From the NCBI RefSeq assembly GCF_011752015.1, contig NZ_JAAIKA010000001.1:124001-188000 (forward strand): a stretch of DNA of 64,000 bases, written 5' to 3'. Source of the stretch: Canibacter zhoujuaniae (GTDB taxonomy: Bacteria > Actinomycetota > Actinomycetes > Actinomycetales > Microbacteriaceae). Below, piece after piece: positions 1 to 64,000 of the stretch (position 1 is its first letter; every line of letters begins with the position of its first letter). The notes beneath the pieces were generated by a model. That model was not told the origin of the DNA. It searched no databases and saw only the letters and a list, made by a program, of their open reading frames with translations. A program made the position numbers and the translations under genes.

Positions 1-191
1 AGCTTGCGGCTGGCGAAATAGCTGATCTTGTGCTTGTGGATCCGGCCGGCACACGCTCATTTGGGGAACAGGATCTGCGCGGCCGCAGTGTGAACAGTCC
101 ATACCTTGGCATGGAGCTTCCAGCCAGGATTCACACAACAATCCGGCACGGTGTTATCACCTGCGATAACGGTGAGGTCGTAGACCTCTAA
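1..191 (+). CDS. pyrC: Dihydroorotase, C-terminal end (partial)
   Basis: Only the last 62 residues are present; the gene starts before the window. The visible tail has the dihydroorotase/amidohydrolase C-terminal pattern: a Gly-Glu-Ile-Ala-Asp-Leu-Val-Leu-Val-Asp segment, then an Asn-Ser-Pro-Tyr-Leu-Gly-Met stretch and a Thr-Ile-Arg-His-Gly strand near the end. Dihydroorotase closes carbamoyl-aspartate to dihydroorotate, the third step of UMP synthesis. The metal ligands are upstream and cannot be checked. Its TAA overlaps the ATG of the next gene by one base, so it heads a coupled pyrimidine operon with carAB and pyrF. The neighbourhood strongly supports the assignment. Confidence 0.85.
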   Translation, partial: LAAGEIADLVLVDPAGTRSFGEQDLRGRSVNSPYLGMELPARIHTTIRHGVITCDNGEVVDL

Positions 192-688
192 TGAACGGCT
201 ACAGCATTAATGTGATTGTGTGCGCTGGCATTGTGGTGCTGGCGCTTACAGGCATGTGGTTTGGGTGGCGCAAACGCAGCATCAGCGGCGAGGCGCTACC
301 GCGGTTTACCGGAACAATCGGTGAGCCGGTAAAAATTTTTGAGCGAGTTTTCTACGTCGTGACCACAGATGCAGCAGACCGTCGTGAACGAGTGCTGCCA
401 CCCGGTCTTAAATATCGAGGCTGGGCGAGGTTCGTAATCGCCGAATCGGGTGCGGTGCTCCAGGTCGCTGGCGAAGATCCGACCACTCTCGCACCGATTA
501 CTGGTGTATCGCTCACAGGAACATCTATCGCAAAAGCGGTGGAGGCCGCAGGTCTGGTGGTTATTTCCTGGGGTGAGCCAGACAAGAGAGTCGAAACTCA
601 TATTAGGTTTACAACAACTGAAGAGCAGGAAACAGCTGTTGCCCTGCTCGAAAACATCATAAAGAAGAAGGAAACCGTAGCGTGTTAG
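191..688 (+). CDS. PH-like domain membrane-anchored protein
   Basis: 165-aa protein with one N-terminal membrane segment (about residues 7-25) followed by a basic stop-transfer stretch and a compact cytoplasmic domain. This is the layout of the small protein found between pyrC and carA in many actinobacteria (the Rv1382-like family, often annotated PH-like or 'transporter'). The start ATG overlaps the pyrC stop (TAATG), and the gene overlaps the carA GTG start by 7 bp, so it is translationally coupled inside the pyrimidine operon. Its biochemical role is unknown. No catalytic motif is visible, and 'transporter' labels would not be supported by a single membrane helix. Confidence 0.75.
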   Translation: MNGYSINVIVCAGIVVLALTGMWFGWRKRSISGEALPRFTGTIGEPVKIFERVFYVVTTDAADRRERVLPPGLKYRGWARFVIAESGAVLQVAGEDPTTLAPITGVSLTGTSIAKAVEAAGLVVISWGEPDKRVETHIRFTTTEEQETAVALLENIIKKKETVAC

Positions 689-1923
689 AAACATTTGCTC
701 CTCCGGCTGAAACAGTTCCAAACGGAAAAGCCGTGCTAGTGCTAGCGGACGGAACCCGCTATGAGGGTCGTGCATACGGTGCTACGGGGCGCACTCTCGG
801 CGAGTTAGTGTTCACAACCGGGATGACCGGATACCAGGAAACCCTCACCGATCCGTCATACGCTGGCCAAATTGTGCTCATGACTGCGCCGCACATCGGT
901 AACACCGGTGCTAACAAAACAGATATGGAGTCGCGCAAAATTTGGGTTGCGGGTTTTGTTGTGCGTGACCCCGCGCGCCGGGTGTCAAACTATCGCGCTG
1001 AAAAGTCACTCGATGAGGAGCTAGTAGAAAACGGTATCGTTGGTATTTCTGGTGTTGATACGCGCGCAATAACCAGACACATTCGCTCTGTCGGATCGAT
1101 GAAAGCCGGTGTGTTTTCCGGTGCTGATTATGATCTAGATGCGGCCGAGCAGCTCGATATTGTGGTGGATCAGGAGCCAATGGCGGGCAAGAATCTATCT
1201 GCGGTTGTGACAACGCCGGAGCGCTACGAGGTAGCTGCCGCAGCTGAGGTCGAAAAAATTGGCACTATCGCCGTGCTCGATCTTGGTGTGAAGAGCGCTA
1301 CTATCAACTATCTTGCCGCACACGGATTCGATGTTGTGGTGCTCCCGGCGAGCACTACGGTGGAAGAAATAAAAGAGCTTGCTCCTGACGCGCTCTTTTA
1401 TTCAAACGGGCCGGGAGATCCTGCCGCGAGCGACGCACAGGTTGAGTTGCTGAAAGAGATGCTAAAGACCGGAATCCCATATTTTGGTATCTGCTTTGGT
1501 AATCAGCTGCTCGGCCGCGCGCTCGGCTTTGACACCTACAAGCTGCCGTTCGGGCACCGGGGTATTAATCAGCCGGTGCTTGATACGAAGACAGGTAAGG
1601 TGGAAATTACAGCGCAGAACCACGGTTTTGCGGTAGCTCTGACAGCCGACGGTGAGCACAACTCGCCAGCGGGTTTTGGTCGGGTGCGCGTCAGCCACGT
1701 CAGCCTTAACGATGATGTTGTAGAGGGCATTGAGTGCCTCGATATTCCTGCCTTCAGCGTGCAGTACCACCCAGAGGCGGCGAGCGGCCCACGCGATGCC
1801 TTCTACCTCTTTGACCGTTTCCGTCAGCTGGTGCTCGCCCGGCAGGGTCGTGCAGCAGATCCTGACACAGAATTCAAGCCAAACGTGAGTGTTCCAGCCG
1901 CAACCGAAAGCGAGAGCAAATAA
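682..1923 (+). CDS. carA: Carbamoyl-phosphate synthase small (glutaminase) subunit
   Basis: 413 aa. Hydrolyses glutamine and passes ammonia to CarB for carbamoyl phosphate, feeding pyrimidine and arginine synthesis in the cytoplasm. The N-terminal half has the CarA-specific domain (Thr-Gly-Met-Thr-Gly-Tyr-Gln-Glu motif near residue 50). The C-terminal class I amidotransferase domain has the nucleophile Cys271 in Gly-Ile-Cys-Phe-Gly-Asn-Gln, and His363/Glu365 in Tyr-His-Pro-Glu-Ala, so the catalytic triad is intact. Start is GTG, with a purine-rich AAGAAGGAAA ahead of it. It overlaps the preceding gene by 7 bp and its stop overlaps the carB ATG by one base. Confidence 0.97.
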
Positions 1924-4900
1924 TGCCAAAGCGTCCCGACATTAATTCAGTTCTTGTTATCGGTTCTGGCCCGATCGTAATTGGCCAAGCGTGTGAGTTT
2001 GACTATTCAGGCACCCAGGCATGTCGTGTGCTGCGCAGCGAGGGCGTGCGAGTTATCCTCATTAACTCAAACCCCGCAACGATTATGACCGACCCGGATT
2101 TTGCCGATGCGACCTACGTTGAACCGATCACCCCAGAGGTTATCGAGTCAATCATTATTAAGGAAAAGCCGGATGCGATTCTGCCGACACTCGGTGGGCA
2201 GACCGCGCTGAACGCTGCAATCGAGCTGCACGAACGCGGCATTCTTGATAAACACGGTGTAGAGCTCATCGGAGCTAATGTTGAGGCAATTCAGCGTGGC
2301 GAAGATCGCCAGCTGTTTAAGGATCTTGTGCTCGCGGCCGGTGCTGATGTTGCGCGCTCAGCTATTGTGCACACACTTGAAGAAGCAAAAGAGGTGGCTA
2401 AAGATCTTGGCTACCCGCTTGTTGTGCGGCCCTCATTCACAATGGGTGGCCTGGGCTCTGGTTTCGCATACACTGAGGAAGATCTCGTGCGTATCGCAGG
2501 TGACGGACTGCACTACAGCCCAACCAGCGAAGTGCTGCTCGAGGAATCAATTCTCGGTTGGAAAGAGTACGAGCTCGAACTGATGCGAGACCAGGCTGAT
2601 AACACCGTTGTTGTGTGTTCAATTGAGAACGTAGATGCGGTTGGTGTGCACACAGGTGATTCAATTACCGTTGCACCAGCACTGACTCTCACCGACCGTG
2701 AGTTCCAAAACCTGCGCGATATCGGTATCGACATTATTCGTCGGGTTGGTGTTGACACCGGCGGGTGCAACATTCAGTTCGCAATCGATCCGCAGACCGG
2801 GCGCGTTATCGTCATTGAAATGAATCCGCGCGTCTCGCGCTCTTCAGCATTGGCATCGAAAGCAACCGGGTTCCCGATCGCTAAGATCGCTGCAAAGCTC
2901 GCAATCGGTTACCGTCTGGATGAGATTCCAAACGATATTACCCAAAAAACTCCGGCAAGCTTCGAGCCAACAATCGACTACATCGTTGTGAAGACGCCGC
3001 GCTTTGCCTTTGAGAAATTCCCGGCCGCTGACGACACCCTCACAACCACTATGAAGTCTGTCGGTGAGGCGATGGCTATCGGGCGCAACTTCACAACCGC
3101 GCTGCAGAAATCGCTACGCTCACTCGAAAAGCGTGGTTCATCATTCCACTGGGGCGCAGAGACTCGCTCAGTTGCAGAGCTTTTAGAGGAGATCAAACGC
3201 CCAACCGATGGTCGAATCATCGCAGTGCAGCAGGCGCTGCGTCTTGGCGCAAGCATCGCTGATGTTTATGCTGCCTGCGACATTGATCCGTGGTTCCTTG
3301 ACCAGATACAACTTATTAACGAAGTAGCAGAGCTGGTTAAGAGCGCACCGAAACTTGATGAAGAGGTGCTGCGTGAGGCGAAGAATCACGGTTTTAGTGA
3401 CGCACAGATAGCGCAGCTGCGCGGCTCAACTGAGGCTGAGATCCGCGGCCTTAGGCACGGTCTCGGCTTGCGTCCGGTGTTTAAAACCGTTGATACCTGT
3501 GCCGGTGAGTTTCCGGCGCTGACCCCATACCACTACAGCTCATATGATTTTGAGACTGAGGTTGCGCCGAGCGATCGCAAGAAAGTCATTATTCTAGGCT
3601 CCGGCCCCAACCGTATCGGGCAGGGCGTCGAGTTTGACTATTCGTGTGTGCACTCCTCGTTCGCGCTGAGTGAGGCGGGCTATGAGACTGTGATGGTCAA
3701 CTGCAACCCGGAGACCGTCTCAACCGACTACGACACTTCAGACAGGCTCTACTTTGAGCCGCTAACCCTTGAAGACGTGCTCGAAGTGATCCATGCCGAG
3801 CAGCAGTCTGGCGAGGTGCTCGGGGTTGTTGTGCAGCTCGGCGGCCAGACCGCTCTGGGCCTTGCGCAGCCGCTGAAAGACGCTGGTGTTCCGATTCTTG
3901 GCACCACTCCGGAGGCAATTGATCTTGCTGAGGAGCGCGGGGCGTTTGGTGAGATCCTTGAGCAGGCGGGGCTTCTCGCGCCACGCCACGGCACCGCCAC
4001 AACTGAGGCGGGGGCAATTAAGGTTGCTGAAGAAATCGGATACCCTGTGCTGGTGCGGCCGTCATTCGTGCTCGGCGGGCGCGGCATGGAAATTATTTAC
4101 TCAACCGCGGGGCTGCAAGACTACTTTGCGCGCATTAAAGAACACGCTCTGGTGGGCCCTGGGCATCCACTGCTGGTTGATCACTTCCTTGATGACGCTA
4201 CCGAAATTGACGTTGATGCGCTCTTTGACGGTGAAACCCTTTACATGGGTGGTGTGATGGAGCACATCGAAGAGGCGGGTGTGCACTCAGGCGACTCAAG
4301 CTGCACCCTGCCGCCGGTCACCCTCGGACACGGTCAGATTCAGGAGGTGCGTCGGGCAACGGAAGCAATCGCACGCGGTATTGGTGTGCGCGGTCTTTTG
4401 AATGTGCAGTTTGCGATCGCACAGGGTCAGCTGTTTGTGATTGAGGCAAACCCGCGTGCCAGCCGCACAGTGCCGTTTGTTTCTAAGGCGCTGGGTATTC
4501 CACTGGCGAAGGCGGCTGCACGCATTATGGCGGGGGAGAGCATCGCTGATCTCATAGCCTGCGGATTGCTGCCGGAGAAGGACGGCGCTAACGCTCCGAT
4601 TGATGCGCCTGTCGCGGTGAAAGAAGCGGTGCTACCGTTTAAGCGCTTCCGGCGCGCCGATGGGAAGAGCGTTGACTCCCTGCTCGGCCCAGAAATGCGC
4701 TCAACTGGTGAGGTTATGGGGATGGATCGCGATTTCCCGACCGCGTTTGCAAAAGCGCAGACTGCAGCAGGAAGCGCGCTCCCAATGAGCGGCACAGTGT
4801 TTATCTCTGTTGCGGATCGCGATAAACGGGAGATCGTGCTGAGTGCCCGCTGCCTGCACGAAATGGGATTCAAGATTTTGGCTACCCAAGGCACCCAGGT

Positions 4901-5213
4901 TGTGCTTGCGCGAAACGGGGTGCCCGCCCAGACAGTGCGGAAGGTTTCTCAGAGTAAATCTGATGCGCCTGATATCGTGCAGTTAATAGAGCGTAACGAG
5001 GTTGATATGGTGATCAACACCCCAAGCGGCCAGGCAGAACGCGCAGACGGCTACGAGATTCGTGCTGCGACAGTAACCGCCGATAAGCCGATCTTCACAA
5101 CAGCGTCTGAGCTGTCTGCTGCGGTGTCAGCCCTTGGAGCGCAGCAGAAACCGTTCGACGTGATGTCCCTGCAGGAATACGAAGCAGAACGCCAAGCGAA
5201 ACGAGGCGCCTAA
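1923..5213 (+). CDS. carB: Carbamoyl-phosphate synthase large subunit
   Basis: 1096 aa, the usual full length. It uses ammonia from CarA, bicarbonate and two ATP to make carbamoyl phosphate. The internal duplication is visible: the first half starts with Gly-Ser-Gly-Pro-Ile-Val-Ile-Gly-Gln and the second half repeats Gly-Ser-Gly-Pro-Asn-Arg-Ile-Gly-Gln near residue 560. Each half carries an ATP-grasp domain with Arg-Pro-Ser-Phe and Glu-Met/Ala-Asn-Pro-Arg motifs. The final roughly 150 residues form the methylglyoxal-synthase-like regulatory domain that binds allosteric effectors in this family. Translationally coupled to carA (TAATG); pyrF starts 1 bp after its stop. Confidence 0.98.
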
Positions 5214-5214
5214 A

Positions 5215-6072
5215 GTGACGTTTGTGCAAGCGCTAGCTGCCGGGCTTAAGCAGGGCAAGCATCTTTGTGTCGGCATCGATCCGCACCGTTTTCTCTTACA
5301 AGAGTGGGGGCTTAACGATACCGCACAGGGTGCCTGCGACTTCGGGCTTCGGGTGGTTGAGGCAGCCGCTGGAGCTGCTGTCGCAGTGAAACCACAAATT
5401 GCTTTCTTTGAGCGGTTTGGCAGCGCTGGCTATCGCGCACTCGAACAGGTATTTGCTGCCGCGCGAGAAGCGGGTTTACCGATTATCGCCGATGTTAAGC
5501 GCGGGGATATCGGATCAACATTCGCAGCATATGCGGAAGCATGGCTGCTGCCGGGCAGCCCGCTCGAAGCAGATGCAATGACCGCTGTTGCTTATCAGGG
5601 GTTCGGATCGCTTAACGGCGGGCTGGAACTTGTGCGAGAGCACGGCAAGGGGCTTTTTGTGCTGGCCGCAACCAGCAACCCTGAAGCACGAACCCTGCAA
5701 CAGGCGCGCCGTGCTGACAATTTAACCGTTGCGTCGAGTATTGTGCGTGAGGCGCAGCAGTTTAATGCCGCTGATGAGCTTGCTCTAACAGCCGGTGTGG
5801 GTGCGGTTGGTGTTGTGTTGGGTGCCACACTGCAGCTGGCGGATTTTGAGATTGATACCGCGCTGTCACGTGGAGAGCATCCCATCCTACCTATTTTGGC
5901 GCCGGGATTTGGGGCCCAAGGTGCAAAACTCGAGCGAGCAAAAGATATTTTTGGCTCTCTTGCGGAGGGGCTTATTTCAAACGAGTCACGTGGTGTGCTC
6001 GCGGGAGATCCCGACAGACTGGCCGAGCGGGTGCGGGTGCGTGCAGCTGAGGTAGGGGAGGCGCTGAGTTAA
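5215..6072 (+). CDS. pyrF: Orotidine-5'-phosphate decarboxylase (type 2)
   Basis: 285 aa, matching the longer actinobacterial PyrF subfamily rather than the roughly 230-aa type. Converts OMP to UMP. The catalytic Asp-Val-Lys-Arg-Gly-Asp-Ile-Gly-Ser motif is present (Asp93, Lys95, Asp98). An N-terminal Cys-Val-Gly-Ile-Asp-Pro and a C-terminal Leu-Ala-Pro-Gly-Phe-Gly-Ala-Gln phosphate loop flank it. Start is GTG one base after the carB stop, so expression is coupled within the pyrimidine operon. gmk follows 1 bp after the stop, so UMP and GMP steps are co-transcribed. Confidence 0.96.
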
Positions 6073-6073
6073 A

Positions 6074-6946
6074 ATGCAGATGCCAGAAGTTGATCGGAAA
6101 GCTGCGAGCAGAGCGGCGGTTGCAGCGCGTCAAGCGCGTGCTGAATTGAAACAGCAGATGGTGACCGGTGAGATAAGCGAGTTGCGCGTGCTGCAGCTGG
6201 CTGGGCAGGGAAATGCTGCGGCTGCAAGTCTGCGCGTTACCGAATTTTTGATGGCCCTGCCCGCAATCGGCAGAGTCAAAGCTGAGCGTGTGCTCAACCA
6301 GCTGCAAATTTCACCGCGCAAACGCCTTGGTGGGCTTGGCAGACTGCAGCAGCAGCGGCTGACTGCGTGGCTGTCTGAGCGCGCTGGGATCCGCAAAGCA
6401 CCACCCCTAACCGTGCTTGCCGGGCCAACCGCCGTGGGTAAGGGCACAGTTGTTTCCTACATCAAAGAAAACTACCCTGAGGTAAAGCTGTCGGTCTCCG
6501 CAACAACCAGACCTGCGCGCCCGGGTGAAATACACGGTGAACACTATTTCTTTGTTAGTAACGAAGATTTTGACCGGATGCTGGCCAATAATGAGCTGTT
6601 GGAATGGGCGACAGTGCACGGCACACATCGTTATGGCACGCCGCGCAAACCGATTGAAGAGGCAGCTGCAGCAGGATTTCTCGTGCTGCTTGAGATCGAT
6701 CTGCAGGGAGCGCGGCAGGTGCGCAAAGCAGAACCAGCGGCACGATTGGTGTTTCTAAAACCGCCCAGCTGGGAAGAGCTCGTGCGGCGTCTTACAGGTC
6801 GCGGCACAGAGGGTAAAGAGGAGCAGGAGCGGCGGCTAGCTACAGCTCGTGTAGAGCTTGCAGCAGCACAAGAATTTGACGTAGAGATAGTAAACGATGA
6901 GGTTGCACGCGCGGCTGAAGAGCTTGTGCGTGTGATGCGTGGTTAG
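6074..6946 (+). CDS. gmk: Guanylate kinase with N-terminal actinobacterial IHF (mIHF) domain
   Basis: 290 aa, roughly 100 longer than ordinary guanylate kinase. Residues about 8-98 match the actinobacterial integration host factor pattern: a basic helix rich in Ala/Arg, then [13 protein letters not shown] (a helix-two-turn-helix DNA-binding element) and Gly-Gly-Leu-Gly-Arg-Leu. Residues about 105-290 are the kinase, with a P-loop Gly-Pro-Thr-Ala-Val-Gly-Lys (Lys123), Thr-Thr-Arg-Pro-Ala-Arg-Pro-Gly-Glu and Glu-Ile-Asp-Leu-Gln-Gly. In many actinobacteria mihF and gmk are separate neighbouring genes; here they are one reading frame. It phosphorylates GMP to GDP; the fused domain would add DNA binding (inference). 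Confidence 0.93.
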
Positions 6947-6954
6947 GCTCGATT

Positions 6955-7869
6955 TTGGAATCAACGCTTGCATTCAGCGGTCTACAGTTACTGGGTATTC
7001 CCATTGCGCTTGCCGGTGCAGTGCTGATGTCTATTGGCACCCAGTATCAGTCGATAGGTCTTAATAAAGTAGAGCGGATTACCCGCAAAAGCGCTTCCTC
7101 TGGCCTGTCAGGCGCACACTTAGGGCAGCTGCTGCGCAGACCGAGCTGGCTTTTCGGAACAGGAGCGCTTGGGCTTGCTGTGGGTCTGCAAATGGTTGCT
7201 CTTGCGCTGTCTCCGCTGATCGTGGTGCAACCGCTTGGCGTTGTTGCGCTGGTTGTGACGGCGGTCTTGAACGCAAAATTTACGGGTGTGGTTATTCCCA
7301 AACGCGTCAGAGTTGCTATTTCCTTTTGTGTGCTGGGGATTTTTGTGTTCGTTGCGACGGCGGCGATGACCGCTCACGACGTGCAGGTCTCTGAGATGCA
7401 GCTCATTATCATTTTGGTGATTTTTGCGGTTGTTGTAGCCTCCCTTGTGTCAGCATTCATTGCGCTGAGACACCGGCCGAACGCACTGCTCTATATTGTC
7501 GGGGCCGGTATTCTCTACGGTTTTGTTGCAACTTTTGCGAAGACCGTGATTTCTCGAATTCAACAGGGAGAGTTTGGTTTTCTCACGTGGCTTGCCTTGG
7601 GAGCGCTTATCTTGGGGGCTGTTTTAGGCATGATCTATGTGCAGAATGCGCACTCATCCGGGCCGCCCGATCTGGTTATTGCAGGTCTTACCGTGATAGA
7701 CCCGATTGTCGCTGTGCTAATCGGGATTATTGTGCTCGGCGAGGCGCAGCATGCGCCAATCTGGGCGGCACTAATTTTTTCCATATCGGGGCTTATCGCA
7801 ATGCTCGGAGTTTTTGGCATAGCAAAGTTCCATCCCCAGGTTGGTAAGGATGCACTGCAGGACGATTAG
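6955..7869 (+). CDS. DMT-superfamily (multidrug/NIPA-like) membrane protein
   Basis: 304-aa integral membrane protein with about nine hydrophobic segments spread over its whole length. The layout, with a Val-Val-Gln-Pro-Leu-Gly-Val motif after the third segment and a Val-Ile-Asp-Pro-Ile-Val-Ala-Val-Leu-Ile-Gly stretch near residue 245, resembles DMT-family permeases annotated as multidrug DMT transporters in actinobacteria. The substrate is unknown. TTG is used as the start 8 bp after gmk; the ribosome-binding site is weak and a later start is possible. It is on the same strand as the pyrimidine operon and may be its last gene. Confidence 0.7.
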   Translation: MESTLAFSGLQLLGIPIALAGAVLMSIGTQYQSIGLNKVERITRKSASSGLSGAHLGQLLRRPSWLFGTGALGLAVGLQMVALALSPLIVVQPLGVVALVVTAVLNAKFTGVVIPKRVRVAISFCVLGIFVFVATAAMTAHDVQVSEMQLIIILVIFAVVVASLVSAFIALRHRPNALLYIVGAGILYGFVATFAKTVISRIQQGEFGFLTWLALGALILGAVLGMIYVQNAHSSGPPDLVIAGLTVIDPIVAVLIGIIVLGEAQHAPIWAALIFSISGLIAMLGVFGIAKFHPQVGKDALQDD

Positions 7870-7948
7870 AGAGCTCGAATATGCTCGGCTGCTGCAACCA
7901 AAAACACCCGACATGGAATTTAGGTGCACCACATAAAGCTGCTGTTTG

Positions 7949-8022
7949 TAGGGCGTGCGGGGCTTGAACCCGCGACCCAAGGATTATGAGTCCTTTGCTC
8001 TGACCAACTGAGCTAACGCCCC
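7949..8022 (-). tRNA. tRNA with CAU anticodon (elongator Met or Ile2)
   Basis: 74-nt cloverleaf on the minus strand: acceptor GGGGCGT, D-arm TAGCTCAGTTGGTCAGAGC, anticodon loop CTCATAA (anticodon CAT), T-arm GCGGGTTCAAGCCCCGC, and 3' strand ACGCCCT with discriminator A. The 3' CCA is not encoded. The first acceptor pair is G1-U72. It is not the initiator, which has a mismatched 1-72 pair and three G-C pairs in the anticodon stem. From sequence alone an elongator tRNA-Met cannot be told from a lysidine-modified tRNA-Ile2. Confidence 0.9.
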
Positions 8023-8160
8023 AACCGGAACGTTTTGAAAAACGCACCTCGATAATAGTAGCGCAAAATTAATATTACGCAGCGTCAGGCTAGTGGGGTT
8101 TCAATAAATAAAGTAAATTAATTGTTGATCGTGTCACTGGAGTTTCAAAGGAGAGCAGGA

Positions 8161-8886
8161 TTGAAAATATTGGTAGTGGAACACCAAGAAAACTGTCGTG
8201 TTCACATGCTGGGCAAGGCTTTGAGAAGCGCCGGTGCCGAGCTTAAGACAGTTGGTCCTGGTGCTGGTAGAGAGCTACCGGAAACTCTTGCCGAGTGTGA
8301 CGCGCTGATTGTGATGGGTGGCACCCCAGGGCCGAGCGAATTTGATAAAGCGCCGTGGTTAAAACAAACACACAAACTGGTTAAGGAAGCACTCGAGAAG
8401 AATATTCCATACCTGGGAGTTTGTCTTGGTGGGCAGATCCTGGCCGAAGCCGCAGGCGGCAAAGTTAACGAGGCTAAGACACCCGAGATCGGTATTCATG
8501 AAGTTCGTGTGAATAGTGCCGGCGCAAACGATCCGCTCATTTCAGTGCTTAACACCCGCAAAGAACCTCTAGAAGCTATGCAGTGGCATTTTCTTGAGGT
8601 GACAGAACTACCCCCAAACGCTGTCACTCTAATGGAGAGCGATAACTGTGAGGTTGAAGCATTCCGAGTGGGTGAGAGCGCATGGGGCCTCCAATTTCAC
8701 CCAGAAGCTAACAGCGAATCAGCTGCAGCTTGGGCTGCTGAACCGGGTGCTGACGAAGATCTCAAACAGCACACCCAGCAAACCCCAGAGCAGCTGGTGC
8801 AGGAAGTGACTGAGAAAGACACTGAGCTCGAAGAACGCTGGAACACCCTTGCCTTAAAATGGCTAGAGATCGCTAAAGAAAACTAA
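8161..8886 (+). CDS. Class I glutamine amidotransferase-like protein
   Basis: 241 aa from the TTG at 8161, chosen because an AAAGGAG ribosome-binding site sits 7 nt upstream and the protein then begins Met-Lys-Ile-Leu-Val-Val-Glu; a longer in-frame start at 8122 adds 13 residues of no family character. The domain has the nucleophile Cys88 in Gly-Val-Cys-Leu-Gly-Gly-Gln and the His180/Glu182 pair in Phe-His-Pro-Glu-Ala, so the Cys-His-Glu triad is complete. It belongs to the stand-alone GMP-synthase-like amidotransferase group. No synthase partner lies nearby, so the ammonia acceptor is unknown. Monocistronic between the tRNA and the sugar transporter. Confidence 0.85.
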   Translation: MKILVVEHQENCRVHMLGKALRSAGAELKTVGPGAGRELPETLAECDALIVMGGTPGPSEFDKAPWLKQTHKLVKEALEKNIPYLGVCLGGQILAEAAGGKVNEAKTPEIGIHEVRVNSAGANDPLISVLNTRKEPLEAMQWHFLEVTELPPNAVTLMESDNCEVEAFRVGESAWGLQFHPEANSESAAAWAAEPGADEDLKQHTQQTPEQLVQEVTEKDTELEERWNTLALKWLEIAKEN

Positions 8887-8938
8887 AATCTCAATAACGC
8901 CGACAGCGAACCCACAAAATATTAAGGTCAGCCGCCAA

Positions 8939-8951
8939 TAAGATAGCAGTT
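8939..8951 (+). promoter_or_regulatory. -10 box of a leaderless promoter for the sugar permease operon
   Basis: TAAGAT at 8939-8944 is followed by exactly 7 nt and then the ATG of the first permease, and no Shine-Dalgarno sequence fits. This is the geometry expected when transcription starts at the start codon. No strong -35 is visible. Confidence 0.55.
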
Positions 8952-9842
8952 ATGAAATCAGCCCGCACACTCAACGCGCAGCGCCGCATTGAGTCTACTG
9001 TTGGCTACACATTTCTAGCACCGAGCCTAATTGCGCTGTTTCTGTTTCTGATTGCCCCAATCTTTCTGATTATCTGGCTCAGCTTTCACGAATGGAACCT
9101 GTTAGGGCCTATCACTTTTGTCGGCTTCGACAACTATGAGTGGCTGTTTAGCAACAGCACCCTGTGGCGCTCACTCGGGATCACGATCCTGTTTGTGGCA
9201 TTGGTGATCCCGATCCAAACCTGTCTTGGCCTGCTTGTCGCGTTCGCAATGCGACGCAACCTGCCGGGCACAGTGTGGCTGCGGGTGTTGATCTTAATGC
9301 CCTGGGTGAGTGCTCCGCTTGCTGTCGGTGTTATTTGGCGCTGGATTCTCGGTTACTCTGACGGCATTCTAAATCAGCTGCTGGGGCAGCGGATTGACTG
9401 GCTCAACGACCCCTCACTTGCGCTTCCTGCGGTGGCCACTGTCGCTGTGTGGCAGTCAGTAGGATACGTTGCGCTATTTTTCTACGCCGGGCTGGAGGCT
9501 ATAGATCCGCAGGTTTATGATGCAGCGATGCTTGATGGGGCAGGCCCGATACGCACCCTGTGGTCGGTGACGCTGCCGCTTTTGCGCCCGACTATGTTCT
9601 TTGTGCTCGCCACAGGAGTAATCTCTAGCTTTCAAGTTTTCGACATAGCTTATGCGCTCACCCCGAACGGTGGCCCCCGCGGAACGACTGATGTTATCGC
9701 AGGCCGTATTTATTACGAAGCGTTCGAAAAATTCTCAGTGGGTCACGCATCCGTGATGGCTCTGATTCTGATGTTGATTCTGGTGCTGATAACGGTAGGG
9801 CAGCAGCAGTATTTTGCGCGGAGGACGAGCTATGCAAACTAA
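8952..9842 (+). CDS. Sugar ABC transporter permease (MalF/UgpA-type, CUT1)
   Basis: 296-aa inner-membrane permease with six predicted helices; the first lies at about residues 18-40. The EAA loop that docks onto the ATPase is clear near residues 193-216 (Asp-Ala-Ala-Met-Leu-Asp-Gly-Ala-Gly, then Pro-Leu-Leu-Arg-Pro). This is the first gene of a three-gene carbohydrate uptake set: two permeases and a lipoprotein. The second permease overlaps it by 11 bp. The ATG directly follows a -10 box, so the mRNA is probably leaderless. The transported sugar cannot be told from sequence. Confidence 0.92.
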   Translation: MKSARTLNAQRRIESTVGYTFLAPSLIALFLFLIAPIFLIIWLSFHEWNLLGPITFVGFDNYEWLFSNSTLWRSLGITILFVALVIPIQTCLGLLVAFAMRRNLPGTVWLRVLILMPWVSAPLAVGVIWRWILGYSDGILNQLLGQRIDWLNDPSLALPAVATVAVWQSVGYVALFFYAGLEAIDPQVYDAAMLDGAGPIRTLWSVTLPLLRPTMFFVLATGVISSFQVFDIAYALTPNGGPRGTTDVIAGRIYYEAFEKFSVGHASVMALILMLILVLITVGQQQYFARRTSYAN

Positions 9843-10671
9843 GAGCGCAAAACGGTTTGGTGCAAATACACTGGCATACGCGCTGCTATTGGTATCCGCT
9901 GTGTTGGCGGTATCGCCCTTTCTAATTGCACTTAGCGGATCGCTGAAAACCCAATCACAGTTTGTTACCGGCCAGCCGCTTGACCTGCCAAGCCCTGTCA
10001 CGTTTGAAAACTACGTGCGGCTTTTTACCACAACAGATTTTACGAACGCGCTTTTGGTTACCAGCGGTGTGGTTTTAGTGACAGCAACGGGCCAAATATT
10101 TACGAGTATTCTTGCAGCCTATGCTTTTGCGCGTTTGCGATTTAAAGGTCGCGATGTTTTATTCTGGCTCTACCTTGCGACAATGATGATCCCCGCTGCG
10201 GTGGTTTTTATCCCCCTCTTTTTGATGATGGCGCAACTTGGTTTGCGCAATTCTTTCTGGGGTATCGTGCTGCCGTTTGCGTTCGTTAGCCCCTACGCGG
10301 TTTTTTTGCTGCGACAGTTTTTCCAAGAAATTCCGAAAGAGATTACTGACGCAGCTATGCTAGACGGTGCTGGGCACTGGCGGATTTTGTGGCAGATAAT
10401 TGTGCCGAACGCGAAACCTATAATTGCAACTCTGGCCGTTATCACCTTTGTGAGCCACTGGAATAACTTTTTGTGGCCGCTCATGATTTCGCCATTGAGC
10501 GGATCTCGCACAGTTACGGTAGCCACGATTGCTTTGCAGTCTGAACATAATTCCCAGTGGTGGCTGGTGATGGCAGCCTCTGTTGTTGCAGTGCTGCCGC
10601 TTATTGTGCTGCTGCTGCTTTTTCACCGACAGCTTGTGCGCTCGGTTACCGTCGGGCGTGTTGCGCCCTAG
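9832..10671 (+). CDS. Sugar ABC transporter permease (MalG/UgpE-type, CUT1)
   Basis: 279 aa from the ATG at 9832, which has a GGAGG site 6 nt ahead and overlaps the previous gene by 11 bp. An upstream TTG at 9814 would add only six residues. Six membrane helices are predicted, with an EAA loop near residues 182-205 (Asp-Ala-Ala-Met-Leu-Asp-Gly-Ala-Gly, then Val-Pro-Asn-Ala-Lys-Pro). It pairs with the upstream permease to form the transmembrane channel of a carbohydrate importer. No ATP-binding subunit is encoded in the operon, so a shared MsiK/MalK-type ATPase encoded elsewhere is inferred. Confidence 0.92.
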   Translation: MQTKSAKRFGANTLAYALLLVSAVLAVSPFLIALSGSLKTQSQFVTGQPLDLPSPVTFENYVRLFTTTDFTNALLVTSGVVLVTATGQIFTSILAAYAFARLRFKGRDVLFWLYLATMMIPAAVVFIPLFLMMAQLGLRNSFWGIVLPFAFVSPYAVFLLRQFFQEIPKEITDAAMLDGAGHWRILWQIIVPNAKPIIATLAVITFVSHWNNFLWPLMISPLSGSRTVTVATIALQSEHNSQWWLVMAASVVAVLPLIVLLLLFHRQLVRSVTVGRVAP

Positions 10672-10788
10672 TTGAAACGACTGATTTGCTGACCCGCTGC
10701 TGATACTGCGAAAAAAGTTTTAAAGCGGGGAATAAGAGATGATGCTGCGTTGTTTCACCGTATGTGATCTTTCGCGAAAGGAATTTCA

Positions 10789-12114
10789 ATGACTAACAAA
10801 CGTCGATTGGCTGTGGGCGCTGTCGCCGCCTCTGCAGCCCTAGTGCTTGCCGGTTGCGCAAATGGCGGTAACAGTGCGAGCGACTCTCAAACTGTGACTT
10901 TACGACTGTGGGATGAAAATGCGGCAGCTGTCTATAAGACGATTGCTGAAGAGTTTGAGGCACAAAACAGCGGCATCGATGTTGAGGTTGAAACAGTTCC
11001 GTGGGCTGACTACTTCTCAGGTTTGCGTCAGGAGGTTGCCGCCGGTCAGGGGCCGGATATTTTCTGGCTTAATGGTGCTAACTTTGCCGCCTATGTTGAT
11101 GCCGGTCAGGTTGCTCCTGTAAAAGATGTGATCGGAGAGGATGCTGCGGCACGCTTCGTGCCTGCAGTGGTGGATCAGTACTCTTCCAAGGGAGAGCTCT
11201 ACGGCATCCCACAAATTTTTGACGGTGGCATTGGGCTGTTCTACAATGCGGATCTGCTGAAGGAGGCTGGAGTTGATCCGGCTGAGCTACAAAATCTGAA
11301 GTGGAGTGCGACCGGTGGTGAAGACACTCTGCTGCCGCTGCTGCAGAAACTAACCAAAGATAGCGCCGGCCGTAACGCGCTAGATCCTGAATTCGATGCG
11401 AATAATGTTGTGCAGTACGGTTTTAACTCTGCCTGGGATATACAGGCGATCCTGCTGCCATTTATCGGTTCAAACGGTGGCACCTTCCAAAACGGTGAAC
11501 AGTTCACCTTCTCAACACCTGAGACCGAAGCAGCGTTTAAATATATCGTAGATTTGGTAGACACCTATCATGTTGCGCCGCCTGCTGCTGACACCAACAA
11601 CAACGGTGATTTTTCACGCGACGCCTTCCTGCAGGGGCGCATGGCGCTGTTCCAGTCTGGCACCTACAACCTGACAAACGTGAACGACAGTGTGAGCTTC
11701 GAATGGGGGATCGCACCACTTCCAGCAGGTGATGCTGGGGCGGTTACTGTAGCCCCAGGAGTGTCAGCTCTGATTAATGCGGCAAGCGCAAATGATGAAG
11801 CAGTAAAGGCTTTTGCAAAGTATCTAAGCACTGCAGCTGGTAACCGTCCGTTCGGTGAGGCTGGCGTCGCATTCCCAGCGGTGAGTGAAGCAGGCGATGC
11901 GTTCCAGTCATTCTGGAGTGCGGCTGGTGTTGACATCTCTGCTCTAGTGGTGGGGGCTGATCAAACAGTAATTGAGCCGGTGACCGGCACCAAATTTAAT
12001 GAAGCTGCTGAGGTGTTTATGCCGATTATGCGTGAAATGTTCTTAGGTCAGCGGCCGGTTAGCGAAGCGGTGGCTGAAGCGGATCGGGTGGCTAATGAGG
12101 TTGTGAACGGCTAA
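10789..12114 (+). CDS. Extracellular sugar-binding lipoprotein (ABC transporter family 1)
   Basis: 441 aa. A lipoprotein signal is obvious: basic start Met-Thr-Asn-Lys-Arg-Arg, a hydrophobic stretch, and lipobox Leu-Ala-Gly-Cys with the lipidated Cys at position 23. The mature part has the family 1 solute-binding pattern (Thr-Val-Thr-Leu-Arg-Leu-Trp near residue 36, a Pro-Asp-Ile-Phe-Trp-Leu segment, and a Tyr-Gly-Ile-Pro segment). It captures a carbohydrate outside the membrane and delivers it to the two upstream permeases. A GAAAGGAA site precedes the ATG. The 117-bp gap after the second permease may hold its own promoter or a processing site; a strong terminator follows. Confidence 0.92.
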   Translation: MTNKRRLAVGAVAASAALVLAGCANGGNSASDSQTVTLRLWDENAAAVYKTIAEEFEAQNSGIDVEVETVPWADYFSGLRQEVAAGQGPDIFWLNGANFAAYVDAGQVAPVKDVIGEDAAARFVPAVVDQYSSKGELYGIPQIFDGGIGLFYNADLLKEAGVDPAELQNLKWSATGGEDTLLPLLQKLTKDSAGRNALDPEFDANNVVQYGFNSAWDIQAILLPFIGSNGGTFQNGEQFTFSTPETEAAFKYIVDLVDTYHVAPPAADTNNNGDFSRDAFLQGRMALFQSGTYNLTNVNDSVSFEWGIAPLPAGDAGAVTVAPGVSALINAASANDEAVKAFAKYLSTAAGNRPFGEAGVAFPAVSEAGDAFQSFWSAAGVDISALVVGADQTVIEPVTGTKFNEAAEVFMPIMREMFLGQRPVSEAVAEADRVANEVVNG

Positions 12115-12125
12115 TAGTTAGCAGG

Positions 12126-12169
12126 AAGCGGCCGCTTAAGTTTATGTAAAACTTGGCGGCCGCTTTTTT
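12126..12169 (+). terminator. Rho-independent terminator after the sugar-binding protein
   Basis: AAGCGGCCGC at 12126-12135 pairs with GCGGCCGCTT at 12156-12165, and the stem is extended by AAGTTT/AAACTT inside. A run of six T follows on the plus strand. The convergent PadR gene ends inside this hairpin at 12142, so its last codons are written by the terminator's right arm. Confidence 0.85.
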
Positions 12170-12696
12170 GTGCTTGGACGGCCGCGTTTAGGGCGTTCGG
12201 CGTTTAATGGTAGCGGCGCAGCCCCGATTTTTTCAGCGTGTGACAGCCATGCAAAAGCTGCGCCTGCCAGAAGAGTTGTTGCTTCTTCCGTAAACACCTG
12301 ATGCGGATAATTATTGCCGTGCTGCAATTCAAAACTGTTGTCTTTAGCTACCCAGTAATCTCGCTGCACCCGCACAGCGGTAGCAAACAGCTGGGCGTCG
12401 ACAGTAGCCAGCAGGCTAACTTTTGCAACCATGTCTGTATACGACTCTGCGGGAGTTTTTGCCCAGTTGTGTACTGCTTGAGCTCCAGCCTCAGTCACGC
12501 TAAGCAGCTGCAAACCGTCGGCTGTTGCGCCAGTTGTTGTTACAAGGCCTTCGCTCTGGAGACGGTCGAGTGTTGAATAAATCTGACCGGTGTTTAGCTT
12601 GTGCCCGCTGCGACACAAAATCTCGCTTCCAAGCTGTGACCCATAGGCGTCACCGAGAGTTAGAAGCGAGATCAGAGCGTGCTTTACAAAGGACAT
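12142..12696 (-). CDS. PadR-family transcriptional regulator
   Basis: 184 aa. The N-terminal winged helix-turn-helix (about residues 1-75) has the PadR signature: Leu-Ile-Ser-Leu-Leu-Thr-Leu-Gly-Asp-Ala-Tyr-Gly-Ser-Gln-Leu, then Asn-Thr-Gly-Gln-Ile-Tyr-Ser-Thr-Leu-Asp-Arg-Leu. The C-terminal half is helical and ends in a basic Lys/Arg/Pro tail. Its ATG overlaps the fabF stop codon by one base, so it is translationally coupled to the end of the fatty-acid synthesis operon. That suggests, but does not prove, a role linked to lipid synthesis. It faces the sugar transporter operon and ends inside that operon's terminator. Confidence 0.85.
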   Translation of the reverse strand: MSFVKHALISLLTLGDAYGSQLGSEILCRSGHKLNTGQIYSTLDRLQSEGLVTTTGATADGLQLLSVTEAGAQAVHNWAKTPAESYTDMVAKVSLLATVDAQLFATAVRVQRDYWVAKDNSFELQHGNNYPHQVFTEEATTLLAGAAFAWLSHAEKIGAAPLPLNAERPKRGRPSTKKRPPSFT

Positions 12697-13928
12697 TAGA
12701 CGCTGCGGAACGCAACCACCGCATTGTGCCCACCGAACCCGAAACTGTTGCTAATCGCAAGCTGTGGGCCATCTCCCAGCGGCAGCCGCTGATCGCTGAT
12801 GGTGAGCGGGATTTCTGGATCCTGCGTGCCTGTATTGATAGTTGGCGGGGCCTGACGGTCGCCGAGGGCGAGCACTGTAAACACTGCTTCAAGTGCGCCG
12901 GTGCCGCCCAACAGGTGCCCGGTTGCGCCTTTAGTGGCAGAGACCGGAATATCGTTCACACGCTCACCAAATACCCGCTTTAACGCAGTGTATTCAGCAA
13001 TATCGCCCACTGGTGTGCTGGTTGCGTGAGCGTTGATGTGAGTGACATCATCTGCCGTTGCGTCAGCCTGCTGCAGTGCGAGTGCGACAGCGCGTGCAGC
13101 GCCACGGCCTTCAGGGTCGTTTGCGGTGATGTGGTAAGAGTCAGCTGTTACACCGCCGCCAGCAAGTTCAGCGTAAATTTTTGCGCCGCGCGCTTTTGCG
13201 TGTTCTTCTGTTTCGAGTACGAGAGCGGCAGCGCCCTCACCCATCACGAAGCCGTCACGGTCAATCGCGTACGGGCGTGACGCTGTTGCCGGGTCATCAT
13301 TGCGGGTTGAAAGCGCGCGCATCGAGGCAAATGAGGCGACTGTGATTGGGTGAATTGCGCTCTCGGTGCCGCCGGCAATCACAATATCGGCTTTACCCGC
13401 GCGCAGATTTTGCAGTGCGTTAGCGATAGATTCAGTGCTCGAAGCGCAGGCGGAAGCGACTGTGTGCGCGTATGCACGAGCTTCGAAGTGCATAGAGATT
13501 GCTGCGGATGCTGCATTGGGCATCAGCATGGGCACAGTCATTGGCATAACACGACGGGGGCCGCTCTCGCGCAGCGTATCCCACGCATTGAGCAGACTCC
13601 AGACACCGCCGATACCGGTTGCGAAGTCAACTCCGAAACGTTCAGGGGCGACCTCTGGGCTTCCCGCATCTGCGAATGCCTCCATAGCTGCTATGAGGGC
13701 AAACTGGCTTGCAGGGTCGAGACGTTTTGCGACGGGCCGCTCGAGCACCTCTTCCGGGCGCACAAGTGCCTCAGCCGCAAATCGCACAGGGAGATTGTAT
13801 TGCTCAACCCACGGATGGGTGAGTGTTTGCACACCAGACTTTCCAGCATTCAAGGCTGCCCAGGTATCCCTAACATTGCCTCCGAGTGGGGTGGTCGCAC
13901 CGATACCTGTAACTACTATCTTGGTCAA
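12696..13928 (-). CDS. fabF: Beta-ketoacyl-ACP synthase II
   Basis: 410 aa from a TTG at 13928 with a GGAG site 6 nt upstream; the protein then starts Met-Thr-Lys-Ile-Val-Val-Thr-Gly-Ile-Gly, as is typical. The longer 436-residue frame is not supported. The thiolase fold has the catalytic Cys161 in Ser-Ala-Cys-Ala-Ser-Ser, and two His in Asn-Ala-His-Ala-Thr-Ser-Thr-Pro and Lys-Gly-Ala-Thr-Gly-His. It condenses malonyl-ACP with growing acyl-ACP in type II fatty-acid elongation. Last biosynthetic gene of the fabD-fabH-acpP-fabF operon, separated from acpP by a strong hairpin. Confidence 0.96.
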   Translation of the reverse strand: MTKIVVTGIGATTPLGGNVRDTWAALNAGKSGVQTLTHPWVEQYNLPVRFAAEALVRPEEVLERPVAKRLDPASQFALIAAMEAFADAGSPEVAPERFGVDFATGIGGVWSLLNAWDTLRESGPRRVMPMTVPMLMPNAASAAISMHFEARAYAHTVASACASSTESIANALQNLRAGKADIVIAGGTESAIHPITVASFASMRALSTRNDDPATASRPYAIDRDGFVMGEGAAALVLETEEHAKARGAKIYAELAGGGVTADSYHITANDPEGRGAARAVALALQQADATADDVTHINAHATSTPVGDIAEYTALKRVFGERVNDIPVSATKGATGHLLGGTGALEAVFTVLALGDRQAPPTINTGTQDPEIPLTISDQRLPLGDGPQLAISNSFGFGGHNAVVAFRSV

Positions 13929-13995
13929 TTTTTTCTCCAGCTGTGCAGTAAAAGTTATGGGAAGGTGTGCAATAAAAGTCTTAAATATGTGCGCC

Positions 13996-14024
13996 GTGGC
14001 AGTCACTAATCAAGTGACTGCCAC
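13996..14024 (-). other. Intercistronic hairpin between acpP and fabF
   Basis: GTGGCAGTCACT at 13996-14007 pairs perfectly with AGTGACTGCCAC at 14013-14024, leaving a 5-nt loop. There is no T run after it on the minus strand, so it is more likely an mRNA-stability, processing or partial attenuation element than a full terminator. It could help keep acpP mRNA more abundant than fabF mRNA. Confidence 0.7.
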
Positions 14025-14053
14025 TTCGGCACATCAATTAGATTGAACTGTAT

Positions 14054-14299
14054 TTAAGATGCGTTAACGATGTAGTTAACCGCATCGCCAACAGTCTTGA
14101 GGTTCTTAACCTCATCGTCTGGGATGCTAACGCCAAACTTGCCCTCAGCGTTAACGACGATGGTCATCATTGAGATTGAGTCGATGTCAAGGTCATCCTG
14201 GAATGATTTTTCGAGAGCCACAACCTCTGGCGCGATGCCAGTTTCGTCGTTGATCAGCTCTGCGAGGCCAGCAAGTACCTCTTCGTTGCTAAGTGCCAT
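14054..14299 (-). CDS. acpP: Acyl carrier protein
   Basis: 81 aa, acidic and helical. The phosphopantetheine site is Asp-Ile-Asp-Ser41-Ile-Ser-Met; Ile replaces the more common Leu after the serine. It carries acyl chains between the enzymes of type II fatty-acid synthesis. An AAAGGAG site lies just ahead of the ATG. It sits between fabH and fabF, as in the actinobacterial fab locus. A 12-bp-stem hairpin follows the stop codon and may separate its high expression from that of fabF. Confidence 0.96.
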   Translation of the reverse strand: MALSNEEVLAGLAELINDETGIAPEVVALEKSFQDDLDIDSISMMTIVVNAEGKFGVSIPDDEVKNLKTVGDAVNYIVNAS

Positions 14300-14356
14300 T
14301 TGATTTCTCCTTTAATTTATTGAGTCTGAGCTTTCTCAAACCCAAGCTTTTTAATT

Positions 14357-15358
14357 TTACGGTAGACGTACTACCTGTGCCGCGTATGCAAGTCCTGCAC
14401 CAAAACCGATCTGCAGTGCGAGCCCGCCGGAAGCTTCTGGATGCTCCTCAAGGAGGCGGTGCATTGCCAGCGGAACTGATGCAGCGGAAGTGTTGCCGGT
14501 TTCTGCAATATCGCGCGCAATAAGAACATGGTCTGGCAGACCAAGCTGCTTTGCAAATTCGTCGATAATACGCATATTCGCTTGGTGGGGAACGAACGCC
14601 GTTAGATCTTCTGCGGTAACACCGGCGGTTTCGAGAGCCTCCCTGGCCACTTTTGCCATCTCCCACACTGCCCAGCGGAAGACGCTCGGGCCGTCTTGGC
14701 GGAGGGTTGGCCATTCAGCAACACCATCACGGAACTCCGTGAGCGTTGCGTTCATGCCCACTGCACCCGCACGCCCCCCGTCGGAACCCCAAACACTCGC
14801 GCTAATACCTGGATTGTCTGTCGGGCCAAGCACTGCTGCGCCAGCGCCATCACCCAATAGGAATGAAATAGTGCGGTCGGTGGGATCAACAAGGTCAGAC
14901 AGTTTTTCTGCGCCAACAACAAGGGCGTATGTTGCCTGCCCCGCACGAATTAAAGAGTCAGCCTGCCCGATCGCGTAGCAGTAGCCGGCGCATGCAGCGT
15001 TGGCGTCAATTGCCGCGGCCGGAGTTGCGCCAACTCGATCGGCGAGCACAGTTGCTATTGAAGGGGTTTGCTGCACGTTACTAATGGTTGCGACAATTAC
15101 CAGGTCGATTTTGCTCGGGTCGATACCTGATTTTGCAATCGCCTCCTGTGCCGCAGCGGTCGCAAGATCGACTGCAAGAACATCTTTACCTGCGCGTTTG
15201 CGGGTGACGATTCCGGTGCGCTGCCGAATCCACTCATCTGAAGAGTCGATTGCAGCAACCAGATCATCATTGGCGACCGTGTTTTCCCCGCGGGCGGCGC
15301 CCATAGCAAGGATCTCGGAACCCTTAGGTCCGTTTGTTTGCTTCAGTGTTAGTGTCAT
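14357..15358 (-). CDS. fabH: Beta-ketoacyl-ACP synthase III
   Basis: 333 aa from the ATG at 15358, preceded by GAGAG about 6 nt upstream; a start 24 bp earlier is less likely. Catalytic Cys123 lies in Asn-Ala-Ala-Cys-Ala-Gly, His in Val-Pro-His-Gln-Ala-Asn-Met-Arg, and Asn in Glu-Thr-Gly-Asn-Thr-Ser. It starts fatty-acid synthesis by joining an acyl-CoA primer to malonyl-ACP. In actinobacteria the primer is often branched, but the substrate cannot be read here. Located 29 bp after fabD and 57 bp before acpP in the same operon. Confidence 0.96.
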   Translation of the reverse strand: MTLTLKQTNGPKGSEILAMGAARGENTVANDDLVAAIDSSDEWIRQRTGIVTRKRAGKDVLAVDLATAAAQEAIAKSGIDPSKIDLVIVATISNVQQTPSIATVLADRVGATPAAAIDANAACAGYCYAIGQADSLIRAGQATYALVVGAEKLSDLVDPTDRTISFLLGDGAGAAVLGPTDNPGISASVWGSDGGRAGAVGMNATLTEFRDGVAEWPTLRQDGPSVFRWAVWEMAKVAREALETAGVTAEDLTAFVPHQANMRIIDEFAKQLGLPDHVLIARDIAETGNTSAASVPLAMHRLLEEHPEASGGLALQIGFGAGLAYAAQVVRLP

Positions 15359-15387
15359 GCTACTTCTCTCTAACTCGATCACCGTGT

Positions 15388-16341
15388 TTAAGCTGCGGCT
15401 GTGCTTGCTAGTTCTGCTACAAACGCGGTTACATCGTCAGGACTGTTAATTTTTTCGGTTTGCACTCCGTTTAAGCCGCGGCGTGCAAGACCCGCGAGTG
15501 CACCGCTTGGTGCGCACTCGACAAACAGTTTTGCGCCCTGCTCGGCGAGTGTCTTCATGCACAGATCCCAGCGCACCGGCGCAGCAACCTGGTGTACTAG
15601 CAGATCAAGATATTCTTTTCCGCTGGTAACTGCTGATCCGTCCTTGTTTGTGAGAATTGGATACACCGGATCGTTAGCGGCAAACTGATTGCGGTTTGCA
15701 GAAAGTGTTTCACGCGCGCCGCTCATCACCTCTGTGTGAAAAGCGCCGGCCACCTGAAGTGGGATCACACGTGCTTTTTCAGGAGGATCAGCTGTAAGAG
15801 CCTTAACACCGGTAACCAGCCCCGCAGCAACAATCTGACCGCCGCCGTTGTAGTTAGCCGGAGCCAGACCGTGTTCGGTGAGCTTTTCGAGCACTGTATT
15901 TTCTTCTCCGCCTAAAACAGCAGCCATCCCTGTTTCGGCGACAGCAGCGCACTTCTGCATTTCGTTTGCGCGTAGCGAAACAAAACGGACGGCGGTTTCC
16001 GCGTCGAATATTCCGGCACCGTAGGCCGCGGTAATTTCGCCCACAGAATGGCCTGCAAAAACAAGCTGCTCTTTGATTTTCTGTGCGAGAGTCGGATCAA
16101 GCCTGTCAAGCTCTGAGTTGAGCTTATTGATTGTGAGCACGCCGGCAGCGACAATCAGTGGTTGCGCAATGTTCGTGGCGCGAATGGTTTCTGCGTCGCT
16201 TTCGGTGCCGTGCTGCACTAGGTCTATGCCGATCTGTTCTGAAACCTCACGCAGCCAAGCAGCCGAAGACGCATCTTTTAGCCACTCGCTGAGGAAACCT
16301 GGTGTTTGAGACCCCTGACCGGGGCATGCAATGACAATCAC
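15388..16341 (-). CDS. fabD: Malonyl-CoA:ACP transacylase
   Basis: 317 aa if started at the GTG at 16341, giving Met-Ile-Val-Ile-Ala-Cys-Pro-Gly-Gln-Gly-Ser-Gln, the conserved FabD beginning. The serine nucleophile is in Gly-His-Ser-Val-Gly-Glu, and a Gly-Ala-Phe-His-Thr motif carries the catalytic His. It loads malonate onto ACP. The start is not certain: neither this GTG nor the in-frame TTG at 16380 has a well-placed ribosome-binding site, and a GGGAG lies 26 nt upstream of the GTG. First gene of the fab operon, just downstream of fasR. Confidence 0.93.
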   Translation of the reverse strand: MIVIACPGQGSQTPGFLSEWLKDASSAAWLREVSEQIGIDLVQHGTESDAETIRATNIAQPLIVAAGVLTINKLNSELDRLDPTLAQKIKEQLVFAGHSVGEITAAYGAGIFDAETAVRFVSLRANEMQKCAAVAETGMAAVLGGEENTVLEKLTEHGLAPANYNGGGQIVAAGLVTGVKALTADPPEKARVIPLQVAGAFHTEVMSGARETLSANRNQFAANDPVYPILTNKDGSAVTSGKEYLDLLVHQVAAPVRWDLCMKTLAEQGAKLFVECAPSGALAGLARRGLNGVQTEKINSPDDVTAFVAELASTAAA

Positions 16342-16417
16342 ATAACTAGTTTTACAGATACTCCCTGAAAAACTTAGCAATTTAAGGCTAAAGATTTTAG
16401 AAATTGTTAGAGGTTAT

Positions 16418-17626
16418 CTACAATGTATGACGGTTGTTTGCGCTGCTCATCTTTTTGCGCGGCATCTGGCTGATCTCCCCAAGCACCAGCGCAGTGTGCA
16501 GCGTGAATGCGTCGCGAGCTTCGGTGGGCTGCCACCCGATAAGTTCGTAGATTCGTTTCAAACGGTAGCGCACCGTATTAGTGTGCACGTATAGCACCCG
16601 CGCGGTTGCTTCTAGTGAGCGACCCTGCGCGAGATATGTGCGCAGTGTTGGCAGCAGCTCGCCTGAGGCTTCTGAAAGTGGCTTGTATGCGCGCAAGAGC
16701 AGAGTTTGTTTTGCGAGCGGATCGCCGGCGATTACCCGTTCTGGGAGTAGATCATCGGCGTGTATGGGGTAGTGCACTTCGGATCTTGCGGCGGCTACGG
16801 TTATGCCGTTGAGTGCTGCGCGAGCGCTGATGTGCGCCTTTACAAGTGATTCTACGGTGGGGCCGAGCACAATCGGATCATCGGTAAAGAACTGTTTGAG
16901 ATCGTTTGTGAGTGACTTAAATCGCTGCGATGCTGTGGGTTCATCCTGTTTTTCAAGCACTCCGAGCACAAGCACCAATCGCGTGCCCTGCAGCCCTATC
17001 AAAACGTCACAGTGGTGTTTGCGCACTTCGCGCCGTAACTCATCAATATCAAGACTGCGATCGGCTGAGCCAACCACAACTGCAGCCTCACCCTGACCGT
17101 TCCAGCCGAGTGCTGCAATGCGACTCGGCAGCTCATCATCTGAGGTGCCGGTGATAATGGAATCTACTATAAGTGCCTCAAGACGTGCATCCCACAAGCC
17201 GCGCACTTCTGCGGCACGCGCATAAACTTGCGCAGCAGCAAAAGCAACTTCGCGGCTGAATAGCAGTGTCGTCTCGCGCAGAGCGGGGCTCTTTTTGGCA
17301 ACACGTTCTTCAATCACAGTGACAACGATCTGGGTCATTTGGAGGGTTTGCTGGAGGCTCACTGATTGCAGCAACTCTCGCGGTGCGTTACCAAAAATTA
17401 GGCCCGTTACCTGCTTAAAGTCGTTTGGATTCTCGTACCAGTGAATAAAAGAGTCGATACCTGATTGCACTACGACTGTTAGTAGTTGGCGGCGCCGGGA
17501 TGGCGTGCCGGCAAACCAGGGCAGCTCTGTCTGCATACGCCGCACAGAAAGCTGTGCCATCTCGCCAGCCACTTGACGCAACCACTTCAGTTCGGAGAGC
17601 TTTGTTTGCTCGAGCTGAGTGGACAT
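16418..17626 (-). CDS. fasR: FasR-like PucR-family regulator of fatty-acid synthesis
   Basis: 402 aa. The C-terminal PucR-type HTH is clear at about residues 340-375 (Ala-Thr-Ala-Arg-Val-Leu-Tyr-Val-His-Thr-Asn-Thr-Val-Arg-Tyr-Arg-Leu). The central region resembles the GGDEF-like domain of this family. In Streptomyces a PucR-type activator, FasR, sits directly upstream of fabD and activates the fab operon. Position and architecture here match, so the same role is inferred. A strong AGGAGG site precedes the ATG. The gene ends about 77 bp before fabD, so the fab operon could have its own promoter or share transcription. Confidence 0.88.
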   Translation of the reverse strand: MSTQLEQTKLSELKWLRQVAGEMAQLSVRRMQTELPWFAGTPSRRRQLLTVVVQSGIDSFIHWYENPNDFKQVTGLIFGNAPRELLQSVSLQQTLQMTQIVVTVIEERVAKKSPALRETTLLFSREVAFAAAQVYARAAEVRGLWDARLEALIVDSIITGTSDDELPSRIAALGWNGQGEAAVVVGSADRSLDIDELRREVRKHHCDVLIGLQGTRLVLVLGVLEKQDEPTASQRFKSLTNDLKQFFTDDPIVLGPTVESLVKAHISARAALNGITVAAARSEVHYPIHADDLLPERVIAGDPLAKQTLLLRAYKPLSEASGELLPTLRTYLAQGRSLEATARVLYVHTNTVRYRLKRIYELIGWQPTEARDAFTLHTALVLGEISQMPRKKMSSANNRHTL

Positions 17627-17992
17627 AGCTACCTCCTGCGACAGCGTTGTGTTTAAAGGTCGAACCGGTAGAGCAAAGGGTGGCTACTGTCTCGCAATCT
17701 GAGATGCGTGACGAACCGTATATTCGGTTGGTTTTACCGCGTAGCGATAAGGGCGATACGGGGGAGACGCACCTCGCCTCTCCTTTGATCTGCCGGTAGC
17801 GTTGCCTCATAATTCTACACCGTCTATGACTGCAACACTGGCGCAGGCTGGTGAGTATTGTATTCAGCTTGGGTTGCGTCTGCCCCGCAGGGTAATCGGG
17901 GGTCGGCGTCGGTGTCGGGTCGCCCTGTTCAGCCGGTGCCGGTTGATGATTTGGAGCGTGTTGTGGCGGTTTATGAGTTGAAAGGAGGAAAA
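17627..17992. other. Gene-free stretch upstream of fasR and first island peptide
   Basis: No convincing gene is seen. It must hold the fasR promoter (minus strand). A small palindrome AACCG-TATATT-CGGTT at 17714-17729 could be an operator but has only 5-bp arms. From about 17850 an open frame on the plus strand runs without a good start into the 36-aa peptide below; its sequence Val-Asp-Asp-Leu-Glu-Arg-Val-Val-Ala-Val-Tyr-Glu-Leu could be the tail of a lost gene. Confidence 0.4.
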
Positions 17993-18103
17993 ATGGCTAA
18001 AAAAGACAAAAAGAAAGACCAGAGCGCGCTAATCTCAGCAGTCGGAACATTGCTCATCGGACTAGCCGCCCTGGTCTCGGCCATCGGGGATCTAATTAGA
18101 TAA
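17993..18103 (+). CDS. 36-aa membrane micropeptide with a basic N-terminus
   Basis: Met-Ala followed by seven Lys among nine charged or polar residues, then about 24 hydrophobic residues forming one likely membrane helix, ending Asp-Leu-Ile-Arg. An exceptionally strong AAAGGAGG site lies 5 nt before the ATG, which argues that this short frame is translated. The same frame extends upstream without a better start. It is the first gene of a small island; a hairpin follows its stop and a second membrane peptide comes next. I do not recognise the family. A bacteriocin-like, holin-like or type I toxin-like peptide are all possible by shape only. Confidence 0.6.
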   Translation: MAKKDKKKDQSALISAVGTLLIGLAALVSAIGDLIR

Positions 18104-18110
18104 CCGATAC

Positions 18111-18137
18111 GTGTGGGAGGGGGAAACCCTCCCACAC
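18111..18137 (+). other. Hairpin after the first island micropeptide
   Basis: GTGTGGGAGGG at 18111-18121 pairs with CCCTCCCACAC at 18127-18137 around a 5-nt loop. The 11-bp GC-rich stem starts 7 nt after the stop codon, but no T run follows. It may be a terminator of low efficiency or an mRNA-stability element. Confidence 0.65.
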
Positions 18138-18170
18138 ACCTAAAACTATACTCTAGCCATTAAAACAAAA

Positions 18171-18305
18171 ATGAAAACACTATCACCAATTCTCGCAGCT
18201 TTTGCAGGCATTCTTGCGTTAACTGGCTCTGAGCCGGGAATCGTGGCTGCTTGGTGTTTTATCGCCGCTTGTTTAGGTATCTCAGTAAAAGACAAGGAAA
18301 AATAA
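18171..18305 (+). CDS. 44-aa membrane micropeptide with two hydrophobic segments
   Basis: Begins Met-Lys-Thr-Leu-Ser-Pro, has hydrophobic segments at about residues 6-18 and 23-38 separated by a Gly-Ser-Glu-Pro-Gly turn, and ends in a charged Lys-Asp-Lys-Glu-Lys tail. The two-segment hairpin shape resembles small phage membrane proteins, but no family is recognised. There is no clear ribosome-binding site; a TATACT box lies at 18147-18152. The stop codon is 2 nt before the ATG of the following HTH gene, so the two are probably co-expressed. Real coding status is likely but not certain. Confidence 0.5.
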   Translation: MKTLSPILAAFAGILALTGSEPGIVAAWCFIAACLGISVKDKEK

Positions 18306-18307
18306 TA

Positions 18308-18508
18308 ATGATCCGCTATCTATCAACAACCGATATAGCAGACCGCCTAGGCATTACAGCTGGCGCTATACGACATTACAAGCTACCTGAACCTGACGCA
18401 ATGATAGGGCGCGTGCGCGGGTGGCTACCCGAAACAGTGGACGACTGGAACGAGAATCGGCCGGGGCGCGGCAACTGGCGCAACCAACAAGCCGAGACAC
18501 AAGAATAA
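18308..18508 (+). CDS. Small MerR/AlpA-type helix-turn-helix protein
   Basis: 66 aa from the ATG at 18308, 2 nt after the stop of the preceding peptide. It has an N-terminal HTH (Ser-Thr-Thr-Asp-Ile-Ala-Asp-Arg-Leu-Gly-Ile-Thr-Ala-Gly-Ala-Ile-Arg) and a wing with Arg-Gly-Trp-Leu-Pro-Glu-Thr-Val-Asp-Asp-Trp, the arrangement of excisionase/AlpA-like DNA-binding proteins of phages and integrative elements. Such proteins usually control excision or element transcription. No integrase is found nearby. Its codon choices (many Cta, Aca, Caa) differ from the flanking housekeeping genes, which fits acquired DNA. Confidence 0.7.
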   Translation: MIRYLSTTDIADRLGITAGAIRHYKLPEPDAMIGRVRGWLPETVDDWNENRPGRGNWRNQQAETQE

Positions 18509-18821
18509 TTTTCTCACTGCCTATGTTAGGTAGTGTGCCCGTCTAGGGTTGGCTGTAGGGCCTTCTCTAGGCGGGGCTGTCTACTTTGATTTGTTGTTTT
18601 GCGGCGAGGGTTTCTAGTTGTTCTAGGTGCATTGTGTATCCCCGGTTGGTGGTGTGGTTTTTTCGGGGTTTAGTTTATTTGGGGGGTGTATGGGTTTATA
18701 ACGGGGTTAAGTTTTGGGTGGGGTTGCTTGTTTTTAGTTAAAACTTAATTCCGTGCGCAAAATGGCGGGGGTTATTCTGCGTGTTGGTCCCATTGTTGGG
18801 TGAGGGCGTGGTCGTGGTCTG
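18509..18821. other. G+T-rich stretch without a convincing gene
   Basis: About 310 bp whose plus strand is strikingly G+T-rich and minus strand A+C-rich, as in the minus-strand HTH gene beside it. On the minus strand a 21-codon frame at 18567-18632 (Met-His-Leu-Glu-Gln-Leu-Glu-Thr...) is preceded by GGGGATACACA and could be a leader peptide, but it is too short to support as a gene. No RNA gene or repeat is recognised. Confidence 0.4.
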
Positions 18822-19148
18822 TCATTGTTTGTGCGGCGAGGGCGTATTCTTCGCCGGTTTGGTTTCGTTAGCTTCGTGTGCTGTAGTTGTTTCCGCGCCT
18901 TTGGGCGTGGTGTTTTGGGCGTCCCGCAATACTTGCCAGTCTTTTAGGCCGAGGGGTGCGCAAAGTGCGGGCAGTTCGTCAATCATTAGGGGCCGGTTTT
19001 TGCGCATCACGTGAGAAAGTCTGGTTAGGGAGATGCCGGAAGCGGCGGCTAGTGCCCTTAGTGACATGTCTTTATCGTGTTTTGTGTCGTTGATTATGTC
19101 TATTAGTGCTGAGTTGAGGTGTCCCACCCCTAGCTGTTGTTTGCCCAT
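18822..19148 (-). CDS. XRE/repressor-like helix-turn-helix protein
   Basis: 108 aa from the ATG at 19148; a 12-residue longer start is possible. Residues about 15-65 form a Cro/CI-type HTH (Ser-Leu-Arg-Ala-Leu-Ala-Ala-Ala-Ser-Gly-Ile-Ser-Leu-Thr-Arg-Leu-Ser-His). The C-terminal 35 residues are low-complexity Thr/Lys/Pro. It is divergent from the 81-aa HTH gene at 19264, the classical repressor/anti-repressor layout of a phage switch. It is probably the regulator of the island. Another reading frame near the 3' end also looks protein-like, so the true C-terminus could differ if a base were missing. Confidence 0.65.
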   Translation of the reverse strand: MGKQQLGVGHLNSALIDIINDTKHDKDMSLRALAAASGISLTRLSHVMRKNRPLMIDELPALCAPLGLKDWQVLRDAQNTTPKGAETTTAHEANETKPAKNTPSPHKQ

Positions 19149-19263
19149 AATCAAAGCGTACCTATAATGCAACACGCCGAGCAAGTTTAGAGAATTTGCG
19201 TTTCGTTTAAAGAACGGTAGGGTTATATTAAATGATCCGCTATAGGAACACTAGGGAGAATAA
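19149..19263. promoter_or_regulatory. Divergent control region between two HTH genes
   Basis: 115 bp between the minus-strand repressor-like gene and the plus-strand HTH gene. TATAAT at 19163-19168 and TTATATTAAAT at 19222-19232 are -10-like elements, and GGGAG lies 5 nt before the plus-strand ATG. A 13-nt sequence AATGATCCGCTAT at 19231-19243 recurs at 18306-18318. Operator activity is inferred only from the divergent layout. Confidence 0.45.
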
Positions 19264-19509
19264 ATGAGTTTAGCTGCAGAGGTTAAAGTATTGGCGCTCC
19301 GCTCAGGGAAAACGCTTAAAGAAGCTGCAGAACATATGGGTATAGCGCGAGTAACGCTTTATAAAAAGCTTCGTGGGCTGTCGCCGCTCACGGTAGACGA
19401 CTTGCAGGAGCTCGGGGCATTTTTTGAGACTGAGCCGCTGGAACTTTACCGGCACAGACTAGAAGAAAAGAAAACGCCCGCAGCGTTAGCCACGGGCGAC
19501 GGCAACTAG
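19264..19509 (+). CDS. Small Cro/XRE-like helix-turn-helix protein
   Basis: 81 aa with an HTH at about residues 14-50 (Thr-Leu-Lys-Glu-Ala-Ala-Glu-His-Met-Gly-Ile-Ala-Arg-Val-Thr-Leu-Tyr-Lys-Lys-Leu), then a short helical tail (Leu-Glu-Leu-Tyr-Arg-His) and a charged end. It starts at an ATG with a good GGGAG site. Divergent to the repressor-like gene and followed within 15 bp by another HTH gene, it looks like the Cro-side regulator of a phage-type switch. The target sites are unknown. Confidence 0.7.
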   Translation: MSLAAEVKVLALRSGKTLKEAAEHMGIARVTLYKKLRGLSPLTVDDLQELGAFFETEPLELYRHRLEEKKTPAALATGDGN

Positions 19510-19524
19510 AAAGAAAGAAAAAAG

Positions 19525-19749
19525 ATGCCAAACAACATCATACCGTCCACACCAAACGAAACAACAAACAAAGGTGCCGGACTAGTTATCAAACTACCAA
19601 AAGAATTACCGACAATGCTAACCCCTAAACAAGTAGCGCAAGAGACAGGCATATCAGTCTCAGTGCTCTACAGATGGCGGGAAACATCACGCAATGGCCG
19701 GCTTAAAGGTATTCCTTTTATTCAGACTGGCTACGGTGGGAGAAGTTAG
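19525..19749 (+). CDS. Excisionase-like (HTH_17/AlpA) protein, probably cut short
   Basis: 74 aa. Residues about 31-60 have the excisionase-type HTH: Leu-Thr-Pro-Lys-Gln-Val-Ala-Gln-Glu-Thr-Gly-Ile-Ser-Val-Ser-Val-Leu-Tyr-Arg-Trp. The protein stops right after Gly-Tyr-Gly-Gly-Arg-Ser, where related proteins normally continue with the basic wing and a final helix of about 15 residues, so the C-terminus appears truncated. AAAGAAAG precedes the ATG. It lies 15 bp after the Cro-like gene and was probably co-transcribed with it. Confidence 0.6.
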   Translation: MPNNIIPSTPNETTNKGAGLVIKLPKELPTMLTPKQVAQETGISVSVLYRWRETSRNGRLKGIPFIQTGYGGRS

Positions 19750-19762
19750 AAAACTTGGGGAA

Positions 19763-19921
19763 GTGTTTAACATCCCGGCAGTAGTCTCCGCAGCACGGTT
19801 AGTAAGCGAACTAGACATGTCGGTAGCGACATTACGTAAATATTTAGATTTACCCGTTATACGCGTAGGGGCTAAGCCCCGTTATAGGCGCGTTCTGATG
19901 TGGTCGCATGCTTGCGAGTAA
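19763..19921 (+). pseudogene. Second excisionase-like HTH frame with probable frameshift
   Basis: 52-residue frame from a GTG at 19763, preceded by GGGGAA. It reads as a winged HTH (Ser-Ala-Ala-Arg-Leu-Val-Ser-Glu-Leu-Asp-Met-Ser-Val-Ala-Thr-Leu-Arg-Lys-Tyr) up to Arg-Tyr-Arg-Arg-Val near 19893. After that the current frame gives Leu-Met-Trp-Ser-His-Ala-Cys-Glu-stop, which is not family-like. Shifting the frame there gives Asp-Val-Val-Ala-Cys-Leu-Arg, the expected ending helix. A small indel in GTTCTGATG is therefore suspected, either a mutation or a sequencing error. Confidence 0.5.
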
Positions 19922-19954
19922 AACCATAAAACGGCTAAAGCAATGCAACAAAAA

Positions 19955-20000
19955 TGTGAAAATCCCCGGAAAAGCTATTGATTTTCCGGGGATTTTCACA
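19955..20000 (-). terminator. Long perfect inverted repeat, probable bidirectional terminator
   Basis: TGTGAAAATCCCCGGAAAA at 19955-19973 is repeated inverted at 19982-20000, a perfect 19-bp stem with an 8-nt loop. On the minus strand it lies downstream of aceE and is followed by CATTTTT, so it can terminate aceE; on the plus strand it closes the island genes. It could also be a repeat end of the island. Confidence 0.75.
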
Positions 20001-20019
20001 CACTTCCAAAGGCTTAGTG

Positions 20020-20041
20020 CCTAAACCCTAAAGGGTTTAGG
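20020..20041. repeat. 22-bp near-perfect palindrome
   Basis: CCTAAACCCT at 20020-20029 and AGGGTTTAGG at 20032-20041 are perfectly complementary around two bases. It lies between the aceE stop and the larger inverted repeat. It may be an additional 3' hairpin of aceE mRNA or a protein-binding site. Confidence 0.6.
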
Positions 20042-20098
20042 ACGCCGCCCCTGTTCGTTAGCGACAAATAATGCAAGCTAAGCGTTGCTGACCAAAGC

Positions 20099-22825
20099 TT
20101 AAGCGTCACCACCAGCGCTACCGGTTGTGCCGGCCTTGACATCTTTCAGCCTGTACTTATCGAATGCTTCGCGTGGCACAGCTCGATCGATCTTGCCCTG
20201 CGCGGCCAAACGCTGCAGCACCTTCACAACAACAGACTCACGGTCAATGCCGAAATAGCGTCGCGCTGCCGCGCGAGTATCAGAGAAGCCGAAACCGTCA
20301 GCACCCAACACAGAGTAATCGTTTGGAACAAACTTGCGGATCTGCTCAGGCACCGCGGTCTCAAAGTCACTAACCGCAACTACAGGCCCCTCAGCGTCAG
20401 CAAGCTTCTGCGTCAGATACGCCTTAGGCGCTGGTTGATCTGGGTTCATAAACTCTTGCTTCTCGGCGCGCAAACCGTCGCGGTAAAGCTCAGACCAGCT
20501 GGTAACGCTCCAGACATCTGCGCTCACACCCCAGTCTTTCGCGAGTAGTTTAGACGCCTCAATCGCCCAATGCACCGCAACACCAGAAGCAAATATCTGC
20601 GCCTTTTCACCGCTTGCGTCAGAAGTGTGCACTCGGTGAATACCCTTCACAATGCCCTCAACATCAACATCTGCAGGCTCAGCCGGTTGCGAAACAGGTT
20701 CATTGTAAACAGTGAGATAGTACATAACGTTCGGATCCGGGTGCTTACCGCCATACATACGCTCAATACCGGATTGCACAATATGTGCGATCTCATAGCC
20801 GTAGGCGGGGTCGTATGTGACCACAGCCGGGTTGGTTGACGCTAAGAGAGGTGAGTGCCCGTCAGCGTGCTGCAGACCTTCGCCGGTCAGTGTGGTGCGC
20901 CCGGCGGTTGCACCAATAACAAAACCACGCGCCATCTGATCACCGGCAGCCCAGAACGCATCTCCGGTGCGCTGGAAGCCAAACATCGAGTAGAAGATAT
21001 ACACAGGGATCATCGGCTGACCGTGTGTGGCATAGGAGGTGCCAACCGCTGTAAAGGCGGCGAGACCGCCGGCCTCGTTAATGCCAACGTGCAGGATCTT
21101 CCCCTGCGGGCTCTCTTTATATGCGAGCAGCAGATCGCGGTCTACAGAAACGTAGTTCTGACCCTGCGGGTTGTAGATCTTCGCACTCGGGAAATATGAG
21201 TCCATGCCGAAAGTACGAGCCTCATCAGGAATCACAGGCACGATCCGCTCACCCCAAACAGGATCACGCATCAAATCTTTCAGCATGCGCACAAAGGCCA
21301 TCGTGGTCGCAGCCTTCTGTGTGCCAGAACCCTTCTTCGCAATCGCATAACCCTTCTTATCGGGCATCGCCAAATCGATGTGGCTTGCGCTGCGGCTGGG
21401 CAGGTAGCCGCCGAGCGCCCGACGCCGCTCGTGAATGTACTTAATGACTTCACTGTCAGCATCTGGACGGTAGTACGGCGGCAGGTATGGGTTTTCCTCT
21501 AGCTGTGCATCGCTGACCGGAATATGCATGGTGTCGCGGAAGAGTTTTAGATCGTCCAGCGTCATCTTCTTCATCTGGTGGGTTGCGTTGCGACCCTCAA
21601 AGTGCGGGCCGAGACCGTAACCCTTAATAGTGTGCGCAAGGATCACAGTTGGGCGGCCCTTGTGCTCGACAGCAGCCTTGTATGCCGCATAAACCTTGCG
21701 ATAGTCGTGACCACCACGACGCAAACCCCAAATCTGGTCGTCAGTGTAATCTTCAACCAGTTTCAGTGCGCGCTCATCACGACCGAAGAAGTTCTGCCGG
21801 ACGAAGAGACCAGACTCAGCCTTGTAAGTTTGGAAGTCGCCGTCAGGGGTGGTGTTCATGAGGTTCAGCAGCGCTCCCTCGGTGTCGCGCTTCAGCAGAT
21901 CGTCCCATTCGCGACCCCAGATAACCTTGATAACGTTCCAACCCGCACCCCGGAAGAACATCTCAAGTTCCTGAATGATTTTGCCGTTACCGCGCACAGG
22001 GCCGTCAAGCCGCTGCAGGTTACAGTTGATCACAAAAGTGAGATTGTCAAGACCTTCGTTCGCAGCAACCTGCAGCTGACCACGGCTCTCAACCTCGTCG
22101 AGCTCACCGTCGCCCAAGAAAGCCCACACATGCTGATCGCTGGTGTCTTTAATGCCGCGGTTCGTTAAATACTTATTAAACTGCGCCTGATAGATCGCAT
22201 TGATTGGGCCGAGACCCATAGACACTGTCGGGAACTGCCAGAAGTCGGGCATCAAGCGTGGGTGCGGGTAGCTTGGCATGCCGCCACTGTGATGCGACAC
22301 CTCTTGACGGAAACCGTCAAGCTGATCCGCCGAGAGACGCCCCTCAAGGAATGCGCGAGAGTACATGCCCGGAGATGCGTGACCCTGCATAAAGATCTGA
22401 TCGCCGCCGCCTGGGTGCTCAGCGCCGCGGAAGAAGTGGTTAAACCCAACCTCGTAAAGAGACGCTGCTGAGCCGTAAGTTGAGATGTGCCCGCCAACTT
22501 CGATACCAGGACGCTGCGCACGGTGCACAAGCATTGCTGCGTTCCAACGGATATATGAGCGGTATTCGCGTTCCAGCTGCTCATCGCCCGGGAACTCTGG
22601 CTCATTTTCAGTGGCGATGGTGTTGATGTAGTCAGTGGTAGGAATCTGTGGCACATTTAGATGCAGCTCACGTGACCGAGCCAACATGCTGCTCATAATT
22701 TCACGAGCTCGACCCGGGCCGCGCTGCGCTACCAGATCATCAAGGGATTCACGCCATTCCGCTGTTTCTTCTGGATCCTGATCGGGGGTAGCCGGTGCAT
22801 AAGGATCTTCAGTGTTAATAGGCAT
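20099..22825 (-). CDS. aceE: Pyruvate dehydrogenase E1 component (homodimeric type)
   Basis: 908 aa, full length for the homodimeric E1 of actinobacteria and proteobacteria. It decarboxylates pyruvate with thiamine diphosphate and passes the acetyl group to a lipoyl E2. The ThDP/Mg motif Gly-Asp-Gly-Glu-Leu-Asp-Glu through Asn-Cys-Asn is present in the N-terminal third, and a transketolase-like central domain follows. An AGGAG site precedes the ATG. No E2 or E3 lies next to it; those functions are likely from sucB and lpd at 35-38 kb, as actinobacteria often share them between PDH and ODH. The nearby hairpins at 19955-20041 probably end its mRNA. Confidence 0.97.
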
Positions 22826-22943
22826 TGTGCTCCTAAGTTCAACGTTGGAAAGTTAAGTTTGTGACTGCCCATTTGGGTAACAAACCAACTCTTTAAGCCT
22901 ACTACCTGTTTCAGTGGATAGCCTGGGGTTGTTCAACAATAGT

Positions 22944-22979
22944 TTGACCTTTAGCCAGTTGGTTTTATACAAAAGTAGG
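22944..22979 (+). promoter_or_regulatory. Promoter of the peroxiredoxin gene
   Basis: TTGACC at 22944-22949, a 16-nt spacer and TATACA at 22966-22971 make a near-consensus housekeeping promoter. The expected transcription start falls at about 22978-22980, at a TTG in the peroxiredoxin frame, so the mRNA is probably leaderless or nearly so. Confidence 0.7.
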
Positions 22980-23507
22980 TTGTGTTTGTTTCGACAAAAA
23001 TTTGCGGGACGGATCGGCGAGCATCTGCCGCGTTTCACACTGCCAAGCGCCACAGGTGCGCCAAGCCCTCTAGGAACCTCGCGTAACGGTGCAGAGGTGG
23101 GCGATGATCCTAAAGCCGTTTTTCTAGTGTTTATTCCGCGCGCTTTCACACCGGTTTGTGCGCAAGAACTGCAGGAGCTGACAGCGCACCAGCCAGAATT
23201 TTTAGAGCGTGGCGTCCGGCTGCAGGTTGTCACCTGCGATGAGATCGAGGTGCTGGCCTCATGGGCAGCGCAGCATGGTGTGCGTGACAGTGTCGACTTT
23301 GAGCTGCTCTCAGACGCGAAGCCGCGGGGGAGGGTGGCGCGGAAGTTTGCTGCATACAATCCGGTTGCTAAACATGCGACCCGCACCACTGTGCTTGTTG
23401 TGGGTGACGGAGAGATCATCGATCGTTTTAGCTCAGCGCCGAGCCGCGCGCGAGAGATTACGCGCTACTTCAAAGCGTTAGAGCTTTTATCGACACGCCG
23501 AAAATAG
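22980..23507 (+). CDS. AhpE/Bcp-like peroxiredoxin
   Basis: 175 aa from the TTG at 22980; the TTG at 22986 is an equal candidate. The open frame extends upstream, but the promoter at 22944-22971 makes those starts impossible for this mRNA. The peroxidatic site is Pro-Arg-Ala-Phe-Thr-Pro-Val-Cys, with the conserved Arg about 80 residues later (Thr-Arg-Thr-Thr-Val-Leu-Val-Val). It reduces peroxides using a thiol partner. No second, resolving Cys of the classical 2-Cys position is obvious apart from a Cys about 25 residues after the first. Divergent from aceE; a peroxiredoxin beside aceE is a common actinobacterial arrangement. Confidence 0.85.
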   Translation: MCLFRQKFAGRIGEHLPRFTLPSATGAPSPLGTSRNGAEVGDDPKAVFLVFIPRAFTPVCAQELQELTAHQPEFLERGVRLQVVTCDEIEVLASWAAQHGVRDSVDFELLSDAKPRGRVARKFAAYNPVAKHATRTTVLVVGDGEIIDRFSSAPSRAREITRYFKALELLSTRRK

Positions 23508-23512
23508 CTTGC

Positions 23513-23542
23513 TTGCATTGGTTTTTAAAACCGTGTTATAGT
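23513..23542 (+). promoter_or_regulatory. tRNA-Val promoter
   Basis: TTGCAT at 23513-23518 and TATAGT at 23537-23542 are separated by 18 nt and lie 23 bp before the tRNA body, a normal distance for a stable-RNA promoter. Confidence 0.6.
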
Positions 23543-23565
23543 TTTCGAGTTGTCAAAAACAACAA

Positions 23566-23639
23566 GCGCCTGTAGCTCAGTTGGTTAGAGCACTTGGTTT
23601 ACACCCAGGGGGTCGGGAGTTCGAGTCTCTCCGGGCGCA
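23566..23639 (+). tRNA. tRNA-Val (anticodon TAC)
   Basis: 74-nt cloverleaf: acceptor GCGCCTG pairing with CGGGCGC, D-arm TAGCTCAGTTGGTTAGAGC, anticodon loop TTTACAC with anticodon TAC, and T-arm GGGAGTTCGAGTCTCTC. Discriminator A; CCA is not encoded. It decodes valine GUN codons, mainly GUA/GUG. A bidirectional terminator follows 8 bp downstream. Confidence 0.95.
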
Positions 23640-23647
23640 CTGAAACT

Positions 23648-23684
23648 AAAAAGAAAAGTCCGGCTGAGCCGGACTTTTCTTTTT
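23648..23684. terminator. Bidirectional terminator between tRNA-Val and usp
   Basis: A perfect 17-bp inverted repeat, AAAAAGAAAAGTCCGGC at 23648-23664 and its complement at 23668-23684, with a 3-nt loop. A-rich and T-rich ends give a U tract in both directions, serving the tRNA on plus and the stress-protein gene on minus. Confidence 0.9.
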
Positions 23685-23692
23685 ATCCCGTT

Positions 23693-24547
23693 TTAAGCGC
23701 GGGTGACAATAACAGTGGTCGGGAGCTGCTGTAGCACTCCGTGGCTGACGCTACCGAGCAGCAAACGAGATAGTGCGTTGCGGCCGCGGCTTCCAACAAC
23801 GACCGCGGCGGCGTCCTGACCGGCCTCAACAAGCGCGCTGACAGGCGGTGCCTGCACCACCTCACGCACAATCTCAAGATCGGGGAAGCGTTCTTTAACA
23901 CCCGCGGTGCCGATAGCGAGGGCCTCTTGCGCTTTTTCTTCCTGCTCCTGAATCAGCTCTGGACTCCACAGAAATTCAATACCGGGAGTAAGCGGCGTCA
24001 TCCAAGCATAGATAGCGTGCAGCGGCACACCGAGTGTGGCGGCCTCTGCTGCGGCCTTCTCAACAGCCTTAACAGATGCGTCAGAGCCATCAACACCAAC
24101 AACAACACCCTTAGTTGGGCGTACCGGCTTCTCAAGCGGAATTACAGCGACGGGGCAGTGTGCAGCCGCTGCGATCTTCACCGCCCGTGTGCCAAAGAAC
24201 GTGCCTGCGAGTCTGCTGCCGTGGTGTGCGCCGAGAATGATTAAGTCTGCACGCTTTGAAGCCTTCTCTAGCTCACCAACAGGGTTGCCAACGATCGCAT
24301 TGCCGGTAATTGTGCCTTCGAATCCAAGTGTGCGTGCGTGCTCGGCCTCTGCTTTAAGCAGTTTCTCACCAGCTGCCTGCGCGTCGGAGACGAAAACAGG
24401 TGTCTCAGAAAGGAAGGAGTCGTCGGCGACGTAGAGCAGCTCGACATCCGCCTTATGCGCTGCTGCCCGTTCAAGCCCCCACGCAAGAGCGCGATGGCTC
24501 TCTTCTGATCCGTCTACGCCGATAATATATTTCTCTGCCATTGTCAT
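23693..24547 (-). CDS. Tandem universal stress protein (two Usp domains)
   Basis: 284 aa made of two Usp domains (about 5-145 and 148-284). Both end with the ATP-binding pattern Gly-x2-Gly-x9-Gly-Ser/Thr: Gly-Ala-His-His-Gly in the first and Gly-Ser-Arg-Gly-Arg in the second, so this is an ATP-binding class member. Each domain starts with a Val-Asp-Gly-Ser-Glu/Asp motif. Such proteins are cytoplasmic stress or nucleotide sensors; the specific role is unknown. ATG at 24547 is used; an alternative ATG six bases later gives nearly the same protein. Monocistronic between GAPDH and a shared terminator. Confidence 0.9.
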   Translation of the reverse strand: MTMAEKYIIGVDGSEESHRALAWGLERAAAHKADVELLYVADDSFLSETPVFVSDAQAAGEKLLKAEAEHARTLGFEGTITGNAIVGNPVGELEKASKRADLIILGAHHGSRLAGTFFGTRAVKIAAAAHCPVAVIPLEKPVRPTKGVVVGVDGSDASVKAVEKAAAEAATLGVPLHAIYAWMTPLTPGIEFLWSPELIQEQEEKAQEALAIGTAGVKERFPDLEIVREVVQAPPVSALVEAGQDAAAVVVGSRGRNALSRLLLGSVSHGVLQQLPTTVIVTRA

Positions 24548-24595
24548 CTAATTTCTTGATTAATCTGTTGTTGGTCAGCAGGTGCCAGAATCTGG

Positions 24596-26017
24596 CTACT
24601 TCGCTGGGATATGCGCCGGGTGATTACCGGCCATTTTTTCAATGACGCGCACAACCTGTGAGCTGTATCCGAACTCATTGTCGTACCACACGTAGAGGAT
24701 CGCGGTTTTACCGCTCACCTGAGTTGCCAGACCGTCAACGATTCCTGCGCGGCGCTCACCAACAAAGTCGGTAGAGACAATCTCTGGTGATTCCACATAG
24801 TTAATTTGTGAACGGAGCTCACCGGTCAGTGAAACTTCCTGCAGCAGACTGTTAATTTCTTCGCGAGTGATATCTTTTTCAAGCTGCAGATTGAGAATTG
24901 CGAGGGAGACGTCAGGGGTTGGCACACGAATCGCGCTACCGCTGAGCTTGCCAGCAAACTCGGGCAGTGCCTTCGCGACCGCTTTTGCTGCGCCCGTCTC
25001 AGTGATGACCATGTTTAGCGCCGCACCGCGACCACGCCTATCGCCCTTGTGGAAGTTGTCGATGAGGTTCTGATCATTGGTGTAGCTGTGCACTGTTTCA
25101 ACATGACCCTGAGTGACTCCGTAGGCGTCATTAACAATCTTTAATACTGGAGTGATCGCATTGGTTGTGCAGCTTGCTGCAGAGATAATCTTGTCGTCAT
25201 CGGTAATGACATCGTGGTTGATGCCGTACACAACATTCTTGAGGTCGCCCTTGCCGGGTGCGGTTAGAAGCACGCGCGCAACACCTTTTGACTGCAGGTG
25301 CTGGCTTAGGCCTTCCGCATCACGCCAGCGGCCTGTGTTATCAACCACAATTGCGTCTTTAATGCCGTACTGTTCGTAGTCTACGGTTGCTGGATCGTTA
25401 GAGTAGATGACCTGAATGCGCACACCGTTGGCAATAATTACGTCATTTTCAGCATCGATAGAGATAACACCGTTGAAGGGGCCGTGCACTGAGTCGCGCC
25501 GCAACAGATTGGCGCGTTTTTCGAGATCGTTCTCACTAGCTTTGCGCACCACAACAGCGCGGAGATTGAGACCGCGCCCGCTGCCGGTGTGATCAATCAG
25601 AATGCGGGCGAGTAGCCGGCCGATCCGCCCAAAACCGTAGAGCACAACATCTGTGCCGTTGCCAGTTGCTGCGTTGGCATTAGAAATCTCTTTGCGCAGA
25701 TACTCGGTAACATCCCCCGTGCCAACCTCGCGCAGCACCTTTGCAATATCTAAGGAGACAGGTGCGGGGTTTAATTCTGTCAGAGCTTTAACGACGGCAG
25801 CGGTCTGCGCAAGCGGTAGCTCAGCGTCTTCAATGTGTCGCACAGCGCGGTGACTGCGCACTATTTCAATCGGGCTCTGACCCACTAAAGAAGCGCCGTA
25901 AACCGAGAGCACAACATCATTCTCGCGGTACAGTTTGCCAATCTGAGGCACCAGCTCTTCAGCAAGCGCAATTTTTGTGTTCCAGCTTTCGAGATGATCT
26001 TTTGCAGTGGTAGTCAT
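24596..26017 (-). CDS. gap: Glyceraldehyde-3-phosphate dehydrogenase, long (GapB-type)
   Basis: 473 aa, about 140 longer than classical GAPDH, matching the roughly 480-aa actinobacterial type (GapB of Corynebacterium) with an N-terminal helical extension of about 125 residues. The NAD(P)-binding Gly-Phe-Gly-Arg-Ile-Gly-Arg motif and the catalytic Ser-Ala-Ala-Ser-Cys-Thr-Thr-Asn motif are both intact. It interconverts glyceraldehyde 3-phosphate and 1,3-bisphosphoglycerate; in Corynebacterium the long form serves mainly gluconeogenesis, which is only an analogy here. AGGAAAG lies upstream of the ATG. Whether a short GAPDH exists elsewhere cannot be seen. Confidence 0.93.
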   Translation of the reverse strand: MTTTAKDHLESWNTKIALAEELVPQIGKLYRENDVVLSVYGASLVGQSPIEIVRSHRAVRHIEDAELPLAQTAAVVKALTELNPAPVSLDIAKVLREVGTGDVTEYLRKEISNANAATGNGTDVVLYGFGRIGRLLARILIDHTGSGRGLNLRAVVVRKASENDLEKRANLLRRDSVHGPFNGVISIDAENDVIIANGVRIQVIYSNDPATVDYEQYGIKDAIVVDNTGRWRDAEGLSQHLQSKGVARVLLTAPGKGDLKNVVYGINHDVITDDDKIISAASCTTNAITPVLKIVNDAYGVTQGHVETVHSYTNDQNLIDNFHKGDRRGRGAALNMVITETGAAKAVAKALPEFAGKLSGSAIRVPTPDVSLAILNLQLEKDITREEINSLLQEVSLTGELRSQINYVESPEIVSTDFVGERRAGIVDGLATQVSGKTAILYVWYDNEFGYSSQVVRVIEKMAGNHPAHIPAK

Positions 26018-26161
26018 GAAGTTACTTTCCTAGCATCGAAGGTGAAACCGGCCTGCCCGCCGCAGCCAGCTTTGGCTGTATTAAGTATCCCAAATTTCTC
26101 TGTGTTTCGCGCTCAGACAGGCTAAAGTTTAGGTACTGCTTCAAAATTGAAAGAGGGTCAT

Positions 26162-26881
26162 ATGAAAGCCAGCAGAGAACAGCAGTTGGCGCTGCTTGAG
26201 CTAGCCAAACTCGACACCGAAGTTGCTAGACACAATCGCAGCCTGAAGCAGCTACCTCAAATTGCCAAATTGCGGGAGTTAGAGACGCAGGCAGCTACGG
26301 CACGCGCGCACTATCTTGAGGCCCAGCGCGCTTTGGAAGCTGCTGAGGTGCAAGAAAAACGCACCAGCGATGACATTGAAACTGTGCTGAAACGCCTTAC
26401 ACAAGACGAGAAGCGGCTCACAGCAGCTAGCGACGCGAAGCTTGCACAGAATCTGCAGCACGAGATCGCCACTCTATTAACGCGGAAAGAAAACTTAGAG
26501 CTGCAAGAGCTCGAGCTTGGCGAGATTACTGCAGACGCTCAAAAAAACCTTGCAGAAACTAAAGCGGTGCTCGATGCCATTGCAACGCAGGGGAAAGAGA
26601 CGCAGCAGGAGGCTAAGGCGGCTGCGGCTGAAATTCGCGCGCAGCTAGAGGCAACACAGGAAGAGCGGCTGAATAAAGAAACGCGTATTCCAAAAGAGCT
26701 GCTGACAGAGTATGAAGAAATGCGTGGCCGCACAGGCATTGGAGCGGCGGCACTTCGCAACGGTGTTTCTGAGGCGAGCAATATGAAACTGTCACCGGGT
26801 GAGCTTGCTGAAATCAATGCGATACCTGAAGACGAGATCATTTATGATCCACAAACCGGTGTCATCCTGGTGCGCATCTAA
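26162..26881 (+). CDS. Coiled-coil protein related to zinc-ribbon DUF164/CdsZ, zinc site lost
   Basis: 239 aa from the ATG at 26162 with an AGAGGG site. Residues about 5-180 are a long antiparallel coiled coil rich in Glu/Gln/Ala/Lys, as in the DUF164/CdsZ family found beside rnpB in actinobacteria. The family's C-terminal C4 zinc ribbon is recognisable by alignment of Gly-Ile-Gly-Ala-Ala and the final Ile-Leu-Val-Arg, but the cysteines are absent: the first pair is replaced by Ser (Gly-Val-Ser-Glu-Ala-Ser) and the second lies in Tyr-Asp-Pro-Gln-Thr-Gly. Zinc binding is therefore unlikely. Family members are proposed to act in RNA or division processes; function here unknown. Confidence 0.8.
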   Translation: MKASREQQLALLELAKLDTEVARHNRSLKQLPQIAKLRELETQAATARAHYLEAQRALEAAEVQEKRTSDDIETVLKRLTQDEKRLTAASDAKLAQNLQHEIATLLTRKENLELQELELGEITADAQKNLAETKAVLDAIATQGKETQQEAKAAAAEIRAQLEATQEERLNKETRIPKELLTEYEEMRGRTGIGAAALRNGVSEASNMKLSPGELAEINAIPEDEIIYDPQTGVILVRI

Positions 26882-26905
26882 ATTCTTAACGCTAAGCTAG
26901 AGCGT

Positions 26906-27281
26906 GGAACGGGTTGGTGAGACAATCGCGTCGCAGTTAAACGCAAGTGAGACTGCGCCGAGGAACGTCCGGGCTCCACAGGGGAGAGCGGTGGGTAACG
27001 CCCACCCGGGGTGACCCGCGAGAAAGTGCAACAGAGAGTAGACCGCCAGTGTTTTGCTGGTAAGGGTGAAAGGGTGGTGTAAGAGACCACCAGCGATTGC
27101 GGTGACGCAGTCGGCTAGGTAAACCTCGCTCGGAGCAAGACCATGCAGAAAACGCTAACAGACTCCCCGTCGAGTTTTCGGGTAGGTTGCTAGAGCCTGC
27201 TGGCAACAGTAGGCCGAGATAGATGATTGTCACGACGTCTAGCGCGTCGCACAGAACCCGGCGTATGATCCGACCCGTTCC
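26906..27281 (+). ncRNA. rnpB: RNase P RNA (type A)
   Basis: The catalytic RNA that matures tRNA 5' ends. Ends pair as helix P1: GGAACGGGT at 26906-26914 with ACCCGTTCC at 27273-27281. Core consensus elements are present in order: GAGGAACGTCC near 26959, ACAGAGAGTAGACCGCC near 27030, a GGTAAGGGTGAAAGGGTG region, TAGGTAAACC near 27117, AGATAGATGATTGTC near 27217, and ACAGAACCCGGCGTATGATCC near 27251. It lies between the CdsZ-like gene and glnA, the usual actinobacterial place. Confidence 0.95.
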
Positions 27282-27326
27282 GTACTAGTCTTAGTAGTGT
27301 CTAAATTTCATCTGGAGGGCACGCTA

Positions 27327-27542
27327 ATGACAGCAGAAGACTGGGGTGTAGAGACCGGCGAAGAGTACTGGTACAACACACAGACCGGTGAGGTTGAAAA
27401 AGGGAAACTCTCCCCGTCTGTGTATCGCGTTGGGCCTTTTCCAACCGCTGCTGAAGCGCAGGCCGCGCCTGACAAGCTGCAGCAGCGAGCAGATGCTTGG
27501 AAAGCCGAAGAAGCTGAAGAAGACGACTGGGGCCGGGCATGA
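27327..27542 (+). CDS. Small SPOR-domain-like protein
   Basis: 71 aa from the ATG at 27327, chosen for its GGAGGG site 9 nt upstream. It contains Glu-Tyr-Trp-Tyr-Asn-Thr-Gln-Thr-Gly-Glu-Val-Glu and Arg-Val-Gly-Pro-Phe-Pro-Thr-Ala-Ala-Glu-Ala, the pattern of very small proteins annotated as SPOR-domain beside glnA in Microbacteriaceae. No membrane anchor or signal is present, so a cell-wall role as in normal SPOR proteins is doubtful. It overlaps the glutamine synthetase start by 4 bp and is probably translated with it. Confidence 0.75.
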   Translation: MTAEDWGVETGEEYWYNTQTGEVEKGKLSPSVYRVGPFPTAAEAQAAPDKLQQRADAWKAEEAEEDDWGRA

Positions 27543-28876
27543 CAAAACAGCGTGACTTTGTTTTACGCACGATAGAAGAACGCGGAGTTCGCTTTGTCAG
27601 GCTCTGGTTTACTGATATCGGCGGCGGTCTAAAATCCGTTGCGCTCGCACCCACCGAAGTGGAGAGCGCGTTTACTGAGGGAATCGGTTTTGATGGCTCA
27701 GCGATTGAGGGGCGCACACGCGCTTTTGAATCTGACTTCCTCGCCGTTCCCGATCCTTCCACCTTCCAACTACTGCCGTGGCGCGGTGAAATTGAACCAA
27801 CCGGCCGCATGTTTTGCGATCTGCTCACACCGAACGGCGAAGCGGCGGTGTCAGATCCGCGGCAGGTTTTAAAGCGACAGTTAGAACGGGCGAGCGAAAA
27901 AGGGTTCACGCTATACGCACACCCTGAGATCGAGTTCTACCTGTTAGAGAAAGAGCTTGACGCAAACGGTGTGCCGATTCCGGTAGACGGCGCAGGCTTC
28001 TTCGACAATGTTCCCGGTGGCTTGGCGCATGACTTTCGACGCGCAAGCGTTGCAATGCTCGAAGATCTCGGGATAGCTGTCGAGTTTAGTCACCATGAGG
28101 GCGGCCCGGGGCAGAACGAAATTGATCTTCGCTACACCGATGCGCTGACAATGGCAGACAACATTATGACGTTTAGAACCGTCATCAAAGAGGTGGCTAT
28201 TGCGCAGGGGGTGCGCGCAACCTTTATGCCCAAGCCTTTCCGCGACCAACCCGGCAGCGGTATGCACACCCATCTCTCGCTATTTGAGGGCGATCAGAAT
28301 GCATTTTTTGATCCGGGTGCAAAGTATCAGCTATCGATTATCGGTCGGCGTTTCATGGCTGGGATTCTGGAGCACGCTGCTGAAATTACCGCGGTCACCA
28401 ATCAGTTTGTGAACTCTTACAAGCGACTGTGGGGTGGTGGCGAAGCTCCGCCATATATCTCCTGGGGGCACCTCAACCATTCCGCGCTCATTCGTGTGCC
28501 GATGTATAAACCAGGCAAAGGCGGATCCGCGCGTATTGAGTATCGTGCGCTGGATCCCGCCGCGAACCCGTATCTTGCGTATGCTGTGCTGCTTGCGGCA
28601 GGTTTGAAGGGCATCGAAGAAGAATACGAACTGCCGCCGGAAGCTGAAGAGAATGTCTGGGATCTCTCACGAGCTGAACGCCGCGCACTCGGCCTGACAC
28701 CGCTGCCCGGGTCGTTAGGTGAAGCGCTGCAGGTGATGGAGCGGTCTGAGCTTGTCGCTGAAACACTGGGTGAGCAGGCTTTTGCTTATTTCCTGCGTGA
28801 AAAACGTCGCGAAAATGAAGAGTACCGCAGTCAGGTTACGAAATGGGAGCTAGAACAGAACCTTGACCGTCTCTGA
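27539..28876 (+). CDS. glnA: Glutamine synthetase, second copy (GlnA2-like)
   Basis: 445 aa, the length of the alpha-type/actinobacterial GlnA2 branch. The fold is complete: Gly-Phe-Asp-Gly-Ser-Ala-Ile-Glu-Gly near residue 55, Glu-Phe-Ser-His-His-Glu-Gly-Gly-Pro-Gly-Gln, Ser-Gly-Met-His-Thr-His and Asn-Ser-Tyr-Lys-Arg. The adenylylation Tyr segment of GlnA1 is not found near the C-terminus, so it is probably not controlled by GlnE although glnE overlaps it by 14 bp. Activity may be glutamine synthesis or a related gamma-glutamyl ligation; in this branch that is not always known. Confidence 0.92.
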   Translation: MTKQRDFVLRTIEERGVRFVRLWFTDIGGGLKSVALAPTEVESAFTEGIGFDGSAIEGRTRAFESDFLAVPDPSTFQLLPWRGEIEPTGRMFCDLLTPNGEAAVSDPRQVLKRQLERASEKGFTLYAHPEIEFYLLEKELDANGVPIPVDGAGFFDNVPGGLAHDFRRASVAMLEDLGIAVEFSHHEGGPGQNEIDLRYTDALTMADNIMTFRTVIKEVAIAQGVRATFMPKPFRDQPGSGMHTHLSLFEGDQNAFFDPGAKYQLSIIGRRFMAGILEHAAEITAVTNQFVNSYKRLWGGGEAPPYISWGHLNHSALIRVPMYKPGKGGSARIEYRALDPAANPYLAYAVLLAAGLKGIEEEYELPPEAEENVWDLSRAERRALGLTPLPGSLGEALQVMERSELVAETLGEQAFAYFLREKRRENEEYRSQVTKWELEQNLDRL

Positions 28877-31800
28877 ACAGGTAACGCTGTCTGAACTCGC
28901 GCGAGCTGGTTTCGCCGAGTTGAGCAGTGCGCGTGAGGCGCTTGCAGAGTTAAGCAACCTGACGAGCACTGATATTAGAAACCTACTAACGGCTTTCGCA
29001 CGAGCTGGCGATCCAGACTCCGCGCTCCGGCTTGTGCGGGAGCATCTCGAACGCCACCCCGGCAGGTTTAGTGAGCTATCCGGTCTCGAATGGGAGCGAC
29101 TTGCGCTGCTGTACGGGGCATCAGAAGGTCTGGCGCAGTTTTGGCAGCGGAACCCGGCAAGTCTGCTGCCGCTGCTGTCACGCGGCGGCGCAATTAGGTC
29201 AGCCCAAACCTACCGAGATGAGTTGCTCAGCGCCGTTGAGAGCGGTGAAACAGCTGCAATCCCGGTGCTCACCCCGGAACTGCAGCAGCGTTTGCGCGAC
29301 AATCCGGAAGCTTGGGAAGAGCCTATCGATCGTAAAGTTAGGGCCGGTGAGGCGGGCTGGTCGGCTCTGCGTATCAGGTATCGCCAGTTGCTCGCCGAAA
29401 TTACCCTCGCAGATCTTGAAGCTGCGGATCCCACTCTGCTGTTTTCTGAGGTGTCACGCGCACTGTCCGACCTTGCCGATGCTGCTTTAGAAGCTGCAAT
29501 GTTGGTCGCTCGCGCAACACTAGCCGCCGGTGGTGGTTCCGGCATCCCGATACCTGCTGAGCACGCGCGCAAAGCACCCCTCGCAGTGATAGCGATGGGT
29601 AAGTGCGGTGCCCGAGAACTAAACATAGTTTCTGATGTTGATGTGCTGTTTGTGACCGATAGCGCAGCAAGTGATATCGGAACCGATGATTTATTGCGCG
29701 CCACAACGCGAATAGCGGGTGAAACCATGCGCGCGATCGGCGCTCCGAGCTTTGAGCCGCCGCTGTGGGAGGTTGATCCCAATTTACGCCCGGAGGGTAA
29801 AGACGGTGCACTTGTGCGCACAGTTGATTCCTATCTCAATTATTACGATCGGTGGGCGCAGTCGTGGGAGTTTCAAGCGCTCTTAAAGGCGCGCTATTCT
29901 GTTGGCGATGAGCGGATCGGAACACAGTTTATTGCAGCGGTTACTCCGCTCATCTGGGCAACAAAGGATCGCCCCGATTTCGTGGGCAGTGTGCGACGAA
30001 TGCGTGAGCGCGTCACCGAAAACATAGATATCGCAGATATTGATTACCAGATCAAGTTGGGGCCTGGGGGCCTGCGTGACGTTGAGTTTAGTGTGCAACT
30101 GTTGCAGTTGGTGCACGGCGCACACGATGAGTCGCTGCGTCTGAGATCGACATTAGACGCGCTAACAGCACTCGTGCAGGGCGGCTATATCGCACGCGCA
30201 GACGGCGAAGAGTTGAGCAACTCATACCGGCAACTGCGTGTGTGGGAGCATCGGCTGCAGCTTCGCCACCTGCGGCGCACAGCACTCATGCCTAGAGAGC
30301 ATGAACCGCAGCGTGTGCTTGCGCGCACCAGCGGCTACGGAAATGCTGAGGCGCTGGTTACCGCCTGGGAAAAAATCAAACAGCGGGTGCGCAGTCTGCA
30401 CATCAAAATTTTCTATGCACCGTTGCTCAGCGCAGTAGCCCAGTTGCAGGGTGAGGATCTCCTCTTAACCGCCGATGCCGCCCGCGATCGCCTACAGAGT
30501 ATTGGATTTAAGGATCCGCAAGGCGCGTTACGCCATCTCCAAACACTCACCGCAGGAACCAGCAGAAGGGCGCAGATCCAACGCAATCTGCTCCCGGTAT
30601 TGCTGCAGTGGCTGGGGGAGGGCGTAAACCCTGATGCGGGGCTGCTAGCGTTTAGAAGAATTAGTGAAGCAAACGCTGAACAGCCCTGGTATTTACGCCT
30701 ATTGCGTGATGGCACAGAAGCGGCTGAACGGTTAACGCGTGTGCTCTCCGGCTCACGCTTCGGGGCTGATCTGCTCGAAAAAATGCCAGAGTGTGTCGCC
30801 TGGCTGGAAGACGACAGTCGGTTACAGCCTCTTGCAAGCAGCGCGATCACAGAGGAAATGAACGCGCTCGCCACCCGCAGAGAAACTATTGAAGCCGTTG
30901 TTGAGGCGGTGAAGCGTGTGCACAGACGCGAGATATTACGTCTTGTGCTGTCTCGTTTGGTGGGAGTGACAGACGAAAAACAGAGCGCCGCAGGGCTTGA
31001 CGCCGCACACACCGCGCTGTTGAGTGTGCTGCTCACCCAGATTCAAAGATTTACCCCCGGCGCCGACAGTTTAAGGATCGCACTAATTGCTATGGGGCGC
31101 TACGGCGGTGGTGAACTCGGTTTTGCAAGCGACCTAGATGTTATAGCGGTGTATGGGGCACCAGAAGGGGTCGAGGGTGCGGCGAGTATCGCACAGACAG
31201 TTGTAGCAACTTTGCGGCAGCTGGTATCTGATCCGCTCACCGGCACAGAACTCGATCTAGATTTACGCCCGGAAGGGAAAAACGGATCGCTTGTGCGCAA
31301 TCTTACGGGTTACCGCAACTACTATGAAAAATGGTCGCTCACCTGGGAAGCGCAAGCGCTATTACGGGCCCGCTTCGTTGCCGGTGATAAAACTTTGGCG
31401 GCAGAATTCTTCGAAATCGCAGATGCTGTGCGCTACCGTGACTCCTTCGGCAGTGAACAGTTGCGGGAAGTGCGAAAGCTAAAGGCCCGCATGGAGACCG
31501 AACGCCTGCCACGCGGGGCACAACCCCGCAGGCATTTAAAACTTGGGCCAGGTGGAGTCTCGGACACCGAATGGTTGGTGCAGCTGTGGCAGATGCAGCA
31601 CGGGCTAAAAGTGCCGGCTCTGCGCACTGTGGAAACACTTGCGGCTTTGGAAGCGGCTGTGCAAGCGGGGATTTGTTCGGCTGCTGACGCTAGAGTTTTG
31701 CGCACCGCTTGGGAGCTGGCGAGTCAATTGCGATCCGCAATTATGCTGTGGGAGGGGCGCGCATCTGACACGCTACCGACTGATCGACACGCATTAGCCG

Positions 31801-31922
31801 GTATCAGTTGCATCCTCGGGTTTGATCCCGCTCACACCACTGAGTTAGAGGAAGCCTGGTTTAGCGCTTCACGTCGCGCCAGGCAGGTGTTTGAAGAACA
31901 ATTCTTTGGTGCTCGCTTATAG
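28863..31922 (+). CDS. glnE: Glutamine synthetase adenylyltransferase/deadenylase
   Basis: 1019 aa, full length. Adds and removes AMP on the regulatory Tyr of GlnA1, adjusting nitrogen assimilation. The two nucleotidyltransferase halves are visible: the first near residue 250 (Met-Gly-Lys-Cys-Gly-Ala-Arg-Glu-Leu then Ser-Asp-Val-Asp-Val-Leu-Phe), the second near residue 745 (Met-Gly-Arg-Tyr-Gly-Gly-Gly-Glu-Leu then Ser-Asp-Leu-Asp-Val-Ile). Each is followed by a Leu-Arg-Pro-Glu-Gly-Lys motif. TTG start overlaps the glnA2-like stop by 14 bp. Its substrate glnA lies convergent just downstream. Confidence 0.96.
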   Translation: MTVSEQVTLSELARAGFAELSSAREALAELSNLTSTDIRNLLTAFARAGDPDSALRLVREHLERHPGRFSELSGLEWERLALLYGASEGLAQFWQRNPASLLPLLSRGGAIRSAQTYRDELLSAVESGETAAIPVLTPELQQRLRDNPEAWEEPIDRKVRAGEAGWSALRIRYRQLLAEITLADLEAADPTLLFSEVSRALSDLADAALEAAMLVARATLAAGGGSGIPIPAEHARKAPLAVIAMGKCGARELNIVSDVDVLFVTDSAASDIGTDDLLRATTRIAGETMRAIGAPSFEPPLWEVDPNLRPEGKDGALVRTVDSYLNYYDRWAQSWEFQALLKARYSVGDERIGTQFIAAVTPLIWATKDRPDFVGSVRRMRERVTENIDIADIDYQIKLGPGGLRDVEFSVQLLQLVHGAHDESLRLRSTLDALTALVQGGYIARADGEELSNSYRQLRVWEHRLQLRHLRRTALMPREHEPQRVLARTSGYGNAEALVTAWEKIKQRVRSLHIKIFYAPLLSAVAQLQGEDLLLTADAARDRLQSIGFKDPQGALRHLQTLTAGTSRRAQIQRNLLPVLLQWLGEGVNPDAGLLAFRRISEANAEQPWYLRLLRDGTEAAERLTRVLSGSRFGADLLEKMPECVAWLEDDSRLQPLASSAITEEMNALATRRETIEAVVEAVKRVHRREILRLVLSRLVGVTDEKQSAAGLDAAHTALLSVLLTQIQRFTPGADSLRIALIAMGRYGGGELGFASDLDVIAVYGAPEGVEGAASIAQTVVATLRQLVSDPLTGTELDLDLRPEGKNGSLVRNLTGYRNYYEKWSLTWEAQALLRARFVAGDKTLAAEFFEIADAVRYRDSFGSEQLREVRKLKARMETERLPRGAQPRRHLKLGPGGVSDTEWLVQLWQMQHGLKVPALRTVETLAALEAAVQAGICSAADARVLRTAWELASQLRSAIMLWEGRASDTLPTDRHALAGISCILGFDPAHTTELEEAWFSASRRARQVFEEQFFGARL

Positions 31923-31969
31923 ATTAAAGTCCCGCCAGCGTCTTAGTTTCCAGCTGGCGGGACTTTAAT
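31923..31969. terminator. Bidirectional terminator between glnE and glnA
   Basis: ATTAAAGTCCCGCCAGC at 31923-31939 and its exact complement at 31953-31969 form a 17-bp stem with a 13-nt loop, 1 bp after the glnE stop and 8 bp before the convergent glnA stop. It serves both mRNAs. Confidence 0.85.
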
Positions 31970-31977
31970 CTAGTGCA

Positions 31978-33402
31978 TTAGATGGAGTAGTAGAGCTCGA
32001 ACTCTCCCGGTGTTGGCAGAGCAGCTAAGCGCTTTAGCTCTTCCTCTCGTTTGTAATCGATCCAAGTCTGAATTAGCTCTTCGGTGAAGACCCCACCCTC
32101 AAGCAGGAAGTCGTGGTCGTTCTCAAGCTCCACGAGTGCCTCCTCCAGAGAGCCCGGTAGCTGTGGAATAGCTTTTGCTTCCTCTGGTGGCAGTTCGTAC
32201 AGATCCTTATCAATTGGTGCCAGCGGCTCAATACGATTACGGATTCCATCGATACCGGCCATCAGCTGGGCGGCGAAGCTGAGGTAGGGGTTAGAAGCAC
32301 CGTCGGGAGCTCTAAACTCTATCCGCTTTGCTTTCGGGTTGGATCCGGTGATCGGGATGCGCACACAAGCTGAGCGGTTGCCGGCAGAGTATGCAAGGTT
32401 TACCGGCGCCTCAAAGCCTTTAACAAGACGGCGATAGCTGTTTGCGGTTGGGTTAGTAAAGGCAGCCAAGGCTTTCGCGTGCTTTAGAATGCCGCCAATG
32501 TACCACCGTGCGGTGTCGCTCAGGCCTGCGTAACCGTTCTCATCGTAGAAAAGTGGTTCGCCGCCCTTCCAGAGTGACATGTGCACGTGCATGCCGGAGC
32601 CGTTGTCGCCGGCAACTGGTTTTGGCATGAATGTAGCGCTCTTGCCCCAGAGTTCTGCAGTATTTTTTACCACATATTTAAACTTTAGAACGTCATCTGC
32701 TGAGCGCACTAGCGTGTTAAAACGGTAGTTAATCTCAGCCTGGCCCGGTGCCCCAACCTCGTGATGTGAGCGCTCAACAGTAAGACCGGCCTCCATGAGA
32801 CGCACCGAAATGTCGTCACGCAGATCCGCCTGCTTGTCTACCGGTGCTACTGGGAAGTAGCCACCCTTAAGCGGTGTGTAGTGCCCCTGATTATTGCCGT
32901 TTTGATGCTCGTAGCTGTTCCAGATTGCCTCATCTGAATCAATCTCATACCCGGATGCGTTTGGGAGGTTTCTAACCCGTACCGAGTCAAAAATATAAAA
33001 CTCCGCCTCTGGTGCGAAGTATGCGGTATCTCCGATGCCGGTAGAGAGGAGATACTGTTCTGCCTTTTTAGCGACCTGACGCGGATCTTTGTGATAAATT
33101 TCGCCGGTGCGTGGATTGTAAATATCGCACACAACAATCAGTGTTTTTTCGTCACGGAACTGGTCTACATAGGCAGACGTGGGGTCTGGAATTAACTGCA
33201 GATCTGAGTTTGCAATGCCCTCGAAACCCGCGATCGAAGAACCGTCAAAAAGCTGGCCTGTTGTAAAAAAATCTTCGTCAAGATCCTGCGCCGGAACGTT
33301 GAAATGCTGCTGCACGCCGGGGAGATTGACGAAACGAATATCAACGAAGACAACATCGTTTTCTTTGATGTAGCTGAGCATTTCGGTCGAGGTTTTAAAC
33401 AT
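31978..33402 (-). CDS. glnA: Glutamine synthetase type I (adenylylated)
   Basis: 474 aa. Main ammonium-assimilating enzyme: glutamate, ammonia and ATP to glutamine. Metal- and ATP-site motifs are intact (Phe-Asp-Gly-Ser-Ser-Ile-Ala-Gly-Phe near 53; Asn-Gly-Ser-Gly-Met-His-Val-His; Asn-Ser-Tyr-Arg-Arg). The adenylylation loop Lys-Asp-Leu-Tyr402-Glu-Leu-Pro-Pro-Glu-Glu is typical of GlnE-regulated beta-type enzymes, matching the neighbouring glnE. AGGAGAG precedes the ATG. It stands alone on the minus strand with a shared terminator; the divergent RDD gene starts 186 bp away. Confidence 0.97.
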   Translation of the reverse strand: MFKTSTEMLSYIKENDVVFVDIRFVNLPGVQQHFNVPAQDLDEDFFTTGQLFDGSSIAGFEGIANSDLQLIPDPTSAYVDQFRDEKTLIVVCDIYNPRTGEIYHKDPRQVAKKAEQYLLSTGIGDTAYFAPEAEFYIFDSVRVRNLPNASGYEIDSDEAIWNSYEHQNGNNQGHYTPLKGGYFPVAPVDKQADLRDDISVRLMEAGLTVERSHHEVGAPGQAEINYRFNTLVRSADDVLKFKYVVKNTAELWGKSATFMPKPVAGDNGSGMHVHMSLWKGGEPLFYDENGYAGLSDTARWYIGGILKHAKALAAFTNPTANSYRRLVKGFEAPVNLAYSAGNRSACVRIPITGSNPKAKRIEFRAPDGASNPYLSFAAQLMAGIDGIRNRIEPLAPIDKDLYELPPEEAKAIPQLPGSLEEALVELENDHDFLLEGGVFTEELIQTWIDYKREEELKRLAALPTPGEFELYYSI

Positions 33403-33574
33403 TGATTACTCTCCTATGAATTGAAGGGGCCGGCTAACTCGAGTAGCGGAATAAACCAGACTCAGCGTGGTTTTTGCCCAGCGAGCGAATGCATCCGGCA
33501 CGTGTTTTAGATTACTCCGTTTTGACCGCGTCTGCTGACGACGAGCGGGGAAGCTTGAAATCACTGGAGCCTCG

Positions 33575-33587
33575 TATACTTGAGGGC
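33575..33587 (+). promoter_or_regulatory. -10 box of a leaderless promoter for the RDD gene
   Basis: TATACT at 33575-33580 is followed by 7 nt and the ATG at 33588. A TTGAAA at 33555 is only 14 nt away, short for a -35, so recognition may rely on the -10. Confidence 0.6.
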
Positions 33588-34031
33588 ATGGCAAGCAAGC
33601 AACAAGGGGTCAAGTTTGGTGATGTGTCACCGAGTAAATATCCCGGTGAGCGTTTAGGGTTGAACGAGTCTGGTGCGCGCTCTATCGGGCGGATCGGGCG
33701 CCGTTTGGGGGCAATTTTTGTTGATTGGGGTCTTGCGACTGCAATTGTCTACTGGCAGAGTGGTGGCCGAATTGAACCGCTGAACCAGTTAATCGTTTTT
33801 GCCCTAATGCAGATGGTTATGCTGCTGACTGTGCGCGGCTCAGTAGGACACTATATTTTTGGTCTCCGGCTGGCTTCAATCTATGCAGAAAAAGACGGCT
33901 ATTTACAGTGGCTGTGGCGCCCGATTGTGCGCACACTGCTGCTGTGCCTTGTGGTGCCAGCTCTGGTCTGGGATAGTGACCAGCGCGGTTTTCACGACAA
34001 GATTGCCGGAACCGTGCTGATCCGCCCCTAA
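33588..34031 (+). CDS. RDD-family membrane protein
   Basis: 147 aa from the ATG at 33588, which is 7 nt downstream of a TATACT box; the open frame extends 38 codons further up but that would lie before the promoter. Three hydrophobic segments are present (about 35-52, 62-77, 108-123). The first is preceded by Arg-Ile-Gly-Arg-Arg-Leu-Gly-Ala-Ile-Phe-Val-Asp-Trp, the Arg-Asp of the RDD name. A similar RDD gene sits next to glnA1 in other actinobacteria. Function unknown; some RDD proteins are sodium/proton exchangers, but evidence here is only structural. Confidence 0.82.
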   Translation: MASKQQGVKFGDVSPSKYPGERLGLNESGARSIGRIGRRLGAIFVDWGLATAIVYWQSGGRIEPLNQLIVFALMQMVMLLTVRGSVGHYIFGLRLASIYAEKDGYLQWLWRPIVRTLLLCLVVPALVWDSDQRGFHDKIAGTVLIRP

Positions 34032-34085
34032 TTTTTAGTGCCGCGCTGCAAGCTCGCGCAAATTTTAGCCCAGCAGTTAAAAGGC

Positions 34086-34790
34086 TTAGCGTGGTTTGCT
34101 TGGACGGCGCACCCGGTTGGGGTCGACACCCTTCGGAATACCAACTGGTGCGCCCTGCAGCGCCTGCAGCCGGTTGTGCACAACGGTTACTTCGTTGCGA
34201 CGCAGTGCGCCCTTAAAGCGATAGATGGTCTTCGGCAGCTGGTGCAGTGGCACTTGCTCGGGGGTCTCGTTTCCAACGTACACGCGGTGCACCGGCACAC
34301 TTGGCAGCGCACGTTTTACTTTCCGTTCTTCGTCACCCATGAGTCGCCCAAGCCGGTCGGGCCGCCCCTCACCGACGAGAACAACACCGGCCTTACCAAC
34401 CGCACGGTAGACAGCGTCTTTTGTGCGCGCTGAAACAGCTGCCGGCACCTCTGAACCACGGTAGCTGCGACGCAGACCGTTCGCGAGCACCGCTCCAACA
34501 GCGCCAGGCTGCCCCTCAATCTGTGTGTAGATGACGCGCTCAGCTCGGCGCCCCAGCACAATCATCGCGGCGAGAATACCGGCCATAATGCCGGTTAGAG
34601 GCCACAGAATCCAAGAGACAATGCCCGCCCCTGGCAGGAGGATCGGCAGCGCGATTGCGATCAGAATCGGCGCGAGGAACCAGAACAGCAAAACAAAAGG
34701 CAGATTTTTGTCGTGCTGTTTGGTGGTCTTGTAGACCTGAATCATCTGTTTGATGCGACCCGGTTCGCGCTGCGTCTTTTCTTTAGCCAT
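34086..34790 (-). CDS. DUF4191 membrane protein
   Basis: 234 aa from the ATG at 34790, giving Met-Ala-Lys-Glu-Lys-Thr-Gln-Arg-Glu; the frame is open further but without a start context. Two adjacent hydrophobic helices at about residues 28-72 are separated by a short turn, followed by a mostly soluble C-terminal domain rich in Arg and Val. It fits the DUF4191 family, which lies beside RDD and glnA1 genes in Mycobacterium (Rv2219-like). No function is established. It is convergent with the RDD gene with 54 bp between. Confidence 0.8.
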   Translation of the reverse strand: MAKEKTQREPGRIKQMIQVYKTTKQHDKNLPFVLLFWFLAPILIAIALPILLPGAGIVSWILWPLTGIMAGILAAMIVLGRRAERVIYTQIEGQPGAVGAVLANGLRRSYRGSEVPAAVSARTKDAVYRAVGKAGVVLVGEGRPDRLGRLMGDEERKVKRALPSVPVHRVYVGNETPEQVPLHQLPKTIYRFKGALRRNEVTVVHNRLQALQGAPVGIPKGVDPNRVRRPSKPR

Positions 34791-35271
34791 AACTTCTAGG
34801 ATAGCTGAGCCAGCCCACATCAAGTGCTTTAGTTGGCAGACGTGGCGTGAGATAGTTCTCAAATTCTGCGGTTAAAATTTCTGACACCGACCATCTGGGA
34901 TACTTGCCCTCAGAAAACTCTTCCGATATCGCAATTCGGCTTATCTTCGCAATATGCTCTATAAGGCGCGCCCCAGACACTTTGAGAGATTTTACGAGCC
35001 GAATAACGTCACTAACTGAGTATCCAGCGTGAGTGCACAGCTCGTCATGTTTGTGGCGCTTTTCGTCAGACCATTGGGCGATTTTGAGCGGCTGTTTTGG
35101 TAGTTTGCGATATGACAGGCACCCGTCACCGATACGCAGCTGCGCTGCAGTTAAGCCGCCATGACATGTTTGAACCTGCCCCGCCTCGATATGTTTGGTG
35201 ACAGAGATTAGTATTCCGGCGAGATCAGCCGCATTTAAGAAACTTGTGGGGGAGCGCCGTTTTCTTTTCAT
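34783..35271 (-). CDS. Unrecognised 162-aa protein in the lipA/lipB position
   Basis: 162 aa from the ATG at 35271; a start ten residues earlier is possible, and no strong ribosome-binding site is visible. Its stop lies inside the first codons of the DUF4191 gene (8-bp overlap), which suggests coupling. It is basic at the start (Met-Lys-Arg-Lys-Arg-Arg), has three Cys, several His, no membrane helix and no motif I recognise. In Mycobacterium the DUF4191 gene is flanked by lipA and lipB; neither is here. Codon use is less biased to the local preferences than its neighbours. It could be a lineage-specific gene or an acquired one. Confidence 0.6.
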   Translation of the reverse strand: MKRKRRSPTSFLNAADLAGILISVTKHIEAGQVQTCHGGLTAAQLRIGDGCLSYRKLPKQPLKIAQWSDEKRHKHDELCTHAGYSVSDVIRLVKSLKVSGARLIEHIAKISRIAISEEFSEGKYPRWSVSEILTAEFENYLTPRLPTKALDVGWLSYPRSYG

Positions 35272-35355
35272 AACACTCAGATTAAAAAACTGCAGCTGCA
35301 CGGACTGTGCGCGAGCAATTTATGGTGGAAAACTCTCACCAACAGAGGTTGTTAC

Positions 35356-35411
35356 AAACAAAAAGGTTGCGATCCCAAACGGTTAAAGTTTGGTTCGCAA
35401 CCTTTTTGTTT
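35356..35411. terminator. Terminator after the lpd-sucB operon
   Basis: AAACAAAAAGGTTGCGA at 35356-35372 and its complement at 35395-35411 give a 17-bp stem; an inner CCAAAC/GTTTGG adds more pairing. T-rich arms lie on both sides, so it can work in both directions. It lies 21 bp beyond the sucB stop. Confidence 0.85.
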
Positions 35412-35432
35412 AGTTACGTTGAAACGCTCCTA

Positions 35433-36800
35433 CTAGATGCCGAGATTGCCCTCGAAGTTACCCTCTTCCAGACGCTTCTTAATCTGTGTTAAGAACCTGG
35501 CAGCGTCAGCGCCGTCGATTGTGCGGTGATCGTAAGACAGCGCGAGGTAGACGTATGAGCGCACTCCGATTGCATCACCCTCAGGGGTGCTGAATACGCC
35601 AGGCTCCTTGACAACTGCACCGGTGCCGAGAATTGCAGACTGCGGCAGGAACACTAGCGGTGTATCGAACAGCGCACCGCGTGAGCCAGTGTTGGTGAGG
35701 GTGAATGTGCCGCCCGACAGCTCGTCTGGTTTGATCTTGTTGTCGCGGGTGCGAGCAGCGAGATCTGCAACACTGTTGGCAAGCTCAGCAATATTCTTGC
35801 CGGCTGCGTCTTTAATAACAGGGGTGAGCAGCCCACGTTCTGTATCAACTGCGATGCTCAAGTTTTCCTGAGCTGGGTAAACGATGTTCTCACCGTCAAC
35901 GTAAGAGTTGATAATTGGGTAGGTCTGCAGCGCCTCAACCGCGGCTAACGCAAAGAAAGGCAAGAATGACAGTTTGTTGCCGGTCTTCTGCAGGAACTCA
36001 TCTTTCTTTGCGTTGCGTAGGTTTGCCACCTTGGTGACGTCAACCTTAACAACTGTTGTCAGCTGTGCTGTCTGCTGCAGCGACTCAACCGCACGTGAGG
36101 CTACAACCTTGCGCAGGCGGCTCATTGCCTGTGTGGTGCCGCGCAGCTCTGAAACCTCAAACTTCGCTGGTGCCGGTGTGCTTGTTGCTGCGTCGTTAGC
36201 GTTAGCGGTGTTTGCCGCAGCGTTTTTCACGTCTTCCTTGCGGATCCGACCACCGATACCGGTGCCTTTAACCTGTGAGAGGTCTACACCGAGCTGCTGT
36301 GCGAGCTTGCGCACAATAGGAGTGACGTAGCCGCCAACGGGAGTATCAGCTGGTGGGGTATCGAACCCTTGAGCTGGTGCTGCGGAAGCAGCAGTTGCTG
36401 CTTGCTTTTCAGCAGGTTCAGCAGCCGGTTTTGAAGTTTCTGCAGCTGCAGGCTCTGCTGCTTTTTCAGGTGCTTCTTCAGCAGGGGCAGATTCTGCAGC
36501 CGCTGTCTCTGCGGCGGTAGGCTCTTCTGCAGGCGCTGATTCCTCTGCAGCGGCAGCTCCTGAGCCGTCACCGACACGTGCAAGCACTGCGCCAACCTCA
36601 ACGGTCTCATCTTCGGCGACGAGGATTTCTTCGATGACACCGGCGATAGGCGAAGGCACCTCGGTGTCTACCTTGTCTGTCGAGACCTCGAGCAGCGGCT
36701 CGTCAACCTCAACGCTGTCACCAACCTGTTTCAGCCACTGGGTGACTGTGCCCTCGGTTACGCTCTCACCGAGTGCGGGAAGAACAACTTCCTGACTCAT
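35433..36800 (-). CDS. sucB: Dihydrolipoamide acyltransferase E2 (2-oxoglutarate/pyruvate dehydrogenase)
   Basis: 455 aa. One N-terminal lipoyl domain (about 1-78, lipoyl Lys43 in Ser-Thr-Asp-Lys-Val-Asp), an Ala/Glu/Pro-rich linker (about 80-145), an E3-binding domain (Tyr-Val-Thr-Pro-Ile-Val-Arg-Lys-Leu-Ala near 152), and the acyltransferase core with His425 and Asp429 in Asp-His-Arg-Thr-Ile-Asp-Gly. Many actinobacterial E2 proteins have two or three lipoyl domains; this has one. It transfers acyl groups from E1 to CoA. A GGAG site lies 8 nt from the ATG. It follows lpd by 36 bp. Because aceE stands alone, it may also serve pyruvate dehydrogenase. Confidence 0.93.
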   Translation of the reverse strand: MSQEVVLPALGESVTEGTVTQWLKQVGDSVEVDEPLLEVSTDKVDTEVPSPIAGVIEEILVAEDETVEVGAVLARVGDGSGAAAAEESAPAEEPTAAETAAAESAPAEEAPEKAAEPAAAETSKPAAEPAEKQAATAASAAPAQGFDTPPADTPVGGYVTPIVRKLAQQLGVDLSQVKGTGIGGRIRKEDVKNAAANTANANDAATSTPAPAKFEVSELRGTTQAMSRLRKVVASRAVESLQQTAQLTTVVKVDVTKVANLRNAKKDEFLQKTGNKLSFLPFFALAAVEALQTYPIINSYVDGENIVYPAQENLSIAVDTERGLLTPVIKDAAGKNIAELANSVADLAARTRDNKIKPDELSGGTFTLTNTGSRGALFDTPLVFLPQSAILGTGAVVKEPGVFSTPEGDAIGVRSYVYLALSYDHRTIDGADAARFLTQIKKRLEEGNFEGNLGI

Positions 36801-36836
36801 CTCAAATTCTCCGTTCTTTAAAACTTTCTTCGCAGC

Positions 36837-38210
36837 TTAGATTGCGTGCAGTGGCTTGCCGGCGAGCTTAAGCATCGCCTCGCCAATGGTTTCATTTTGG
36901 GTTGGGTGACCGTGAATAAACGGTGCGACATCTTCTGGGTAGGCATCCCAGTTCACAATCAGCTGTGCCTCGCCGACGAGCTCACCTACACGGGCACCAA
37001 TCATGTGCACGCCAAGCACCGGGCCGTCAACTTCGCGAACAACCTTAACTGAGCCGGCGGTGCCGAGAATTGAACTTTTCGCGTTACCCGCGAGATTGTA
37101 TTCGTAGGCTGTCACCTTTTCTTTGCCAAGCTTTTCAACCGCTTTTGCTTCGGTGAGACCGACAGAGGCAATTTCTGGGTCGCAGTAGGTCACCTTCGGA
37201 ATATTTACGTCTTCGACGATCTGTGGATTCAAGCCCGCGATTTCTTCGGCAACGAAAATGCCCTGCTGATAACCGCGGTGCGCAAGCTGCAGACCTGGCA
37301 CGATATCGCCAACCGCCCACACGCCAGGCACGTTAGTCTGCAGGCGTTCATTCGTGGTTACAAAGCCGCGATCACGGTTTACGCCAACCTCATCGAGACC
37401 AATGTTGTCTGTTGCCGGTCCGCGACCAACCGCAACAAGGAGGTAATCGCCGGTGAGCGTGGTGCCGTTTTCGAGGGTTACTGTTACCTCATCTTCGGTC
37501 TGTGATACTGACTTGAATCGCACACCAAGCTGGTAACCGATACCGCGCTTCTTGAAAGCGCGTTCCAGCTGCTTAGAGATTGACTCTTCCTCGTTTGGCA
37601 CCAGGTGCGGCAGGCCCTCAACAATGGTGACCTCCGCCCCGAACGAGCGCCAAACACTCGCAAACTCTACACCGATAACGCCACCGCCGAGAATGATCGC
37701 GCGCTCCGGTACTTCGTCAAGCTGTAGCGCCTGCTCACTGGTAATTACGCGACCTGCAATTTCAAGACCCGGCAGGGTGCGTGAGTATGAGCCTGTTGCG
37801 AGCACAACATTTTCACCAACAATCGATTCGCCGTTGACTGTAACGGTGTTTGGTGCGGTGAGCTTACCCTCGCCAGCAATCACAGTAACGCCAACAGCCT
37901 TCAGCAGACCCTGTAAGCCCTTGAACTTAGAATTCACAATTGCTTCGCGGTGGGCTGAAACAGCCTCGATATCGATACCGGTGAGCAAAGCCTGAATGCC
38001 ATAGGTGTCTGCGCCGCGCACAACATCTACAATTTCAGCGGCGTGCAACAGTGCTTTTGTTGGAACGCAACCGCGATGCAAACAGGTGCCGCCAAGCTTA
38101 TCTTTCTCGATCACGGCTGCGGTTTTGCCCAGCTGTGTCGCGCGAATTGCAGCCGCATAGCCTGCGCTGCCGCCACCAAGTACTACTAAGTCAAACTGCT
38201 GATCTGCCAA
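36837..38210 (-). CDS. lpdA: Dihydrolipoyl dehydrogenase (E3)
   Basis: 457 aa. Flavoprotein that reoxidises the lipoyl arm of E2 using NAD. FAD-binding Gly-Gly-Gly-Ser-Ala-Gly-Tyr near residue 12; redox disulfide Cys43-Leu-His-Arg-Gly-Cys48 (His replaces the usual Asn); NAD-binding Gly-Gly-Gly-Val-Ile-Gly-Val; and the C-terminal His-Gly-His-Pro-Thr-Gln-Asn-Glu active-site pair contributed to the other subunit. TTG start with a GAGGAG site. First gene of the lpd-sucB operon. Confidence 0.96.
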   Translation of the reverse strand: MADQQFDLVVLGGGSAGYAAAIRATQLGKTAAVIEKDKLGGTCLHRGCVPTKALLHAAEIVDVVRGADTYGIQALLTGIDIEAVSAHREAIVNSKFKGLQGLLKAVGVTVIAGEGKLTAPNTVTVNGESIVGENVVLATGSYSRTLPGLEIAGRVITSEQALQLDEVPERAIILGGGVIGVEFASVWRSFGAEVTIVEGLPHLVPNEEESISKQLERAFKKRGIGYQLGVRFKSVSQTEDEVTVTLENGTTLTGDYLLVAVGRGPATDNIGLDEVGVNRDRGFVTTNERLQTNVPGVWAVGDIVPGLQLAHRGYQQGIFVAEEIAGLNPQIVEDVNIPKVTYCDPEIASVGLTEAKAVEKLGKEKVTAYEYNLAGNAKSSILGTAGSVKVVREVDGPVLGVHMIGARVGELVGEAQLIVNWDAYPEDVAPFIHGHPTQNETIGEAMLKLAGKPLHAI

Positions 38211-38357
38211 CAGAATCTCCTCGTTGTTGCGAGTTTTCTCTTGTGGTCGTATGGTTACGACACTCCCTTAGTATCCTACTCCCTTTCAGCTACTGAATCC
38301 GTAGTGATACTCATAATTCTCCCAGCTCGGGTGCAGGCGCCAACTCAGGCGGGGGCG

Positions 38358-38370
38358 TATGATTGTTTGA
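38358..38370 (+). promoter_or_regulatory. -10 box of a leaderless promoter for the PAC2 gene
   Basis: TATGAT at 38358-38363 is followed by 7 nt and the ATG at 38371; no ribosome-binding site is present. The geometry implies that the transcript begins at the start codon. Confidence 0.6.
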
Positions 38371-39372
38371 ATGAGTGAGTCACTTTTTCAGCTTCATCGC
38401 GAGAACCTTGCCGATGTTCCGCGCAACTTACCGCTGATTATTCTCACTCGCCCTGTGGCTGATGTGGGGCAGATCGTCGAAGGCTTGCAAACTTTCATGT
38501 TTAATGAGGCAATCGAGGAAACCCTAGTTTCGTTTAAAGCCGATCTATTGCTCGATTATCGCGCGCACCGCCCTGAGATGGGTTTTGAACGCGATCACTT
38601 CACTTCATATCAGCCAGAAGAGTTAACCCTGTCTCTGGGGTCTGATTCACTCGGCAATCAGTTTCTGCTGCTCGCAGGATTTGAGCCAGACTATCGGTGG
38701 GAGCGTTTTGCAGACAGCGTTTTGCTGTTGATCGCTGAGCTGCAGGTGAGCGTGACCTTTTGGGGTCAAGCGTTTCCGATGCCGGTGCCGCACACCAGGC
38801 CGATTGCAAAAACTATCAGTGGCACCCGTGAAGACGTCATCGCTGAGCTCACAGATTGGCAGCCGAGCAGTCGCATTGCTGCTTCAATTACGCAGATGCT
38901 CGAGTATCGGCTCACTTTGCTGGGTGAAGATGTTGTTGGCTGCACTCTCTTCTTACCCAACTACCTCGCTACGAACTATTACCCAACCGGAATGCTTGCG
39001 GCAATTTCTGTTATTTCACGCGTTACCGGTCTCGTTTTTTCAACTGAGAGGGTGATAGAAGAAGAAGCTCGCTTCGCCCATCAACTGGCAAATCAGCTGC
39101 AAGAAAACGAGGAATTTATTGAGTTGGTGGCAGCTCTCGAGGCGCGCTACGACAAATTTAAAGCCCGTGAGTCACGCACCGCAGATTTGCTCGGATCGCT
39201 TGACGATATGCCGTCTGCAGAAGAACTAGGCCATGAGTTTGAGCAGTTTCTAGCCCAGGGTGGCACATTAAAAAATCACTATCGTGCGGATCGTGCGTCT
39301 GGGCTAGACGGAATAAACCCCGGCGCAAAAGACGACCGGACAGATGGCGACGAGCGCGAAGAGCGGGATTAA
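38371..39372 (+). CDS. PAC2-family (proteasome assembly chaperone-like) protein
   Basis: 333 aa. The body matches the PAC2 family: Pro-Leu-Ile-Ile-Leu-Thr-Arg-Pro-Val-Ala-Asp-Val-Gly near residue 21, Leu-Leu-Asp-Tyr-Arg-Ala-His-Arg-Pro near 62, and Gly-Glu-Asp-Val-Val-Gly-Cys-Thr-Leu-Phe-Leu-Pro-Asn-Tyr-Leu near 185. The last 40 residues are charged and probably disordered. PAC2 proteins act as proteasome assembly factors in eukaryotes; in actinobacteria the role is not established, and no proteasome gene lies in this window. The ATG sits 7 nt after a -10 box. Confidence 0.88.
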   Translation: MSESLFQLHRENLADVPRNLPLIILTRPVADVGQIVEGLQTFMFNEAIEETLVSFKADLLLDYRAHRPEMGFERDHFTSYQPEELTLSLGSDSLGNQFLLLAGFEPDYRWERFADSVLLLIAELQVSVTFWGQAFPMPVPHTRPIAKTISGTREDVIAELTDWQPSSRIAASITQMLEYRLTLLGEDVVGCTLFLPNYLATNYYPTGMLAAISVISRVTGLVFSTERVIEEEARFAHQLANQLQENEEFIELVAALEARYDKFKARESRTADLLGSLDDMPSAEELGHEFEQFLAQGGTLKNHYRADRASGLDGINPGAKDDRTDGDEREERD

Positions 39373-39533
39373 TCTTCATTACGAACCCAGTTTGACCTAA
39401 ACCCTTATGACTCGTTAAAATAAGGTCAGTACCCCGTGGAAGTTCTGTTTTTTAAAGAAGAACTTGACACGGGTTTTACCAGGTTACGCGAAGATTCACA
39501 GGTGTAACAAAGTCGAGTAATGAAGGGTGTTGC

Positions 39534-41021
39534 GTGGCAACCTCAACCAAGAAGACCGTTGCAAAGAAAGCAGTTTCGGGCGACGATACACAAACTGAGC
39601 CTGGTGCTAAAAAGGCAACAGCTAAAAAGACCGCAGTTAAAAAGGCCGGCACAACAAAAACTGCGGCGGCAAAGAGCACTGCGAAAAAGACAGCTGCGGA
39701 GCAGGAAAGCACCGCTGTAACGAAGACAGCCGCTGCAAAGAAAACCACTGCCGCGAAAAAGACTACTGCAGCAAAGAAAACTACTACGGCAAAGAAAACT
39801 ACCGCTGCCAAGGAAAGCACTGCTGCAAAGAAGACCACAACCCGGAAGAAAGCGGTTGCGGCACCAGCAGAGCCGGAAAGTGCAGTAGAAGAGATTGCAG
39901 AGGCTAAACCAGGGCGGCGCAAGACAAAAGCAGAAACGGATCTTGAAGAGCTACTCGAAGCTGCCGGTGGCGATTTTGATGAAACCGAAGACGACGTAGA
40001 CGCAGACGAGAAGACGGATTCAGAACCGCTGGAGGCGCTCCCACAGGGGGCGATCGTGCTGAGCGGAAAAGAAGATGACGACGTGCCGCAGCGCAGCACT
40101 CAGATCGCTGGTGCAACCGCTGACCCGGTAAAGGACTACCTGAAACAGATCGGTAAGGTTGCGCTGCTCACAGCCGTTGAAGAGGTGGAGCTTGCAATGC
40201 GTATTGAAGCCGGTCTCTTCGCCGAAGATAAGCTTGCGACCACACCAGATCTGCCAAAAAAGCTTGCACGTGAATTACGCTGGGTGGCACGCGACGGGCG
40301 GCGAGCCAAAGCGCATTTGCTCGGCGCTAACCTCCGTCTCGTTGTGTCGCTAGCGAAGCGTTACACAGGTCGCGGTATGCAGTTCCTCGACCTCATTCAG
40401 GAGGGCAACCTGGGCCTGATTCGCGCTGTCGAAAAATTTGACTACACCAAGGGATTCAAGTTCTCAACCTATGCAACCTGGTGGATCCGACAGGCGATTA
40501 CCCGTGCGATGGCCGACCAGGCGCGCACGATCCGCATTCCGGTGCACATGGTTGAGGTCATTAACAAACTCGCCAGAGTGCAGCGGCAGATGCTGCAGGA
40601 TCTCGGCCGTGAGCCAACCCCAGAAGAGCTGGCACTTGAGCTTGATATGACACCTGAAAAGGTTGTCGAAGTGCAAAAATATGGCCGTGAGCCGATTTCA
40701 CTGCACACCCCGCTCGGTGAAGACGGTGACTCTGAGTTTGGTGACCTCATCGAAGACACTGAAGCAGTTGTGCCGGCAGATGCTGTTGGTTACACCATGC
40801 TGCAGCAGCAGCTGACCCAGCTGCTTGACTCACTGTCAGAGCGTGAAGCCGGTGTTATCCGCATGCGTTTTGGCCTGGGTGACGGTCTGCCTAAGACACT
40901 CGATCAGATTGGTGAAGAGTTTGGCGTTACTCGTGAACGTATTCGCCAGATTGAGTCAAAGACTATGGCTAAACTGCGCCACCCATCCCGCTCGCAGCAG
41001 CTGCGTGACTACCTCGATTAG
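39534..41021 (+). CDS. sigA: Principal RNA polymerase sigma factor (SigA/HrdB/RpoD)
   Basis: 495 aa. Residues about 1-115 are a low-complexity Lys/Ala/Thr tail with repeated Ala-Lys-Lys-Thr-Thr units, then an acidic stretch (about 130-170). Region 1.2 begins at Asp-Pro-Val-Lys-Asp-Tyr-Leu. Region 2 has Phe-Leu-Asp-Leu-Ile-Gln-Glu-Gly-Asn and Tyr-Ala-Thr-Trp-Trp-Ile-Arg-Gln-Ala, and region 4.2 has [10 protein letters not shown]. It directs RNA polymerase to housekeeping promoters. GTG start with a GAAGGG site. The parE gene follows 16 bp later. Confidence 0.97.
39612..39848 (+). repeat. Imperfect Lys/Ala/Thr-coding repeats in sigA
   Basis: About 240 bp coding for tandem Ala-Ala-Lys-Lys-Thr-Thr-type units; the block at about 39729-39840 is the most regular, with units of roughly 18-21 nt such as GCAAAGAAAACTACT. 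The encoded tail is strongly basic, like the C-terminal tail of linker histones. Length variation between strains would be expected. Confidence 0.7.
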
Positions 41022-41037
41022 TAGATAAGAGGCGCCT

Positions 41038-43113
41038 TTGGCAAACCCCGACTACTCAGCTAAAAACCTTACAGTTCTTGAGGGGCTTGAGGCTGTCCGG
41101 AAGCGCCCCGGGATGTATATAGGCTCGAACGATTCACGCGGGCTGATGCACTGCCTGTGGGAAATCATTGATAACTCTGTCGATGAAGCGCTTGGTGGTT
41201 ACGGCGACACGATTGATATTACGCTGAACGCAGACGGCAGTGTGCAGGTGGTCGACCACGGGCGTGGAGTGCCTGTAGACATTGAGCCAAAAAGCGGGCT
41301 TTCCGGTGTTGAGCTGGTGTTTACAAAGCTACACGCCGGCGGTAAATTTGGTGGATCCTCCTACGGTTCATCGGGTGGTCTGCACGGCGTTGGAGCTTCG
41401 GTTGTAAACGCACTTTCTGCTCGTCTCGACGTGGAAGTGGATCGTGCTGGCGCCACCTGGGGAATTTCATTTCGCCGCGGTGTGCCTGGTATTTTTGCTG
41501 GAGACGGGGTGGACGCACCTTTTACCCCCACAGCACCAGGGGAGGGGCTCACGAAATTAAAGCGTGTGGCGAAAGCTAAGACCGGAACCCGTGTGCGCTA
41601 CTGGTCTGATCCACAATCATTTTTGCCAGATGCTGAGTTTGAGACCGCGGCCTTGCTTGCCAGAGCAAGGCAGACCGCCTTCTTGGTGCCCGGGCTTGCG
41701 CTTAATATTCACGATCTGCGCGGTGCTGAGCCAGCGGTGCACAGCTTTAAATTTGAAGGCGGGCTTTCTGAGTTTGTTGACTACCTTGCAAACGATGCGC
41801 CGGTTACAAACACCTGGCGCTTCCAGGGCAGCCACGACTTTACCGAAACCGTGCCGGTGCTCGACGAACAGAGCGGACGCCTCGAACAGGCTGAGGTGCA
41901 GCGCACCTGTGAGGTGGATATAGCGCTGCGCTGGGGCACCGGATACGACACTAAGGTGCAAAGCTTCGTAAATATTATTGCAACCCCCAAGGGCGGCACC
42001 CACGTCGCTGGTTTTGAAGCAGCTCTTCTGAAGGTTTTACGTAAACAAATCGAAGTAAACGCCCGCAAACTTAAGGCTGGCAGCGACCGCCCCGAAAAAG
42101 ACGATGTGCTTGCCGGTCTCACGGCGGTGGTGACGGTGCGGCTGCCTGAGCCACAGTTTGAGGGGCAGACTAAAGAGGTGCTGGGCACATCAGCTGTGCG
42201 CAGCATCGTGTCCCGCACTGTCACAAATGCACTCAACGCACAGTTAGACTCAACCGCGAAAATTGATAAGCAGCAAAACACTATGCTGCTAGAAAAAGTT
42301 GTTGGCGAGATGAAATCGCGCATCGCCGCTCGCACCCAGCGCGATACCCAACGCCGTAAAAATGCGCTTGAGAATTCCTCACTGCCCGCAAAACTCGTTG
42401 ATTGTCGCTCAAATGACGTCGCAAACTCAGAACTGTTTATTGTCGAGGGTGACTCTGCGTTAGGCACTGCAAAGCTTGCACGCGATAGTGAATATCAAGC
42501 TTTGCTTCCGATCCGCGGCAAAATCCTAAACGTCCAGCGCGCAAGCCTGGCCGATATGCTCGCAAATGCTGAGTGCGCAAATATTATTCAGGTTGTTGGC
42601 GGCGGATCCGGCAGATCCTTCGATCTCGAACAGGTGCGATACGGCAAAGTTGTGCTGATGACAGACGCTGACGTCGATGGTGCACACATTCGCACGCTGC
42701 TTTTGACACTCTTTTTCCGCTATATGCGCCCAATGATCGAAGAAGGGCGTGTTTATGCGGCTGTGTCACCACTGCATCGTGTTGTTGTAATCAATAACGG
42801 CGCCAAGAAGAACGAGACGATATACACATATTCAGAAGCAGAGCTTACAGCCTTACTGAAAAAACTTAAACGCGCTAATAAACGCTATAAGGAACCGATT
42901 CAGCGTTATAAAGGTCTCGGTGAGATGGACGCAAAACAGCTCGAAGAAACCACAATGGACCGTGGTGCAAGACTGCTCAGGCGCATTACCGTGACAGATG
43001 CCGAAGCAGCAGAGCGCGTTTTTTCCCTGCTCATGGGCACAGATGTTGCTCCCCGCAAAGAGTTTATCGTTGCCGGCAGCGCCGCGATTGACGCCGATAG
43101 TATTGACGCTTAA
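41038..43113 (+). CDS. parE: DNA topoisomerase IV subunit B
   Basis: 691 aa. GHKL ATPase domain with Glu-Ile-Ile-Asp-Asn-Ser-Val-Asp-Glu-Ala near residue 42 and Gly-Gly-Leu-His-Gly-Val-Gly; transducer domain; TOPRIM domain with Glu-Gly-Asp-Ser-Ala and Asp-Ala-Asp-Val-Asp-Gly-Ala-His. Type IIA topoisomerase ATPase subunit. GyrB and ParE cannot be fully separated by motifs, but the place after sigA with the partner convergent next to it is the actinobacterial parE/parC arrangement rather than the gyrBA locus near dnaA. TTG start with AAGAGG upstream. Its stop codon directly abuts the parC stop. Confidence 0.9.
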   Translation: MANPDYSAKNLTVLEGLEAVRKRPGMYIGSNDSRGLMHCLWEIIDNSVDEALGGYGDTIDITLNADGSVQVVDHGRGVPVDIEPKSGLSGVELVFTKLHAGGKFGGSSYGSSGGLHGVGASVVNALSARLDVEVDRAGATWGISFRRGVPGIFAGDGVDAPFTPTAPGEGLTKLKRVAKAKTGTRVRYWSDPQSFLPDAEFETAALLARARQTAFLVPGLALNIHDLRGAEPAVHSFKFEGGLSEFVDYLANDAPVTNTWRFQGSHDFTETVPVLDEQSGRLEQAEVQRTCEVDIALRWGTGYDTKVQSFVNIIATPKGGTHVAGFEAALLKVLRKQIEVNARKLKAGSDRPEKDDVLAGLTAVVTVRLPEPQFEGQTKEVLGTSAVRSIVSRTVTNALNAQLDSTAKIDKQQNTMLLEKVVGEMKSRIAARTQRDTQRRKNALENSSLPAKLVDCRSNDVANSELFIVEGDSALGTAKLARDSEYQALLPIRGKILNVQRASLADMLANAECANIIQVVGGGSGRSFDLEQVRYGKVVLMTDADVDGAHIRTLLLTLFFRYMRPMIEEGRVYAAVSPLHRVVVINNGAKKNETIYTYSEAELTALLKKLKRANKRYKEPIQRYKGLGEMDAKQLEETTMDRGARLLRRITVTDAEAAERVFSLLMGTDVAPRKEFIVAGSAAIDADSIDA

Positions 43114-45573
43114 CTAGCCGATAGCGTTGCCAAACAGCTCAAACGGCTGCTGGGTCTGAACTCCGGTTGCATCTCGCTTGCTGTGCTCCTGCGGCAGATT
43201 GCGCAGGCTGCCATCACGACCGATAGCTCGCGGAGAGAGGCCAACCCACGCGGCAGCCAAACTGTTTTCACCGCGTATAAATTTGTGTGCTCTGACACCG
43301 CCGGTTGCGCGCCCCTTGCCGGGGAAGTCATTAAGTTTTGAAACTTTCACACTGCCAACTGAACCGTCGGAGAAGAGCGCATCCGCATCTGCTTCACCCA
43401 CCGCATAAGTGCAGACGAGGTTTTCGGATGCAGGATTAATAACGTTAAAAGATGTCACCGTCGCACCCTGACTGAGCTTGATACCGGCCATGCCGCCCGC
43501 GCCACGACCTTGGGGGCGCACTGCGGCGGCGCTGAAGCGCAACAGCTGGGCGTCGCTGCTAATAAACACCAGTTCGGCATCATCGTCGGCATAGCCAGCG
43601 CCGATAATTTCATCTTTTGGCTTTAACGCAATGATTTCAAAGCCGTCACCCTTTGGCCAATCGCCGGGGGCTAGACGTTTCACAACACCGCGAGATGTTC
43701 CGATGGCGAATGGTGTTTCTAATTTTTCGTGCAGCAGTGCGACGATGCGCTCATTTTTCGCTAGCATCTCCAGATACTGCGAGGCCCGCGCACCGGCAGC
43801 CAGCTGCACCGAGTTCGGTGCGGCAGAGGGCAAATCAACGGGGCTAAAACGCAGCACACGACCGGTGTTGGTGAGTGCCGCAATCTCACCGCGCACAGTT
43901 GTGTCTATGCTGCTCAGAATCGCATCATGCTTTGTGCGCCGGGCCGGTGGCACGATCTCCACATTTGCGCTGCCTGCCGCAGCATCCACCCGCAGCAAAC
44001 GACCGCTTGCCGAGAGCAGAACTTTGCACGGGTTATCTGCTATTTGCAGACTCATCTGCCCCTGACGTTTGCCGCTTGCTGCTGTTGCGGGTGCGGCGTT
44101 GAGCAGGGTGGTGCGACGATCATCCGCAAAGCGATCCGCCACATCTTGCAGTTCCTCGCTAACGCGGGCGCGCAGCAGCTGTTCGTCAGATAAGAGCCGC
44201 TGCAACTCAGCAATTGCCTGCTCTAGTTCTTGGCGCTCTGTTTCGAGCTCAATACGTGAGAATTTAGTGAGGCGACGCAATCGTAGCTCGAGGATATATT
44301 CGGCCTGGGCTAGCGACAGATCAAAAACCTCGATCAGACGCTGCCGGGCTTCTTCACCATCTTCGCTTGAGCGAATAATTGCTATCACATCGTCGATATC
44401 TGCGATTGCGATAAGCAGGCCCTCAACCAGGTGTAGGCGTTGTTGGCGCTTATCTAAGCGATATTCACTGCGGCGGCGCACTACTGTTATGCGATGCGCA
44501 ATATAAACGCGTAATAGATCCAGCAACCCCAGTGTTTGTGGCTGCCCGTCAACCAAACAAACATTATTGATTGCGAATGTCTCTTCAAGCGGTGTTAGTC
44601 TGTAAAGCTGCTCAAGCACGGCCTCAGGGGAGAAGCCGGTCTTGATTGTGATAACAAGTTTTAAGCCGTTTTTACGGTCGGTAAAGTCGTTTAGCTCAGC
44701 AACGCCCTGAATCTTTTTCGCCTGCACGCCCTGCTTGATTTTTTCAATAACTTTTTCCGGGCCAACCTGATAGGGGAGCTCGTTGATTACAAGCGCTTTG
44801 CGGCGAGCTGTAACGTTTTCGACACTAGCGCGGGCGCGCACCTTCAGTGAGCCACGCCCTGTCTCGTAGGCTTCCCGAACGCCCTCAAGCCCCGCGAGCA
44901 CACCCCCAGAGGGAAAGTCTGGGCCTGGAATATACGCCATTACCTCTGCCAGGGTGGCGTCCGGTTTCTCCATCAGGAAACGAGCACCCGCGATAACCTC
45001 ACCAAGGTTGTGCGGAGCCATGTTCGTAGCCATACCCACTGCGATACCGCTAGCGCCGTTAACAAGCAGGTTTGGGAAAGCGCTTGGCAGCACAACCGGC
45101 TGCTGATGTGAGTTGTCGTAGTTTGGGCCGAAGTCGACGACATCTTCATCAAGGTCGCGGATCATCTCAAGTGCAGCAGCAGCCAGACGCGCCTCGGTGT
45201 AGCGGGAAGCAGCAGGGCCGTCATCTAAGGAGCCGAAGTTGCCGTGCCCGTCAACAAGCGGCACGCGCACAGAAAAAGGTTGCGCAAGGCGCACCAGTGC
45301 TTCATAAATAGGGCTATCACCGTGGGGGTGCAGTTTTCCCATCACTTCACCGACAACACGCGCGCTTTTTACATGCCCGCGATCTGGGCGCAAACCCATT
45401 TCGCCCATCATATATAGGATGCGGCGCTGCACAGGCTTCAGACCGTCTCGAGCATCAGGCAGAGCGCGTGAATAGATCACCGAGTAGGCGTATTCAAGAA
45501 AGGAGCTTTCCATTTCTTGCGACACATCAATGTGCTCGATGCGCTCGACAATCTCGTTCGTGCTTGCAGTCAC
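43114..45573 (-). CDS. parC: DNA topoisomerase IV subunit A
   Basis: 819 aa. The DNA-cleaving subunit: catalytic Tyr125 in Ser-Arg-Tyr-Thr-Glu-Ala-Arg-Leu, with Arg just before it. The winged-helix part includes His-Pro-His-Gly-Asp-Ser-Pro-Ile-Tyr near residue 82, and the long coiled coil and C-terminal beta-pinwheel-like region complete the protein. Together with parE it decatenates and relaxes chromosomes. GTG start at 45573. It is convergent with parE with no intervening base between stop codons, and divergent from the phosphodiesterase gene 52 bp away. Confidence 0.9.
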
Positions 45574-45612
45574 AGCTCGGCCAACCTTCCACCCGCACCC
45601 GTGTGCGGAGAT

Positions 45613-45625
45613 TAGTATTGAAAAT
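45613..45625 (+). promoter_or_regulatory. -10 box of a leaderless promoter for the phosphodiesterase gene
   Basis: TAGTAT at 45613-45618, then 7 nt and the ATG at 45626. It supports this start over the upstream in-frame codons. Confidence 0.55.
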
Positions 45626-46759
45626 ATGTTACCGAGTGGGGGAGATTACGGCGCGAGGCTAGCCGCGCTGCTGCCAACAATCTCTGCCGCGCTAAAGGCC
45701 GGTAAAGTGTCGGGCGCACTGTTTGTTGTTGTTGATGGGCTCGGCTGGGCCAACCTGCGCAGCCGAGCTGCAACGGTATCTGGATTGGTGCCCGCCGCCT
45801 GTGCGCAGAATCTGCACGATCTGACCGCTAAACGCATAGAAACAGTAGCTCCGAGCACAACCGCCGCCGCACTCACATCTATCACAACGGGAAAGCTGCC
45901 CGGTGAGCACGGCCTTCTCGGATATCGCATGCTTGATCCGGATACGCGCCAGATTAAAACAACTCTTTCTGACTGGCAGCACGTCACCAATTTTAGAGAC
46001 TGGCAACGCTCCCAAACCGTTTTTGATCAGCTGTCTGCGGCGGGGATTGTCGCTCGAGTATACGGTCGAAAAGCGCACGCACACTCCGATTTCACGCAGG
46101 CTGTTCTGACGGGTGCCGAGTATGTTGCGACTGCAACAATCGAGGATCGTCTCTTAGCCGCGCTGGCGCAGTTGCGTGACGTAGGCGGCTTAGCATACGT
46201 CTACATCGATGAGTTGGATAAGGCGGGGCATGAAGCAGGCTGGGGGACAGACCTCTGGTTGCACCGGCTGGGCCAGCTTGATACGGCGATCGGTGATGTT
46301 CTGGCAGGGCTGTCAAACAAGTATGGGTTTGCGCTGACAGCCGACCACGGCATGGTGAATATTCCAAAAACTGGGCAGCGGCAGATTGAAGAGTTGGGGT
46401 GTATCCCCGAGGGCACCCTGATTGGCGGCGAACCGCGTTTTCGGTCGCTGTATCTGCCCGATCCTGAACAGGCTGAGCACGTTGTGGCAGAGCTGAAAGC
46501 TGTAGAGGGTGGATCCTTGCTGGTTGGCACAAAAGCGCAGTGGTTGCATGCGGGTGTGTTTGGTGCGGTAGACCCAAAAAATGCCGATCGGATCGGTGAT
46601 GTGCTTTTTAGTTCACGAAAGCGAGTGGCCTACTACACAGAAAATGAGAAACCTGAAGTGCGGCTGATGGTGGGGCAGCACGGTGGATTCGACGACGATG
46701 AACGCGGGGTGCCGTTGCTAACCGCAGGGGCATGGCGTGCGCGGTTTCCATTCGCGTAA
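45626..46759 (+). CDS. Alkaline phosphatase/nucleotide pyrophosphatase-family protein
   Basis: 377 aa from the ATG at 45626, 7 nt after a -10 box. The alkaline phosphatase superfamily core is seen: Val-Val-Val-Asp-Gly-Leu-Gly-Trp-Ala near residue 28 (metal ligand Asp), [10 protein letters not shown] near 75 with the nucleophile Thr, [10 protein letters not shown], and Thr-Ala-Asp-His-Gly-Met near 235. No signal peptide or membrane helix is present, so it appears cytoplasmic. The substrate is not known; nucleotide phosphodiesterase activity is typical of the family. Confidence 0.85.
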
Positions 46760-46764
46760 AGATT

Positions 46765-47868
46765 TTAAGAGGGATCTTCTTCGCTGCGGGTGCCAAACAG
46801 GATTTCATCCCAAGAGGGGATGCCGAGTCTGCTCTTCTTCTTTTTTGCATCACCGTCGTTAGCCGCTGTGGCAGCAGCGTTTGGTGTGTCGGGCGAGGTT
46901 TTTTCTGTCGCGTCGTTGCCGTCACCAAAACCAGCTGGCTCCCAAGAGTCATCGAGATCAGCTTCGTTAATCAGCTCTGGTGTTGCGCTAGTGTTTGCAG
47001 TCTGCGGCTGCTGCTCTATAGAGCTTGGAGTTGCTTCCCAGTCGTGAGCTGTCTCAGAAACTGTTTCGCGCTGTTTCTTGCGTGCCTGTTCACGCTCTCC
47101 GCGCCGTTTACGCAGTGCTTCGAGCAGATCCTGTGTTTCGCCGAGATCGGGTGCTGCACCAGCCTGAAAGTCTGGCACATCTTCCTGCTGCGCAGTATCG
47201 CTTGCGATAGTTGCATCTGTGTGCTGGTCGGCAGGTTCTAGAGTTTCTTGTTTGGGCGCAGCAGTGTTTTGTGTTGTGCTTGTATCTACGGCGCGCAGTT
47301 TCGGGATGAGTCCCTCGGTGACACGCCCCTGCTTCGACAGATTGACAGCTTCTGGAGTGTCCGGGTGCAGTAGCTTACTGCGGTTATCGAAGGTCCACAC
47401 CGCTCGCTGCTCACCCACACTAGCGGTAAAAGAAACCGCAACCAGCCAACCTTTTTCAGCATCCTTCCAGCTCTTCCAAACAATATTGCTGGCGTTCAGG
47501 CTTGCGAGCCGCTCATCAATAACCTCGCCAAACTGCTCGGTTGTATCGCCGGCTGCACCGGTGCGAACAGGAACCTCCCGAGCAACTGTGAGTATGTGAC
47601 GCAACTCGTTTTCGACTGGCGGTGAAAATCGTTCAACATCGGTCAGCAGGAAACCGGTAATCTCTGACACTTCACTCGGGGTATGACCCTGCCGGATCAG
47701 CTTTTGGATTTGTGCTGGGTTTACCTTTGAAATGCCGCGCTGCTGCTGCACGATAACGCGCACCTCATTTAGAAGATCCTCATTTACCTGCAGCGTGAAC
47801 TCGTCGCCCTGCTCATCAGTGAGCACAAGCTTGTCGTCTTCACGACGCTCATAGCGAAGTTCAGTCAT
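46765..47868 (-). CDS. sepH: Septation protein SepH
   Basis: 367 aa. The conserved N-terminal domain (about 1-110) matches the actinobacterial SepH/DUF3071 family, including an HTH at about residues 48-80 (Val-Asn-Pro-Ala-Gln-Ile-Gln-Lys-Leu-Ile-Arg-Gln-Gly-His-Thr-Pro-Ser-Glu-Val). The rest is a long acidic, Gln/Thr/Pro-rich and probably disordered linker with a short conserved basic end. In Streptomyces and Mycobacterium SepH binds FtsZ and stimulates its assembly. An AGGAGG site precedes the ATG. It is convergent with the phosphodiesterase gene (5 bp). Confidence 0.87.
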   Translation of the reverse strand: MTELRYERREDDKLVLTDEQGDEFTLQVNEDLLNEVRVIVQQQRGISKVNPAQIQKLIRQGHTPSEVSEITGFLLTDVERFSPPVENELRHILTVAREVPVRTGAAGDTTEQFGEVIDERLASLNASNIVWKSWKDAEKGWLVAVSFTASVGEQRAVWTFDNRSKLLHPDTPEAVNLSKQGRVTEGLIPKLRAVDTSTTQNTAAPKQETLEPADQHTDATIASDTAQQEDVPDFQAGAAPDLGETQDLLEALRKRRGEREQARKKQRETVSETAHDWEATPSSIEQQPQTANTSATPELINEADLDDSWEPAGFGDGNDATEKTSPDTPNAAATAANDGDAKKKKSRLGIPSWDEILFGTRSEEDPS

Positions 47869-48068
47869 CAGGTTTCCTCCTAAAAGAGATTGTAGTCCCC
47901 CTTAGAATGGCACGACACGCTGAAATTACTTGTATAGACGCGCATTTTTAGCCCAGTTTTCTGGGATGACGCGCCGTGTGTTTGTGTTTAGGCAAAATGT
48001 GAGACATAATATGCGGCTATATGGGTCAAATTTCACGACCACAACCGTTCAAACATTGAGGTGACACT

Positions 48069-48362
48069 TTGGCGACAGACTACGACGCACCGCGCAAATC
48101 AGCTGAGGACGAAAACGAGTCACTTGAGGCTCTAAAAGAGCGTCCTGAAGCTGGGGCGTCAACTATGAATGACGTTGATGCTGACAATCTCGGTTTCGAG
48201 ATGACCGGTGGCGATGATATTTCAGACGTTGAGCTTGATGTTGTGGTGCTGCCGCAGCAAGATGATGAGTTTACCTGCACCAACTGCTTCCTTGTGCGCC
48301 ATCGCTCACAGTTTGACCACGATGGTCAGTTTGGGCCGGTGTGCGCTGAATGCTCAGCCTAG
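48069..48362 (+). CDS. DUF4193 zinc-ribbon protein
   Basis: 97 aa with an acidic N-terminal two thirds and a C-terminal zinc ribbon: Cys-Thr-Asn-Cys and, 20 residues later, Cys-Ala-Glu-Cys. Start Met-Ala-Thr-Asp-Tyr-Asp-Ala-Pro-Arg-Lys is typical of the actinobacterial DUF4193 family. TTG start with a GAGGTGA site. Its function is unknown; it sits in the conserved block sepH-DUF4193-DUF3093-dut. The 200-bp gap upstream holds a TATATG-type -10 near 48018 and no other gene. Confidence 0.85.
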   Translation: MATDYDAPRKSAEDENESLEALKERPEAGASTMNDVDADNLGFEMTGGDDISDVELDVVVLPQQDDEFTCTNCFLVRHRSQFDHDGQFGPVCAECSA

Positions 48363-48421
48363 CAGCTCACTCCTGCTGTTTCTAACAGCGTTACAGCAGC
48401 ATTAGAGACAGCCTGGGTGGC

Positions 48422-48880
48422 TTAACCCTTTGCGCGGGCTTTTGCTGCCTCAAGTGCCTTCCGCAGCTCTTCTGGGGTGCGGGTTGTGACGATCCAAAAT
48501 GGAGCTGGATCTGTCGGATCTGTGTTGTGCACCTTCACAGCCTGGTGGATCCACCCGCGGATCAGCAGATAAGCGCGAGCATCACCGTGTATGCCTATCG
48601 CCAGCGTCAGTTCGTCACTGTTGAGAGTTTCAACCTCGCCGATGAAGCGAGCTGGGATATTTGCCCTGCCAGCGATGAACTCCTCATCTTCGACTGCCAC
48701 TCGTGGGCTGGTGAGAACTAGGAAAGCCACCACTAGAACATAAATAACCGGCCCCAACACCAAGCCGAGGGTGATGTTGAGCGGCATAAATAAGAGGCCA
48801 ACCGCCGGCAGAATGAGCAGCAGAATGATGTAGAGCCACGGGGTCGGTAGCAAGCGTTCTTTGTAGTAGACAGTCACCAT
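48422..48880 (-). CDS. DUF3093 membrane protein
   Basis: 152 aa. Two close hydrophobic helices (about 16-34 and 38-57) after Tyr-Lys-Glu-Arg-Leu-Leu-Pro, then a small soluble beta-rich domain ending in a Lys/Ala tail. The pattern fits the DUF3093 family, which is divergent from dut in many actinobacteria. Function unknown. ATG at 48880; a GTG three bases later is an alternative. Convergent with DUF4193. Confidence 0.83.
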   Translation of the reverse strand: MVTVYYKERLLPTPWLYIILLLILPAVGLLFMPLNITLGLVLGPVIYVLVVAFLVLTSPRVAVEDEEFIAGRANIPARFIGEVETLNSDELTLAIGIHGDARAYLLIRGWIHQAVKVHNTDPTDPAPFWIVTTRTPEELRKALEAAKARAKG

Positions 48881-48964
48881 CTAATTATGGGTCCTGATTC
48901 TGAGAGCTGGTTTCAGGTCACGCCTGCCTAGAGGATGTTTAAGCGAACACAAAACTGTGGTCGC

Positions 48965-48977
48965 TAACATAAATACT
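48965..48977 (+). promoter_or_regulatory. -10 box of a leaderless promoter for dut
   Basis: TAACAT at 48965-48970, then 7 nt, then GTG at 48978. It argues for this GTG as the start rather than the in-frame GTG at 48957. Confidence 0.5.
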
Positions 48978-49421
48978 GTGACTGACAAACTAGAGGTTCC
49001 ATTTGTTGCTTCCGAGCCCCCGCGCTACGCACTGCCGGGGGACGCCGGTGCTGACCTACGCGCAAGCAGCGCAGTAACTATTGCGCCAGGGGAGAGGGCG
49101 CTAGTACCGACCGGTGTGCGAGTCGCGCTGCCAGACGGCTATGCGCTTTTCGTGATGCCGCGTTCAGGTCTCGCGGCAAAGCACGGGGTGACGGTTTTGA
49201 ACGCCCCAGGAGTTGTTGACTCTGGGTATCGCGGTGAGATCTTTGTGCCGCTTATCAATCACGATCCGCGCACACCTTTTGAGATTGCGCCGGGCGATCG
49301 CATCGCACAAGCTGTGATTATGCCGGTCACACACGCAGAGTTTGTGCCGGTTGAGACGCTTGAAGAGAGTGCGCGTGGCGAGGGCGGGTTTGGATCAACC
49401 GGTGTGCGCGACGCAGTTTAA
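48978..49421 (+). CDS. dut: Deoxyuridine 5'-triphosphate nucleotidohydrolase
   Basis: 147 aa. Hydrolyses dUTP to dUMP, preventing uracil in DNA and feeding dTMP synthesis. All five trimeric dUTPase motifs are seen: Asp-Ala-Gly-Ala-Asp-Leu, Pro-Arg-Ser-Gly-Leu-Ala-Ala-Lys, Gly-Val-Val-Asp-Ser-Gly-Tyr-Arg-Gly-Glu, Gly-Asp-Arg-Ile-Ala-Gln, and C-terminal Arg-Gly-Glu-Gly-Gly-Phe-Gly-Ser-Thr-Gly. The GTG at 48978 is preferred because a -10 box lies 7 nt upstream. Confidence 0.96.
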   Translation: MTDKLEVPFVASEPPRYALPGDAGADLRASSAVTIAPGERALVPTGVRVALPDGYALFVMPRSGLAAKHGVTVLNAPGVVDSGYRGEIFVPLINHDPRTPFEIAPGDRIAQAVIMPVTHAEFVPVETLEESARGEGGFGSTGVRDAV

Positions 49422-49498
49422 TTAGGCGAATCTAGAGGGCAACTAGACTTAATGCAGTAGCGGATGTCCCGCTGATGGATACAATCGAGGCTTATTCA

Positions 49499-50233
49499 AT
49501 GTTTGGTAAGAAACGTAAAACTCAGAAAAATGAAAAGATAGAGGCTGCGGTGGCCAAGGATGGTGACACTACGGTTGCTGACGCTGCTGTTGCCGATGCA
49601 GCTGTTGCCGAGGCTGCGCCGACTGATGTGCAGGGAGGTAAAGACGCCCCGGTTGATCGTGCCGTGAACGGCCCGTTTGATGTTACTGAGGTGCCGAGCA
49701 TTCGCCCGTACATCGACATGGGCGGAATTAAGGTTGCTCCGCGCGAGGGGCTGAAGGTTCGTCTGGACGTTGATCAGGCTTCCAAGCGGATTGTTGCAAT
49801 TTCGATGGACTACGCTGGTTCTACTATGCAGGTGCAGGCCTTTTCAGCGCCGAAAAGCACTGGCATCTGGTCTGAGGTGCGCGCTGAGATTAAACAGGGT
49901 TTGGAACAGCAGGGCGCAACAGTAATCGAACAGGTCGGCAGATTCGGTGGCGAGCTGATTATTAGTCCACGCCCGGATGCGCCTGAGAACGCCAAGCCAA
50001 TTCGCTTCATTGGGGTTGACGGCCCACGCTGGATGCTGCGCGGCGTCATCGTCGGAGATGCCGCTGCCGGTGGGGAGGGCGTCGAGCAGATTGAAAGCGT
50101 GTTCCGTGAGCTTGTTGTGGTGCGTGGGCAAGCTCCCATGCCGCCGCGTGAGTTGCTGCCGTTGCGGGTGCCTGCTGGGGCAGCTCAGGAGCAAGCAACC
50201 CCAAATAGTGTCACCGGCAACATCGAAGCTTAG
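49499..50233 (+). CDS. DUF3710 protein
   Basis: 244 aa from the ATG at 49499 (Met-Phe-Gly-Lys-Lys-Arg-Lys). The N-terminal 50 residues are basic, then an Ala/Asp/Val-rich repeat (Val-Ala-Asp-Ala-Ala). The rest matches the DUF3710 domain: Gly-Pro-Phe-Asp, Asp-Met-Gly-Gly-Ile-Lys-Val and Gly-Val-Asp-Gly-Pro-Arg-Trp-Met-Leu-Arg-Gly. It regularly follows dut in actinobacteria. No enzymatic motif is visible and the function is unknown. DUF3159 follows 14 bp downstream in the same operon. Confidence 0.85.
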   Translation: MFGKKRKTQKNEKIEAAVAKDGDTTVADAAVADAAVAEAAPTDVQGGKDAPVDRAVNGPFDVTEVPSIRPYIDMGGIKVAPREGLKVRLDVDQASKRIVAISMDYAGSTMQVQAFSAPKSTGIWSEVRAEIKQGLEQQGATVIEQVGRFGGELIISPRPDAPENAKPIRFIGVDGPRWMLRGVIVGDAAAGGEGVEQIESVFRELVVVRGQAPMPPRELLPLRVPAGAAQEQATPNSVTGNIEA

Positions 50234-50247
50234 CGCGGGTTTAACTA

Positions 50248-50943
50248 GTGGCTTTTTTGGGGAAAAACGCTGGCGGCGGAATGGTGACCGCTGTGCGCCG
50301 TGCCGCCCGCGGAGAAGAAGCTACCGCCAACTCGGTTGTGACGAGCATGGGTGGTGTGCGCGGGCTTATTGAGAGCGCCGCGCCAGGAATTATTTTTCTA
50401 ATTATTTTCACGCTGACTCAGAAGGCTGTTTGGGCGGCGCTTATTTCCCTTGCACTGTCATTCGCGCTTGTTTTAGTGCGGGCGTTCAGGCGTGAAAATC
50501 CGCTGCCCGCACTGTACGGTGCAGCAGCTGTTGGTATCTGCACACTGTTGGTGTTGTTCACCGGTAAAGGAACCACATACTACGTTCCGGGGTTCTGGAT
50601 AAACACGCTGTGGGCGATAGTAATCATTGTGTCTCTGGCTGTTAGATGGCCGTTATTAGGAATTATCACCGGCGCTCTTACCGGCAGCCTGACTGCGTGG
50701 CGCGACTCGAAACCGCTGCGTCGCACCGCATGGGTGTTTACCTTTGCCTGGCTGGGGTTGTTCATTGCGCGTCTAGCGGTGCAGCTGCCGCTTTATTTTG
50801 CAGGTCATGTTGAGGCTCTGGGCGTCTCGCGCATAGTGATGGGGTTACCCCTCTACGGTTTGCTGCTGTTTCTTACTTGGCGCGGTTTTGCTGCGGCGTT
50901 TGCGGTAGAAAAGCAGCGCTCGAAAAAACTGATTATCGAATAG
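50248..50943 (+). CDS. DUF3159 integral membrane protein
   Basis: 231 aa from a GTG. After about 50 polar residues there are six to seven hydrophobic segments to the end. Gly-Gly-Val-Arg-Gly-Leu-Ile-Glu-Ser-Ala-Ala-Pro-Gly before the first helix is typical of the actinobacterial DUF3159 family. It follows DUF3710 by 14 bp and they are very likely co-transcribed. Function unknown. The 210-bp gap before aconitase carries no gene and presumably the acn promoter. Confidence 0.83.
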   Translation: MAFLGKNAGGGMVTAVRRAARGEEATANSVVTSMGGVRGLIESAAPGIIFLIIFTLTQKAVWAALISLALSFALVLVRAFRRENPLPALYGAAAVGICTLLVLFTGKGTTYYVPGFWINTLWAIVIIVSLAVRWPLLGIITGALTGSLTAWRDSKPLRRTAWVFTFAWLGLFIARLAVQLPLYFAGHVEALGVSRIVMGLPLYGLLLFLTWRGFAAAFAVEKQRSKKLIIE

Positions 50944-51154
50944 CCGGGGATCAGCGCGCGCGATTGCTTTAGCGGTGTTTTGCGCTGCGATCCGCAAGAA
51001 AATTATTAGCAAATTACGCCTTGCCTACATCTGATGAATAGGCTTTTGCGCCGCATAAACACGGCGATCTGAGGTGTATTCTGGGTGGTAAGAAGTGCTA
51101 TAGAATTATCTTGACATCAAACTATTTGCGGCAGTGTCGCGGATTGGAGAAAAC

Positions 51155-53851
51155 GTGAGCAACGTAAACAGCTTTAATGCAAAAGACACGCTCGCTGTCG
51201 GTGACAAGAGCTACGAAATCTACCGGCTTGACGCAGTTGAGGGTTACGAGAAGCTCCCATTTAGCTTGAAGGTTTTGCTTGAGAACTTGCTGCGCACAGA
51301 AGACGGCGCAAATATTACCGCCGATCACATTAAGGCGCTTGCTAACTGGGATCCCGCGGCGGAGCCAAACACTGAAATTCAGTTCACCCCCGCACGTGTG
51401 ATCATGCAGGATTTCACCGGTGTTCCTTGTGTGGTAGACCTCGCAACTATGCGTGAAGCGGTTGCAGAGCTCGGCGGTGACCCAAAACGTATTAACCCGC
51501 TCGCACCCGCTGAGATGGTTATCGACCACTCAGTTCAGATCGATGTTTTCGGCTCTGAAAACGCAGTTGAGCGCAACATGGATATCGAATACCAGCGCAA
51601 CGGTGAACGCTACCAGTTCTTGCGCTGGGGGCAGACCGCTTTTGACGACTTTAAGGTTGTGCCGCCTGGTATGGGCATTGTGCACCAGGTGAATATTGAG
51701 CATCTCGCCCGTATCACCATGACCCGCGAGGTTGATGGTGTGCTGCGCGCCTACCCAGACACCTGTGTTGGCACCGACTCACACACCACCATGGTGAACG
51801 GCCTTGGCGTGCTCGGCTGGGGTGTCGGTGGCATCGAGGCAGAGGCAGCGATGCTCGGTCAGCCTGTTTCAATGCTGATCCCACGTGTTGTTGGGTTTAA
51901 ACTCTCGGGTAAAATCCCTGCCGGCGCAACCGCAACCGATGTTGTGCTCACCATCACCGAAATGCTGCGTAAACACGGGGTAGTTGGAAAATTCGTGGAG
52001 TTCTACGGCGAGGGCGTGTCTGCTGTGCCGCTTGCTAACCGTGCGACGATCGGTAACATGAGCCCGGAGTTTGGCTCAACCGCGGCAATCTTCCCGATTG
52101 ACGACGTGACCCTCGATTACCTGCGCCTGACCGGTCGTTCAGAAGAGCAGATCGACCTCGTGCGCGAGTACACAAAACTGCAGGGGCTGTGGCACAACCC
52201 TGAGATTGAACCAGCATTCTCTGAGTATCTTGAACTCGATCTGTCGACCGTTGTGCCGTCAATCGCCGGCCCGAAACGCCCGCAGGATCGCATCGCGCTG
52301 ACAGCCTCAAAGCAGCAGTTCCGTTCGGATCTAACAAACTATGTTGCAGATGATGTCGCCGTTGATGCTGAGCTCGGCCGGCAGAGCACACCGGTTCAGG
52401 TTAAGACCGAGGCCGGTGAGTTCACCCTTGACCACGGCGCGGTATCAATCGCTTCGATCACCTCTTGCACCAACACCTCAAACCCATCAGTTATGGTGGC
52501 AGCCGGTGTGCTGGCACGCAACGCTGTGCGCAAGGGCTTGACATCGAAACCGTGGGTGAAGACCTCACTCGCACCAGGCTCTAAGGTCGTTACCGACTAC
52601 TACGAGAAGTCGGGTCTGCTGCAAGATCTTGAAGCAATTAACTTCTACGTTGTTGGTTACGGCTGCGCAACCTGCATCGGTAACTCTGGCCCGCTCGCAA
52701 GTGAAATCTCACAGGCGATCCAGGAAAACGATCTTTCAGTCACGGCTGTGCTGTCAGGAAACCGCAACTTTGAGGGTCGCATCAATCCAGATGTGAAGAT
52801 GAACTACCTTGCATCACCGCCGCTCGTTATTGCTTACGCACTTGCCGGGTCAATGGATTTTGATTTTGAGACCCAGCCACTCGGTCAGGATGCAGACGGG
52901 CAGGATGTTTTCTTGCGGGATATCTGGCCAGACCCTGCAGAAGTGCAGCAGATCATTGATGAGTCGATCGACACAGAAATGTTCAACAGCAAGTACGACA
53001 CCATTTTTGATGGTGACGAGCGTTGGCAGAACCTGGACACCCCGGTTGGCGACACCTTCGAGTGGGCGGAAGATTCAACCTACGTGCGCAAACCGCCTTA
53101 TTTCGAGGGCATGGAGCTCACTCCAGCACCGGTAACCGACATTGACGGTGCCCGAGTGCTTTTGAAGCTGGGCGACTCGGTCACCACCGACCACATTTCC
53201 CCGGCCGGTTCATTCCGCGCTGACACCCCAGCTGGTCGCTACCTGACCGAGAACGGTGTTGCTCCGAAGGACTTCAACAGCTACGGGTCACGTCGTGGCA
53301 ACCACGAGGTTATGATCCGCGGCACCTTCGCAAATATTCGTATTAAGAACCAGCTGCTCGACGGTGTTGAAGGTGGATTCACCCGCGACTTCACTAACGG
53401 CGGAGAGCAAGCAGCAGTTTATGACGCTGCGATGAACTACAAGGAAGCTGGCGTGCCGCTGGTTGTCCTTGGTGGTAAAGAGTACGGCTCCGGGTCTTCA
53501 CGTGACTGGGCTGCAAAGGGCACCGCGCTGCTCGGTGTGCGTGCAGTGATCACTGAATCCTACGAGCGTATTCACCGCTCAAACTTGATCGGTATGGGTG
53601 TGTTACCGCTGCAATTCCCAGCCGGTCAGAACGCGGACTCTTTGGGTCTTGACGGCACTGAGGTGTTTAGCATTTCTGGTATCACCGAGCTTAATGAGGG
53701 GCGCACCCCAGAAACAGTTAAGGTTAAAGCGCAGCACGATGACGGCCGTGTCACTGAGTTTGACGCGGTGGTGCGTATCGACACCCCCGGTGAGGCTGAC
53801 TACTACCGCAATGGTGGCATTCTGCAGTACGTATTGCGGTCACTCGTCTAA
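51155..53851 (+). CDS. acnA: Aconitate hydratase A
   Basis: 898 aa from the GTG at 51155, which has GGAG 8 nt upstream; the upstream TTG-type start adds seven residues without a site. Converts citrate to isocitrate in the TCA cycle using a 4Fe-4S cluster. Cluster ligands are visible: Cys in Thr-Ser-Cys-Thr-Asn-Thr-Ser near residue 435, and two in Gly-Cys-Ala-Thr-Cys-Ile-Gly-Asn-Ser near 501-505. Asp-Ser-His-Thr-Thr-Met and the C-terminal Gly-Ser-Gly-Ser-Ser-Arg-Asp-Trp-Ala are also conserved. Monocistronic. Confidence 0.97.
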
Positions 53852-53952
53852 ACACACCTAGGTACTGTCAGCTACTCATTTACTAGCGGGGGTAGGGGCT
53901 AAAAGCTTCTGCCCCCGCAGTTTTTCCCCACGTATTGAATAGGAATAATTTA

Positions 53953-54681
53953 GTGACTTACGCCGCAAAAGCAGTGAATCTCGTTAAAACTTATGGCAGC
54001 GGCGACACAGCTGTGCACGCCCTAGCTGGAGTTTCAGTCGAATTTAAGAAACAGCAGTTCACAGCGATCATGGGCCCCTCAGGCTCTGGAAAATCAACGC
54101 TCATGCACTGCATGGCCGGTCTCGACACTGCTACTGCGGGGGAGAGCTATATTGGTGAAACCGAAATCACCAAACTGAAAGATAAAGAGATAACCAACCT
54201 TCGCCGCGACCGGCTGGGCTTTATTTTTCAGTCTTTTAACCTTGTGCCAACTCTAACCGCGGCAGAAAACATAACTCTGCCGTTGGATATAGCTGGGCGC
54301 TCTGTTGATAAAGAGTGGTTTCAAGAGGTAACTAAGCGCCTCGGGCTGAGCTCTCGCCTTGGTCACCGGCCCAGTGAACTCTCCGGCGGTCAGCAGCAGC
54401 GTGTTGCCTGCGCCCGCGCCCTGGTTGCGAAACCAGAAATTATCTTCGGTGATGAACCAACAGGAAACCTAGACTCCAACAGCTCAAAAGAGGTGCTGCA
54501 GATTCTGCGCACCGCTGTTGATACTGACAAACAGACTGTGGTTATAGTCACTCACGATCCCAGAGCGGCGTCCTACGCTGACAGGGTGGTTTTTCTTGCA
54601 GACGGCAAGATTGTGACAGAGATTGAGAATCCCACAACCGATGAAATTTTGGCCACTATGACTGAGTTTGAAGGGCGCTAA
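53953..54681 (+). CDS. ABC transporter ATP-binding protein (LolD/MacB type)
   Basis: 242 aa from the GTG at 53953, preceded by TAGGAATAAT. Walker A Gly-Pro-Ser-Gly-Ser-Gly-Lys-Ser-Thr near residue 42, Q-loop Gln-Ser-Phe-Asn-Leu-Val-Pro, signature Leu-Ser-Gly-Gly-Gln-Gln-Gln-Arg, Walker B Ile-Ile-Phe-Gly-Asp-Glu-Pro-Thr-Gly and an H-loop His are all present. Sequence type and the coupled FtsX-family permease place it with mechanotransmission/efflux ABC systems of the MacB/LolD group. Its stop overlaps the permease ATG by one base. The substrate (drug, lipoprotein or peptide) is unknown. Confidence 0.93.
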   Translation: MTYAAKAVNLVKTYGSGDTAVHALAGVSVEFKKQQFTAIMGPSGSGKSTLMHCMAGLDTATAGESYIGETEITKLKDKEITNLRRDRLGFIFQSFNLVPTLTAAENITLPLDIAGRSVDKEWFQEVTKRLGLSSRLGHRPSELSGGQQQRVACARALVAKPEIIFGDEPTGNLDSNSSKEVLQILRTAVDTDKQTVVIVTHDPRAASYADRVVFLADGKIVTEIENPTTDEILATMTEFEGR

Positions 54682-57257
54682 TGTCCGCAGCACTCAGAAA
54701 AGTATCAATCCGCAATCTGCTCGCGCACAAAGTGCGGTTGCTCTTAACCGTGCTCGCTGTTGTGCTCGGAACAGCGTTTGTTGCCGGCAGTTTTATATTC
54801 ACTAACACCCTAAAGGGTGCATTTGACGAGATCGTCAGCTCCAATTTTGATGGTATCGACGCGGTCGTCTCAAGCAGCGACGCTGGCGTGCCGCTTGACG
54901 CTGCATGGCGAGAGAAGATAGCGGCAGATCCTGAAGTAAAACGCGCCGCGATTTTGAGCACCACTCCGGTAGTGATCGCCAATTCAGACCGTGAGCAGCT
55001 GCGCACTAGTGGAGCGCCCGTGCACGTCGCACCGTATTATGATGCGACAGATGCTGTGTCACACGTTGCCACGGTTGTTACAGGGGCAGCGCCGCACGGC
55101 ACCCAAGAGGTTGCGGTGCATGAGGCTGATAGCGATCGTTTCAACATTAAAATCGGCGATGAACTGATTCTGATTGACTCAGATGCGCGACGAGACGTTA
55201 CGGTGTCGGCTATCGTTACCACTGAGGTGCGCCCGGGTGGGGCATTCACCGTCTATATGGACGCCCCCGCATATATTGAGTCTTATCTGCCAAATGGCGT
55301 TGCCGGACAGCTCGGGGTGAGCGGCAAACACGCTGACTCTCTTGTTGAGCATCTAACTGAGACTTACCCACAGTTCACTGTGCGCTCTGGCGCAGACCTC
55401 GCCGCTGAAACAACAGACCGGGTCACCACAGCTTTAAGCTTTATAAACTACTTCCTGCTCGCATTTGGTCTAATCGCACTGTTTGTTGGCACCTTTATTA
55501 TTGCCAATACTTTCGCTATGATCGTCGCCCAGCGACAGCGGGAGTTTGCGCTATTGCGCTCGATCGGCACCTCACAGCGGCAACTCACACGCGGTATCGT
55601 TTTTGAGGCAATTTTGGTGGGTGTGTTCGGATCGATCCTCGGTGTCGCTGCGGGGTTTGGGCTGGTCCGCCTGATTCTTGCCGGAATGGCGGCAGCCGGT
55701 ATGGAACTGCCAAATACCGGCATGCAACTATCTGTTGAAACAGTTCTCGTGCCCCTTATCGTGGGCACGGTGGTAACCGTATTAAGCGCTTGGGCACCGG
55801 CACGCCGCGCAGGGCAGGTGCGTCCGGTTGCTGCGATGCGCCAGCAAGACGGGGGAGGCCTGAAGGCGCGCACAATTAGTGGCTTGATTGTGCTGCTGCT
55901 CGGTGTTGCAGCCGTTGTCGCGGGAGGCTGGTTGCTCGCAGAGCAGAGCACCGAGTCGCGTGCGAGTGTTGTCGCTGTTGGTGCTGTTTGCTTGATTACC
56001 GGTGTGGCACTGTTTTCACCAGCTATTGTGCGAGTTGTTGTGCCCGCTTTGGGCACATTTATCGGGCTGCCTTTCAGAGCGGTGGGTAAACTTGCCGCCA
56101 CCAATTCACAGCGCAATCCGCGACGCACCGCTACAACAGCTTTTGCCCTTGCCCTGGGCATCGGACTTGTGACAGCGTTCAGTATGCTCGGCACGACAAT
56201 GAAAGCATCACTAACTGATTTCACCGATAACGCCTTAAAAGCAGACCTGGTGGTGTCGGGGCCAACCGGCGGGGCAAACGGACAGTTTTCTGTGCCAGAG
56301 CAGGTTGTGGAAGCGCTTAGTGAACTTGATGAGGTAGAGACAGTAACCGCAATCGGCTTTGCGCCGCTGTCTCTTCTGGAAAATTCCGATGCTTCGGCAA
56401 CAGAAACCGGGTTTGCTGCTGTTACGGTCGTTTCGGGAGACCCCACAGACGGGATCGAAATAGAATCTGTTGCCGGAGATGTGACCCTTAAGCAAAAGGG
56501 TGTGCTTGTTAGCCGCAAGTATGCTGCAAATCACAACCTCAGCGCGGGCGATACTGCAACGATAGGGTTTAACGGCCTTGCGCTAAAAACAGCGCAGATT
56601 GTGGGTGTATACGCTGAGAATGATCTGCTTGGCGACGTGGTTGTCAGCAGCTCTCTAGCAGCAGACGCGCTAGAGATGATGCAGACTGCGGGCGTGCCGA
56701 ATGTGCCTAAGGTTTCGCTAGCATTTGTGCCGTTGCAAGCGGCTGACGGGGTGGATGTAAAACAGCTGAAACAGGCTGTTGAAAGCGTTATTGACGACTA
56801 TATTGTGCTGTCGGCAAACACTAAGACCGAGTTTGCTGGAGCGCAGGCGGCGCTCATCGATCAGATGCTTAATGTGCTTTACGGGCTTTTGGCCTTGGCA
56901 CTGATAGTGGCTGTGCTAGGTATTGTGAACACCCTCGCACTGAACGTGATCGAAAGGCGCCAGGAGATTGGCATGCTGCGCGCCGTTGGCACTCATCGCC
57001 GTCAGGTGCGCACCATGATTACTTTGGAAGCGGTGCAGATTGCAGTTTACGGTGCGCTGCTGGGTGTTGGGCTCGGGCTAACGCTTGGGTGGGCGTTTAT
57101 TCGCACCCTCGACGAGCAGGGGCTCGGTGATCCGGTGATTAACTGGCAGCAACTAGGTTTGCTGGTACTCTTCTCGGCTGTCGTGGGTGTTATAGCCGCT
57201 GTGCTACCAGCACGTAATGCTGCACGCACGCCACCGCTTGAAGCGATCACAGACTAA
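54681..57257 (+). CDS. FtsX-like ABC transporter permease (two-repeat)
   Basis: 858 aa. One helix near residues 17-38, a large extracellular domain, then a four-helix set typical of FtsX domains (about 255-400). After more helices at 395-465 there is a second extracellular domain and final FtsX helices (about 735-850). Ala-Leu-Leu-Arg-Ser-Ile-Gly and Met-Leu-Arg-Ala-Val-Gly motifs mark both FtsX domains. It couples to the upstream ATPase (TAATG overlap), so both form one transporter. Such duplicated permeases usually act in export or envelope signalling without pore formation; substrate unknown. Confidence 0.92.
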   Translation: MSAALRKVSIRNLLAHKVRLLLTVLAVVLGTAFVAGSFIFTNTLKGAFDEIVSSNFDGIDAVVSSSDAGVPLDAAWREKIAADPEVKRAAILSTTPVVIANSDREQLRTSGAPVHVAPYYDATDAVSHVATVVTGAAPHGTQEVAVHEADSDRFNIKIGDELILIDSDARRDVTVSAIVTTEVRPGGAFTVYMDAPAYIESYLPNGVAGQLGVSGKHADSLVEHLTETYPQFTVRSGADLAAETTDRVTTALSFINYFLLAFGLIALFVGTFIIANTFAMIVAQRQREFALLRSIGTSQRQLTRGIVFEAILVGVFGSILGVAAGFGLVRLILAGMAAAGMELPNTGMQLSVETVLVPLIVGTVVTVLSAWAPARRAGQVRPVAAMRQQDGGGLKARTISGLIVLLLGVAAVVAGGWLLAEQSTESRASVVAVGAVCLITGVALFSPAIVRVVVPALGTFIGLPFRAVGKLAATNSQRNPRRTATTAFALALGIGLVTAFSMLGTTMKASLTDFTDNALKADLVVSGPTGGANGQFSVPEQVVEALSELDEVETVTAIGFAPLSLLENSDASATETGFAAVTVVSGDPTDGIEIESVAGDVTLKQKGVLVSRKYAANHNLSAGDTATIGFNGLALKTAQIVGVYAENDLLGDVVVSSSLAADALEMMQTAGVPNVPKVSLAFVPLQAADGVDVKQLKQAVESVIDDYIVLSANTKTEFAGAQAALIDQMLNVLYGLLALALIVAVLGIVNTLALNVIERRQEIGMLRAVGTHRRQVRTMITLEAVQIAVYGALLGVGLGLTLGWAFIRTLDEQGLGDPVINWQQLGLLVLFSAVVGVIAAVLPARNAARTPPLEAITD

Positions 57258-57275
57258 ATTTTCTTACACAAAAAA

Positions 57276-57323
57276 CTAGCGGATCAGCGCCAAACAACTT
57301 CTTGGCTGACGCTGATCCGCTAG
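57276..57323 (-). terminator. Terminator after the beta-oxidation operon
   Basis: CTAGCGGATCAGCG at 57276-57289 pairs with its complement at 57310-57323. On the minus strand six T follow, so it terminates transcription from the FadB-like gene; on the plus strand no T run follows the stem. Confidence 0.75.
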
Positions 57324-57344
57324 AAAAACCTAAGATTTTAGGGT

Positions 57345-59459
57345 TTAGGCGTGAAACTTCTTACCGTTCACGCGCTCTGACGCACCCACTCTATCCAGGT
57401 ACTTCGTGATGCCGCCGGCTTGGAACGGGAAGCCAGCGCCGAAGATAAGACAGAGATCGATATCTTCAGCAGCGGTCACAACACCCTCTTCGAGCATGAT
57501 GTGAATTTCTTTTGCGAGCTCGTCTTCAACGGTGCGCAGAATTTCTGCAGCGGTGCTCGGACTCTTGCCCCCCGCCAGGAGTTTGGCAGCCTGCTTTGAA
57601 AAACCGGTTGGTTTTCCGGCTTTATTTTTCTCTAGCGGGCTTTCAACATCTGAGAGTTTGTGCAGAGTATCGGTTGCGTAGAACCGCTCAGGGAAGGCTG
57701 TTGCCATAGTGTCTTGCACGTGCGCAGCAACCTTGTACCCAACTAGATCGATCAGCTCAAACGGCCCCATCGGCAAACCGATTGGATCGAGCGAACGTTC
57801 AACAACCGCAAGGTCGGTGCCGTTGTCAATCGCGCGAGCTGGCTCACCCATAATCTTTGCAAGGAGGCGGTTAACCACGAAACCGGGACGATCCGCGGTG
57901 ATAACCGCGCTCTTGCCGAGTTTCTTAGCGGTGGCCATCGCGGTTGCGAGTGCCTCATCGTTGGTTTGCTCGATGCGCACAACTTCAATCAGCGGCATAA
58001 CCGCCACTGGGTTAAAGAAGTGGAAACCAACGAGACGTTCAGGATGCTTTAGCACACTGCCGATTTCAGCCACTGAAAGTGATGAAGTGTTTGTTGCGAT
58101 GATCGCGGTGTCGCTGATGATTGGTTCAATCTCTTTGAAGACAGCGTGTTTAACACCGAGTTCTTCGAACACTGCCTCAATCACCCAGTCGCAGTCTGCG
58201 TAGAGTGATTTATCTGTTGTGCCGGTGACGAGTGCCTTAATTTGGTTGGCATCATCGCTTGAGAGACGCCCCTTTTCGTGCATCTTATCAACTTCGCCAT
58301 AGATGTAACTAAGGCCCTTGTCAACGCGCTCTTGATCTAAGTCGGTGATGAGCACAGGCACTCGCAGCTTGCGAGCGAAAAGCAGCGCAAATTGGCTTGC
58401 CATAAGGCCAGCACCAATGACTCCAACCTTGTTAACGGGTTGCGCAAGCTCTTTTGCTGGAGCGCCAGCAGGTTTCTTAGCGCGCTTCTGCACAAGGTTG
58501 AAGGCATAGATGGAAGCCTGGAACTGGTCATCAGAAATCAGGTCGGTGAGCGCCTGATCTTCACGTTCAAAGCCCTTTGCGCGGTCGTTGTCTTTTGCAG
58601 CATCGAGCAGCTCAAGTGCCCGATAGGGTGCTTTTGCCGCGGTGCCAATTTTTGACTCAAGAGTCTTTCTGGCAATTTTAATGGCAACCGGCCATTTGGT
58701 CAGGCGTTCAAGCTTGCCGGGCTCATTCGGGCGCTGCACTTTAGTGTCACCACTAAGAACGCTGTCTGCCCAACGCAGAGAGTTTTCAAGGAAGCTAGCT
58801 GAGCCGAACATTGCGTCAAAAAGACCCAACTCGAAGGCTTGTTTTGGCTTCATCATGCGGTTCTGCTTGAGCGGGTTGCTGATGATGATGTCAATTGCAG
58901 CTTCGATGCCGATCAGGTTTGGCACGAGTGTTGCGCCACCCCAGCCCGGAATAATTCCCAGGAATACTTCTGGGAATGCCAGTGCGGCGGCGTTTTCATC
59001 GAGTGTGCGGTAGTCGCAGTGGAGTGCGATTTCCATTGCCCCGCCGAGCGCGAGACCGTTGACAAACGCAAAAGACGGAACACCAAGATCGCTAAATTTG
59101 CCCAGCACATAGTGACCCATCTGTGCCATCAGCAGCGCATTTTCACGGGTTGCAAGAGACCCAACCTTTGACAGGTCAGCACCGGCAGCAAAAATCCACG
59201 GCTTGCCAGTAACCGCGACACCGTCAATAGCGCCGGCGGCAGCACGGGCACGCAGTTCGTCTAGTGTGCTGCCCAGCCCCGCTAGCGTGCGCGGGCCGAG
59301 AGTGTTTGGGCGAGAGTGGTCGTGCCCATTATCGAGTGTGATGAGCGCTAAAGTTTTCCCGGAATTAAGTTTCACATCACGCACATACGCTTCGGTAACT
59401 ACCTCGTCTGCCGATGCCTCGATAAGCGGCGAGAAATCAATTTTTGTGTAATCAGTCAT
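57345..59459 (-). CDS. fadJ: FadB/FadJ-like enoyl-CoA hydratase/3-hydroxyacyl-CoA dehydrogenase
   Basis: 704 aa from the ATG at 59459; the 64 upstream in-frame residues lie inside the thiolase gene and are not used. The N-terminal crotonase domain (about 1-330) has Gly-Leu-Ala-Leu-Gly-Gly-Ala-Met-Glu for the oxyanion and catalytic Glu region. The dehydrogenase domain (about 340-700) has the NAD-binding Gly-Val-Ile-Gly-Ala-Gly-Leu-Met-Ala and a Gly-Phe-His-Phe-Phe-Asn-Pro motif. It performs the second and third steps of fatty-acid beta-oxidation. The start is 2 nt after the thiolase stop (TAATAATG), so coupling with the thiolase is expected. Confidence 0.93.
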   Translation of the reverse strand: MTDYTKIDFSPLIEASADEVVTEAYVRDVKLNSGKTLALITLDNGHDHSRPNTLGPRTLAGLGSTLDELRARAAAGAIDGVAVTGKPWIFAAGADLSKVGSLATRENALLMAQMGHYVLGKFSDLGVPSFAFVNGLALGGAMEIALHCDYRTLDENAAALAFPEVFLGIIPGWGGATLVPNLIGIEAAIDIIISNPLKQNRMMKPKQAFELGLFDAMFGSASFLENSLRWADSVLSGDTKVQRPNEPGKLERLTKWPVAIKIARKTLESKIGTAAKAPYRALELLDAAKDNDRAKGFEREDQALTDLISDDQFQASIYAFNLVQKRAKKPAGAPAKELAQPVNKVGVIGAGLMASQFALLFARKLRVPVLITDLDQERVDKGLSYIYGEVDKMHEKGRLSSDDANQIKALVTGTTDKSLYADCDWVIEAVFEELGVKHAVFKEIEPIISDTAIIATNTSSLSVAEIGSVLKHPERLVGFHFFNPVAVMPLIEVVRIEQTNDEALATAMATAKKLGKSAVITADRPGFVVNRLLAKIMGEPARAIDNGTDLAVVERSLDPIGLPMGPFELIDLVGYKVAAHVQDTMATAFPERFYATDTLHKLSDVESPLEKNKAGKPTGFSKQAAKLLAGGKSPSTAAEILRTVEDELAKEIHIMLEEGVVTAAEDIDLCLIFGAGFPFQAGGITKYLDRVGASERVNGKKFHA

Positions 59460-59461
59460 TA

Positions 59462-60664
59462 TTACTTTCCTTTCTTGCCGTTGTAGTGTGGGTTTTCCCA
59501 GATAATTGAGCCGCCCTGGCCGAGCCCAACACACATTGCTGTGATGCCGTAACGCACATCTGGTCGCTGCTCGAATTGGCGTGCCAGCTGGATCATGAGA
59601 CGCACACCAGAAGATGCAAGCGGATGCCCAACAGCGATTGCGCCACCCCATGGGTTGATGCGCGGATCATCGTCTGCAATGTCGAAGTGATCGGTGAACG
59701 ACAGCACCTGTACGGCAAAAGCCTCATTTAATTCAAACAGGCCAATATCGTCAATTGTCAGCCCGGCACGTTTGAGTGCTTTTTCGGTTGCGGGCACCGG
59801 CCCCAAGCCCATAACCTCTGGGGCAACTCCCGCAAATGCGTAGTTAACCAAAGTCATTTTTACATTAAGGCCGAGCTCTTTAGCGGTATCGGCGCCAGCG
59901 AGTAGTGACATAGTTGCGCCGTCTGTGAGCGGTGAAGCGTTACCCGCGGTAACACGGCCGTGCGGGCGGAACGGTGTCTTCAACCCGGCAAGGCTTTCGA
60001 GATTAGTCTCTGGGCGTCGACCCTCATCTTCGGTTGCAAGCCCCCACCCTTGCGCAGAGCGAATCGCCACAGGCACAAGATCCGCCTGAATATCTCCGCG
60101 GCCGTAAGCCGCCTCCACCTTATGCTGGCTGCGCATTGCGAATTCGTCTGCACGCTGTTTTGTGAGATGTGGGAAACGGTCGTGCAGCCGCTCAGCGGTA
60201 ATACCCATATTCAGCGAGTCTGGCGACACGATTTTTTCCGCGAGAAAACGCGGGTTTGGATCTGCATCAAACCCCATTGGGTGGCGACCCATGTGCTCCA
60301 CACCACCAGCGAGGGCGACATCGATGTGCCCCGCCCCGATTGCGCTGGTCAGCAGAGTTGTGGTTGTCATTGCGCCGGCACACATGCGGTCAAGCGCAAA
60401 ACCAGGCACGGACTGCGGCAGACCGGCAAGAATTCCGACAGTGCGCCCCAGGGTGAGCCCCTGATCACCCTGCTGGGTGGTTGCTGCGATGCCGACGTCG
60501 TCTATTCGGTCTAGCGGTAACTCAGGGTTGCGCTCTAAGAGTCCCTGAGTTGCTTTGACAGCGAGATCGTCGGCACGGGTGTTCCAATACATTCCCTTTT
60601 CGCCGGCGCGCCCAAATGGTGTGCGCACGCCGTCAACAAACGCGATTTGCCTTGCAGTGGCCAC
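59462..60664 (-). CDS. fadA: Acetyl-CoA C-acyltransferase (thiolase)
   Basis: 400 aa from the GTG at 60664 with GGGAGG 4-5 nt upstream. Nucleophile Cys95 in Asp-Arg-Met-Cys-Ala-Gly, His in Val-Gly-His-Pro-Leu-Ala-Ser-Ser-Gly and the second Cys in Met-Cys-Val-Gly-Leu-Gly-Gln-Gly-Gly are intact. It cleaves 3-ketoacyl-CoA in beta-oxidation with the downstream multifunctional protein. The FadA-type role fits its position; a biosynthetic thiolase cannot be excluded. RNase D lies 31 bp upstream on the same strand and may be co-transcribed. Confidence 0.93.
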   Translation of the reverse strand: MATARQIAFVDGVRTPFGRAGEKGMYWNTRADDLAVKATQGLLERNPELPLDRIDDVGIAATTQQGDQGLTLGRTVGILAGLPQSVPGFALDRMCAGAMTTTTLLTSAIGAGHIDVALAGGVEHMGRHPMGFDADPNPRFLAEKIVSPDSLNMGITAERLHDRFPHLTKQRADEFAMRSQHKVEAAYGRGDIQADLVPVAIRSAQGWGLATEDEGRRPETNLESLAGLKTPFRPHGRVTAGNASPLTDGATMSLLAGADTAKELGLNVKMTLVNYAFAGVAPEVMGLGPVPATEKALKRAGLTIDDIGLFELNEAFAVQVLSFTDHFDIADDDPRINPWGGAIAVGHPLASSGVRLMIQLARQFEQRPDVRYGITAMCVGLGQGGSIIWENPHYNGKKGK

Positions 60665-60695
60665 ATTGCCTCCCAATAAAATAATGGAATTACTT

Positions 60696-61913
60696 TTAGT
60701 TTGAGTCTACAAAAATAAGCCTGAGTTTTTGAGATATTGCTTCAACCTGCCAATTACGCGCACCAAGCTCGCGCAGGGCACTGTTGAGACTCTCCAAATC
60801 TGGGGTTTCAGGCGGCCTAACAATAAGTCGTTTTAAAACAGCCGGTTCGAGCAGATTTTCTGGTTGTATCGCCATCTCATCTGCTATTTCTGCGATGATT
60901 TCACGCCCGCGTGTGAGGCGTTTTCGCAACACCGGATCCGCATCACGGCCGGTTAGTAGCCTGCGTAGACTGGCTTCAGAATCTCCCCGTTCTGGTGGGT
61001 GCTTCAATATCTCAGTGCTCTGTTTACCCTTTCGGATCGCCCGCCACCAGCGCCCGGCTTCTGTGCGTGCAGCGGTGCCGCGAAAGTCACGCATACGAAC
61101 GAGATCATTTTCAGAGCGTGGCCGTTTTTCAGCGGCCGCAATAATCGCACTATCGCGCAATAGCAGCGTCGGCTCAACATCCATCTCACGTGCGAGCGCA
61201 TCGCGGGCGAGCCACAACTCTTTGACAATCGCAAGTGCCCGATTATCACCGTTTACCTTCGTAATGTGTGAAGTGCGGCGCCACTGATCGGCACGTTTAG
61301 GTTTCGGCTGCCACTCTAAGAGCGCCGCAAACTCTTCAGCAAAAATTTCGGTCTTGTTTTGTTTCTTTGCTGCAGCAATAAAATTTTCGCGTATGTCGGC
61401 GAGAAACTCTACATCGATTGCCGCATACTCAAGCCATTCGTGGTGCAGCGGGCGCAGCGACCAGTCAACATCAGAAAACTTCTTTTCAAGCTGCACATGC
61501 AGAACTTCTGCAACAAGTTTTCCAAGCGCGGTGCGCTTTTTCCCAAGCAGGCGACCGGCAAGCTCGGTGTCAAACAGTTTTTTCGGGCGCAACCCCAGTT
61601 CAGCCAGGCAGGGAAGATCATGCGGCGCAGAGTGCAAAATCCACTCAGATTGGTTTAGCAGTTCACGCAGTGGCTCAAGATCAAGAATTTCTATCGGATC
61701 AATCAGAAAGATCGCCGAATCGCCTCTTTTTATTTGGATCAAATAGGCTCTGCTGAAGTATCTGTATCCTGATGCTCGCTCGGTGTCTAACGCAAACGGT
61801 CCGTCGTGCGCTGCCAACTCAGTAACAGCTCTTTTAAGACCGAGATCGTCATCAATGAGCTCCCAACTCAGACGCAGTGAGCTCTGCGGCAGCAAAGCTT
61901 TCTCTGACGTCAT
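60696..61913 (-). CDS. rnd: Ribonuclease D-like 3'-5' exonuclease with HRDC domain
   Basis: 405 aa. DEDD exonuclease residues: Asp/Glu in Ala-Leu-Asp-Thr-Glu-Arg near residue 41-45, Asp in Ser-Ala-Pro-His-Asp-Leu-Pro near 97, and Asp-Val in Ala-Ala-Ile-Asp-Val-Glu-Phe-Leu near 165 with the Tyr ahead. An HRDC domain follows (about 215-290). The family trims tRNA and other RNA 3' ends. In actinobacteria it commonly lies next to DUF3000, as here (2 bp gap). Confidence 0.93.
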   Translation of the reverse strand: MTSEKALLPQSSLRLSWELIDDDLGLKRAVTELAAHDGPFALDTERASGYRYFSRAYLIQIKRGDSAIFLIDPIEILDLEPLRELLNQSEWILHSAPHDLPCLAELGLRPKKLFDTELAGRLLGKKRTALGKLVAEVLHVQLEKKFSDVDWSLRPLHHEWLEYAAIDVEFLADIRENFIAAAKKQNKTEIFAEEFAALLEWQPKPKRADQWRRTSHITKVNGDNRALAIVKELWLARDALAREMDVEPTLLLRDSAIIAAAEKRPRSENDLVRMRDFRGTAARTEAGRWWRAIRKGKQSTEILKHPPERGDSEASLRRLLTGRDADPVLRKRLTRGREIIAEIADEMAIQPENLLEPAVLKRLIVRPPETPDLESLNSALRELGARNWQVEAISQKLRLIFVDSN

Positions 61914-61915
61914 TG

Positions 61916-62524
61916 TTAAACGCGTTCCTTGCGTGCGCGGTGCGCGCTCAACGAAACGACGCCCTCACTGTCTGGTAGGCCGGCCATCATGCACAAAAGC
62001 TGGGCCCAAGCCTCGGCGTGCGCCGCAAAGTTGTCATCGCACGGCGTCCATGAGGCACGAATTTGCAGCTGCGCACCCGTGCCCGCTGCTGCTAACCCAC
62101 CGTAGCCGGAGGAGATAGTTTTTGTTGCGGATCCGGATATTGCTGTGTAGTCCGCGCCGTGCTTGTTGAGCGCATCAAGCAACCACGACCATGTGACATC
62201 TGCAATAAAAGGGTCGTCTCCCATTTCGAGCTCTAGGGGAGCCTGGGCGTAGCACACAAAACGAAAATCACTGCCCCAGCTATCAACGCTGTTACTGTCG
62301 TGTAAAAGTATCAGACGCCCGGCGCCTTCGGCTGAATCAAGATCCGGCTCGGCGTTTCTGTCTTGTAGGTGTGATACTCCGCCACCGATAGCGTGTGTGA
62401 ACTGCGCGGTTGTGCGCGGTGCTGCAATTTCTGCCCACTGCAATTCAGCGCGAAAATTTGCCGCCCGAATTTGCGATACCGCCGCCTCGAAACTGGGCGG
62501 GGCAGTTGTTAAAGTTGCGCTCAC
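61916..62524 (-). CDS. DUF3000 protein
   Basis: 202 aa from the GTG at 62524. Pattern of the actinobacterial DUF3000 family: Glu-Leu-Gln-Trp-Ala-Glu-Ile-Ala-Ala-Pro near residue 28, Gly-Arg-Leu-Ile-Leu-Leu-His-Asp near 70 and Asp-Val-Thr-Trp-Ser-Trp-Leu near 107. The C-terminus has Leu-Pro-Asp-Ser-Glu-Gly-Val-Val-Ser-Leu-Ser. No function is established. It heads an operon with rnd and possibly the beta-oxidation genes, and its start is 6 nt after a TAAATT box, so the transcript may be leaderless. Divergent from zapE. Confidence 0.85.
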   Translation of the reverse strand: MSATLTTAPPSFEAAVSQIRAANFRAELQWAEIAAPRTTAQFTHAIGGGVSHLQDRNAEPDLDSAEGAGRLILLHDSNSVDSWGSDFRFVCYAQAPLELEMGDDPFIADVTWSWLLDALNKHGADYTAISGSATKTISSGYGGLAAAGTGAQLQIRASWTPCDDNFAAHAEAWAQLLCMMAGLPDSEGVVSLSAHRARKERV

Positions 62525-62536
62525 ACTGATAATTTA
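62525..62536 (-). promoter_or_regulatory. -10 box of a leaderless promoter for the DUF3000 operon
   Basis: On the minus strand TAAATT (62536-62531) is followed by 6 nt and the GTG at 62524. No ribosome-binding site is present. Confidence 0.45.
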
Positions 62537-62597
62537 TGAGTGCCTCTCATATCCACCCCTGAGGCGCGCCGCAATTCTGGCTGTAAGCTGAGCGGTC

Positions 62598-62609
62598 TAA
62601 AATTAACGG
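62598..62609 (+). promoter_or_regulatory. -10 box of a leaderless promoter for zapE
   Basis: TAAAAT at 62598-62603 is followed by 6 nt and the GTG at 62610. No Shine-Dalgarno sequence fits. Confidence 0.5.
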
Positions 62610-63716
62610 GTGCTAGCAAACGAAAATTCTGCATTCAATCACCTGACGCACAGGACCCCACGGGTTACCGGCATGGAGCTTGTGGCGACTCTGACACCGC
62701 CACCGCAGTTTGCCACGGCTACTTTTGATTCTTATAAACCGGATCCTGCGCACTCCTCACAGTCTGAGGCGAGGCAGCTGTTGCGCAATTTTGTTGCCGG
62801 TGTCGGATCACAGCCGCTGCAGGAAAAGCGCGGAGGATTTTTCGGCTTTGGGCGTAAGAAAAAGCAGGGGGTAGCAGAAGAGGCAGCACAGCTTGCGCCT
62901 GCTGTAACTGTGCCCGCCGGCAAAATGGGTGTCTATCTCGACGGCGGTTTCGGTGTTGGAAAAACCCACCTGTTGGCGGCCGCATGGCACGCGCAGGCCG
63001 GGCGCAAATATTTTGGCACCTTTATTGAATATACGGCGCTTGTTGGAGCATTGGGTTACGACGGTGCGGTGAAAGTGCTCAGCGGCGCAAAACTTATCTG
63101 TATCGATGAGTTTGAGCTTGATGATCCGGGTGACACGATGCTGATGACGCGCCTGATTAAAGATCTCACCGCAACCGGTTCAAAGTTCATTGCAACCAGT
63201 AATACTCCGCCGAATGCACTGGGTGAGGGGCGTTTCGCCGCTTCCGATTTTATGCGCGAGATTCAGTCTATGAGTGAAAAATTCGTGACCGTACGAATTG
63301 ACGGCGAAGACTACCGACAGCGCAATATTGAGGGTGAAGCGGTTGTGCTGAGCAGTCAGCAGTACACCGAAAAACTTGCACGCGATAGCGCAGCTGGCAA
63401 GTTTGTGACCGACGATAGCTTTGTTGACCTGCTTAACCACTTGAGACATGTGCACCCTTCAAGCTATGCGGCGCTGGTCAGCGGCATAGACCGGATCGGC
63501 CTGCGTGACACCTTCGAGCTGACAGACCAGTCTGCCGCACTCCGGTTTGTGGCTTTCATTGACCGCGTTTACGATGCGCAGATTCCGATGCAAGCAACCG
63601 GTATCCCGCTAAACACTATTTTCGGCGGTGGCATGCTCGATGGCGGTTATCGCAAGAAGTATCTGCGCTGTATGTCGCGCGTAAACGCCCTGTGCTCAGG
63701 AGAAATTGCTGATTAG
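62610..63716 (+). CDS. zapE: Cell division protein ZapE / AFG1-like ATPase
   Basis: 368 aa. AFG1/ZapE ATPase: Walker A Gly-Gly-Phe-Gly-Val-Gly-Lys-Thr-His near residue 112, Walker B Cys-Ile-Asp-Glu-Phe-Glu-Leu-Asp-Asp near 165, sensor-like Ala-Thr-Ser-Asn-Thr-Pro-Pro-Asn, and the late Ser-Arg-Val-Asn-Ala-Leu-Cys. In E. coli ZapE acts at the division ring under stress; the actinobacterial role is inferred from homology. GTG at 62610 lies 6 nt after a -10 box; a later start at the Met of Met-Glu-Leu-Val-Ala is possible. Confidence 0.9.
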   Translation: MLANENSAFNHLTHRTPRVTGMELVATLTPPPQFATATFDSYKPDPAHSSQSEARQLLRNFVAGVGSQPLQEKRGGFFGFGRKKKQGVAEEAAQLAPAVTVPAGKMGVYLDGGFGVGKTHLLAAAWHAQAGRKYFGTFIEYTALVGALGYDGAVKVLSGAKLICIDEFELDDPGDTMLMTRLIKDLTATGSKFIATSNTPPNALGEGRFAASDFMREIQSMSEKFVTVRIDGEDYRQRNIEGEAVVLSSQQYTEKLARDSAAGKFVTDDSFVDLLNHLRHVHPSSYAALVSGIDRIGLRDTFELTDQSAALRFVAFIDRVYDAQIPMQATGIPLNTIFGGGMLDGGYRKKYLRCMSRVNALCSGEIAD

Positions 63717-63725
63717 GGCGCGCAT

Positions 63726-64000
63726 ATGAACTGGGAACGGTTGATCCGAAAAACTTTAGAGTCGCTGTTTGCTGAGCTGTTTCGTGGAAAACGCACCCGG
63801 CGCGGCACCAGATCTGCTCGGGGCCGCAGCGCCTCTCAACACAAGCACGGTTATCAAGTATCTGGCGCGGAATCTCCCGGACGTTACGGCGCTGGCGCCA
63901 CCTGTGACGCTAAAACAGCAGAAATTAAGTCGGCTGTGTTTGGTTATCAACCGAATCATGATGGCGATCCAGATCCGGGTGAGGTTGTTTGGACGTGGGT
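63726..64000 (+). CDS. PemK/MazF-family protein, N-terminal part (partial)
   Basis: Frame open from the ATG at 63726 to the window end (91 residues). The first 65 residues are basic, Arg/Gly/Ser-rich and low in predicted structure. Then comes Asp-Gly-Asp-Pro-Asp-Pro-Gly-Glu-Val-Val-Trp-Thr-Trp-Val, the start of the beta barrel of actinobacterial PemK/MazF-family proteins. The family's toxins cut RNA, but this long-tailed housekeeping-like branch usually has no adjacent antitoxin and its activity is uncertain. No antitoxin gene lies upstream here; zapE ends 9 bp before. The active-site region is outside the window. Confidence 0.75.
   Translation, partial: MNWERLIRKTLESLFAELFRGKRTRRGTRSARGRSASQHKHGYQVSGAESPGRYGAGATCDAKTAEIKSAVFGYQPNHDGDPDPGEVVWTW

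Follow-up and report, generated by a model that had tools for sequence, protein, structure and literature searches.

A phage-related island between aceE and fasR of Canibacter zhoujuaniae holds a recurrent cassette of two membrane micropeptides, an RNA hairpin and an HTH protein

In the Canibacter zhoujuaniae DNA analysed here (a stretch of 64,000 nucleotides of contig NZ_JAAIKA010000001.1, hereafter the window), aceE and fasR lie much further apart than in related genomes, which raises the question of what occupies the interval and where it came from. More specifically, 2,475 bp separate the aceE stop from the fasR start in the window, whereas congeners have 60 bp (G003), 105 bp (G001) and 136 bp (G004) there; in the congener G002, fasR is missing and aceE runs directly into fabD. 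The initial annotation of this DNA described a conserved neighbourhood interrupted by an acquired island with A-rich codons, and comparison of the interval across related genomes agrees with that description: the genes are absent from the site in congeners, most of them have phage relatives and their codon use is foreign. Pooled over the island genes, codon A3 is 0.34, against a mean of 0.193 in the flanking genes (sd 0.036, maximum 0.27). The tally comprises 479 codons, with the first micropeptide gene (MP1) taken one base out of frame, which touches just 37 of them. The genes named at the outset (two micropeptides, a MerR/AlpA-like HTH, a repressor/Cro pair and two excisionase-like frames) were all found close to where they had been placed. 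The features of the interval are as follows.

17858..17992, plus strand: coding-like leader, open in frame with MP1 (..RPVQPVPVDDLERVVAVYELKGGK)
17980-17989, plus strand: strong ribosome site GAAAGGAGGA at the leader end
17993..18103, plus strand: MP1, 36-aa single-pass membrane micropeptide, MAKKDKKKDQSALISAVGTLLIGLAALVSAIGDLIR
18111..18137, plus strand: RNA hairpin with an 11-bp perfect stem, a 5-nt loop and no U-tract
18171..18305, plus strand: MP2, 44-aa membrane micropeptide with about two membrane segments
18308..18508, plus strand: HTH597, 66-aa MerR/AlpA/excisionase-type winged HTH, motif YKLPEPDAMIG..RGWLPET
18509..18821: G/T-rich stretch with no convincing gene, AT skew -0.50, GC skew +0.35
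18822..19148, minus strand: phage-type repressor, 108 aa; a TTG start at 19184 is also possible
19149..19263: divergent repressor/Cro control region (sequence feature)
19264..19509, plus strand: Cro-like HTH, 81 aa (phrog_4583, E 5.5e-7)
19525..19749, plus strand: excisionase-like HTH (phrog_66, E 4.9e-5; phrog_1553, E 6.1e-5)
19763..19921, plus strand: second short HTH-like frame, weak, with a proposed GTG start; in-frame ATG at 19694
19955..20041, minus strand: 19-bp perfect terminator hairpin (19955-20000) and palindrome (20020-20041)

The G/T-rich stretch is the 3' region of both the cassette and the repressor, which converge on it. The excisionase-like HTH appears short at its C-terminus, and profile searches returned no family match for the second HTH-like frame.

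All of the strong hairpins noted initially are present; the 19-bp hairpin and its palindrome are, however, probably the native aceE terminator rather than acquired DNA, because congeners also have a terminator-like hairpin 3' of aceE and a similar one follows a tRNA elsewhere in this genome. The acquired segment thus spans about 17.86-19.93 kb, narrower than the 17850-20041 first proposed. An integrase lies ~480 bp from the tRNA-side hairpin, an initial hint of an att site. We rejected the idea that the 19-bp inverted repeat is an att site, since this repeat is terminator-like and similar to that hairpin.

What kind of element is the island? ORF and profile searches of the aceE-fasR interval found no integrase, relaxase, replication or capsid gene, in line with the initial annotation. 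No direct repeats or att sites bounding the island were found, no second copy is present elsewhere in the genome, and no convincing closely related plasmid DNA was recovered. A mobile element was rejected for want of an integrase, ends or a second copy, and a phage satellite (PICI/P4-like) for want of an integrase together with packaging or hijacking genes; the island is therefore neither a satellite nor a new mobile element. An intact prophage would be recognized by an integrase or by att direct repeats at its ends. Their absence from the interval speaks against an intact element and is consistent with a decayed remnant. Accordingly, the suggestion of a phage-satellite remnant stands for the remnant, whose homologues lie in prophage-like regions, and falls for the satellite, since these homologues are ordinary phage genes.

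The repressor, Cro and excisionase-like genes point to a phage origin. The repressor is 32% identical over 95 aa, and the Cro 30% identical, to the counterparts in an Actinotignum prophage described below. As in phage repressor/Cro switches (phrog_4583), the window has a divergent pair of small HTH proteins, homologous to the pair of that prophage; in contrast to such switches, it is separated from an integrase and early operon. Relatives of the repressor occur in Actinotignum urinale and Mobiluncus curtisii, in both of which HTH597 adjoins. No close protein relatives of the repressor were found in viral contigs, and a class-wide search gave weak generic HTH matches alone. Parts homologous to the island lie in prophage-like regions of Leucobacter sp. 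OH1287 (G004), Actinotignum urinale and an Actinomycetaceae MAG, where they adjoin an integrase, ImmA/IrrE or early genes; in G004, MP1 (syntenic, MARKNKSRNQAASELLNALAKLVAAVAALVAAIGALFR), MP2 and HTH597 sit next to an integrase, ImmA/IrrE and rep/cro. As expected of a prophage remnant, lysogeny-region genes have homologues in phages and prophages, and the foreign insert is missing at the site in relatives. Given these prophage-like settings, the best fit is a remnant of an actinobacterial temperate phage, derived from its lysogeny end and flanked by the aceE terminator and the fasR promoter.

The island holds a complete copy of what we define as a cassette: MP1 with a strong SD, a hairpin ~15-25 nt past its stop, MP2 and HTH597, in that order. 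HTH597 matches phrog_597 over residues 1-64, covering HTH and wing (E 6.8e-26). Our survey covered 67 distinct phrog_597 loci in phages and prophages of actinobacteria. In 49 of the 67 an MP2-like ORF lies 5' of the HTH (control 65/1105, 5.9%), and MP1 lies 5' of MP2 in 38 of these 49 (control 37/958, 3.9%). Every one of the 43 cassettes examined has a hairpin between MP1 and MP2, with z < -2 in 40 of them and -6.0 for the MP1-MP2 gap of the window copy. Hairpin position is conserved across cassettes and the stem covaries, with a score of 0.835 against 0.239 +/- 0.026 for shuffles (0/500 reach it). Upstream of MP1, GGAGG is found in 41/43 cassettes (control 18/664) and TATA[AG]T in 29/43 (control 5/660). 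With a pN/pS of about 0.4, both MP1 and MP2 show purifying selection. The window copy has the strong SD, hairpin and gene order of the definition; the TATAGT/TATAAT promoter, common though not universal, is absent 5' of its MP1, so that this copy is either silent or expressed from a different promoter. The leader occupies the place that this promoter takes in other cassettes, and its relatives do not rise above chance.

Viral contigs also carry the cassette, as do prophages of Bifidobacterium, Actinotignum, Microbacteriaceae and others. In the integrase-bearing Gordonia phages Crater, Cynthia and Polly it lies on the strand opposite to the tail genes, and the Actinotignum prophage mentioned above has four copies; such arrays consist of divergent paralogues. 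HTH597 is also found without MP1 and MP2, in Bclasvirinae phages and in Ogopogo, which suggests a role of HTH597 apart from the peptides. Profile searches and the co-occurrence check thus reveal a conserved cassette that recurs at different phage and prophage loci. The proposal of an undescribed autonomous regulatory or defence cassette holds for this MP1-hairpin-MP2-HTH part of the island, which recurs in many phages, complete with a promoter and ribosome site, and whose role in defence is putative.

MP1 and MP2 match no family in PADLOC, Pfam or NCBIfam. The best PADLOC hit, mad1 (E 1e-4 to 3e-4), was rejected: it occurs in two different proteins, in each of which it spans just the HTH helix, and gives no system match. 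Rfam returned nothing beyond sub-threshold chance matches, and we found no description of a phage cassette of small membrane proteins and an HTH in the open-licence literature. The phrog_597 proteins, including Gordonia phage Polly gp32, Crater gp36 and Arthrobacter phage Andrew gp28, share the motif PEPDA.IG..RGWLPET with HTH597 and are likewise placed beside lysogeny genes; they are annotated as lone DNA-binding proteins, and the linked MP1 and MP2 merely as hypothetical or membrane proteins. Prophage exclusion systems with a membrane protein include Lambda RexAB, Sbash gp30-gp31 and CarolAnn gp43-gp44 (PMC6426596, PMC6426606). These are likewise prophage-carried accessory genes, which are active during lysogeny or lie close to the repressor (no homology implied), but they combine a four-pass membrane protein with a RexA-like sensor of ~370 aa, whereas the cassette combines two peptides of 30-60 aa with a DNA-binding protein.

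Our tentative preference is for a prophage lysogeny-region remnant that carries a membrane-acting accessory cassette, for superinfection exclusion or abortive infection. We infer the cassette to be a membrane-level accessory operon of the prophage state. From a position in the membrane, MP1 and MP2 would block infections by other phages or cause them to abort, HTH597 would tune the operon, and the hairpin right after the MP1 stop may set the ratio of MP1 to MP2 and HTH by making the message more stable or by trimming it. The retained repressor could add immunity against related phages. Several points weigh against this explanation: MP1 and MP2 match no defence family, HTH597 occurs apart from the peptides, no att sites or direct repeats bound the island, and the window copy lacks the usual promoter. 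In addition, HTH597 is annotated 'excise' in Cynthia and its fold weakly resembles those of excisionases and MerR proteins. These last two observations favour a different role, in which HTH597 is chiefly a recombination directionality factor or early regulator, the micropeptides are leader peptides within its control region and the cassette governs excision instead of defence. Among many MerR proteins, the Foldseek neighbours of HTH597 include the RdfS excisionase and Pukovnik Xis, MerR-like and Xis-like matches having similarly weak scores (best E 0.044); an hmmsearch match to RdfS is weak (E 0.43), and several phages have an integrase within a few kb. We nevertheless think a role in excision improbable, since HTH597 is present in Bclasvirinae phages with no integrase in the regions concerned, the cassette comes with a promoter of its own and frequently lies far from the integrase, and amino-acid-level purifying selection on MP1 and MP2 is unexpected for mere leaders.

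An addiction module of toxin-antitoxin type, kept by post-segregational killing, in which MP1 is a holin-like membrane toxin restrained by MP2 and/or HTH597, is unlikely, if somewhat less so. With its small size, single membrane segment, frequently basic tail and strong translation signal, MP1 recalls the type I membrane toxins of prophages, and the TxpA/BsrG/Fst toxins share with it a short single-pass peptide with a stable hairpin after the stop. The hairpin directly 3' of MP1, stand-alone copies beside tRNAs and copies adjoining toxin-antitoxin-like genes (loci L080, HicA/HicB-like, and L176; named by eye) also suit such a module. However, MP1, unlike those toxins, precedes MP2 and an HTH gene and has no Rfam match; the order toxin-antitoxin-regulator is unusual, neither peptide matches a family, and arrays of four divergent copies equally suit diversification in defence. 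That MP1 and MP2 are holins or antiholins, a lysis accessory closing the late region, is very improbable: the proximity of small hydrophobic proteins to tail and lysis genes would be in keeping with it, but the cassette is on the strand opposite to the late genes, comes with a promoter of its own and stands apart from annotated lysins and holins. Hardly more probable is the reading of the island as a domesticated host regulatory element or independent mini-mobile element in place of a phage remnant. All main ORFs are open, phage structural genes are absent, and Mobiluncus locus L079 has a repressor relative and HTH597 near a tRNA with no integrase nearby; against this, the island has no ends, recombinase or second genome copy, and the settings in which its relatives occur are phage or prophage-like, or close to tRNAs.

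As a prophage leftover, the island itself is ordinary. The cassette has been hidden by annotation, its parts being split among 'hypothetical', 'membrane' and 'HTH' genes, and the covarying hairpin together with purifying selection marks it as functional. It is possible, and we put this forward with reserve, that it is an undescribed, widespread accessory operon of actinobacterial prophages, in which MP1/MP2 output would be set by a hairpin of conserved structure and variable sequence and by an auto-regulating HTH, with divergent arrays of up to four copies, and from which lysogens may gain membrane-based phage exclusion or a plasmid-like addiction. Since Crater, Cynthia and Polly (Gordonia terrae) carry copies, the role of these membrane peptides of 30-60 aa is directly testable.

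Both aceE and fasR lie on the minus strand of the window (G000:C1:124001-188000, in a 1.47 Mb genome), which puts aceE ahead of fasR in their natural order. The aceE stop and the fasR start are 2,475 bp apart, as against 60 bp, 105 bp and 136 bp in the congeners G003, G001 and G004 (Leucobacter sp. OH1287), bearing out the interruption proposed in the initial annotation; the insert is absent from the site in all three. A fourth congener has no fasR, and its aceE is followed directly by fabD (G002:C25). The main island genes have open frames, and their A-rich codons, also remarked on earlier, indeed differ from those of the flanking genes (third-position A 0.34 pooled versus 0.193 +/- 0.036, maximum 0.27). 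The aceE side carries a 19-bp perfect inverted repeat, then a T-run on the minus strand, plus a palindrome. Repeat and palindrome are taken as a putative native terminator because aceE is likewise followed by a hairpin in congeners, and because G000 has a similar one behind a tRNA at another locus; the acquired stretch would then be about 17.86-19.93 kb, its ends being approximate (one strain).

Profile searches of the island proteins, as the initial annotation had advised, matched phage families: phrog_597 for HTH597, a 66-aa MerR/excisionase-type protein (18308-18508; E 6.8e-26), phrog_4583 for Cro (5.5e-7) and weakly for the repressor (0.0015), and phrog_66 and phrog_1553 for the first excisionase-like frame (both about 5e-5). 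A prophage of Actinotignum urinale encodes a homologous pair: its repressor is 32% identical to that of the island over 95 aa (pairwise E 4e-18) and its Cro 30% (E 1e-7). A Mobiluncus curtisii gene adjoining HTH597 is related to the window repressor (E 1.6e-8). Adjoining tRNA-Pro in G004, we read by eye an integrase, membrane micropeptides MP1 and MP2, HTH597, ImmA/IrrE, repressor (minus strand) and Cro (plus strand), apparently the same layout as the island with the integrase still present. Judged from sequence, the island genes are phage genes, and the island is most likely a phage lysogeny-region remnant. Beyond the repressor C-terminus (about 18740-18870, minus strand), translation in another frame gives GEEYALAAQTMTDHDHALTQQWDQHAE, which is similar to the EAETGEKYDE end of the Actinotignum protein; a frameshift in the window gene is possible. 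A putative further integrated element in G000 is marked by a tyrosine integrase of 280 aa next to a tRNA (C1:520795-521745; L024, L180, L181).

Aligned HTH597 relatives and a search of genomes and viral contigs gave about 120 sites, of which 79 were distinct and 67 had full flanks; all sets were selected on the HTH motif and, although duplicates were removed, are phylogenetically non-independent. An MP2-like hydrophobic ORF (38-75 aa) ends just 5' of HTH597 in 49/67 loci versus 65/1,105 control positions, and a second, MP1 (22-60 aa), lies 30-115 nt further upstream in 38/49 versus 37/958; the initial annotation had suggested checking for co-occurrence as a conserved cassette at different places. 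The upstream hydrophobic ORF has a basic C-tail in 30 cases (8 in controls). GGAGG lies within 20 nt of MP1 in 41/43 (control 18/664), a figure inflated because MP1 starts were picked in part for their SD, and TATA[AG]T lies upstream in 29/43 (control 5/660). In close pairs, pN/pS is near 0.4 for both MP1 and MP2, which are therefore real proteins.

A GC-rich hairpin occupies the MP1-MP2 gap in 43/43 cassettes, its loop starting 14-28 nt 3' of the MP1 stop; folding z is below -2 in 40/43 (mean -4.4). Among 25 hairpins sharing a 7-nt loop register, both sides vary in all 12 pairs and 93% of cells pair, a percentage that leans towards structure because predicted hairpins served to centre the rows. 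Stronger evidence comes from the compensatory changes (covariation score 0.835; shuffles gave 0.239 +/- 0.026 and slid registers no more than 0.21).

In the window, MP1, hairpin, MP2 and HTH597 are all intact and the ribosome site is retained. Coding-like DNA in frame with MP1, for which a search found no relatives, replaces the usual promoter upstream, and the junction is probably a joint left by recombination. The cassette could be driven from a promoter-like match at 17785-17813, such matches being found at chance level. A 13-nt perfect direct repeat, AATGATCCGCTAT (18307-18319 and 19231-19243; roughly 0.06 expected by chance), has one copy at the start codon of HTH597 and the other in the control region between repressor and Cro, possibly as a shared operator.

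Three phages carry the cassette between tail genes and integrase/immunity genes:

Gordonia phage Crater, gp38-gp37-gp36, opposite to the tail genes
Gordonia phage Cynthia, gp32-gp31-gp30, opposite to the tail genes
Gordonia phage Polly, gp34-gp33-gp32, opposite to the tail genes

A small gene abuts that of HTH597 in Arthrobacter phage Andrew and Gordonia phage DinoDaryn, and Bclasvirinae phages have HTH597 without peptides behind another HTH or hypothetical gene. The prophage of A. urinale DSM 15805 (L031 / L082) holds four divergent tandem MP2-HTH597 copies, three with MP1, adjoining the repressor and ending near a uracil-permease-like host gene. Stand-alone copies adjoin a tRNA in G003 and, as HTH597 without peptides, in Mobiluncus. 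Tandem small acidic ORFs directly beside HTH597 at both G003 places (L026 14302-16306, L175 4529-5149) look like paralogous immunity proteins, and similar ORFs lie near HTH597 in Mobiluncus (L079 4368-4893). In Glutamicibacter and related contigs (L092, L041, L042), the cassette is flanked by genes for small lipoproteins (..LALAGCSAGNQ..), which may be a further accessory partner.

HTH597 is modelled as a winged helix of the MerR/excisionase type (mean pLDDT 79), with NmlR, RacA, RdfS and Pukovnik Xis as Foldseek neighbours, all at E > 0.04. With its own promoter, opposite strand, membrane products, divergent tandem copies and a place near the repressor, the cassette most resembles the accessory (moron) functions of prophages, RexAB-like exclusion for example (PMC6426596, PMC6426606), a likeness in arrangement and not in homology. 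Rival readings would make it an addiction module, a regulator of excision or an accessory to lysis. This recurrent cassette, of which the open-licence literature searched gave no description, is the part of the island worth following.
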